DNA of 35,359 nucleotides. Origin: an uncultured Porphyromonadaceae bacterium (GTDB lineage Bacteria; Bacteroidota; Bacteroidia; Bacteroidales; Muribaculaceae). Positions 1 to 35,359 of the stretch are shown here, piece after piece (within the stretch, counting starts at the first letter, position 1; each line of letters opens with the position of its first letter). The notes under the pieces are model-generated. The model did not search any database. It was not told where the DNA came from and saw only the letters and a list, made by a program, of their open reading frames with translations. Location: assembly GCA_947176295.1 (NCBI GenBank), contig CAMWQB010000016.1, positions 1-35,359 of the forward strand. The letters run 5' to 3'. A program made the translations under genes and the position numbers.

Positions 1-76
1 CTTTTACTACAAGGTCGTTATACCACTGGGAATAGTTGTCCTTTCGTTTGGTAAGGTCTTTGAGTTCGGTTGCCAT
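1..76 (-). CDS. proS: Prolyl-tRNA synthetase, N-terminal fragment (runs off window)
   Basis: Only the first 25 codons lie in the window, starting from the ATG complement at 74-76. The peptide begins [20 protein letters not shown] and continues DLVVK. This matches the well-conserved N-terminus of the Bacteroidota ProS type (M-A-x-E-L-K-x-L-T ... YSQWY). ProS charges tRNA-Pro with proline in the cytoplasm. The start lies 23 bases after the DUF3127 stop on the same strand with no terminator between, so the two are probably co-transcribed. No catalytic motif is inside the window, so identity rests on the N-terminal signature alone. Confidence 0.8.
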
Positions 77-99
77 TGGCGGAAAAAAATCAGAGGGAC

Positions 100-468
100 T
101 TAGAAGGGGAATTCGTCGTCAGCAGCGGGCTGAACGGGGGGATTGGGGACAGCGGGAGCCTGGGGGACCGGAGGTACGGGAGCACCGGCAACAGCACCGG
201 GCTGCTCGATTTCGGCCTTCCAGGCACGGACTTCGGTGTACCAACGGCCGTTGTATTCGCGGCTTTCGAGGTCGAAGCTAACCGTAACGTTCTGGCCTTC
301 AGAAAGCACAATTTGATCAGCTTTATCACCGAAGCAGGTGAAACAAATTTTGCGCGGATAAGTGTCGAATGTCTCGAGGACGTATTCTTTCTTTTTCCAA
401 GCATTTCCGGAGCGGGATATGCCCGAAACTTCCGGCATGGCTTTGATGATTTTGCCTTTTACTTCCAT
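100..468 (-). CDS. DUF3127 family OB-fold-like protein with SSB-like acidic C-terminal tip
   Basis: A 122-residue protein that opens [16 protein letters not shown] and carries an [11 protein letters not shown] segment and [17 protein letters not shown] near residue 75-90, the pattern of the Bacteroidota DUF3127 family. The first 90 or so residues resemble a small beta-barrel (OB-like) domain. Residues about 91-115 are a Pro/Ala/Val-rich linker, and the chain ends in DDEFPF. The linker plus acidic D-D-x-x-P-F tip imitates the C-terminal tail of bacterial single-stranded DNA-binding protein, which docks replication and repair proteins. The biochemical role of DUF3127 is not established; a nucleic-acid or protein-docking role is inference. 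It is first in a unit with proS and has a strong promoter just upstream. Confidence 0.85.
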
Positions 469-524
469 TGCTGTATGTAGTTTGAAATTATTATGTTCGT
501 GTGTCTATCCCTGAAAGGGAGATA

Positions 525-556
525 CAAAGGTAGACATTTTTTTTGTCTTCACCAAA
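525..556 (-). promoter_or_regulatory. Bacteroidota-type promoter for DUF3127-proS
   Basis: On the minus strand a -33 TTTG (complement of 553-556), exactly 20 bases, then -7 TACCTTTG (complement of 525-532). This is a full match to the Bacteroidota sigma factor consensus. It leaves a leader of about 50 bases, which contains a small hairpin (TCCCT-GAA-AGGGA, 508-520). Confidence 0.75.
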
Positions 557-588
557 CAAAGTTTCGGCGGAGGGGTGGAGAGATGGGC

Positions 589-616
589 TAAATTTGCAAT
601 AAAATTTGTAATTTTG
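589..616 (+). promoter_or_regulatory. Two candidate -7 boxes before the HAD phosphatase gene
   Basis: TAAATTTG at 589-596 and TAATTTTG at 609-616 both fit TAnnTTTG. The first has a weak -33-like TTTC at 562-565. The second lies only 4 bases before the ATG at 621, so transcripts from it would have virtually no leader. Which is used cannot be decided by reading. Confidence 0.5.
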
Positions 617-620
617 CACA

Positions 621-1280
621 ATGAAACCGACAGAAACAAGACCTTCCTACGGCGCCCTCTTCGACCTTGACGGGGTGCTAATAGACAGCGAGACGGAATA
701 CACCCGCATCTGGGGCGAAATCGATGCGCGCTTTCCGACGGGCGTGGAGAATTTTCCGCTCGTAATCAAGGGAACCACCCTACCCCACATCCTGGATACA
801 TACTACCCGGACGAAGAGATGCGCTCGCTTGTGGTGGAAATGCTCCGGAGCTGCGAACAAGCTATGGAATACCGCCCTATCGAAGGTGGTATCGAATTTC
901 TTGATTCTCTCGCTGAGGCGGGGATTCCGGCGGCGATCGTGACGAGCAGCAACGATGAGAAAATGGCGCATCTTTATGAATGCCTGCCGGGCTTCCGCGA
1001 GCGGTTTGCAACAATCGTAACGGCCTGCGACGTAAAGAATTCGAAGCCCGACCCCGAGGGATATCGTCTGGCAGCAAGCCGGCTGGGTCTGCAACCCGAG
1101 CGATGCTGTGTGTTCGAAGATTCGTTCTCAGGACTTGAAGCCGGACGGAGGGCCGGCGGCGCTGTGATAGCGCTGGCGACAACAAACCCACGCCACACGC
1201 TTGAGGGGCTGGCTCACAGGATAATCGATAACTTCTGCGGCATGACGGCCGAGATGATAAGGAGAATAATTGATAACTGA
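621..1280 (+). CDS. HAD-superfamily phosphatase, beta-phosphoglucomutase-like subfamily
   Basis: A 219-residue soluble protein. HAD motif I is FDLDGVLID with the nucleophile and acid/base aspartates D16 and D18. Motif II is in AAIVTSSN (about residue 95). Motif III/IV lie around NSKPDPEGY and CCVFEDSFSGLEAG (about residues 135-175). A helical cap (residues 25-85) places it with the small-molecule phosphatases and phosphoglucomutases of subfamily I. The likely reaction is hydrolysis of a phosphorylated sugar or similar metabolite; the substrate cannot be deduced. It starts a rightward group with a small membrane protein and lepA, diverging from DUF3127. Confidence 0.85.
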   Translation: MKPTETRPSYGALFDLDGVLIDSETEYTRIWGEIDARFPTGVENFPLVIKGTTLPHILDTYYPDEEMRSLVVEMLRSCEQAMEYRPIEGGIEFLDSLAEAGIPAAIVTSSNDEKMAHLYECLPGFRERFATIVTACDVKNSKPDPEGYRLAASRLGLQPERCCVFEDSFSGLEAGRRAGGAVIALATTNPRHTLEGLAHRIIDNFCGMTAEMIRRIIDN

Positions 1281-1308
1281 TTTAAAAACAGAAAATTTCA
1301 ACGATATT

Positions 1309-1482
1309 ATGGGAACTGCATTTTACATCCTTATGGGCATACTCGGTGTGTTATGTCTTATAAATTTTTTTTCAGCGAAAGCACAAAAGAAATCGAAAGT
1401 TCGAACCTTCGGCATGTGGGTCAATGGTGTGCCTCTTTTGATGATATTACTCGCAATAATAATTGCAGTATTCCTAAAGTAA
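1309..1482 (+). CDS. Small two-helix membrane protein, unknown function
   Basis: A 57-residue peptide beginning MGTAFYILMGILGVLC. A hydrophobic helix covers about residues 3-21, a basic loop (AKAQKKSKVRTFG) residues 24-36, and a second hydrophobic helix residues 39-56, ending in FLK. I place the start at the ATG at 1309 rather than an in-frame TTG at 1270, because the extra 13 residues are polar and overlap the HAD gene. The hydrophobic-basic-hydrophobic design strongly suggests an inner-membrane hairpin protein. No family is recognised. It sits 28 bases after the HAD gene and about 90 before lepA; a link to LepA, which has membrane-associated pools in other bacteria, would be speculation. 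Confidence 0.6.
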   Translation: MGTAFYILMGILGVLCLINFFSAKAQKKSKVRTFGMWVNGVPLLMILLAIIIAVFLK

Positions 1483-1540
1483 GGGACTTCGCAATTTTAA
1501 CTTTCATAGAGCAGAGCACAAGAAAACGAGTTTTTTTCCG

Positions 1541-1548
1541 TAACTTTG
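1541..1548 (+). promoter_or_regulatory. -7 box of lepA promoter
   Basis: TAACTTTG at 1541-1548 matches the Bacteroidota -7 consensus and lies 24 bases before the lepA ATG. No good -33 element is seen at the expected distance, so the promoter is only partly supported. Confidence 0.5.
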
Positions 1549-1572
1549 CAGTCATAAAAAAATGAGACTTTA

Positions 1573-3360
1573 ATGAAGAATATCCGGAATTTCTGCATAA
1601 TCGCTCACATCGACCACGGGAAAAGCACGCTTGCGGACCGTCTGCTGGAATACACCAACACGGTGTCGTCCAAGGACATGGAAGCGCAGGTGCTTGACGA
1701 TATGGACCTCGAGCGCGAGCGAGGAATCACCATCAAGAGCCACGCAATCCAGATGGATTATGAGCTCGACGGCGAAAAATATGTGCTCAACCTTATCGAC
1801 ACTCCGGGCCACGTGGACTTCTCCTACGAGGTGTCGCGCTCGATAGCAGCGTGCGAGGGAGCTCTCCTGATTGTGGATGCGTCGCAAGGTATCCAGGCTC
1901 AGACTATCTCCAACCTCTACATGGCTATCGATAATGATCTGGAGATTATTCCCGTAATCAACAAGGTGGACCTTGACTCGGCGAAACCTGAGGAGGTGGA
2001 GGACCAGATCGTGGATCTTTTGGGCTGCAAACGGGAGGAGATAATCCGTGCGAGCGGCAAGACGGGGATAGGCGTGCCTGAGATTCTGCAGGCTATCGTC
2101 GAGCGCATTCCGGCACCGGTTGGCGACCCTGAGGCACCTCTGCAGGCACTAATTTTCGACTCGGTGTTCAACCCCTTCCGAGGAATTATCGCATACTACA
2201 AAATCGTGAACGGCACGATCCGCAAAAACGATTTTGTGAAATTCGTATCTACCGGGAAAGAATATCATGCCGACGAAATCGGAGTGCTGAAGCTCGATAT
2301 GTCGCCTCGACAGGAGCTCTCGGCCGGGAATGTGGGCTACATCATTTCGGGAATCAAGAGCTCCAAGGAGGTGAAAGTCGGCGATACGATCACGCACGTA
2401 GCCCGGCCTTGCTCAGAGGCTATCGACGGATTCGAGGAGGTGAAGCCTATGGTATTCGCGGGTGTATATCCAATAGAAACGGAGGACTTTGAGAATCTGC
2501 GCTCGTCGCTCGAAAAGCTCCAGCTGAACGATGCGTCGCTGACGTTCACACCCGAGTCGTCGGCTGCGCTGGGGTTCGGCTTCCGCTGCGGCTTCCTGGG
2601 CTTGCTCCACATGGAGATCATTCAGGAACGTCTCGGGCGCGAGTTCGACATGGACGTAATCACTACCGTGCCCAACGTGAGCTACAAGGTCTATGACAAG
2701 AAGGGGAACATGACGGAGGTACACAATCCTTCCGGGCTGCCCGAAGCTACGCTCATCGACCACATCGAGGAGCCTTACATCCGGGCAAGCATCATCACGG
2801 CAGCTGATTACATCGGGCCGATCATGACGCTGTGCCTGGGCAAGCGCGGCGAACTTGTGAAACAGGACTACATTTCGGGCAACCGAATAGAGCTGATTTT
2901 CGACATGCCGCTCGGGGAAATCGTGATTGACTTCTACGATAAGCTTAAGAGTATCTCGAAGGGCTATGCGTCGTTTGACTATCACATCCACGACTTCCGG
3001 GAATCGAAGCTTGTGAAGCTTGACATTCTGCTGAATGGCGAAAGTGTGGACGCGCTGTCGACGCTGACGCACGTGGACAATGCGGTAACTTTCGGGCGTC
3101 GTATGTGCGAGAAGCTGAAGGAGCTTATTCCCCGCCAACAGTTTGACATCGCTATTCAGGCTGCGATAGGGGCGAAAATCATAGCCCGCGAGACTATCAA
3201 GGCTGTGCGCAAGGACGTTACGGCGAAGTGCTACGGCGGCGACATCTCTCGTAAGCGCAAGCTTCTGGAGAAGCAGAAGAAGGGTAAGAAGCGAATGAAG
3301 CAAATCGGGTCGGTGGAGGTGCCGCAGAAGGCTTTCTTGGCGGTGCTGAAGCTCGATTGA
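1573..3360 (+). CDS. lepA: Elongation factor 4 (ribosomal back-translocase GTPase LepA)
   Basis: A 595-residue protein of standard length for LepA/EF-4, a translational GTPase acting on stalled or mis-translocated ribosomes and in ribosome assembly. The G1 loop AHIDHGKST is at residues 11-19, the switch region RERGITIKS at 48-56, G3 DTPGH at 76-80 and G4 NKVD at 130-133. The LepA-specific C-terminal domain is recognisable from [18 protein letters not shown] onward and the chain ends [11 protein letters not shown]. All key residues are present and the frame is intact. It has its own -7 box and is closed by a strong hairpin terminator at 3382-3414. Confidence 0.98.
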
Positions 3361-3381
3361 GGATTTATTGAAAACATAAAG

Positions 3382-3414
3382 CGCGCGCGTATCGACGATA
3401 TCGATACGCGCGCG
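3382..3414. terminator. Bidirectional intrinsic terminator between convergent lepA and ddl
   Basis: A perfect 14-bp inverted repeat (arms 3382-3395 and 3401-3414, CGCGCGCGTATCGA and its complement) with a 5-base loop. It is followed by GTGTTTT on the plus strand and CTTTATGTTTTC on the minus strand. Its position between two convergent genes fits termination of both. Confidence 0.85.
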
Positions 3415-3462
3415 GTGTTTTGGGGGATGCCGCAGGTTGAGAACAAGCGGCTTTCTTTTTTG

Positions 3463-4647
3463 CTATTTCGTGCCTTTAGAGCCTTTTGTGCCGGAGAAGG
3501 CGCCGAGGGAGAATATGTTCTGGTCGTAGGAGACGGTTTTTGCGGATGCTTCGCGCTTACGCTTGAGGGCGAGGCGAACGAGGCGCTCCATGAGTTCGGC
3601 GAAGGGGATGCCTGAGCCTTCCCAAAGGTAGAAGGAAAGGGAGCCGGGGATGGTGTTGATTTCGTTGACGTATATGGCCCGGTCGTCGCGGTCGACAATC
3701 ATGTCTACGCGGCTTACGCCATGGCAGGAGAGAACGCGGAATGTTTCACCGGCAAGCTCCTGAATGCGCTTGGTCTCGGCATCGGGGAGATCGGCGGGGA
3801 AGCGTTTTTCGGATGCTTGCATTCCCTTAGTCCCTTTTGTTCCACCCATATACTTGTCTTCGTAAGTGAGGAAGTCTCCGCTCTTGATGGGCTCTTCGAG
3901 GACGGAGGTGATGTATTCGTCGCAGTCGCCGAGGACTGAGCAGTTGATTTCCTGAAGATGCTCGACCATATGCTCGACGATGATTCTTGTGGAATAGCGC
4001 TGAGCATCCTCGACGCGCTCGATGAGCTCCTCGCGGTTTGCAGCGCGGCCTATGCCGACGCTTGACCCGAGGTTGGCGGGCTTGACGATGACGGGATATC
4101 CGAGGCGGGATTCGACATTATGGATCTGCTTGTCGCGGTCGGAGTCCCACTGCTTGTCGGTGAACCAGCAATAGTCGACGACTGGAATTCCTTCGCTTTG
4201 GAGGATCTGCTTCATCGTGATCTTATCCATTCCGTTTGCCGAGGCGAGGGTGTCGCAGCCTGCATAGGGAATGCCGATGGTTTCGAGGACGCCTTCGAAG
4301 ATGCCGTCTTCGCCATTGGAGCCATGGAGAACGGGAATGGCGAGGTCGGCTGTGGCAACGATGTCGGAGCCGAACATCTTTTTCTTTGCACGATAGATGT
4401 TATAATCGCCGAAGACGGGACGCATGTAGACCTCCGTGCATTGTTCGAGGAGCTTGCGAGTGTCGCGGAAGTTGCGGACATCGCGGAGGGCGTCGCCGGT
4501 GAACCAGTGACCATCCTTGGTGATGTAAACGGGGATGACGTCGTACTTATCGGCCGGAATTGCGGCCATTGCCTGGTTTGCGGATATAACGGAAATTTCG
4601 TGTTCTGTGGAACGTCCGCCGAAGAACACGGCTATGGTTGTCTTCAT
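3463..4647 (-). CDS. ddl: D-alanine--D-alanine ligase with GTKG-repeat loop and tail
   Basis: A 394-residue ATP-grasp enzyme that joins two D-alanines for peptidoglycan. Visible signatures are FFGGRSTEHEIS (9-20), LHGSNGEDG (107-115), VIVKPANLGSSVGIG (186-200) and the metal/ATP site VNEINTIPG (327-335). Two oddities stand out. The loop after TYEDKYMGG carries GTKGTKG (about 269-275), and the C-terminus ends GTKGSKGTK (386-394), encoded at 3823-3843 and 3466-3492. The terminal tract lies outside the usual end of the fold. The gene follows the MurF-like ligase by 39 bases in the same unit, so the enzyme making D-Ala-D-Ala is made with the enzyme that uses it. Confidence 0.96.
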   Translation of the reverse strand: MKTTIAVFFGGRSTEHEISVISANQAMAAIPADKYDVIPVYITKDGHWFTGDALRDVRNFRDTRKLLEQCTEVYMRPVFGDYNIYRAKKKMFGSDIVATADLAIPVLHGSNGEDGIFEGVLETIGIPYAGCDTLASANGMDKITMKQILQSEGIPVVDYCWFTDKQWDSDRDKQIHNVESRLGYPVIVKPANLGSSVGIGRAANREELIERVEDAQRYSTRIIVEHMVEHLQEINCSVLGDCDEYITSVLEEPIKSGDFLTYEDKYMGGTKGTKGMQASEKRFPADLPDAETKRIQELAGETFRVLSCHGVSRVDMIVDRDDRAIYVNEINTIPGSLSFYLWEGSGIPFAELMERLVRLALKRKREASAKTVSYDQNIFSLGAFSGTKGSKGTK

Positions 4648-4686
4648 CTTTGAGAAAAAGTGTGTGTGTCTATGTTGGGATGGTGA

Positions 4687-6303
4687 TTAATTGAAAGTGT
4701 CGGGCAGGTCGTTTTCATAAAGGACAGTGTCGCCGGGGACACTGAGGGTCGCGAGAAGAGCCTGTGCCTCCTTGAAAGTATCGACAGTGTGGATTGCTTC
4801 GGTGGGGAATCCGGCTTTTCGAAGACCGTCGGTGATGGGCAGGCGGTTGTATTCTCCGACAACGACAGCGAGGTCGCAGCAGGAGGCGGCATGCTCTCCG
4901 AAAGCTTCGTTGAGCTCGGCCTGCCGGGGGCCGAGTTCGATCATGCCCGGAGTTATGAGGATGCGCTTGCCGGGCATTCCGGCGAGGACGTCAAGGGCCA
5001 TCTTGGAGCCAACGGGATTAGAGTTGAAGGCGTCGTCGAGAATTGTGAGGCCGCCGGGAATGCGCTTTATCGAAAGGCGATGCTCCACTTGCTCTATCTT
5101 CTCGACAGCCCGACGAATTTTCTCATCGGCCATGCCGAGATGCTTTGCCATGGCCGTTGCCGCGAGGAGATTGGAGATGTTGCAAGCACCAAGGAGCTTT
5201 GTGGAGAGGGGGATGCGGTGCCCGTCGCTGCGATGCACGGCCGTGAACGAAGAGCCCTTGGGCGAGTATTCGATGTCCTCGGCCACCCAATCGGCTCCTT
5301 CGGGAGCTTCGACGGCATAGCGCTGACAGGCGCAGTTGGAGACAGGGCGATCGGCAATCTTGGGGAAGTCGTTGTTAAGGAGGACAAGACCGGAGGACGG
5401 GATTGCATCGGCGAGCTCGAATTTAGTGGACTGAACGTTTTCGATAGTCTTGAATGATTCGAGGTGCTGCGGACCAACTGCCGTAATAATTCCGGCATGG
5501 GGATGGACGAGGTCGCAAATCTCGCGTATGTCGCCATTCTGCTTAGCTCCCATCTCGCAGATGAAGACCTGATGGTAGGGTTTGAGATATTCGCGGACCG
5601 TGCGGACAACGCCAAGAGTGGTGTTGAAGCTTCCGGGGGTCATGAGCGTGTCGAATTCTTCCGAGAGAATGCGGTGGAGATAATGTTTTGTGGTGGTCTT
5701 GCCGTAGCTTCCGGTGATGCCAATTACCTTCAGGTCGGGCATAGCGGCGAGGCGACTTGCAGCGTCGTTATAATACTTGCGGTTGATGGCGTTCTCCCAG
5801 GGACGCAGGATGATGTTGGCGGCCATGGTGATGAGATGGGATGCGCAATAGCAGCCAAGGGCCGCGACGGCGGCGACGTACAATGCTTCTTCGAGGGGCT
5901 CTCCGCAGGAGAAGGCTCCACTGAGGGCGAGGGCCGCGGCTATCACTACGAGACATATCAGGACAAAGGCACCTTCGAGACGGCAGACGCGGGGGGTTGT
6001 CTTAAGCGGGAGCTTGTATGTGCGGGATTTTGCGATGAGCGAAAAGCCGTGCCAAAGGGCGAAGACGGCTGTGAGGAGCATGGCACCATGATGGGTGGCC
6101 ATAGGAAAAAGACAAATGAAGAATACTATCAGGCCTGCGAGGCGCCATGTGGAGGTGGAATCGGCGGAAGCCTTTAGCCAGCGTGTATAGCGCTCGTTGC
6201 GATAGGAATTCTGCTGAAGCATCATGAGGTCGCGCCGCATCTCCATCCAGAGATTAAAAAGAGCGAGGGCGACGGTGCAGGCGGTAAATATAGTCCAGAA
6301 CAT
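4687..6303 (-). CDS. Membrane-anchored MurF-like Mur ligase
   Basis: A 538-residue protein. Roughly the first 170 residues hold about four to five hydrophobic segments (near 1-18, 54-70, 73-91, 110-130 and 138-165). A Mur ligase body follows. The ATP loop is GITGSYGKTTTK (195-206), followed by PGSFNTTLGV, EMGAKQNGDI, a GPQHLESF segment and the DDAFNSNPVGSK segment of MurF-type enzymes. MurF adds D-Ala-D-Ala to UDP-MurNAc-tripeptide, and the downstream ddl supports this reaction. Classical MurF is soluble and about 450 residues, so the membrane domain is unusual. Either this is the sole MurF tethered to the membrane or a paralogue acting on another substrate; a second murF elsewhere would decide. 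Confidence 0.8.
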   Translation of the reverse strand: MFWTIFTACTVALALFNLWMEMRRDLMMLQQNSYRNERYTRWLKASADSTSTWRLAGLIVFFICLFPMATHHGAMLLTAVFALWHGFSLIAKSRTYKLPLKTTPRVCRLEGAFVLICLVVIAAALALSGAFSCGEPLEEALYVAAVAALGCYCASHLITMAANIILRPWENAINRKYYNDAASRLAAMPDLKVIGITGSYGKTTTKHYLHRILSEEFDTLMTPGSFNTTLGVVRTVREYLKPYHQVFICEMGAKQNGDIREICDLVHPHAGIITAVGPQHLESFKTIENVQSTKFELADAIPSSGLVLLNNDFPKIADRPVSNCACQRYAVEAPEGADWVAEDIEYSPKGSSFTAVHRSDGHRIPLSTKLLGACNISNLLAATAMAKHLGMADEKIRRAVEKIEQVEHRLSIKRIPGGLTILDDAFNSNPVGSKMALDVLAGMPGKRILITPGMIELGPRQAELNEAFGEHAASCCDLAVVVGEYNRLPITDGLRKAGFPTEAIHTVDTFKEAQALLATLSVPGDTVLYENDLPDTFN

Positions 6304-6330
6304 GATATTCGAAAACGAGAGGGAGTGGTC

Positions 6331-7134
6331 TCAGGATTTTGATTGAGAGTTGATGAAAGATTCCACCACAGCGCGGGTCTGAGCCGGGCGGTCGAGGAAT
6401 GAGTAGTGTCCGGCATCGGGATAGCTCACGAGGCCAGCATCGGGGATCAATTTCTCCATGAGGCGGGCATCGCGCAGGGGTGTTGCCGTGTCGTTCTCGC
6501 CCCAGATTAGAAGCGTGGGGGCCTTGATTTTCGGGAGGCAGGCGGTGAGGTCTTCGTTGACGACCTTGCTGAGGATGGCCCTCATGCGCGGGGAGGCGGA
6601 AGCATAGTCGCTCGAGCCGGCCTTGCCGCGCCAGCGGTCGATGACCTTGTCGGCGCGAGAGCGACCGATAAGGAAGGGGAGCAGGCGCTTGGCCGCCTTG
6701 AAGGAATAGACCTTGGAATAATATCTGAGGGAACGGCGAGGCTTGATTCCGGCCGCGTCCACAAGGATTACTCGCTCCACGGGGTTGCGCGAGGAGTAGA
6801 GAATGCTCATTCGGCCACCGAAGCTGTGGCCGATGAGAATTGGTCGGCTGATGCCCATGCGCCCGACAAACTCTTCGAGGACTCGGACGTAGTCGTCGAT
6901 GCCATAGACGCTTGGCGGCTCCTGAGAATCCCCGAATCCGGGGAGGTCGAGATTGTATACCCTCGTGCCGGGACAACGTGCAAGGACAGTCTGCTCGAAG
7001 AGGTTCATCGTGGATGCCCGGCATCCCCAGCCGTGTAGAATGATTACGGGCCGGGCCTGCGGCGAGATGTCGCCGCCGGTGCGGTAGTGCAACTCGCAGC
7101 CATCAATATTTATTATCTGTTCGGATGCTTCCAT
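6331..7134 (-). CDS. Alpha/beta-hydrolase fold esterase-like protein
   Basis: A 267-residue protein from the ATG at 7132-7134, beginning MEASEQIINIDGCELHY. The fold signatures are the oxyanion segment VIILHGWGC (30-38), the nucleophile elbow GHSFGG (102-107, Ser104), the acid in WGENDTATP (Asp215) and the histidine in DAGHYSFLDRP (His243). All three triad residues are present. Substrate is unknown; esterase, thioesterase or C-C hydrolase are all possible. It is the first gene of a unit with the MurF-like ligase (27-base gap) and ddl. I chose this start because the frame extended upstream runs across the promoter of the divergent ugd operon. Confidence 0.85.
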   Translation of the reverse strand: MEASEQIINIDGCELHYRTGGDISPQARPVIILHGWGCRASTMNLFEQTVLARCPGTRVYNLDLPGFGDSQEPPSVYGIDDYVRVLEEFVGRMGISRPILIGHSFGGRMSILYSSRNPVERVILVDAAGIKPRRSLRYYSKVYSFKAAKRLLPFLIGRSRADKVIDRWRGKAGSSDYASASPRMRAILSKVVNEDLTACLPKIKAPTLLIWGENDTATPLRDARLMEKLIPDAGLVSYPDAGHYSFLDRPAQTRAVVESFINSQSKS

Positions 7135-7142
7135 TTTATCCG

Positions 7143-7150
7143 CAAAGGTA
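7143..7150 (-). promoter_or_regulatory. -7 box for hydrolase-murF-ddl unit
   Basis: TACCTTTG on the minus strand (complement of 7143-7150), 8 bases before the hydrolase ATG. No clear TTTG at the -33 position. The closeness to the start codon predicts an extremely short leader. Confidence 0.5.
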
Positions 7151-7202
7151 GAGAAAAAAACGGATATAAGGGGCTGGCGAGAGGCCAAAAAAACGAAAAA
7201 GA

Positions 7203-7233
7203 TTGGGTAGCGGATGATTTTTTCGTAAATTTG
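7203..7233 (+). promoter_or_regulatory. Promoter of the nucleotide-sugar operon
   Basis: -33 TTG at 7203-7205, 20 bases, then -7 TAAATTTG at 7226-7233. This is a good Bacteroidota-type promoter 27 bases before the ugd ATG, divergent from the hydrolase promoter. Confidence 0.7.
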
Positions 7234-7260
7234 CAGATTGAAAACCCGAAAGGACAGAAG

Positions 7261-8604
7261 ATGACAGAATTCGGCAACGCGAAAGTGGCAATAGTAGGCA
7301 CGGGCTACGTAGGGCTTGTGTCGGGAGCATGCTTTGCGGAGATGGGCACGCACGTGGTGTGTGTCGACATTGACGAAGCAAAAATCGAGAAGCTCCGGCA
7401 AGGGGAGATGCCCATCTATGAGCCGGGACTTGCAGACCTTGTGAGCCGCAACGCCCGCGAGGGAAGGCTGAGATTTTCGACGTCGCTGCCGGAAGCGATG
7501 GCCGAAGGGGCAGAAATCGTGTTCTGCGCCGTGGGGACACCTCCCGACGAAGACGGGTCGGCCGATCTGAGCTACGTGCTTCAGGTTGCAAGGACTTTCG
7601 GGGCCAACCTCAGAGGATATGCGCTATTCGTAACGAAAAGCACTGTGCCCGTGGGCACAAGCGACCTCGTGCGCTCGACCATCACGGAAGAGCTACGCAA
7701 GCGCGGGGAGGAAATTCCTTTCGACGTGGCTTCCAACCCTGAATTTCTCAAGGAAGGTGCGGCTATCAAGGACTTCATGTCGCCCGACCGAGTGGTAATC
7801 GGCGTGGATTCCGAGCGGGCCCGAGCGCTGATGTCGCGACTTTACCGACCGTTTCTGCTCAATAATTTCCGAGTGATGTTCATGGACCTTCATTCGGCCG
7901 AAATGGCTAAATATGCAGCCAACGCGATGCTTGCCACCCGCATTTCGTTCATCAACGAGATTGCGATGCTTTGCGAGAAGGTAGGCGCGGACGTCAACCA
8001 GGTGCGCAAAGCCATAGGTGCGGATGCCCGGATAGGGAATAAATTTCTGTATCCCGGCTGCGGGTACGGGGGCTCGTGCTTTCCGAAGGATGTGCGCGCA
8101 CTAATCCGTACAGGGGCGGAAAATGGTTGCGAGATGAGGGTGATAAGCGCTGTCGAAACCACGAACGAGCTGCAGAAAGAAGTGGTGTTCAACAAAATCC
8201 TGAATATCTTAGGCCCGAACCTGAGGGGGAAACGCGTGGCTGTGTGGGGCCTTGCCTTCAAGCCGGAGACGGACGACATGCGTTGCGCTCCCGCGCTGCG
8301 GCTGCTTGACGGGCTGCTGGCGGAAGGGGCTGAGATAACGGTCTTCGACCCCGTGGCCATGGACGAATGCCGGCGCCGCTACGGCGAGCGCCTGACGTAT
8401 GCCCGCGACATGTATTCGGCGGTTTGCGGCACAGAGGCCCTGGCCTTGCTTACGGAGTGGAAGCAGTTCCGGCTTCCGGACTGGAATGCCGTGGCACGGC
8501 TCATGGACGGCAAGGACGTGGTGGACGGCAGGAACATTTATCCGGAAAGCGAGCTGCGGAGCGCCGGACTGCGGCTACATAACATAGGCGGCGCACACGT
8601 CTGA
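7261..8604 (+). CDS. ugd: UDP-glucose 6-dehydrogenase
   Basis: A 447-residue NAD-dependent enzyme oxidising UDP-glucose to UDP-glucuronate. The N-terminal Rossmann motif is IVGTGYVGLVSG (11-22), followed by VGTPPDEDG (91-99) and KSTVPVGT (126-133). The catalytic cysteine is in GGSCFPKD (Cys273), and the C-terminal NAD/UDP domain has WGLAFKPETDDMR. The start is the ATG at 7261, just after the promoter; longer in-frame extensions cross that promoter. It leads an operon with other nucleotide-sugar enzymes, so the product probably feeds capsule, exopolysaccharide or glycan synthesis. Confidence 0.95.
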   Translation: MTEFGNAKVAIVGTGYVGLVSGACFAEMGTHVVCVDIDEAKIEKLRQGEMPIYEPGLADLVSRNAREGRLRFSTSLPEAMAEGAEIVFCAVGTPPDEDGSADLSYVLQVARTFGANLRGYALFVTKSTVPVGTSDLVRSTITEELRKRGEEIPFDVASNPEFLKEGAAIKDFMSPDRVVIGVDSERARALMSRLYRPFLLNNFRVMFMDLHSAEMAKYAANAMLATRISFINEIAMLCEKVGADVNQVRKAIGADARIGNKFLYPGCGYGGSCFPKDVRALIRTGAENGCEMRVISAVETTNELQKEVVFNKILNILGPNLRGKRVAVWGLAFKPETDDMRCAPALRLLDGLLAEGAEITVFDPVAMDECRRRYGERLTYARDMYSAVCGTEALALLTEWKQFRLPDWNAVARLMDGKDVVDGRNIYPESELRSAGLRLHNIGGAHV

Positions 8605-8640
8605 ACAGAAAAAAATCAATTCTTTTTCAAGAACAAAGAT

Positions 8641-9780
8641 ATGGAAAAACGTATTCTTCTCTCGCTGGCCCACATGGGTGGCACCGAGCAAAAGTATGTA
8701 AACGAAGCATTCGAGACCAACTGGATTGTGCCATTAGGTCCGAATGTAGATGAATTCGAACGCCGCCTCGAGGCATTCCTTGGGGAAGACAAAAGCGTTG
8801 TGGCGCTCTGCGCCGGCACGGCCGCCATCCATCTTGGCCTCATCATGCTGGGTGTTGGCCGCGACGACGAGGTGATCTGCCAGGATCTGACGTTCTCGGC
8901 TTCGTGCAATCCAATCTGCTATCAGGGCGCAACTCCCGTGTTCGTAGACTCCGAGCCCGAGAGCATGAATATGGATCCGCGGGTGCTCGAAGAGGCTATC
9001 CTCGCGCGCAAGGAGGCCACCGGCCGCTACCCGAAGGCTATCGTGGTAGTCTATCTCTACGGCATGCCTGCTAAGATCGACGAGATCCTTGCAGTGGCAG
9101 CGAAATACGACATCCCCGTGCTCGAGGATGCTGCAGAGGGCCTGGGCTCGGAATACAAGGGCCGCAAGGTTGGCACCTTCGGCCGCTATGGCGCCCTGAG
9201 CTTCAACGGCAACAAAATCATCACCACCTCGGGTGGTGGCGCGCTAATCTGCCCGGACAAGGAAAGCGCCAAGCGCGTTCTGTTCCTTGCCACGCAGGCT
9301 CGCGAAAACCGCCCGTACTACTACCACACGACCATAGGCTACAACTACAGGTTGAGCAATGTATCCGGCGGCATAGGCTGCGGGCAGATGGAAGTACTTG
9401 AAGACCATCTTGCACGCCGTCGTGCTATCCATGACATCTACGCGCGTGAACTCAATGGCGTTGCCGGCATACGCGTGCAGATGAATCCGACGGAGGAGTA
9501 CAACTCCAACTTCTGGCTTTCGACTATTCAGGTGAATCCCGAGGTGACGGGATGCACTCCGGATGAAATCCGTCTGGCTCTCGCTGACAAGAATATCGAG
9601 ACGCGTCTGCTGTGGCGCCCGATGCACATGATGCCCGTGTTCGAGAACTGCCCGTATTACGGGAAGGAAGAAGTGGGACGCCGGCTCTTCGAGGGCGGCC
9701 TGTGCCTGCCGAGCGGTTCGTCGCTCACGGACGAGGATATCCTGCGGGTGTGCCGCGAAATCAAAGCCTGCTGCAAATGA
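8641..9780 (+). CDS. DegT/DnrJ/EryC1/StrS sugar aminotransferase, PglE-like
   Basis: A 379-residue PLP enzyme of the nucleotide-sugar aminotransferase family. The substrate-side segment NWIVPLGPNVDEFE (27-40), LCAGTAAIHLGL (56-67) and the Asp pair region VLEDAAEGLGS (160-170) are present. The PLP lysine is K192 in SFNGNKIITTSGGG (187-200). That SFNGNKIITTSGGG form resembles the PglE/LegC branch (transfer to C4 of a 4-keto-6-deoxy-HexNAc nucleotide) more than the GEGG form common in perosamine synthases. No matching 4,6-dehydratase for UDP-GlcNAc is in the window, so the substrate may come from elsewhere, or the enzyme may use the Gmd product. It overlaps the next gene by ATGA. Confidence 0.88.
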   Translation: MEKRILLSLAHMGGTEQKYVNEAFETNWIVPLGPNVDEFERRLEAFLGEDKSVVALCAGTAAIHLGLIMLGVGRDDEVICQDLTFSASCNPICYQGATPVFVDSEPESMNMDPRVLEEAILARKEATGRYPKAIVVVYLYGMPAKIDEILAVAAKYDIPVLEDAAEGLGSEYKGRKVGTFGRYGALSFNGNKIITTSGGGALICPDKESAKRVLFLATQARENRPYYYHTTIGYNYRLSNVSGGIGCGQMEVLEDHLARRRAIHDIYARELNGVAGIRVQMNPTEEYNSNFWLSTIQVNPEVTGCTPDEIRLALADKNIETRLLWRPMHMMPVFENCPYYGKEEVGRRLFEGGLCLPSGSSLTDEDILRVCREIKACCK

Positions 9781-10466
9781 ACACGAAAGGGGAGGCCATG
9801 CTGATAGCCTTCGACATGGACGATACGCTCTACAAGGAACGCGAGTATGTGTTCTCGGGGCGACGTGCTGTGGCGAGGTATTTCTCAGAGAAAACCGGCC
9901 TCCCCGAAACGCAGCTCACCGGAGCTATGGAAGGCTACGGCCCTGTGGGGCCGGAAGCCTTCGATGCTCTTTACAGAGTGCTTGAGCCCCATGGCATCCT
10001 CATGGAAGAAATCGTGCAGGTCTATCGCGCGCACCGCCCCGAAATAAGCCTCGATCCTGACGCGGAAGCTCTGCTCCAAAGACTTAAGGACGCAGGCATG
10101 CATCTTGCCTTGATAACGGACGGGCGGCCGGCGGGACAGCGAATGAAATTCGAAGCCCTGGGCCTCGGGCGATTCTTCGAGCCGGACTCCGTGTTTATAA
10201 GCGGCGAAACCGGGGGGAGCAAGAATACTCCCCTGCCCTTCCGCATGGGTGAGGAGCGCTTTCCCGAGGCAAGACGCAGAATCTATGTGGGCGACAATAT
10301 GGCGAAGGACTTCCGGAACGCCAGGATGCGCGGCTGGCAGACGGTGATGCTCGCCGACCCTGAAAAGAAAAATATATTTCCGCAAATGATAGGCGAGGCA
10401 GCCCCGGAATACAGGCCCGATATGGTGGTGTTCCGACTATCGGATGCCTTTCCACAAACAATTTAA
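9777..10466 (+). CDS. HAD-superfamily hydrolase
   Basis: A 229-residue protein whose ATG overlaps the aminotransferase stop (ATGA); an alternative ATG at 9798 would give 222 residues. Motif I is FDMDDTLY with Asp13 and Asp15, motif II LALITDGR, and motif III/IV include RIYVGDNMAKDF. The helical cap between motifs I and II places it in HAD subfamily I. Translational coupling to the sugar aminotransferase and its position before gmd suggest a sugar-phosphate or nucleotide-sugar-related phosphatase. That role is inference; the sequence alone does not name a substrate. Confidence 0.82.
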   Translation: MNTKGEAMLIAFDMDDTLYKEREYVFSGRRAVARYFSEKTGLPETQLTGAMEGYGPVGPEAFDALYRVLEPHGILMEEIVQVYRAHRPEISLDPDAEALLQRLKDAGMHLALITDGRPAGQRMKFEALGLGRFFEPDSVFISGETGGSKNTPLPFRMGEERFPEARRRIYVGDNMAKDFRNARMRGWQTVMLADPEKKNIFPQMIGEAAPEYRPDMVVFRLSDAFPQTI

Positions 10467-10481
10467 CGACAGTACTCCTCC

Positions 10482-11537
10482 TTGAAAACTGCACTGATCA
10501 CAGGCATAACGGGCCAGGACGGCTCATTCTTAGCCGAATTTCTACTGAACAAGGGCTATGAGGTGCATGGCATAATCCGCCGGAGCTCCTCCTTCAATAC
10601 GGGACGCATCGAGCACCTGTATCTTGACGAATGGGTGCGCGACATGCACAACAAGCGCCTGCTCACGCTCCACTACGGGGACATGACCGACTCGTCGTCG
10701 CTGATAAGGATTATCGCTGATGTGAAGCCGGATGAAATATACAACCTGGCGGCTCAGAGCCACGTGAAGGTGTCGTTCGACGTGCCTGAGTACACGGCCG
10801 ACACTGATGCGACGGGGGCGCTGCGGCTACTGGAAGCCGTGCGCATCCTTGGCTTCGAGAAGCGCTGCCGCATATATCAGGCATCGACCTCGGAGCTTTT
10901 CGGCAAGGTCGAGGAGGTGCCTCAGAGCGAAACGACGCCCTTCCATCCGCGGTCGCCCTACGCCGTGGCCAAGCTCTATGCCTACTGGATAATGAAAAAC
11001 TACAGGGAGAGCTACGGGATGTTTACGGCCAACGGCATTCTTTTCAACCACGAGAGCGAGCGGCGCGGCGAGAACTTCGTAACACGAAAAATCACGCTGG
11101 CAGCAGCCCGGATAGCCCACGGAACGCAGGACAAGCTCTATCTTGGCAACCTGAACGCATTGCGCGACTGGGGCTATGCGGCAGACTATGTGGAATGTAT
11201 GTGGCTGATCCTGCAACAAGATGAGCCGGATGACTTCGTAATCGCTACGGGGGAATATCACACCGTGCGCGAATTCGCCACGCTTGCCTTCCATCATTCG
11301 GGCATAGAGCTGCGCTGGGAGGGCGAAGGTCTCGACGAGAAAGGTATAGACGCGGCTACGGGCCGTGTGATTGTGGAGGTTGACCCTCGATTCTTCCGGC
11401 CTGCGGAGGTGGAACAGCTTCTCGGCAATCCGTCCAAGGCCCGCGAAAAGTTGGGCTGGAATCCTCGGAAGACGACCTTTGAGGAACTTGTGCGAATTAT
11501 GACCGAAGCAGATATGAAACTCATAAGCGCAGAATGA
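10482..11537 (+). CDS. gmd: GDP-mannose 4,6-dehydratase (TTG start)
   Basis: A 351-residue short-chain dehydrogenase-type enzyme that converts GDP-mannose to GDP-4-keto-6-deoxymannose. Seen are the nucleotide-binding GITGQDGS (8-15), the GDP-mannose dehydratase segment [15 protein letters not shown] (33-47), catalytic TSE at 136-138 and Tyr160/Lys164 in [12 protein letters not shown], then [17 protein letters not shown]. The start must be TTG at 10482, because an in-frame stop lies at 10464-10466 and a later ATG would remove the cofactor-binding loop. It overlaps fcl by ATGA, so the two steps to GDP-fucose are translationally coupled. Confidence 0.96.
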
Positions 11538-12634
11538 AGACAGACATGCTCGACAAAAACGCAAAAATATATGTTGCGGGCCATCGCGGGCTTGTGGGTT
11601 CGGCGATAATGGCTAATCTCCGCAGCCGCGGCTACACGAATGTGGTGGGACGCACCCATGCGGAACTCGATCTTCTGGATGCAGAGGCTGTGGAGCGGTT
11701 TTTCGAAGAGGAGAAGCCGGAGGCCGTGGTGCTTGCGGCCGCTCATGTCGGCGGGATAATGGCCAACTCGACCTATCGTGCGGACTTCATTCTTGAGAAT
11801 CTCGGCATACAGCAGAATGTGATAGGGAGCGCGCTGCGCCACGGGGTGCGTCGCCTGCTCTTTCTGGGGAGTACGTGCATCTACCCGCGCGAGGCTCCGC
11901 AGCCTATCAAGGAGGATGCTCTGCTGACTTCGCCGCTGGAATATACGAACGAGCCTTACGCGATAGCTAAAATCGCGGGAATGAAGATGTGCGAGGCCAT
12001 AAATCTGCAGCACGGCACGGACTACGTGGCTGTGATGCCGACGAACCTTTACGGGCCAAACGACAATTTCCATCTCGACAATTCGCACGTGCTTCCGGCG
12101 ATGATACGCAAGATGCATCTTGCTCGCCTCCTGCGGGAAGGACGCGAGGATGATCTGCGTGCCGACTTGCGTAAGCGCCCTGTGGCCGGAATCAATGCGG
12201 AAAAGGACAGCCTTGAAACGATCTCGGCAGCCCTTGCTACACGCGGTATCACGGGCGAGGCCCTGCATCTGTGGGGGTCGGGAACGCCGCTCCGTGAATT
12301 TTTATGGAGCGAGGATATGGCGGATGCTTCGGTGCATGTGCTTCTGAACGTAAGTTTCGAAGACCTGGCCGAGGAATGCCGCAAGAAGGGCGAGCCCGTG
12401 CGCAATTGCCATGTGAACGTGGGCACGGGTATAGAAACCACCATAGCCGCCCTTGCTGAAGAAATACGAAAGGCCACGGGCTATGAGGGCCGAATCGAGT
12501 GGGACCCGAGCAAGCCTGACGGCACGATGAGAAAGCTATGCGACGTGAGCCGTCTGCATAAACTGGGATGGCGCCACAAGGTTGAACTTTCCGACGGCAT
12601 CCGGCGTCTCTATAAATGGTATCTCGAGAACTAA
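11534..12634 (+). CDS. fcl: GDP-L-fucose synthase
   Basis: A 366-residue bifunctional epimerase/reductase that turns the Gmd product into GDP-L-fucose with NADPH. The cofactor loop is [11 protein letters not shown] (14-24). The catalytic set includes Ser113 and Cys115 in LGSTCIYP, and Tyr142/Lys146 in [20 protein letters not shown] is the substrate segment. The protein is about 45 residues longer than E. coli Fcl owing to an acidic/basic insertion near 195-245, which I believe is common in Bacteroidota homologues. An alternative ATG at 11546 would shorten it by four residues. Fucose from this route is commonly placed on surface glycans and glycoproteins in Bacteroidales. Confidence 0.95.
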
Positions 12635-12659
12635 CATACTAACATACTAACATACTAAC
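12632..12659 (+). repeat. 8-bp tandem repeat containing the fcl stop codon
   Basis: TAACATAC is repeated three times (12632-12655) with a fourth partial TAAC. The first TAA is the fcl stop. Because the period is 8, successive TAAs fall in different frames, so all three frames are closed within 20 bases. Confidence 0.9.
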
Positions 12660-12668
12660 CTTACCTAC

Positions 12669-13232
12669 ATGAAAAACTTTGCTCCTCACCCCTGGGTTCT
12701 GCCCCAGCCCGTGCTGATTCTGGGCACGTACAATGCCGACGGAACTGCGAATGCCATGAATGCCGCCTGGGGCGGCCAGTGGGATGCTCACCAGATAATG
12801 ATTTCGCTGGGGTCGCATGCAACGAGCGACAATATCAAGCGCACGGGAGAATTCACCGTAGCGTTCGCCACGCAAAAGACTATGGCCGCGGCAGATTACG
12901 TGGGCCTCGTGAGCGGCCGGAAGCACCCGGACAAGCTTGTGGCTACGGGCTGGAATTCCGAACGCGGCCGGGAGACTAACGCTCCTGTTTTCGATTGCTT
13001 CCCCATGACGCTTGAATGCAGGATGAAACGCATTCTCGACGAAAGCGCTACGGGCTTCTATCTTATCGCCGACATCGTGAATATTGTCGTGGACGAGAAT
13101 TATCTTACGGCCGACGGCAAGCCGGATGTTGAAAAGATGGAACTCATCTCCTTCGACCCAGTGGGGAACGCATATCTCGCCTTAGGGAAGAAGGTGGGCG
13201 ACGCTTTTGCAGCAGGCAAGGGGCTGGTGTAA
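12669..13232 (+). CDS. Flavin reductase family protein (FMN-binding split barrel)
   Basis: A 187-residue protein beginning MKNFAPHPWVLPQPVLILG. The features PQPVLILGTYNADGTANAMNAAWGG, ISLGSHATSDNIKRTGEF and a fold length near 190 fit the flavin reductase-like/FMN-binding split-barrel family, in which FMN is held near a conserved small-residue loop and an NSERG-type segment (here NSERGRETNAP). Such proteins reduce or bind flavin in redox reactions, but the partner is unknown. It is the last gene of the rightward group, 34 bases after fcl across the short tandem repeat, and may not share function with the sugar genes. It ends 9 bases from the convergent GH20 gene. Confidence 0.85.
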   Translation: MKNFAPHPWVLPQPVLILGTYNADGTANAMNAAWGGQWDAHQIMISLGSHATSDNIKRTGEFTVAFATQKTMAAADYVGLVSGRKHPDKLVATGWNSERGRETNAPVFDCFPMTLECRMKRILDESATGFYLIADIVNIVVDENYLTADGKPDVEKMELISFDPVGNAYLALGKKVGDAFAAGKGLV

Positions 13233-13241
13233 AAAATCGGG

Positions 13242-15470
13242 TCAGAGGTAGAGTATTGAGACGACGCTGCGAGCAGGGCCGTAGAAGAGGCGTGCACGCA
13301 CTTCGCGTGCTCCTGCCGCGGAGACGGGAGCCGTGTAGAGCGGGCTGTCGGACGTGGGGTCGGTGCCATCAAGAGTGTAGCGTATCTCGCCTCGACCACC
13401 GTAGGCCTCGTTCATCTCGATTTTGCCTTCGGCGCCTAGGCGGATGCCGGGCTGACGGAGGTTGAAGTTAACATCTTCCGTGGCCCACCGGTCCATTTCG
13501 GCGGTTATAGCGCCGAAATATGCGCTGTCGGAGATGGTGGGGCGCACATTGTGGGCGCGCTCGGCCAAGCCGAGGAGACGCGGAAAGAGATAGCGCTCGA
13601 CCATGGCGTCGCTGCGGATGGTCTCGGCAAAGAGATGGGCCGAGATACCGGCCACGTGCTTCTGCACGTCCTCATTGCCGGGGCATAGGCGGTCGATGGT
13701 TGCGTGGAAGGGACGGAATTCGTCGACGAGACCGCCCCACACCAAGCCCGGTTCTTCGGGATGGCTCGAGGGAGTCTGGTCGAAATATAGATAGTCCACA
13801 TTACTAAGTATCAGAGGATAGCCAGCTGCGGCTATGCGACTACCCTTGTCGCCCGCGTTGGTCCAGCAATTCACGGCGGCCATCACGGGAAGAACATGTT
13901 GATTATACTCCTGCGAGTGGTCGAGGGCTATCTCCTGCCAACCCGCAATCTTGAGGCCTCGTTCGGCGGCAAGAGCGGCCACCCGCTCCACGAAATGAGC
14001 GTGGAGCTGCTTTTGATCGGTCATGCCACTCTCCGCCATAAGTCGCCGAGCGGCCGGACTACCGTTCCATGCTCCTCGTGCCACCTCGTCGCCACCGATA
14101 TGGACAGCAGGCAGCTCGACCCCGGCTCGGGCATAGAGGGCCTTAAGTTCGCCGAGGACTATACCCCAGAACTTATAAGGCCCTTCGAGTGCCGGATTCA
14201 TGACATTGTCGTGAAAGGCCTGGGCAGAGGTGAAATTTGATGTGTCGCCGGGCTCGATGAGGCGCAGCGAAGCGTCGCCCGTGGTGCGGAATCGGTGCTC
14301 CATGGACATAATGGCGGCACGGCTGTGTCCGGGACTGTCGAATTCGGGAATCACGGCAACGCCGAGACTGTCGGCGTATCGCAGCAGGTCGGTGAATTCG
14401 TCGGCAGTGTAAAAGCCATTTGCCGGAGTGGATGCGTCGGGCTTTCCATTTCCGCTATAGATCTGCTTGAGGAATGGGACTTCGTCGGAGGTAGCATAGC
14501 CGCGGCGCGAGCCAATGGCTGTGAGCTCGGGCAAGGCAGGTAGCTCGAGGCGCCAGCCCTCGTCGTCGCCCAGATGGAAGTGGAGCACGTTGAGGCCGTA
14601 GCGCGACATCAGAGCGATAATCTTGCGCATCTCTTTTATGCCCGTGAAGTTGCGGGCAACGTCGATCATAAGGCCTCGATAAGGTAGGTCGGCCCAATCT
14701 TCAATAACCGCCTCTGGCACTTTTCCACGGGCGTCGGCGGTTTCGGCGATGCGTCGCTCAAGCACAGCACGCACGATGGCCGGCCGGCGGGAGTTGGTAT
14801 ATACTACCACCGAATCCTCCCTCACAAGGGCTTTGTAATAATCGAGGCGAGCATCTTCGATGGTGTGGAAGGAAAAGGCGCGGGGCGCATCGACTATGGC
14901 ACCGGTGAGCCTTACGCTCTTGGGAGTGGGAATGGCGGCATAAGGCCCGGGGCGCTCGGCCGAACGCAGGCTATCGTTGATGTCATATGCTTCGGGGCCG
15001 TAAATCATGCCGTCCTTGGCTCCTTCACCGGCCGGACGCCATTGAGAGGGGTACTCCGTGATGGGATGCACGACATTCCGGGCTTCTACGGGCTTGCCTC
15101 CGATGACGAGGTGCATGCCATCGGGGGCGTATGATGCATGGAGCATGGCGCCGCGGGTGCGCAGGTCCACGACGATGGTATCGCCCGGGGATGCCTGAGC
15201 GAAACGAGGCGAAGCGATGGCGAAATATCCCGGTAGAAGCTCGATAATGGTATCGCGGGAGTCGACGACTTGCATCTCGCGCTTGAACTGACAGAAGGCC
15301 AGGCGCTCGAAGGGCTCGCCGGCAACAACTTTGAAGCGCTGGACGTAGAAGTTTCCCGTGCTGTCGGATTCATTTCCAAGCGTCTGCCACTCAATAACAT
15401 TCTCAACGGGCGAGGCGGAGCATGCCCACAAAGCGGCTGTCATGGCCGCCACTATGAATATCTTCTTCAT
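13242..15470 (-). CDS. GH20 beta-N-acetylhexosaminidase, lipoprotein
   Basis: A 742-residue exported enzyme. The N-terminus MKKIFIVAAMTAALWACSAS has a lipobox LWAC with Cys17, so it is probably lipid-anchored. An extra N-terminal domain covers about 20-165. A GH20b-type domain lies near 175-255, and the TIM barrel starts at DLPYRGLMIDVARNF (261-275). HFHLGDDEGWRLELP (298-312) and the catalytic Asp461-Glu462 pair in HIGGDEV (457-463) are diagnostic. The C-terminal 80 residues look like the small beta-domain with GEIRYTLDGTDPTSDSPLY. It removes terminal GlcNAc or GalNAc from glycans by substrate-assisted catalysis, plausibly from host glycans. Confidence 0.93.
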   Translation of the reverse strand: MKKIFIVAAMTAALWACSASPVENVIEWQTLGNESDSTGNFYVQRFKVVAGEPFERLAFCQFKREMQVVDSRDTIIELLPGYFAIASPRFAQASPGDTIVVDLRTRGAMLHASYAPDGMHLVIGGKPVEARNVVHPITEYPSQWRPAGEGAKDGMIYGPEAYDINDSLRSAERPGPYAAIPTPKSVRLTGAIVDAPRAFSFHTIEDARLDYYKALVREDSVVVYTNSRRPAIVRAVLERRIAETADARGKVPEAVIEDWADLPYRGLMIDVARNFTGIKEMRKIIALMSRYGLNVLHFHLGDDEGWRLELPALPELTAIGSRRGYATSDEVPFLKQIYSGNGKPDASTPANGFYTADEFTDLLRYADSLGVAVIPEFDSPGHSRAAIMSMEHRFRTTGDASLRLIEPGDTSNFTSAQAFHDNVMNPALEGPYKFWGIVLGELKALYARAGVELPAVHIGGDEVARGAWNGSPAARRLMAESGMTDQKQLHAHFVERVAALAAERGLKIAGWQEIALDHSQEYNQHVLPVMAAVNCWTNAGDKGSRIAAAGYPLILSNVDYLYFDQTPSSHPEEPGLVWGGLVDEFRPFHATIDRLCPGNEDVQKHVAGISAHLFAETIRSDAMVERYLFPRLLGLAERAHNVRPTISDSAYFGAITAEMDRWATEDVNFNLRQPGIRLGAEGKIEMNEAYGGRGEIRYTLDGTDPTSDSPLYTAPVSAAGAREVRARLFYGPARSVVSILYL

Positions 15471-15479
15471 TACTAAGAA

Positions 15480-16940
15480 CTAAACATCGTCTGCCGCGTC
15501 CTGAAGGGCCTCCATGGCTTCCGGGGAGGGTTTTCTGTCGGGTTTGAGCCAGCTCCGGCCGAACATGCGCCAGAGAAATATCAGACCTCGGAAGGAAAGC
15601 TCAATGCACATGGCTATCCACACGCCGCGAAGTCCCATGGAGGGGGCCATCAATGCGGCGAGAGGAATGCGCACGAGCCAGATGCTACCGAAATTCATGA
15701 TGGCCGGAAGGGTCGTGTCGCCGACGCCGACCATAGCGCCGTATGCCACGATGGAGGCAGCGTACATAGGTTCGGCCCATGCCTCGATACGGAGGACCTC
15801 CGTGCCGAGGCCGACGATGGAATCCACGGGCGACATGATGCCCATCATGAGCGGGGCACAGAGATACATCACGACGGCCATGACAGTCATGACGGCCATG
15901 CCGAGACCGACGGTGAGATATGTGAATCGTCGGACGAGGCCGTATCGACCAGCTCCGTAGCTCTGCCCTGCAAGAGTAGTGGCAGCGTCGCCGATGCCGA
16001 AGCCGGGCATGTAGCAAAGGCTTTCGGCGGTAACGGCGAAGGCGTTGGCTGCGATGGCAACAACTCCGAGCGGGGCAACAATGATGGTGATAGTGATCTG
16101 GGCGCCGCAGAATATGACATGCTCGAGGGTCATGGGCACGGATATTTTCGCAGCCTTGCGCAATACTTCCTTTTCGGGCTTGAAACGGACTTTCTCGTCT
16201 CGCCCCGTGAGCCGGAGATCGGGCTGGCGCTTGAAGAGATACCAGGCCATGGTGGCAGCAATGATACACTCGGCCGAGACCGTCCCCAGGGCTGCCCCAA
16301 GAACGCCCAGACCTGCGCCGGGACATGTGAAATCCACACCAAGGACAGAGAGCTCGCGCGTGGGAAATATCAGGAAGAAATTGAAAATCACGTCGAGAAC
16401 GCACATGAGTGCATTCAGGAGTCCCGGGACCTTCATATTTCCTGCGCAACGGAGCATACCACCAGCCAAATAGTTGAGTGTGAGGATGGGCATGGCTCCT
16501 ACGAAGACCATGAAATATATGGTGGCGTTGCGGCGGATGTCTTCGCCACCGCCGAGCCAGCCGGGAAGCCATGGGGCAATGGCAAGACCAAGCAGAGCCA
16601 TTAAAAGGCCGAAGGACATGCAGGAAGTGATGCCCTGGCGGAGGACATTGCGAGCGCCGGTCTCGTCCTTTGCTCCGAGGCGATGGGCAACCTGGACCGA
16701 GAAGCCCATGGTGACCATGGAGCAAACGCCCCAGAACATCCAGAGGCTGCTGTTCATAAGTCCGACGGAGGCAGATTGGTCGGCTCCGAGGCGTCCCACC
16801 ATCGATGCGTCGATATATTGCATGAGAATGGTGGAGAGCTGGGCTATAATAGCAGGGACAGCGAGGCGGGCCGTGAGCACCATCTGCTGTCCGAGAGAGA
16901 GGGGCCTGCCCTCGCGTATGTAAGATATGTCAACAGCCAT
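15480..16940 (-). CDS. MATE family efflux transporter
   Basis: A 486-residue integral membrane protein with about twelve hydrophobic helices in two repeats. Family-like segments include LAVPAIIAQLSTILMQYIDASMVG at 30-53, GITSCMSFGLL, AIAANAFAVTAESLCYMPGFGIGDAATTLAGQSYGAG and LRIEAWAEPMYAASIVAYGAMVG. MATE proteins export cationic compounds in exchange for Na+ or H+. The gene overlaps the end of the PatB-like gene by 11 bases and lies 9 bases before the GH20 gene, so all are probably in one mRNA. Substrate is unknown. A second, different MATE gene is at 25547. Confidence 0.93.
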   Translation of the reverse strand: MAVDISYIREGRPLSLGQQMVLTARLAVPAIIAQLSTILMQYIDASMVGRLGADQSASVGLMNSSLWMFWGVCSMVTMGFSVQVAHRLGAKDETGARNVLRQGITSCMSFGLLMALLGLAIAPWLPGWLGGGEDIRRNATIYFMVFVGAMPILTLNYLAGGMLRCAGNMKVPGLLNALMCVLDVIFNFFLIFPTRELSVLGVDFTCPGAGLGVLGAALGTVSAECIIAATMAWYLFKRQPDLRLTGRDEKVRFKPEKEVLRKAAKISVPMTLEHVIFCGAQITITIIVAPLGVVAIAANAFAVTAESLCYMPGFGIGDAATTLAGQSYGAGRYGLVRRFTYLTVGLGMAVMTVMAVVMYLCAPLMMGIMSPVDSIVGLGTEVLRIEAWAEPMYAASIVAYGAMVGVGDTTLPAIMNFGSIWLVRIPLAALMAPSMGLRGVWIAMCIELSFRGLIFLWRMFGRSWLKPDRKPSPEAMEALQDAADDV

Positions 16941-18132
16941 GCAGCCTCTTCAAAACGGGTGTAAGGCGCTCCATAGCTTCGACAAGTCGGGCACGCGGAC
17001 AAGCGAAATTGATGCGCATATATCCGTCGTCGCCATACATTTCGCCTGCGTTGAGCCACACACCGCACTCCTTTACGAGCAAGTTCTCGAGCTCCTCGGA
17101 GGGGATGCCCAGCGAACTTACATCTACCCAAGCAAGATATGTAGCCTCGAGGGCTGCAAAGGGCAGGAAGGGCAGCTCGCGACGCAGATAAGAACTGAGC
17201 CACTGCCAGTTGGCGTTGAGATAGGCGACAAGCTGAGTTAGCCACTCCTCGCCTTCGGTGTATGCTGCTATGAGGCCTGCCACGCCGAAAGGATTCACGT
17301 CGCAGACCTCGTTGTCGTTGACAGCCCTGTCGACGAGCGTGCGGAGGGATTCATTGCCGCAGACGATGTTGGCAATCTGAAGTCCTGCGGTGTTGAAAGC
17401 CTTTGAGGGAGAATTGCATATGATAGCCTCCGATGTGTATTCCGAGGCAAGTGATCCGTAGCTCACAAATTCGTGGCCGGGGAGGGTTAGGTCGCAATGA
17501 ATCTCGTCGCTGACGACCGTAACACCGTGGCGTCTACAGATGCGCGCAACTTCCTCAAGCTCGGTGCGTGTCCATGCGCGACCTACAGGATTGTGAGGAT
17601 TGCAAAGAAGGAGAATCCGGTTTGCAGGGTCGTGGGCGAGCCGTTCGAGCGAGGCGAAGTCCATGACGAAAGTGAAGCTTCCGTCGGGCAATTCCTTGCG
17701 CACGAGCGGATTGCGGACTATCGAGCAGCCGTTGTTACGGATCGACGAGAAGAAACAGTTGTAGACCGGCGTCTGAACTATGACCCCGTCGCCGGGATGG
17801 GTGAGGGCTTTTATGATTGCCGATATAGCCGGGACAACGCCGGGAACATAGATTACGCTTTCGCGACGGATCGTGTAGCCATGGCGTCGGCTGAACCAGC
17901 CGGACAGGGCCTGGTAGTAGCTATCCGGAACAAGGGTATAGCCGAAAACGCCGTGGTCGACCCTCCGACGGAGGGCTTCGATGATGCACGGGGCGGTATA
18001 GAAATCCATGTCGGCCACCCACAGAGGGATAATGTCTGCGCGATCAACGCCGCCGGGGGCCTGGGAATCCCACTTGTAGGACCCGGACCCACGGCGGCGC
18101 GGGGCGGCAATGTCGAAATCAATTTTTGCCAT
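16930..18132 (-). CDS. MalY/PatB-type PLP-dependent C-S lyase (aminotransferase fold)
   Basis: A 400-residue fold-type I PLP enzyme from the ATG at 18130-18132 (an upstream TTG adds three residues). The N-terminal segment SGSYKWD, then LWVADMDFYTAP (37-48) and GVFGYT (61-66), are typical of MalY/PatB. Further motifs are CNPHNPVGR (177-185), VVSDEIHCDL (206-215) and the Schiff-base lysine K244 in NSPSKAFN. PatB-like enzymes cleave cystathionine or other cysteine-S conjugates to pyruvate, ammonia and a thiol. The start overlaps the end of the DUF3737 gene by 14 bases. Downstream MATE and GH20 genes suggest detoxification or nutrient use, but this is not shown. Confidence 0.92.
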   Translation of the reverse strand: MAKIDFDIAAPRRRGSGSYKWDSQAPGGVDRADIIPLWVADMDFYTAPCIIEALRRRVDHGVFGYTLVPDSYYQALSGWFSRRHGYTIRRESVIYVPGVVPAISAIIKALTHPGDGVIVQTPVYNCFFSSIRNNGCSIVRNPLVRKELPDGSFTFVMDFASLERLAHDPANRILLLCNPHNPVGRAWTRTELEEVARICRRHGVTVVSDEIHCDLTLPGHEFVSYGSLASEYTSEAIICNSPSKAFNTAGLQIANIVCGNESLRTLVDRAVNDNEVCDVNPFGVAGLIAAYTEGEEWLTQLVAYLNANWQWLSSYLRRELPFLPFAALEATYLAWVDVSSLGIPSEELENLLVKECGVWLNAGEMYGDDGYMRINFACPRARLVEAMERLTPVLKRLHGC

Positions 18133-18973
18133 CACGCACAATTATCTCGCAGTCGGCCGGAGCCTTGCGGAATTCGTCCAGAATAATGTCGCCGACGGAA
18201 TCGACGGTGATGCGCCCTGTGGTGGGATTCTTTATGCTTACGACGTGTCCGCGGACATCGGCCCGGACGTCGCTCTCTTCGAAGGCGAGGTCGGCGTCGT
18301 CGCCGAAGGTGCAGTTTTCAAGCACGAGGCCCTTGCAATAGCAGAGGGGCTGAGTGCCGGAAATGTGGCAATTGATGAGATGAAGGTTCTCGGAATACCA
18401 GCCGAGATATTCGCCGTCGAGGCGGGAATCGCGGACGGTAACGTCCTTCGTGTTCCAGAAGGCATCCTTGGAATGGATATCGGCCTCGGAAATTTCTACA
18501 TTGCGACAGTACTGGAAAGAATAATTTCCCTGCTGGCGCCACGAGCGGATGCGTATGTTGTCGGTGTGCATGAAGAGATAGTCGGCGTGGTCGACCTCGA
18601 CGTCTTCGATATCCACATCGGAGCAATGCCAGAGGGTCTCCTGAGCATCGGGGATGCGAACGTTGCGGAGCTTTATGCCTTTGAGTTCACGGAACATTTT
18701 CGGGGCTTCGACAATGGTGTTTACCATCGAGCAGTTGCGGCTATACCAGAGGGCGGCGCGGGCACCTTCAGTGAAAAGGCAATCGGCTATGCTGAAGCCG
18801 TCGACATGCCAGAAAGGATACTTTCCTTCGAAGCTACAGCGGACAGCTTCGATGTGGGAGCAATTTTTAAGTGCGCTCTCGCCTGCATGGATAGTACAGT
18901 CTTCGAGCCGCAGATCATGGCTGCCGAAAAGCGGGCGTTCGCCACCAAATTCTTCGTTCTTTATGGTTTTCAT
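18119..18973 (-). CDS. DUF3737 family protein, parallel beta-helix-like
   Basis: A 284-residue protein without a signal peptide. It begins MKTIKNEEFGGERPLFGSHD and contains repeated short strands such as LRLEDCTI, IEAVRCSFEG, FSIADCLFTEGARA, VDIEDVEVDHADYLF, NVEISEADI, VTVRDSRLDGEY and LVLENCTFGDDADL. The repeats of about 20-25 residues suggest a right-handed beta-helix, as predicted for the DUF3737 family. Function is uncharacterised. With no secretion signal it is probably cytoplasmic, unlike most polysaccharide-active beta-helix enzymes. It is the first gene of the unit running to the GH20 lipoprotein. Confidence 0.88.
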   Translation of the reverse strand: MKTIKNEEFGGERPLFGSHDLRLEDCTIHAGESALKNCSHIEAVRCSFEGKYPFWHVDGFSIADCLFTEGARAALWYSRNCSMVNTIVEAPKMFRELKGIKLRNVRIPDAQETLWHCSDVDIEDVEVDHADYLFMHTDNIRIRSWRQQGNYSFQYCRNVEISEADIHSKDAFWNTKDVTVRDSRLDGEYLGWYSENLHLINCHISGTQPLCYCKGLVLENCTFGDDADLAFEESDVRADVRGHVVSIKNPTTGRITVDSVGDIILDEFRKAPADCEIIVRDGKN

Positions 18974-18994
18974 GTCAGTTTAAGAATTACGTTG

Positions 18995-19002
18995 CAAATA
19001 TA
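18995..19002 (-). promoter_or_regulatory. -7 box for DUF3737-patB-MATE-GH20 unit
   Basis: TATATTTG on the minus strand (complement of 18995-19002) about 21 bases before the DUF3737 ATG. A TTTG lies upstream but with only 15 bases between, shorter than usual, so the promoter is tentative. Confidence 0.45.
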
Positions 19003-19054
19003 GCTATTTTTTCGTTACAAACACAGCCTTGGCCAGGTACATTCCCAATATGCA

Positions 19055-20425
19055 TCAGAAGGAGAATGTGAAGTTTGCGAGGGCACGGTTGACGTTGGCG
19101 TGGGAGCCGTCGAAGTCGACACGCTTGCCGGCAAGGTATTCCACACCGAGCTGGATGCGCGGAGTGAAGCTATAGACGAGGTTCAGGGCAAGATACTGGC
19201 CGTACTTGTACGTGTCGTCGTGGAGATGTCCTTTCGGGAAGTGGCGCAATGTTGCCAGGGCGAGGTTGCTGCTGAGTTTGGGAGTGATCCATGCCTTAGC
19301 GCCGGCGGTAACGCTTACTGTGGTGGGAGCATACATTTCGCCGGGTTTATCGGGAGTGCCGAGGAGATCCAGATTGCCGTTTGAGAGGCCTCCGGTGTAG
19401 GAAGCAATGCCCTTCCCGACGGACCCGAGCGCAAAGACGGAAACATTGCGGGAGGCGCGGACAACGCTCGAAAGCTGAACGCCCCAACCAAGGACGTGGC
19501 GGTTTCGCTCAGCGGGAATATCGCGGTAGGCCATCGAGCGGATCACACCTGCAATGCGGACATGGCTCATGCCTCGATTCCACTGATACTGGCCGAGGGC
19601 GGCGAAGTCGGGGACGTAATCCTTGACTTTCTTAGTGAGGCCATCCTGCTCCTGAGGCTGCGAAGACGGGAACTCGACAGAGCCTGCAAAGGTCCAGCGG
19701 TCCTTCCACGTGTGGAGATAGCGGACGAGGACATTCGACTTGTCGATCTTTCCATCGCCGCCGGAGGGGTCGAGGACATCGGGCTGGGCAGCAGGATCGG
19801 AGAACGTAGTCTTGGCGAGACCGGCAGTGAAATCGCCTATCTGAAACCAGGCTTTCTTGAGCTTGAAGCCATGATTCTGGTAGCCGTCGAAGCCTCCCTC
19901 GATGTATGCGCGGTAGTCGCCTATCGGAGTGTGGCGCCCCATGATATTGAAGAAAATGGCCGAGCCTGCGGCCGAAGCGCTGAGGGCACGCATGGCTTCA
20001 GGCGACTTGGGGGTCATGAGATATGTATTGAAATCGGCTCCGGGGATTGTGCCGTTCCAATCGAACCACCCGCTGACGTTGAGAACGCCGCCAATACCCA
20101 TCGCGAGGTTGGCGTCTTTGCTCATGAACGTGAAATAAGGCGTTTCAGGGTCCTGCGAGTTGCGGAACTGATCGAAGTAGAACTTCGCAAGGAGAGATTC
20201 CACAGAGTCGCGGCCCGGACGGGAACCATCGTCGCCGTTCATGATAATAACTTTCGAATTCTTAATGATCTCGCGTCTCTGGGCCTCCTCGGGATAGAGA
20301 GCGGTTGTGTCGACGGCAGCGACATCTGTCTGCGAGTTGGAGGACAAGCCACCTGAGCGGGCAACAGCCGGCAAGCCGACTGAGAGAGCGGCAGCGGCCG
20401 CAACGATGTGGAAAGATGTTTTCAT
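19055..20425 (-). CDS. DcaP-like outer membrane porin
   Basis: A 456-residue outer membrane protein. Residues 1-23 are a signal peptide with a likely cleavage after AVA. A variable periplasmic part with acidic and basic stretches covers about 24-105. Then come the DcaP-type beta-barrel features: strands of alternating aromatic/hydrophobic residues, GRHTPIGDYRAYIEGGFDG, the FKLKKAWFQIGDFTAGLAKTTFSD turn, and RIQLGVEYLAGKRVDFDGSHANVNRALANFTFSF with terminal Phe. DcaP-like proteins form trimeric channels for small, often anionic solutes. It follows crcB by 38 bases with no visible terminator or promoter between. Confidence 0.82.
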   Translation of the reverse strand: MKTSFHIVAAAAALSVGLPAVARSGGLSSNSQTDVAAVDTTALYPEEAQRREIIKNSKVIIMNGDDGSRPGRDSVESLLAKFYFDQFRNSQDPETPYFTFMSKDANLAMGIGGVLNVSGWFDWNGTIPGADFNTYLMTPKSPEAMRALSASAAGSAIFFNIMGRHTPIGDYRAYIEGGFDGYQNHGFKLKKAWFQIGDFTAGLAKTTFSDPAAQPDVLDPSGGDGKIDKSNVLVRYLHTWKDRWTFAGSVEFPSSQPQEQDGLTKKVKDYVPDFAALGQYQWNRGMSHVRIAGVIRSMAYRDIPAERNRHVLGWGVQLSSVVRASRNVSVFALGSVGKGIASYTGGLSNGNLDLLGTPDKPGEMYAPTTVSVTAGAKAWITPKLSSNLALATLRHFPKGHLHDDTYKYGQYLALNLVYSFTPRIQLGVEYLAGKRVDFDGSHANVNRALANFTFSF

Positions 20426-20463
20426 ATTGTGTTTTGATTAAGATGAAGTTGAATCTTGTCGGA

Positions 20464-20835
20464 TTATCGGAAAAGAGCCCGGCCACCCCAAACGCAGACG
20501 AGGCCGAGAATTATGGACAAGGCCAGATAAAGGGCGAAGGTGGCCCACTCGCCTTTGGAGCTCAGGACCCACATGTCGTTGGCAAATGTGGAAAAGGTGG
20601 TGAAACCGCCACAGAATCCGGTGAGAAGCAAGACGTTCTGCCCCGGAGTTATGACCTTGGAATGCTCGAGAAAGCCGAAGAAAACGCCGAAGAGAAAACA
20701 ACCGATGATGTTTACGAGGAATGTTCCCATCGGAAAGGTACCGTGCCACACGGTTGACGACCATTTGGTGAGGAGATACCGACCGGCGGTTCCGACGAAT
20801 CCTCCGCATCCTGCAATGATGAGTTCTTTAAACAT
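20464..20835 (-). CDS. crcB: Fluoride channel CrcB/Fluc
   Basis: A 123-residue four-helix membrane protein of the Fluc family, which works as a dual-topology dimer to let fluoride out of the cytoplasm. The signatures are GGFVGTAGRYLLTKW (11-25), PMGTFLVNIIGCFLFGVFFGF (35-55), and the GFCGGFTTFSTFANDMW block (73-89) with the conserved Phe and Thr residues lining the pathway. The length is standard. No fluoride riboswitch could be recognised in the roughly 60 bases before it, and I see no full promoter there. It is followed by the DcaP-like porin. Confidence 0.95.
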   Translation of the reverse strand: MFKELIIAGCGGFVGTAGRYLLTKWSSTVWHGTFPMGTFLVNIIGCFLFGVFFGFLEHSKVITPGQNVLLLTGFCGGFTTFSTFANDMWVLSSKGEWATFALYLALSIILGLVCVWGGRALFR

Positions 20836-20895
20836 ACTCAGGTCCTGATGAAAGAATAAATGCTTAAAAGTGTTGTATGTTTTATAAACGCAAGG

Positions 20896-20920
20896 GGCCT
20901 CCGGAATGTTTCCCGAGGCC
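20896..20920 (-). terminator. Hairpin terminator after the purF-like gene
   Basis: A 10-bp inverted repeat with one G-G mismatch (arms 20896-20905 and 20911-20920, GGCCTCCGGA and TCCCGAGGCC) and a 5-base loop, 33 bases after the purF-like stop on the minus strand. The following U-tract is weak, so it could also be a Rho-assisted or stabilising hairpin. Confidence 0.6.
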
Positions 20921-20953
20921 TCTATGTATATTTTCCTGCGACGTCAGGAGCGG

Positions 20954-22858
20954 TCAGTAGGGGAAGGACTGGACGCGTGCGCCGAATGTGCGCTCGTAGT
21001 AGTCGACGAAGGCCTGATTGACGAGCCTCGTACCGCCGGGGGTGGGATAATCGCCGGAGAAATACCAGTCGCCGGGACAGCCGGGGACAGCCCTGTGCAG
21101 GCCGTCGAGTGTCTGATACAGGATGTCGGCCTTTGCGGTGAGCCTTTCGGGGGTGAGCATCGTGCAGATTGAGGCGGAAATTTCCTCGTCGGTGAAGGGT
21201 GCGTAGATATCCTTGACGTGGTTTATCCGAGCCTCGGGAGCATCGATGAGGACGGCGCGGCGGCACTTCTCGTATGTGTCGTGAATGAGCGACACCCTAC
21301 CCTGCTCCATGAGCAGGCGGATAGCCGCGCGGAAGGCAATGAGTTCTTCGAGACGCGGCATGTCGATTCCGTAGTAGTCGGGGTAGCGGACCTGCGGAGA
21401 GGAGCTGACAACGATGATTCGCTTGGGCTCGAGGCGGTCGAGAATGCGGAGGATGCTCTGCTTGAGGGTTGTGCCACGGACGATGGAGTCGTCGATGACG
21501 ACTATCGTATCCTGCTCGGGACGCACGGAGCCATATGTTACGTCGTAGACATGTGCGGCCAGGTCGTTGCGAGAGGTGCCCTCGGCAATGAATGTGCGGA
21601 GCTTTATATCCTTGATCGCAATTTTTTCGACCCGGACTTTCCGGCTGAGGATATCTGCAAGCTCCGGCGGGGTGAGCTTTCCGTGCTCGTTCAGGGCCGA
21701 GACTTCCTCGAGCTTGTGTGCATCGTTGATTTTCTCGAGTTCCTGCACCATTCCGATGAAAGCCACTTCGGCCGTGTTGGGGATGAAGGAGAAGACAGTG
21801 TCGTGCAGATTATTGTCGAGCATCTCCAAAAGCCGTGGCACAATGTTGGCTCCGAGGGCTTTGCGCTCGCGGTATATATCCTCGTCGCTGCCCCGGGAGA
21901 AATATATTCGCTCGAAGGAACAACGGCGGTTGGGGGCTTCGGGGAGAATCCTGCGGATGTCGACGCGACCGCTCTGGGTGATGATAAGGGCGCAGCCGGG
22001 CTCGAGCTCCTTGACCTCATCGGCGCGGACATTGAACACCGTGCGGATGACGGGGCGCTCGGAAGTGAGCACGGCAATTTCGTCGTTGCAATAGTAGAAT
22101 GCGGGACGGATGCCGTTGGCATCGCGCAAGGCGAAAGTATCGCCGGAACCCGTTGCACCGACAATCACGAAGCCGCCATCCCAGAGTGGGGAAACCTCTT
22201 TGAGGACGACCTCGACGCTGAGCTCGCGCTCGATGGCGCGGGAGAGCTCGGGATCGCGCACCACATTTCTGTACTTGCGGTAGACACGATGGTTCTCCTT
22301 GTCGAGTGCGTTTCCGATCTGCTCGAGGAGCAGAACCGTGTCGCCGTAAAGCCGCGGGTGCTGACCGGAAGAGACAATGTGTTCGAAAATCTCTCCGACG
22401 TTAGTCATGTTGAAATTTCCGCACAACATCATAGCCCTCGAGCGCCAGTTGTTGCGGCGGAGGAAGGGATGGGTATATTCTATCCCGCTTCGGCCGGTAG
22501 TGCTGTAACGGAGGTGGCCCATGTAGATTTCTCCGATGAATGGGGCGAGGGTATCGGCTTCTTCGGGGCTGAGGCTGTTGAGGTCGGAAGGCAACTCGCG
22601 TCCGATGTTTTGGAAAATCTCGTCTATTGCACCTGTGCCGAGGGCACGTTCGCGGAATACGTACTCGTGTCCGGGAACAGCGTTAAGCTTTACGACACCC
22701 ACGCCCGCCGCCTCCTGGCCGCGGTTGTGCTGCTTCTCCATGAGGAGATATAGGCGGTCGAGGGCGTATGTGTACGAGCCGTACTTGCGCTTATAATATT
22801 CCAGAGGCTTGAGGAGGCGTATGAGGGCAACGCCGCACTCGTGCTTGAGTTGTTCCAT
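20954..22858 (-). CDS. Long PurF-like glutamine amidotransferase/phosphoribosyltransferase
   Basis: A 634-residue protein from the ATG at 22856-22858. An Ntn glutaminase domain begins MEQLKHECGVALI; Cys8 would be the nucleophile after removal of a seven-residue propeptide. QHNRGQEAAGVGV (43-55) and GHLRYSTTG (114-122) match PurF. The oxyanion segment is CGNFNMTN (146-153), with Cys where PurF has Asn in NGN. The C-terminal half has the PRPP loop VVIDDSIVRGTT (about residue 455) and ends with CPGDWYFSGDYPTPGG. PurF makes phosphoribosylamine from PRPP and glutamine. At about 130 residues longer and with this change, it may be a paralogue. It is 10 bases after glnN. Confidence 0.8.
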   Translation of the reverse strand: MEQLKHECGVALIRLLKPLEYYKRKYGSYTYALDRLYLLMEKQHNRGQEAAGVGVVKLNAVPGHEYVFRERALGTGAIDEIFQNIGRELPSDLNSLSPEEADTLAPFIGEIYMGHLRYSTTGRSGIEYTHPFLRRNNWRSRAMMLCGNFNMTNVGEIFEHIVSSGQHPRLYGDTVLLLEQIGNALDKENHRVYRKYRNVVRDPELSRAIERELSVEVVLKEVSPLWDGGFVIVGATGSGDTFALRDANGIRPAFYYCNDEIAVLTSERPVIRTVFNVRADEVKELEPGCALIITQSGRVDIRRILPEAPNRRCSFERIYFSRGSDEDIYRERKALGANIVPRLLEMLDNNLHDTVFSFIPNTAEVAFIGMVQELEKINDAHKLEEVSALNEHGKLTPPELADILSRKVRVEKIAIKDIKLRTFIAEGTSRNDLAAHVYDVTYGSVRPEQDTIVVIDDSIVRGTTLKQSILRILDRLEPKRIIVVSSSPQVRYPDYYGIDMPRLEELIAFRAAIRLLMEQGRVSLIHDTYEKCRRAVLIDAPEARINHVKDIYAPFTDEEISASICTMLTPERLTAKADILYQTLDGLHRAVPGCPGDWYFSGDYPTPGGTRLVNQAFVDYYERTFGARVQSFPY

Positions 22859-22868
22859 TCGGGAGGAG

Positions 22869-25061
22869 TTATCGGATGAAGAGCAGTTCGCGATACTTGG
22901 GGAGGGGCCACATTTCGTTGTCGACCATAAGCTCGAGCTTGTCGATGTGGTAGCGGATTGCTTCCATGGGAGGGAGCACCTCGTTATAGTATGCCAGGGC
23001 TTTCTCGCGCTCGTCTTCGATGGCATTGGCCTTTTTGCGGGCGGCTACCATTTCTTCGACTTTTGAGTTGATGCCAAACATGTGGCGCGAGATTTTTTCG
23101 ATCATGTCGAGGTCGTGGCTTACGATTTCCGCACCTTTCTGTCCGGAGAAGAGGGTTTTGAGCTTCACAACATTGTCGACGAGCATCGACTGATAGCGGG
23201 TGGCCACGGGGATGATATGATTCATTGCGAGGTCGCCGAGCACGCGGGCTTCGATCTGGATCTTCTTGGTGTACATTTCCCACTTCACCTCGTTGCGGGC
23301 CTCGAGCTCGACTTTGGAGAATACACCGGTGCGCTCGAACATCTCGACGGATTCGGGACGGAGATATGCGTCGAAAATCTTGGGAGGGCAGGTCTCGCAG
23401 TCGAGGCCTCGACCTACGGCTTCCTTCTGCCACTCCTCAGAGTAGCCGTTGCCATCGAAGTGGATTGCCTTGGAATCCTTGAGGAGTGTGCGGACCTCTG
23501 CCAGGATGGCTTCCGTGAGCTTTTCGCCGCGGCCGAGACGCTCCTGTACGCGGGAATGGAATGTGTCGAGCTGGTCGGCAACGGCAGCGTTGAGGGCAAT
23601 CATGGCCGAGGCACAGTTTGCGCTCGAGCCTACCGCACGGAACTCGAAGCGGTTGCCGGTGAAGGCAAAGGGCGACGTGCGGTTGCGGTCGGTATTGTCG
23701 ATCATAAGATCGGGTATCTGAGCCAGGCCGAGGGAGTATTCTTCCTTCCCGGAGAGGCCCATGAGGTCGGCCATGGTGGAGTTTTCGATCTTCTCTAGGA
23801 CGTCTGAAAGGCGGCTGCCCGTGAATATTGAGATAATTGCCGGGGGGGCCTCGTTAGCTCCGAGGCGATGAGCGTTGGTGGCGCTCATAATCGAAGCCTT
23901 GAGGAGGCCGTTGTGCTTATGGACGGCAGCCATGACATTGGCCACGAAGGTGATGAACTGGAGGTTATCCTCTGGGGTCTTTCCAGGTGCGAAAAGGAGC
24001 TTTCCGCGGTCGGTGCCGAGGCTCCAGTTGTTGTGCTTGCCCGAGCCGTTGACGCCGGCAAACGGTTTCTCGTGCAGGAGGACACGGAAATTATGGCGGC
24101 GTGCAACCTCGGCCATGAGGGTCATGAGCAGGAGATTGTGGTCGTTGGCAAGATTCGTCTCCTCAAATACGGGAGCGAGCTCGAACTGATTGGGCGCAAC
24201 CTCGTTGTGGCGGGTCTTTGCGGGGATGCCGAGGCGATGACATTCAATTTCGAGGTCGAGCATGAATGCCTCCACGCGGGAAGGAATCGAGCCGAAGTAG
24301 TGGTCTTCGAGCTGCTGATTCTTTGGGCTTTCGTGGCCCATGAGCGTGCGACCGGTCATCACGAGGTCGGGGCGGGCGCTGTAGAGCGATTCATCCACGA
24401 GGAAATATTCCTGCTCCCAGCCGAGATAACTCTTGACGTGCTTCACCTCGGGGTCGAAAAGGCGTGCTACTTTTGCGCCGGCGATGTCGACGGCGTTGAG
24501 GGCGCGAAGCAGAGGGGTCTTGTAGTCGAGGCTTTCGCCTGTATAGGAGATGAAAATCGTGGGGATACAAAGGGTCTCGCCGAGGATGAATGCGGGCGAG
24601 GAGATGTCCCAGGCTGAATATCCGCGAGCCTCGAAGGTATTGCGGATGCCGCCGTTGGGGAAAGATGAAGCGTCGGGTTCCTGCTGAACAAGAAGCTTTC
24701 CGGAGAAGGTCTCCATGACGGAGCCTTTGCCATCGTGTTCGATGAATGCATCGTGCTTCTCGGCGGTGCCGTCGGTGAGGGGGTGGAACCAGTGGGTGTA
24801 GTGGCGTGCGCCATTGTCGGTGGCCCAACGCTTCATACCCTCTGCCACCGAATCGGCCAGGCTTCGCGAGATTGGTCTCTTATTTTCGATTGCATCGAGC
24901 AGGGCGTCGTATGTGTCCTTGGGAAGGTAGCGGAACATTGTCGCGCGATTGAACACTCGTTCGCCGAAATATTCGGTAGGACGCTCGGAAGGAAGGTCTA
25001 CGGACTGGGCTTTGCGGTCGTAAGCCTCTTCTACTGCTTTGAATCGTAAGGAACTGGACAT
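22869..25061 (-). CDS. glnN: Glutamine synthetase type III
   Basis: A 730-residue protein, the length of GSIII rather than the 450-residue GSI. It joins ammonia to glutamate with ATP to make glutamine, in a double-ring dodecamer. Seen are an N-terminal GSIII region with YFGERVFNRATMFRYLP, HWFHPLTDGTAEKHDAF (about 95-112), the metal-binding EVAPNQFELAPVFEE (about 265-280), NGSGKHNNWSLG (about 335-346) and FRAVGSSANCASAM (about 465-480). The frame is intact. It is followed by the glutamine-using PurF-like gene, and preceded by a long leader with a terminator hairpin just before the ATG, which predicts attenuation of the pair. Confidence 0.97.
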   Translation of the reverse strand: MSSSLRFKAVEEAYDRKAQSVDLPSERPTEYFGERVFNRATMFRYLPKDTYDALLDAIENKRPISRSLADSVAEGMKRWATDNGARHYTHWFHPLTDGTAEKHDAFIEHDGKGSVMETFSGKLLVQQEPDASSFPNGGIRNTFEARGYSAWDISSPAFILGETLCIPTIFISYTGESLDYKTPLLRALNAVDIAGAKVARLFDPEVKHVKSYLGWEQEYFLVDESLYSARPDLVMTGRTLMGHESPKNQQLEDHYFGSIPSRVEAFMLDLEIECHRLGIPAKTRHNEVAPNQFELAPVFEETNLANDHNLLLMTLMAEVARRHNFRVLLHEKPFAGVNGSGKHNNWSLGTDRGKLLFAPGKTPEDNLQFITFVANVMAAVHKHNGLLKASIMSATNAHRLGANEAPPAIISIFTGSRLSDVLEKIENSTMADLMGLSGKEEYSLGLAQIPDLMIDNTDRNRTSPFAFTGNRFEFRAVGSSANCASAMIALNAAVADQLDTFHSRVQERLGRGEKLTEAILAEVRTLLKDSKAIHFDGNGYSEEWQKEAVGRGLDCETCPPKIFDAYLRPESVEMFERTGVFSKVELEARNEVKWEMYTKKIQIEARVLGDLAMNHIIPVATRYQSMLVDNVVKLKTLFSGQKGAEIVSHDLDMIEKISRHMFGINSKVEEMVAARKKANAIEDEREKALAYYNEVLPPMEAIRYHIDKLELMVDNEMWPLPKYRELLFIR

Positions 25062-25278
25062 ATTGTATTAAGTTGAGTAGTGATGTGATTCAGATATAAA
25101 AAGAAGACGACCGCCCGAGCGCAGAGCAGCAGGGCGGTCGTTAAGGCTGATAGTGGGGCATGCGGAGAGGCGAGATGAGGCGGCCGACCGATTTGCAGCT
25201 CCTTTTGACGGACTGCAGCATCGACTAATGGCGCCACTGAATATTCTGCCGGAAAACATACCTTCGAAATTGATGGCG
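25062..25278 (-). promoter_or_regulatory. Structured 5' leader of glnN, candidate attenuator or regulatory RNA
   Basis: From the promoter at 25279-25309 to the glnN ATG is about 210 bases. In order of transcription it has a hairpin of TGCAGTCC pairing with GGAGCTGCA with one bulged base (25194-25217), then CGGTCG (complement of 25185-25190), then a terminator (25095-25141). The CGGTCG is complementary to CGACCG of the terminator's 5' arm, so it could act as an antiterminator. No recognised riboswitch consensus is apparent, and I see no second promoter between the terminator and glnN. This stretch holds no convincing gene. Confidence 0.55.
25095..25141 (-). terminator. Intrinsic terminator inside the glnN leader
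   Basis: A perfect 10-bp inverted repeat ACGACCGCCC/GGGCGGTCGT (25107-25116 and 25132-25141) with a 15-base loop. On the minus strand it is followed by CTTCTTTTTAT, a classical U-tract. It ends about 33 bases before the glnN ATG and downstream of the glnN promoter. On the plus strand there is no U-tract, so it acts on minus-strand transcription. Confidence 0.8.
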
Positions 25279-25309
25279 CAAAGGTAAGAATTATTTTCGG
25301 GTCCGCAAA
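25279..25309 (-). promoter_or_regulatory. Promoter of the glnN leader
   Basis: Minus strand -33 TTTG (complement of 25306-25309), 19 bases, then -7 TACCTTTG (complement of 25279-25286). Full Bacteroidota consensus, about 218 bases before glnN. Confidence 0.72.
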
Positions 25310-25371
25310 AAAAATAAGAAAAGAAAATCGAAGGAGTGCTAATGTTAATAAAGTTAATTTATGTAAATTTA

Positions 25372-25403
25372 TTTGGAGATACGAGAAAATAGCCTTAACT
25401 TTG
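25372..25403 (+). promoter_or_regulatory. Promoter of the initiator tRNA gene
   Basis: TTTG at 25372-25375, exactly 20 bases, then TAACTTTG at 25396-25403. A textbook Bacteroidota promoter whose predicted start site lies a few bases before the tRNA. The roughly 60 bases between this and the glnN promoter are AT-rich with nothing else recognised. Confidence 0.8.
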
Positions 25404-25417
25404 CACTCGTAAAACAT

Positions 25418-25489
<72 letters not shown>

Positions 25490-25498
25490 CAGAGAAAG

Positions 25499-25534
25499 AC
25501 CATCGGACCGAGAAGTCCGGTGGTTTTGTTTTTT
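25499..25534 (+). terminator. Intrinsic terminator after tRNA-fMet
   Basis: Arms 25499-25508 (ACCATCGGAC) and 25515-25524 (GTCCGGTGGT) form a 10-bp stem with one wobble pair and a 6-base loop, followed by TTTGTTTTTT. It lies 9 bases after the tRNA end and 12 bases before the MATE start. Confidence 0.85.
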
Positions 25535-25546
25535 CATTATATAACT

Positions 25547-26968
25547 ATGCCGTCGTCGTCATCCTCAGCCAAAACTTCAAGCTCGCGCACAGGCGCGTCG
25601 CCGAACGAACTGGGCAGCCGCCCAATAGGCAAACTGCTTGTGCAGTATAGTCTTCCGGCGATCATAGCATCGCTCGTAACGTCGCTCTACAATATTGTCG
25701 ACTCGATCTTTATCGGTCGCGGGGTCGGAGCAATGGCAATTTCGGGCCTTGCTATCACCTTCCCGCTGATGAATCTTGTTGTGGCTTTCTGTGTGCTGAT
25801 CTCCGCCGGCGGGTCTACAATCTCCTCGATATTCTTAGGGCAGAAAAATATCGACAAGGCTACGGATACAGTGAATAACGTGATGCTGATGTGTCTTGTG
25901 CATGCTGCAGTTATCGGCTCGCTATGTTTTATTTTTCTTGACGAGATATTGTGTTTTTTCGGTGCAACGGAAGAAACTCTGCCTTACGCCAGAGACTTCA
26001 TGCAAGTGATTCTGCTGGGCACGCCTATCAGCTACGTTTTCATAGGCCTCAACAACCTCATGCGAGCAACGGGCTATCCGGCGAAAGCTATGGTGTCGGC
26101 CATTCTTTCGGTGGTGGTGAATGTTGTGCTCGCCCCACTCTTCATCTTTAAATTCGGTTGGGGTATCCGCGGGGCGGCCACGGCGACTATCATCGGTCAG
26201 CTGAGCGCGTTCGTGTGGGTAATGGCACATTTCCTGTCGAAGAAAAGCGCCGTGAGGCTGCAGTGGCATCGCACATGGTTCAGCCCGCGGCTCCTTCAAC
26301 GAATCTATGGCATCGGCATGTCGCCATTCCTGATGAACTGCTGCGCCTGCCTTGTGGTGGTGTTCATCAACAAGTCCTTACTCGATGCTGCGGGGGCAGA
26401 CGGCAACACGGCTATCGGCGCCTATGGTATCATCAACCGGACGACGATGTTCTTCATAATGGTGATATTCGGCATCACTCAGGGCATGCAGCCAATTCTT
26501 GGCTACAACTACGGGGCCGGGAACTGGAAGCGCGTTAAGGGCACACTGGGCCGTGGCATCTGGATCGGAGCGGCAATCTCGACGCTCGGATGCGTGGGCT
26601 GCGAGCTTCTGCCTGATTCGATTTCGCACATGTTCACCGACGACGGGCCGATGGTGAAAATTGCCCGCGAAGGTTTCCGAGCTTACTTCATAGGCTTCCC
26701 GGTGGTGGGTGTGCAGATAGTGATTCAGAACTACTTCCAAAGCCTCGGCAAGCCGAAGCTCTCGATATTCCTGTCGCTCACGCGCCAGTTGCTGTTCCTT
26801 GTGCCTCTGCTCTGGCTTCTCGGACGCCTGTATGGCATATACGGAGTGTGGTATTCGATGGCCCTGAGCGACTTGCTGGCCGGACTGCTCGCTATCGGCA
26901 CCATACTTTACATGAACCCTCGTCTCGAACGCCAAATAAATTCTACAAGCTATGACACAGAGGATTGA
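25547..26968 (+). CDS. MATE family efflux transporter (second copy)
   Basis: A 473-residue membrane protein from the ATG at 25547, with a Ser/Thr-rich N-terminal tail (MPSSSSSAKTSSSRTGAS) and about twelve hydrophobic helices. Signatures include GSRPIGKLLVQYSLPAIIA, SLYNIVDSIFIGRGVG, ISGLAITFPLMN, GRGVGAMA, and FGITQGMQPILGYNYGAGN in the second half, typical of the MepA/DinF-like MATE branch. It differs clearly from the MATE protein at 15480. A GTG at 25520 lies in the tRNA terminator and is rejected as start. No promoter is visible between the tRNA terminator and this gene. It overlaps the next gene by 17 bases. Confidence 0.93.
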   Translation: MPSSSSSAKTSSSRTGASPNELGSRPIGKLLVQYSLPAIIASLVTSLYNIVDSIFIGRGVGAMAISGLAITFPLMNLVVAFCVLISAGGSTISSIFLGQKNIDKATDTVNNVMLMCLVHAAVIGSLCFIFLDEILCFFGATEETLPYARDFMQVILLGTPISYVFIGLNNLMRATGYPAKAMVSAILSVVVNVVLAPLFIFKFGWGIRGAATATIIGQLSAFVWVMAHFLSKKSAVRLQWHRTWFSPRLLQRIYGIGMSPFLMNCCACLVVVFINKSLLDAAGADGNTAIGAYGIINRTTMFFIMVIFGITQGMQPILGYNYGAGNWKRVKGTLGRGIWIGAAISTLGCVGCELLPDSISHMFTDDGPMVKIAREGFRAYFIGFPVVGVQIVIQNYFQSLGKPKLSIFLSLTRQLLFLVPLLWLLGRLYGIYGVWYSMALSDLLAGLLAIGTILYMNPRLERQINSTSYDTED

Positions 26969-28505
26969 ACTCCGCACCACACCAAAGATTGCAGCCACAC
27001 CCGAACTTCTGAAAGCCGAAGCTGCCCGCGCGGCGGCGCTCCCGAAAGAGCGCATCGTCCGGGTAGATATCGTGCGGCGGTCCATCGATGCACGGCAGCG
27101 GAAAGTGATGGTGAATCTCAGCCTTTTGCTCCATATCGACGAGGTGGACGAAAGCGCTCTCGAGGTGGCAGTTCCGGAGTATCCCGACGTTCACGACGCT
27201 CCGCAAGCTATTGTCGTGGGCGCTGGGCCGGCCGGCCTCTTCGCTGCTCTGGAGCTCGTAGAAGCAGGTATAAAACCTATTGTGCTCGAACGAGGGAAGG
27301 ACGTGGACGCCAGGCGGCTCGACATGGCTGCAATTTCGCGCGAGGGACGCGTAGACCCCGAGTCGAATTATTGTTTCGGCGAAGGGGGCGCCGGGGCTTA
27401 CTCCGATGGCAAACTTTATACCCGCAGCAAGAAGCGGGGCCCCACGGAAAAGGTGCTCCGCATCCTGCATGCACACGGGGCTCAGGCTGAAATTCTCGTT
27501 GATGCGCATCCGCATATCGGCACCGACCGACTGCCAAAGGTGATCAAGGCTATACGCGAGACCATCATCCGCGCGGGGGGCGAGGTGCACTTCCGGACAC
27601 GTGTCGACGACCTTGTTCTGTCGGCTGACGGGCACAGATGCACGGGCGTTGTCGACTCCGAGGGACGAGTTTGGGAAGGACCGGTGATACTTGCCACGGG
27701 ACACTCCGCAAGGGATGTCTACCATCTGCTCCTGCGTCGAGGAGTAGACTTGGAGGCCAAGGGAATAGCCGTGGGCGTGCGCCTGGAGCATCCTCAGGAA
27801 CTCATCGACCGCATCCAATATCATTCGGACGAAGGGCGCGGGAAATATCTCCCGGCCGCAGAATACTCCATGCTGACGCGAGTAGACGGACGCGCCGTGT
27901 ACTCCTTCTGCATGTGCCCGGGCGGCTATATCATCCCTGCTGCAAGCGGGCCTGGACAATTGGTAGTGAACGGGATGTCGCCGGCCAACCGCGGCACTCG
28001 CTGGGCAAACTCCGGTATGGTGGTCGAAATTTTGCCCGAGGATGTTCCCGGGAATGATCCTCTGCGGATAATGCACTATCAGGAGGCAATCGAGAAGCGC
28101 TTTTTCGAGGCATCGGGCGGAAGCCAGAAGGCTCCCGCGCAGAGGATGACGGATTTCGTGGACGGCCGCGACTCGAAGGACCTGCCCCGCAGCTCCTATC
28201 CTCCAGGGGTGTTTGCAGCACGCATCGACCGGCTGCTACCCGAGCCCGTGTCCCGCAGGCTACAGGCCGGATTCCGCGAGTTCGGGCGGAAATCCCGCGG
28301 CTTTCTCTCGCCCGAAGCTATCCTCGTGGGCGACGAAACCCGCACGTCGGCTCCCGTGCGCATTCCGCGCGATGACGAAAGCCTCAACCATCGCAGCATC
28401 GAGGGGCTCTATCCCTGCGGAGAAGGCGCCGGATACGCAGGCGGCATCGTGAGCGCGGCTGTCGACGGTATCCGTTGTGCCCGCGCGCTTGCCGAAAAAC
28501 AATAA
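26952..28505 (+). CDS. FAD-dependent oxidoreductase, COG2509-like
   Basis: A 517-residue protein. An N-terminal domain of about 80 residues resembles the substrate or partner domain found in this family (RIVRVDIVRRSIDARQRKV). Then the FAD-binding AIVVGAGPAGLFAALE (86-101), YCFGEGGAGAYSDGKLYTR, and CPGGYIIPAASGPGQLVVNGMS follow. The C-terminal FAD-contact GLYPCGEGAGYAGGIVSAAVDG closes the fold. The family is widely conserved but its reaction is not established. It overlaps the MATE gene by 17 bases and is 16 bases before the DUF2130 gene, so the three are likely co-expressed. Confidence 0.88.
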   Translation: MTQRIELRTTPKIAATPELLKAEAARAAALPKERIVRVDIVRRSIDARQRKVMVNLSLLLHIDEVDESALEVAVPEYPDVHDAPQAIVVGAGPAGLFAALELVEAGIKPIVLERGKDVDARRLDMAAISREGRVDPESNYCFGEGGAGAYSDGKLYTRSKKRGPTEKVLRILHAHGAQAEILVDAHPHIGTDRLPKVIKAIRETIIRAGGEVHFRTRVDDLVLSADGHRCTGVVDSEGRVWEGPVILATGHSARDVYHLLLRRGVDLEAKGIAVGVRLEHPQELIDRIQYHSDEGRGKYLPAAEYSMLTRVDGRAVYSFCMCPGGYIIPAASGPGQLVVNGMSPANRGTRWANSGMVVEILPEDVPGNDPLRIMHYQEAIEKRFFEASGGSQKAPAQRMTDFVDGRDSKDLPRSSYPPGVFAARIDRLLPEPVSRRLQAGFREFGRKSRGFLSPEAILVGDETRTSAPVRIPRDDESLNHRSIEGLYPCGEGAGYAGGIVSAAVDGIRCARALAEKQ

Positions 28506-28521
28506 TCCCAAACGACAGACC

Positions 28522-29925
28522 ATGAAAGAAATATCCTGCCCCAATTGCCACAAGACATTTCAGGTGGACGAAAGCTCTTATGCAGCTATAATACAACAGG
28601 TTCGCTCGAAAGAATTCAAAGAAGAGCTGGATAGGCGCGAGGCCGAGATGCGCGAACAATTCCTCTCGAAGGAAGAAACCGTGAGACTTCAGGCAGAGAA
28701 GACGGCTGAAGAACGGCTTGCGCGACAGAGTGCAGAGATGGCGCGGATGCAGAATGAACTTACTCGCCTGCAAGGCAGAATCGAAGCTTTTGAAGCCGAA
28801 AAGAAATCCGCGCTCTCGGACCTCGAGAACAAGACGGCCCGCAAGCAATTTGAAATTCTATCGGAGAAGGAGCGCCGCATATCGGAACTCGAAGCCAAAA
28901 TTTCGACGCGCGAACGCGAGCACGAAATTGAGCTTATAAACGAGCGCAACGCGGGGCGGACGATGATGCAGCAGAAGGAACAGAAAATCGTGGAGCTCGA
29001 AGCCGAAATCAAGGCCGACCGCCTGGCGGCAACGAACCGCGAGAACCAGCTTTGCGAGGCTCACCGCCAGCAGCTCCGCGACAAGCAGGATGAGATAGAC
29101 CGGCTCAAGGACTTCAAACTGAGGCTTTCGACAAAGATGGTGGGCGAGACGCTCGAACAACATTGCGCCATTCTTTTCGAGCAGGCCCGCAGCATGGGGC
29201 TATATCCGGAGGCTATTTTCCTGAAGGACAACGTGGCTCTGGAGCACACGAAGGGCGATTTCATTTTCCGCGACTTCATCGACGGGACGGAATACGTGTC
29301 GGTGATGTTCGAGATGAAAAACGAGATGGACGCCACGGCAAGCAAACACCGCAATGACGACTTCCTCGAGAAGCTCGACAAGGACCGGACCAAGAAGGGC
29401 TGCGAATACGCCGTGCTTGTATCGATGCTCGAGCAGGATTCCGAGCTCTATAACGCGGGCATCGTGGATAAAAGCTACCGCTACCCCAAGATGCTCGTAA
29501 TCAGGCCTCAGTTCTTCCTACCTGTGCTGCGGCTGATCAGCGAGGGGGCACGAAAGGGATTTATCGAACGTCGGAGCCTCATCCGCGAGCTCGAGGATGC
29601 ACGCTCGCAATCGATGGACTTTGCCCGTTTCGAGGATAAAATCAACCGCTTCCGCACGTCATTCAACAAGAACGTGCGCGACGCTCACACAAAATTCACG
29701 GCGGCCATCGAAGGAATCGACAAGAGTATAGCCGGGTTGGAAAAACAGATCAGCGACCTGCGCAAAATAAAAAGCAACTTCGAGGCCGCAGAACAGAAGC
29801 TGCTCAAAGCCAACGAAATTGCAGATGAGGACCTGACGGTGAAGAAACTCACTTGGGGCAATCCACGCATCAAGAAAATGATCGAGGATGCCGCTGCAGC
29901 GGAGGGAAACGGATCAGGCGAATGA
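28522..29925 (+). CDS. DUF2130 coiled-coil protein (COG4487-like)
   Basis: A 467-residue protein from the ATG at 28522. The N-terminus MKEISCPNCHKTFQVDE looks like half a zinc ribbon, with only one CxxC (Cys6, Cys9). Residues about 20-205 are a long charged coiled coil (repeated E/K/R-rich heptads). The DUF2130 domain follows, with TLEQHCAILFEQARSMG, LEHTKGDFIFRDFIDG, FEMKNEMD and KKGCEYAVLVSMLEQDSE around 210-330, then a second short coiled coil. The E-x-K and D-F residues recall nuclease-like folds, but no catalytic proof is available. The last 12 bases overlap the convergent maf gene. Confidence 0.88.
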   Translation: MKEISCPNCHKTFQVDESSYAAIIQQVRSKEFKEELDRREAEMREQFLSKEETVRLQAEKTAEERLARQSAEMARMQNELTRLQGRIEAFEAEKKSALSDLENKTARKQFEILSEKERRISELEAKISTREREHEIELINERNAGRTMMQQKEQKIVELEAEIKADRLAATNRENQLCEAHRQQLRDKQDEIDRLKDFKLRLSTKMVGETLEQHCAILFEQARSMGLYPEAIFLKDNVALEHTKGDFIFRDFIDGTEYVSVMFEMKNEMDATASKHRNDDFLEKLDKDRTKKGCEYAVLVSMLEQDSELYNAGIVDKSYRYPKMLVIRPQFFLPVLRLISEGARKGFIERRSLIRELEDARSQSMDFARFEDKINRFRTSFNKNVRDAHTKFTAAIEGIDKSIAGLEKQISDLRKIKSNFEAAEQKLLKANEIADEDLTVKKLTWGNPRIKKMIEDAAAAEGNGSGE

Positions 29926-30519
29926 AGCCAATTCGCGATATAAAGCGCTGAGGGGCAATCCCATCACATTGTAGAAGCAACCTTCGACCCCGCGGATTCC
30001 CACGGCGCCTATCCATTCCTGGATACCATAGGCTCCAGCCTTGTCGTAGGGCTCGAAGATGTCGACGTAGGTTCGGATATCCTCTGGACGAATATCGGCA
30101 AAACGGACTTTCGTAGTCTCGGAAAATGTGTGCAGCCGCCCGGAGCGGTTGCTGAGAGTGACACCCGTAACGACTTCATGTGAACGACCCGAAAGGCGTT
30201 CGAGCATGGCGATAGCTTCCTCACGGCTGTGAGGCTTACCCAGAATGAGACCATCGCAGAGTACAACAGTGTCGGCCGTAACGAGCACTTCGTTCTCAGC
30301 GAGTTCCGAATGGTCGGAGGCGGCAGCCTTGAGACGTGAGAGATATGCCGGGACTTCGCGGTGAGGAAGGTCGGCCGGATATTTTTCATCTACGTCGGGG
30401 GCGGCCGCCATGCGAAAGCCGGGCACCATCATGCCGAGGAGTTCGCGCCGACGGGGGGAGTTGGACGCCAGAACGGGACGCAAGCCAAACGGCAGGGGCA
30501 TTGATTTAGATTTATCCAT
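29914..30519 (-). CDS. Maf-like nucleotide pyrophosphatase
   Basis: A 201-residue protein starting at the ATG at 30517-30519, which overlaps the KdsC-like stop by 8 bases (ATGGATAA). Conserved Maf motifs are VLASNSPRRRELL (about 16-28), SRLKAAA, VTADTVVLCDG with the catalytic Asp, GKPHSREEA, and YDKAGAYGIQEWIG. Maf/YhdE proteins hydrolyse dTTP, UTP or modified nucleotides to monophosphates, with links to septum formation and cell division in other bacteria. An upstream in-frame start would add ten residues lying inside the neighbour. It is the last gene of the unit from the HU/SPOR protein. Confidence 0.93.
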   Translation of the reverse strand: MDKSKSMPLPFGLRPVLASNSPRRRELLGMMVPGFRMAAAPDVDEKYPADLPHREVPAYLSRLKAAASDHSELAENEVLVTADTVVLCDGLILGKPHSREEAIAMLERLSGRSHEVVTGVTLSNRSGRLHTFSETTKVRFADIRPEDIRTYVDIFEPYDKAGAYGIQEWIGAVGIRGVEGCFYNVMGLPLSALYRELASFA

Positions 30520-31039
30520 TTGCAATATCGCCCGTCGTGGGCCATACACCTTTAACTTTCAAAATTTCTTCGAGCAATTCACGAGCCACGCCATAGCCGC
30601 CGGCCGCTTTCGTAACCAGGATAGCGGCTTCTCGGCATTCGTGCGCGGCATCAGCTGGAGCAACCGGGAGGCCAACATGAAGCAGACAAGGGAGGTCGGG
30701 AATATCGTCGCCGACGTAAGCTACTTCTTCAGGGGCCAGATTCCGTGAGGCCATCCACGCCTTCAGGAGGTCGAGCTTGTTTCCTGCAGCCAGAAATATG
30801 TCCTTTACGCCAATCAAGGAAAAGCGCCCGCGCAGTCCGGGTGCATCGGCCCCGGAAATGATGCACAAATCGAGCGCATCGGTGCGCACTGCACGGACCA
30901 TGGCATAGCCGTCGCGAAGATTGGCCATTCGGCGTGGAACACCATCGTCGCCTAAGGGAACAACGGCAGGCGAAAGGACGCCGTCGATGTCGAAGACCAC
31001 GGCACGAATCAGAGAGAGGTCATAGGCTATTCTGCTCAT
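30512..31039 (-). CDS. KdsC-like HAD phosphatase (KDO-8-phosphate phosphatase family)
   Basis: A 175-residue capless HAD protein of type C0. Motif I is VVFDIDGVLSP with nucleophile Asp17 and Asp19. Motif II lies at LCIISGAD, the KdsC-type lysine near GNKLDLL, and motif IV is VAYVGDDIPDLP. The length and missing cap match KdsC, which dephosphorylates KDO-8-P in lipopolysaccharide synthesis. No other KDO gene is adjacent, so a related sugar-acid phosphatase remains possible. Its start overlaps the DUF2520 gene by 20 bases and its stop overlaps maf by 8. Confidence 0.87.
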   Translation of the reverse strand: MSRIAYDLSLIRAVVFDIDGVLSPAVVPLGDDGVPRRMANLRDGYAMVRAVRTDALDLCIISGADAPGLRGRFSLIGVKDIFLAAGNKLDLLKAWMASRNLAPEEVAYVGDDIPDLPCLLHVGLPVAPADAAHECREAAILVTKAAGGYGVARELLEEILKVKGVWPTTGDIANG

Positions 31040-31799
31040 GATGTGTCTTGAAAATTTCAGCTGAGAGTAAACGATATATCTCCGAAAGCGGGGCCGGGAG
31101 TGATTTTTCGTGGGTTTCTATAACCTCGCGGTCGCCACGGCGGGCGGGCCCTGTCTGAGCCTTGTGCGGGCCGATGGCGAAAGCCTTGTCGACGGTAGCT
31201 CGCACGAGCGGCTCCACGACCTCGAGAGGATAGCCGGCCTCGGTGAGAAGTCGCTCGCAACACTCCCAAAGATAGTTGGGAAAGTTGCAGCTCAGCACGC
31301 CTGCGATATGGAGCACCTTGCGATGGGCGGCATTCGCATAATGCACTGAGGATGAAAGCGATTCTGCAAGCTCCCGCGCGCAGGCCGATGTACGGTCCGT
31401 GGTTCCTTCCACGAAGAAAGGCACTTTATCGAGCTCCACAGGCATGGCTTTTGAAAAGGTCTGCAAAGGGTAGAGAATCCCGACATCGGATGTGATGGGG
31501 GACAGGACCTCCTGCGGGAGTGTCCCAGAAGTGTGCAAGGCAACGACGCCGGGCATCGGAGGAAAGGCTCCGACGAGCTCAGAGACACAGGCATCGGCAA
31601 CGCTGAACAATACGACGTCGGGCTTGGCGGCGGCAAGCTCTTCGGGTGAGAGGAAGACGGGAACACCGAGAGCATCAGCGAGCTCACGGGCGTGGGCAGA
31701 AGTGCGACTGTAGACACCCGCAATATCGTGTCCGGCAGACGCAAGTCCACGGGAAATATGGGTGGCCACATTTCCGCTACCTACTATTGCAATCCTCAT
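31020..31799 (-). CDS. Rossmann-fold DUF2520 domain protein
   Basis: A 259-residue protein from the ATG at 31797-31799; the frame extended upstream would run into the nitroreductase gene. It opens MRIAIVGSGNVATHISRGL, an NAD(P)-binding Rossmann loop, with VYSRTSAHARELA as the second strand. The middle has VVALHTSGTLPQEVL and GILYPLQTFSKA, then the C-terminal DUF2520 helical domain with VLHIAGVLSCNFPNYLW. The architecture resembles 6-phosphogluconate or pyrroline-5-carboxylate dehydrogenases, but the substrate is unknown. The start overlaps the nitroreductase stop by one base (TAATG). A DUF2520-KdsC-Maf order is, as far as I know, common in Bacteroidota. Confidence 0.88.
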   Translation of the reverse strand: MRIAIVGSGNVATHISRGLASAGHDIAGVYSRTSAHARELADALGVPVFLSPEELAAAKPDVVLFSVADACVSELVGAFPPMPGVVALHTSGTLPQEVLSPITSDVGILYPLQTFSKAMPVELDKVPFFVEGTTDRTSACARELAESLSSSVHYANAAHRKVLHIAGVLSCNFPNYLWECCERLLTEAGYPLEVVEPLVRATVDKAFAIGPHKAQTGPARRGDREVIETHEKSLPAPLSEIYRLLSAEIFKTHHEQNSL

Positions 31800-32338
31800 T
31801 ATTCGTCGTTGCGGAAGGAGCCTACATGCACCTTCTCCCAAAGGAGCTTGGAGGGGTCGACGGGACGGCGCTCCTCGGCGGGATGCCCGACAGAAAGGAT
31901 GCACATCACGGGGAGGTCGGCGGGGATTCCGAGGGCTTCCTGAATCATTATTTCCGCAGGCTCGCCATCAGCGCTATAACGGTGGCGGACCTCCACCCAG
32001 CAGGAGCCAAGCCCCAGGGCCGTTGCCTGAATATGCATCATAGTGGCAGCCACGGCTGCATCCTCGACAAAACAATCGCTTTTGGCGGGATCGGAGCATA
32101 CTACGATAGCGAGAGGTGCATTCTTAATCGACTGAGCATAATTGGGTTTGCACTCGGACAGACGGTCGAGCATGGCGCGGTCTTCCACAACTATAAATTG
32201 CCAGGGGCGAGCGCTCTTCGATGAAGGGGCCAGAAGGCCTGCTTCGAGAATAGTCTTCACATCCTCCGGGCTGACGAGTTCGTCGGTGTATCGGCGGATG
32301 CTGTGGCGACGGAGGAAAAGTTCGTGAACGGTTTCCAT
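31799..32338 (-). CDS. Nitroreductase family protein
   Basis: A 179-residue flavoprotein. The N-terminal FMN segment RRHSIRRYTD (10-19) and APSSKSARPWQFIVVED (about 37-53) are typical. The central AVAATMMHIQATALGLGSCWVEVR and the C-terminal PVMCILSVGHPAEERRP complete the fold. The family reduces nitro groups, quinones or flavins with NAD(P)H through FMN, usually as dimers. It follows the HU/SPOR gene by 28 bases and is coupled to the DUF2520 gene. The physiological substrate is not evident. Confidence 0.93.
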   Translation of the reverse strand: METVHELFLRRHSIRRYTDELVSPEDVKTILEAGLLAPSSKSARPWQFIVVEDRAMLDRLSECKPNYAQSIKNAPLAIVVCSDPAKSDCFVEDAAVAATMMHIQATALGLGSCWVEVRHRYSADGEPAEIMIQEALGIPADLPVMCILSVGHPAEERRPVDPSKLLWEKVHVGSFRNDE

Positions 32339-32366
32339 ATACCGGATTATTTTTCAAATATTTATA

Positions 32367-33413
32367 TCAGCGAGCGCGGCAAACCCATGCCTCGGGATAG
32401 GTCTTGTCGAGACCGAGGGCACCGGCTTTCTCGCGAACGCTGCCCGAGGTGGGACCTGAAGCTGCATAGACGCGGAAGCGGCCGCCATCGACGGGAAGTA
32501 TGCGGAGGTCGCCGCCGTTTTTCCTCACATATCGCTCGGCTTCCTCGCGGGAGGCAAGGGAAGCGACCACAAAAAAATAGGCGGCCGAGGGGGAATGAGC
32601 GCTTAGTTCCCGAGGCCAGGTTTGAACAGCCTTGGTAGTATCCACCACTGTGGCGGCATCGTCGAAATTGCGGAGAACCAACACCAAAGGAGACGAGGAT
32701 TCGCCCGGACGAGTGATTATAGCTGACGAACGACCGGCAGATGATGTGGAGGAGGAGGTGGTGGTGGTGAAATCAAAACCAAGGGAGGCCTGCTGAGTAG
32801 CGGGAGCCGTGCGACCCAAGAGCATGGCCACGACAAGGCCCATAGCAAGCACGATGGCCACCGAGGCGGCGATGCGGCCGGCGCGAACAGCCGTCCGGCG
32901 CCAAGCATTGCTGACGACAGATGCAAGGACGCGAGCCTCGTCGTCGGCATCGGAATACTCGTCGGCCTCGAAAGCCCCCGAGTGAGAGGCAATGAGCGGA
33001 CGAAGGGCCAGAGGTTCGAGCCATGATGCAGAAGAGGGCAGGGCCTGATTTATTCCGGGCATGAACTCCACCGCCCCGGCGGGACGGCGGATAAGCGAGC
33101 CAACGCGACCGAGCGAAACGACAGCGCCATCGCGGAGTTGCGCGCGGACGGATAATGCAAAATCCTCGACCGTGCGTGCGGCCTGCTCAAAGGGGATATC
33201 AAGCCTGCGAGCAACCGAAGCGGCAAGCATTCCATCCGACTGCTTAATGGCGCCATTGAAGGCATATGAGACCGTGGGGGGAATGAAACGCCCTGCGGAG
33301 GCATCGAAACGGGCCGACACACGGCGCGCCAAAAGCGCACCGACACCGGGAATAACGACACAGTTGTCGCCGGAACGGAGAAGATACTCGATATGTCGAA
33401 CCACTTGTTTCAT
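32367..33413 (-). CDS. HU-CCDC81-like DNA-binding and SPOR domain membrane protein
   Basis: A 348-residue protein from the ATG at 33411-33413. Residues 1-58 (IEYLLRSGDNCVVIPGVGALLA) resemble the bacterial HU-CCDC81 domain 1, and 59-125 (ASVARRLDIPFEQAARTVEDFALSVR, then GRVGSLIRR) the second HU-like domain. A transmembrane helix lies at about 181-201 (IAASVAIVLAMGLVVAMLLG). A Ser/Thr-rich linker covers about 208-235, and a C-terminal SPOR domain about 277-345 has AYFFVVASLASREEAERYV. SPOR domains bind denuded peptidoglycan at septa. The layout suggests a link between the nucleoid and the cell wall, proposed for this family but not proven. Confidence 0.82.
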   Translation of the reverse strand: MKQVVRHIEYLLRSGDNCVVIPGVGALLARRVSARFDASAGRFIPPTVSYAFNGAIKQSDGMLAASVARRLDIPFEQAARTVEDFALSVRAQLRDGAVVSLGRVGSLIRRPAGAVEFMPGINQALPSSASWLEPLALRPLIASHSGAFEADEYSDADDEARVLASVVSNAWRRTAVRAGRIAASVAIVLAMGLVVAMLLGRTAPATQQASLGFDFTTTTSSSTSSAGRSSAIITRPGESSSPLVLVLRNFDDAATVVDTTKAVQTWPRELSAHSPSAAYFFVVASLASREEAERYVRKNGGDLRILPVDGGRFRVYAASGPTSGSVREKAGALGLDKTYPEAWVCRAR

Positions 33414-33418
33414 CCCTA

Positions 33419-33449
33419 CAAAATTACAGCCTTTTTTTGAAACCCACAA
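33419..33449 (-). promoter_or_regulatory. Promoter of the HU/SPOR-nitroreductase-DUF2520-kdsC-maf unit
   Basis: Minus strand -33 TTG (complement of 33447-33449), 20 bases, then -7 TAATTTTG (complement of 33419-33426). It ends only 5 bases before the ATG, so the mRNA may have almost no leader. Confidence 0.68.
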
Positions 33450-33484
33450 GCAGAAGTGGCAAAAAATAATTTTAATGACAGAAA

Positions 33485-33531
33485 CCCGGGCTTCAAAATA
33501 TTGAAGCAGTTTTTACTATGAAAGGCCCGGG
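33485..33531. other. Nested inverted repeats in the divergent intergenic region
   Basis: The 381 bases between the HU/SPOR gene and moxR are AT-rich. They hold arms CCCGGGC (33485-33491) and GCCCGGG (33525-33531) enclosing a perfect CTTCAA-AATA-TTGAAG hairpin (33491-33506). A further palindrome CTTAAA-GT-TTTAAG lies near 33630-33645. No open frame, tRNA or known riboswitch is recognised. It may be operator-like, or an unidentified RNA. Confidence 0.4.
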
Positions 33532-33703
33532 GTCAAGTTTTCGCTGTCGGGCACATGATATATCAAGACATGCTGCCTTAATTTCATTCCAGGACGTACT
33601 ATTCCGGGGAGTGGAATTTTAAAAAAATCTTAAAGTTTTAAGCAGTGAAAGAATTAGTAGTTAATTTTAACATTCAATTTTAGCACATTGAGCGTTATAT
33701 ACG

Positions 33704-33711
33704 TAATTTTG
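33704..33711 (+). promoter_or_regulatory. -7 box of the moxR promoter
   Basis: TAATTTTG at 33704-33711 fits TAnnTTTG, with only a weak TTTAG-like -33 near 33679-33683. A leader of about 80 bases would follow to the moxR ATG at 33795. Confidence 0.5.
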
Positions 33712-33794
33712 TAATGATAAAAAGGTCCGCAGGTGGTCTTTCCGCACATGATAAAATTCAAACATTTCAGAAAACCTAATTTTTAAACCCATAT

Positions 33795-34790
33795 ATGAGC
33801 GACAACGTCAACATTCGCGAACTCAACGACCTCGTAGCCGGTAAGAGCGACTTTATCAAGCTGATAACGCACGGCATGGATCAGACCATCGTAGGTCAGA
33901 AACATCTGGTAGAATCCCTCCTGATTGCCATGCTTGCCAACGGGCACGTGCTTCTGGAAGGCGTTCCGGGCCTCGCCAAAACGCTGGCCATCAAAACACT
34001 CGCGCAGCTTATCGATGCAAAATACAGCCGCATCCAGTTCACGCCCGACCTTCTGCCTGCCGACGTTATAGGTACGATGGTCTACAGCGTGAAAAACGAG
34101 ACCTTCCAGGTGAAGAAGGGTCCGATTTTCGCCAACTTCGTGCTGGCGGACGAAATCAACCGCGCTCCGGCCAAGGTGCAGAGCTCTTTGCTCGAGGCCA
34201 TGCAGGAGCGCCAGGTAACGATCGGCGACAATACCTTCCCGCTTGACGAGCCTTTCCTCGTGATGGCAACACAGAACCCGGTGGAGCAGGAAGGCACCTA
34301 CCCTCTCCCCGAGGCACAGGTAGACCGTTTCCTGATGAAAGTTGTGATCGGCTATCCTTCGAAGTCGGAAGAGATGACCATCATCCGCCGGAACATCTCG
34401 AACGAAAAGAAGAAAATCCTGCCTGTAATCAAGCCTGAAGAGGTAATCGAGGCCCAGAAGATTGTGGACAAGATTTATCTCGACGAGAAAATCGAGCGTT
34501 ATATCGTGGACATCGTCTACGCCACGCGCACGCCGAAGGAATACGGGCTGAACGACCTGGAGCACTACATCAGCTTCGGGGCATCGCCGCGTGCGTCGAT
34601 CTCGCTTGCCCGTGCGGCTCGCGCTTATGCCTTCATCCACCAGAGGGGCTACGTAGTGCCGGAGGATGTGATTGCCGTGTGCCACGACGTGATGCGCCAC
34701 CGTATCGGCCTGACTTACGAAGCCGAGGCTAACAACGTGAGCACGGACATGATCATCACCGACATTCTCGACAAGGTGCAGGTGCCCTGA
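33795..34790 (+). CDS. MoxR-family AAA+ ATPase
   Basis: A 331-residue ATPase. Walker A is EGVPGLAKTL (55-64) with Lys62. Walker B is FVLADEINRA with Asp119 and Glu120, followed by the MoxR hallmark PAKVQSSLLEAMQERQVT. Sensor 1 is in VMATQNPVEQEGTYPLPEAQVDRF. The C-terminal lid has DLEHYISFGASPRASISLA. MoxR proteins act as chaperone-like ATPases for maturation of vWA-domain or membrane proteins and in stress tolerance. It is followed by a DUF58 gene, the usual start of a Bacteroidota bat-type operon. It has no Shine-Dalgarno-like site. Confidence 0.96.
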   Translation: MSDNVNIRELNDLVAGKSDFIKLITHGMDQTIVGQKHLVESLLIAMLANGHVLLEGVPGLAKTLAIKTLAQLIDAKYSRIQFTPDLLPADVIGTMVYSVKNETFQVKKGPIFANFVLADEINRAPAKVQSSLLEAMQERQVTIGDNTFPLDEPFLVMATQNPVEQEGTYPLPEAQVDRFLMKVVIGYPSKSEEMTIIRRNISNEKKKILPVIKPEEVIEAQKIVDKIYLDEKIERYIVDIVYATRTPKEYGLNDLEHYISFGASPRASISLARAARAYAFIHQRGYVVPEDVIAVCHDVMRHRIGLTYEAEANNVSTDMIITDILDKVQVP

Positions 34791-34853
34791 TGTCCATCGA
34801 CTGCGACAGGAAAAACAAGAACGAAATAATATTTTACAGCACAACAACAATAC

Positions 34854-35359
34854 GTGGATTCCAACGACCTCATAAAAAAAGTCCGCAAGATTGAAATCAA
34901 GACGCGCGGGCTCTCGCAGAACATCTTTGCCGGCGAGTATCACTCGGCCTTCAAAGGCCGCGGCATGAGCTTTGCGGAGGTGCGTGAATATCAATACGGC
35001 GACGACATCCGCGACATCGACTGGAATGTAACGGCGCGCCACAACAAACCCTACGTAAAAGTCTACGAGGAAGAGCGCGAGCTCACGGTGATGCTTCTTA
35101 TCGATGTGTCCGGCAGCCGCAACTTCGGGGCCGAGGGCCCTGAAAAGCGCCAGATGATAGCTGAAATCGCCGCGACCATTGCTTTCTCGGCCATTCAGAA
35201 CAACGACAAGGTGGGAGCTCTGTTTTTTTCCGATAAGGTGGAGAAATTCATTCCCCCCAAGAAAGGCCGGCGGCACATCCTGTTTCTGATCCGCGAGCTT
35301 CTCGACTTCAAGCCCGAGAGCACGGGAACGGATATAGCCCAGGCCGTGCGCTATGCGAC
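34854..35359 (+). CDS. DUF58 domain protein, 5' part (runs off window)
   Basis: A frame opens with GTG at 34854 and gives MDSNDLIKKVRKIEIKTRGL; it runs to the window end without a stop (168 codons). The block FKGRGMSFAEVREYQYGDDIRDIDWNVTARHNKPYVK is the DUF58 signature. Then VMLLIDVSGSRNFG is a vWA-like metal-binding DxSxS segment. No ATG lies upstream in frame, so GTG is the likely start, 63 bases after moxR. DUF58 proteins are paired with MoxR ATPases and are believed to take part in assembly or stress tolerance of envelope complexes. The pair begins an operon whose rest is outside the window. Confidence 0.9.
   Translation, partial: MDSNDLIKKVRKIEIKTRGLSQNIFAGEYHSAFKGRGMSFAEVREYQYGDDIRDIDWNVTARHNKPYVKVYEEERELTVMLLIDVSGSRNFGAEGPEKRQMIAEIAATIAFSAIQNNDKVGALFFSDKVEKFIPPKKGRRHILFLIRELLDFKPESTGTDIAQAVRYA

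Follow-up and report, generated by a model that had tools for sequence, protein, structure and literature searches.

A leader open reading frame that spans a terminator and is purged of glutamine codons points to a probable translation-gated attenuator ahead of glnN in Muribaculaceae

The glutamine synthetase gene glnN of an uncultured Muribaculaceae bacterium (assembly GCA_947176295.1, contig CAMWQB010000016.1) is preceded by what is probably, judging by its sequence and those of its relatives, a conserved translation-gated attenuator, with an anatomy like that of the pyrBI leader of E. coli and a codon content opposite to that of the classical amino-acid attenuators. As read from the leaders compared, the intrinsic terminator lies inside an open frame, its arms covary, and the depletion of glutamine codons is confined to the part of the frame before the terminator. 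We infer that this frame is translated, that a ribosome on it keeps transcription from terminating and that the result depends on glutamine status; the trigger that we put forward, slowed transcription of a C-rich tract at low CTP, is more speculative.

Results

The glnN leader and the genes behind it

The features of the window (the whole stretch of DNA analysed, 35,359 nt) with which the argument is concerned are as follows, in the order of transcription.

25279..25309, minus strand: Bacteroidota-type promoter, with TTTG at 25309-25306, a spacer of 19 nt and TACCTTTG at 25286-25279, from the sequence
near 25273, minus strand: predicted start site, placed from the promoter sequence
25068..25259, minus strand: leader open reading frame (uORF) of 63 codons plus stop, starting at GAAGGTATG, with zero glutamine codons in its translation
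25194..25217, minus strand: bulged hairpin in the uORF, possibly an RNA polymerase pause hairpin, from sequence and comparison
25147..25186, minus strand: C-rich, G-poor tract (50% C, 17% G) directly 5' of the terminator
25098..25141, minus strand: intrinsic terminator within the uORF, with a perfect 10-bp GC-rich stem (25141-25107) and a U-rich tail to 25098
22869..25061, minus strand: glnN, glutamine synthetase type III, the gene that the leader would control (Pfam GSIII_N, 1.8e-75, and two more Gln-synt domains)
20954..22858, minus strand: PurF-like glutamine amidotransferase gene adjoining glnN (TIGR01134 purF, 116 bits, below the cut-off of 350)

TTTG and TACCTTTG were named as a promoter from what we take to be the Bacteroidota consensus, and its elements lie where a preliminary description of this DNA had put a full promoter. 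That description gave the remaining elements of the leader at their correct places too but overlooked the uORF (25259-25068), which begins 14 nt past the predicted start site, passes through the terminator and stops 6 nt ahead of the glnN ATG at 25061 (minus strand). On the far side of the promoter there is a tRNA-Met gene (25418-25489, plus strand), then a hairpin with a T-run (25496-25527, plus strand) and a divergent MATE transporter gene.

Among the genomes compared the closest relative is L002, the glnN of which is 94% identical to that of the window. Much of the promoter, the terminator and a stretch of 19 bases, CATCAATTTCGAAGGTATG, which ends in the start codon and is identical in the two, are conserved, whereas the two ORFs have diverged in their middle part; the sole gap from start codon to terminator is one of 3 nt, before the terminator. 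The leader ORF of L002 has 62 codons and its stop lies 7 nt ahead of glnN. No conservation of the leader-ORF peptide sequence was found among the leaders compared.

The PurF-like protein, which gave no Pfam match at 1e-5, is encoded by a gene that is probably co-transcribed with glnN. A relative of it stands beside glnN in 29 of 30 loci of the genus (in the thirtieth the contig ends within glnN) and in 17 of the 24 other loci of the family that were examined; it was found in 0/36 of the loci L099-L134, most of which bear the titles of other families, as far as the available flanks extend. This pairing of a glutamine-making with a glutamine-using enzyme may be particular to the Muribaculaceae.

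Occurrence of the arrangement among relatives

Searches for glnN covered 49 genomes of the genus, 198 of the family and 149 of the order, with a match in 41, 173 and 116 of them, respectively. Leaders were read for 36 genus members; a fitting promoter was present in 31, with its box 152 to 345 nt 5' of glnN (chosen by hand in leaders with several candidates), and in 27 a terminator-like hairpin follows the first ATG. This ATG lies 10-26 nt past the predicted start in 26/31 leaders, and its frame is open through the end of the hairpin in 21/27, as against 5 and 6 for the remaining frames; when the sequence ahead of the hairpin was shuffled with its dinucleotides kept, 11.8 +/- 2.1 leaders were open, and none of 1000 shuffles reached 21. 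The exceptions, in which the frame of the first ATG does not span the counted hairpin, are L005, L009, L010, L023, L138 and L139 (6/27); each is spanned from a later ATG under an automatic rule, which is a weaker test, and in L009 the first ORF spans the first hairpin. Left out before this count were L028, L029, L030, L137 and L140, which have no fitting promoter-ORF layout, and L006, L018, L022 and L025 have no hairpin that passes its rule; in L014, L015, L020, L021 and L027 the hairpin chosen automatically for the frame count, or the limits set for it, differed from the terminator on which later counts were based. The automatic rule, which admits ATG starts only, returned 37 ORF-hairpin pairs from 30/42 leaders, some leaders being counted twice. 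It found no terminator in L006, L018, L022, L031 (where the tail is T-poor), L052, L071 and L142 and no spanning ORF in L025, L027, L037, L050 and L096; hairpin limits were set by hand for L009, L015, L021, L025, L027 and L136.

Fifteen leaders, the window included, form group A, with a single ORF of 41-75 codons that reaches near the glnN start and a terminator that ends 31-59 nt ahead of the gene. In the seven leaders of group B, a short ORF encloses a long hairpin that comes soon after the ORF start. A second hairpin within a second ORF was found in L004, L007 and L009; hairpins stand in tandem before glnN in L004, L005, L007 and L009, and perhaps in L008 and L017, where the second ORF was seen by eye only. 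Compared with that of L025, the leader of L027 has an insertion, located between its first hairpin and glnN, in which CACGGATTACACGGATT-like units are repeated. Outside the genus, the same arrangement occurs in L034 and L036, and also in L031, the tail of which is too T-poor for the automatic rule. With hairpins judged by eye, the ORF stops about 7 nt before the hairpin in L197 and L195 and ends inside the 5' arm in L226, which belongs to another family. The g14 leaders L050, L052 and L195 (and L059) carry a short ORF (MKKIIKIFNIIIL in L195), the stop of which comes a few nt ahead of a strong, GC-rich hairpin; this may be a minimal form of the same gate. At many other Bacteroidales loci, viewed by eye, glnN lies close behind another gene and such a leader is absent.

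The same architecture was sought ahead of other genes in 400 kb of one genus member together with the window. Of 114 genes with at least 120 nt upstream, 26 had a promoter box and ATG, 18 of these a terminator-like hairpin as well, and in nine, glnN included, the hairpin was spanned; by eye, and without a family search, several of the other eight resemble ordinary small genes (rpsU, for example) or have weak hairpins. A stricter scan of 110 genes left two candidates, neither spanned, and did not list glnN, which was probably masked by a long overlapping ORF.

The terminator, the upstream hairpin and the C-rich tract

The preliminary description had claimed a perfect 10-bp terminator stem with a U-tract before glnN; the stem is there, with a predicted fold of -22.9 kcal/mol, and its arms covary. 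Over the outer seven positions of the stem, 112 of the 119 possible standard pairs are formed (19 leaders, with 17 distinct arm pairs), against 58.3 +/- 6.1 when the 3' arms were dealt among leaders, with a maximum of 80 in 2000 deals. That the arms pair despite their changing sequence indicates that the terminator is maintained as a structure. The leader as a whole is more stable than its shuffles (z -2.9, 0/200 as good; z -2.25 and 2/200 for a slightly shorter stretch). The bulged hairpin, likewise described earlier, is present at 25194-25217, and a local hairpin upstream of the terminator occurs in 19/19 leaders, ending 9-89 nt before it; the sequences differ, and the stability of this stretch against shuffles is only a moderate signal (mean z -1.3).

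In the stretch that begins 45 nt and ends 5 nt ahead of the terminator, mean base fractions in 19 leaders are 0.375 for C and 0.196 for G, and elsewhere in the ORF 0.257 and 0.226; the tract is the richer in C in 17/19 leaders, again a moderate signal (Wilcoxon p 4e-4). Group B leaders have no room for it. A U-rich, UTP-sensitive tract was not found before the terminator, T making up 0.16-0.24 of the last 60 nt in 16 leaders. As the tract is rich in C, the leader is not classed as a UTP attenuator; it may work alike with another nucleotide.

Glutamine codons in the leader ORFs

In 26 leaders, with one ORF-terminator pair each and L144 not included, CAA and CAG make up 3/832 codons from the start codon to the terminator in frame, versus 37/825 and 49/811 when the two other frames are read (Fisher 1.4e-12). 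Within the hairpin and beyond it the same leaders have 8/321 and 8/232, which is the usual level: in genes of a genus member glutamine accounts for 2.6% of the first 40 codons and 2.9% overall. The GlnN protein itself has 2.1% glutamine. Compared with the first 40 codons of 225 such genes, the pre-terminator deficit has a Fisher p of 2.5e-6. The pairs of the automatic rule gave 7/954 versus 45/946 and 52/928, the strongest deviation among the 20 amino acids, and 30 leaders (four added, L144 entering as L196) gave 4/955 versus 38/944 and 56/930, with zero glutamine codons before the terminator in 26/30 leaders and in 9/30 for each other frame. Seven of the 30 belong to group B and, as they have only 5-8 codons before the hairpin, their zero counts carry little information; group B alone has no significant deficit (0/49 before the hairpin; 4/219 over the whole ORF versus 8/212 and 7/212).

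Under a conservative null of position-specific base frequencies, 14.8 glutamine codons are expected (p 2.5e-4). Neither the near-stop codons (CGA, TGG) nor the histidine codons (CAC/CAT) are significantly depleted, and stop avoidance is unsupported as a cause of the deficit. A classical attenuator built on glutamine codons was rejected, these codons being depleted (3/832) relative to the 2.6-2.9% of genus-member genes. The codon pattern was spotted after the composition had been viewed, although glutamine was the only amino acid for which a reason had existed beforehand, and uORF starts were chosen by hand for the codon counts in L020 (GTG) and in L034 and L138 (a later ATG in each). Leucine codons, too, are under-represented in frame ahead of the terminator (43/832 versus 93/825 and 76/811), and serine is over-represented in this part of the leader ORFs.

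Antiterminator and known RNA families

In the window a CGGTCG strand at 25190-25185 is complementary to CGACCG of the terminator 5' arm and had been proposed as an antiterminator. It is not kept in L002, and complementarity to the 5' arm is no better than in shuffles across the 15 group A leaders (median p 0.52; window p 0.12; ungapped, 200 mononucleotide shuffles per leader); in the minimum-energy fold the upstream hairpin and the terminator coexist. An antiterminator switch was rejected because the pairing is not above chance in the 15 leaders and the strand is absent from L002. Of the earlier attenuator reading, what stands is an apparently conserved attenuator of glnN with a link to glutamine; the mutually exclusive pairing does not.

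Rfam 15 at gathering scores matched only the tRNA in the window, in agreement with the earlier statement that no known riboswitch is recognised; at E values up to 10 there was one further match, to a snoRNA model on the opposite strand, with 15 bits against a gathering score of 70. A riboswitch or other known RNA family was rejected, since the tRNA was the one useful Rfam match and since even the leader of L002 differs from that of the window in its middle part.

Discussion

The reading that we favour, and consider probable, is that the glnN leader is a translation-gated attenuator which works like that of pyrBI in E. coli. Transcription would start near 25273 and, without a ribosome close behind RNA polymerase, the terminator at 25141-25107 would form and stop it before glnN; a translating ribosome would cover the 5' arm, prevent the hairpin and let the polymerase enter glnN and the PurF-like gene. 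Were a ribosome to stall far ahead of the terminator, termination would follow, so glutamine codons in that part would defeat glnN in a glutamine shortage, and a uORF purged of them before the terminator should be translatable even when the cell is short of glutamine, which GlnN produces. Past the terminator such codons would be harmless under the gate model, and this matches the pattern of depletion that was observed. When glutamine is plentiful, our best guess is that fast transcription of the C-rich tract with ample CTP would lower read-through. CTP synthase uses glutamine to make CTP, which is the reason for this guess, and the C-rich tract itself suggests slow transcription at low CTP as the signal.

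A ribosome that keeps up with RNA polymerase is reported to stop intrinsic terminators from folding (PMC4824070, PMC10135430, PMC5021804), and in pyrBI the terminator lies inside the leader gene (pyrL), at low UTP the polymerase pauses, and the ribosome then catches up and suppresses the terminator (PMC10135430, PMC4824070). The two systems share a leader ORF that holds an intrinsic terminator before a structural gene; in pyrBI the coupled ribosome keeps the terminator hairpin from forming, and ahead of the terminator come a pause at a hairpin and a leader with a nucleotide bias (PMC10135430, PMC4824070), to which a possible pause hairpin and the C-rich tract would correspond in the glnN leader. 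They differ in gene, phylum and sequence, and in that E. coli senses UTP whereas the glnN tract is rich in C rather than U; the glnN leader ORF, moreover, is without codons for the product amino acid. However, ribosomes of E. coli are reported to suppress a terminator poorly if it lies within the first 100 nt of a gene (PMC4824070), and this counts against the gate reading.

As in the trp, his and ilv attenuators, a short leader ORF would here control an intrinsic terminator before an amino-acid biosynthetic gene. Those attenuators have cognate codons, a competing antiterminator and a leader ORF that ends before the terminator; in the glnN leader, by contrast, no antiterminator is supported, the ORF spans the terminator, and the cognate codons are depleted. 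Amino-acid leader-peptide attenuators are described as carrying regulatory codons (PMC1183508). The avoidance itself resembles the low cognate bias of biosynthetic enzymes, in which the amino acid of the pathway is avoided so that the response does not need it (PMC4209129), but here it lies in a regulatory leader ORF and ends at the terminator; in the survey concerned glutamine is given as having no low bias (median +0.7; PMC4209129). In Bacteroidota, long 5' UTRs of B. thetaiotaomicron have putative short leader ORFs reminiscent of attenuation leader peptides, though the case named in that account is BT_4401, not glnN, and its passage on them gives no terminator-spanning ORF or codon bias (PMC7366714). 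No description of such a glnN leader element was among the matches listed in the CC-licensed PMC literature, from which subscription journals are mostly missing.

Several other explanations deserve consideration. The same anatomy, that is an open frame, a deficit of glutamine codons and a covarying terminator, would be left by a constitutive translation check, whereby healthy general translation is all that the making of GlnN requires, neither nucleotides nor glutamine act as a signal, and glutamine codons are avoided only to keep glnN in glutamine shortage; in addition, the signals of the C-rich tract and the pause hairpin are only moderate, and group B is without room for the tract. Yet a gate without a signal would mean little regulation, and a related bacterium regulates glnN strongly, a 35-fold ammonium regulation being reported for glnN-2 of P. 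ruminicola in wording that is inconsistent as to direction (PMC5552732); we hold this explanation to be unlikely. A further view, compatible with the other readings, takes the in-frame glutamine deficit as a by-product of stop avoidance or composition that has no glutamine-sensing meaning. It draws on the conservative null, under which p is 2.5e-4 rather than 1e-12, and on the low leucine count, but the lack of significant depletion of CGA, TGG and CAC/CAT and the end of the deficit at the terminator within the same ORFs speak against it, and we judge it improbable.

We think it highly improbable that the leader is a classical amino-acid leader-peptide attenuator, or a riboswitch, with a terminator/antiterminator switch: the leader is long, its terminator lies near the gene, CGGTCG can pair with CGACCG in the window, and a few g14 leaders have by eye short ORFs that end just before the hairpin, but glutamine codons are depleted and not enriched, complementarity is at chance in 15 leaders and lost in L002, and no Rfam family was found. 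Glutamine riboswitches (the glnA RNA and the Downstream-peptide RNA) likewise put nitrogen genes under the control of a leader RNA; the glnN leader differs in having no Rfam match and no conserved aptamer that we could see. Very little probability is also given to the terminator ending a separate small RNA or small protein gene, with the start site of glnN downstream. A terminated transcript of about 170 nt would arise anyway, the sRNA candidates of B. thetaiotaomicron include 5'-derived ones (PMC7366714), and a sigma-70 scan gave one weak match past the terminator (25089-25062, 9 of 12, with 1.5 expected by chance in the region). However, that match ends at 25062, too late for a start upstream of the ATG, and transcription from it would begin inside glnN; between terminator and ATG no TAnnTTTG box is seen by eye, which upholds the earlier view that a second promoter is absent there. 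Moreover, the stop of the ORF lies past the terminator, unlike in a small gene with its own terminator, and the peptide is not conserved. The separate RNA of about 170 nt, offered earlier as an alternative, is disfavoured because the terminator is enclosed by a frame which is kept open and whose end adjoins glnN.

The translation-gated attenuator may be taken a step further, tentatively and with the odds somewhat against it, as an inverse attenuator: a uORF free of cognate codons would license glutamine synthetase when glutamine fails, the sensor would be the slowing of the polymerase on the C-rich tract as CTP falls, and attenuators built on the same principle may serve other amino acids in Bacteroidota. 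From a codon deficit that stops at the terminator it is predicted that added glutamine codons would matter before the terminator and not after it. To our knowledge few attenuators have been characterised in Bacteroidota. If the gate reading is true, this would be an attenuator that avoids its cognate codons, the reverse of the textbook enrichment; the pyrBI principle would be extended from the control of pyrimidines to that of glutamine, and nitrogen assimilation in common gut bacteria would be tied to the coupling of transcription and translation.
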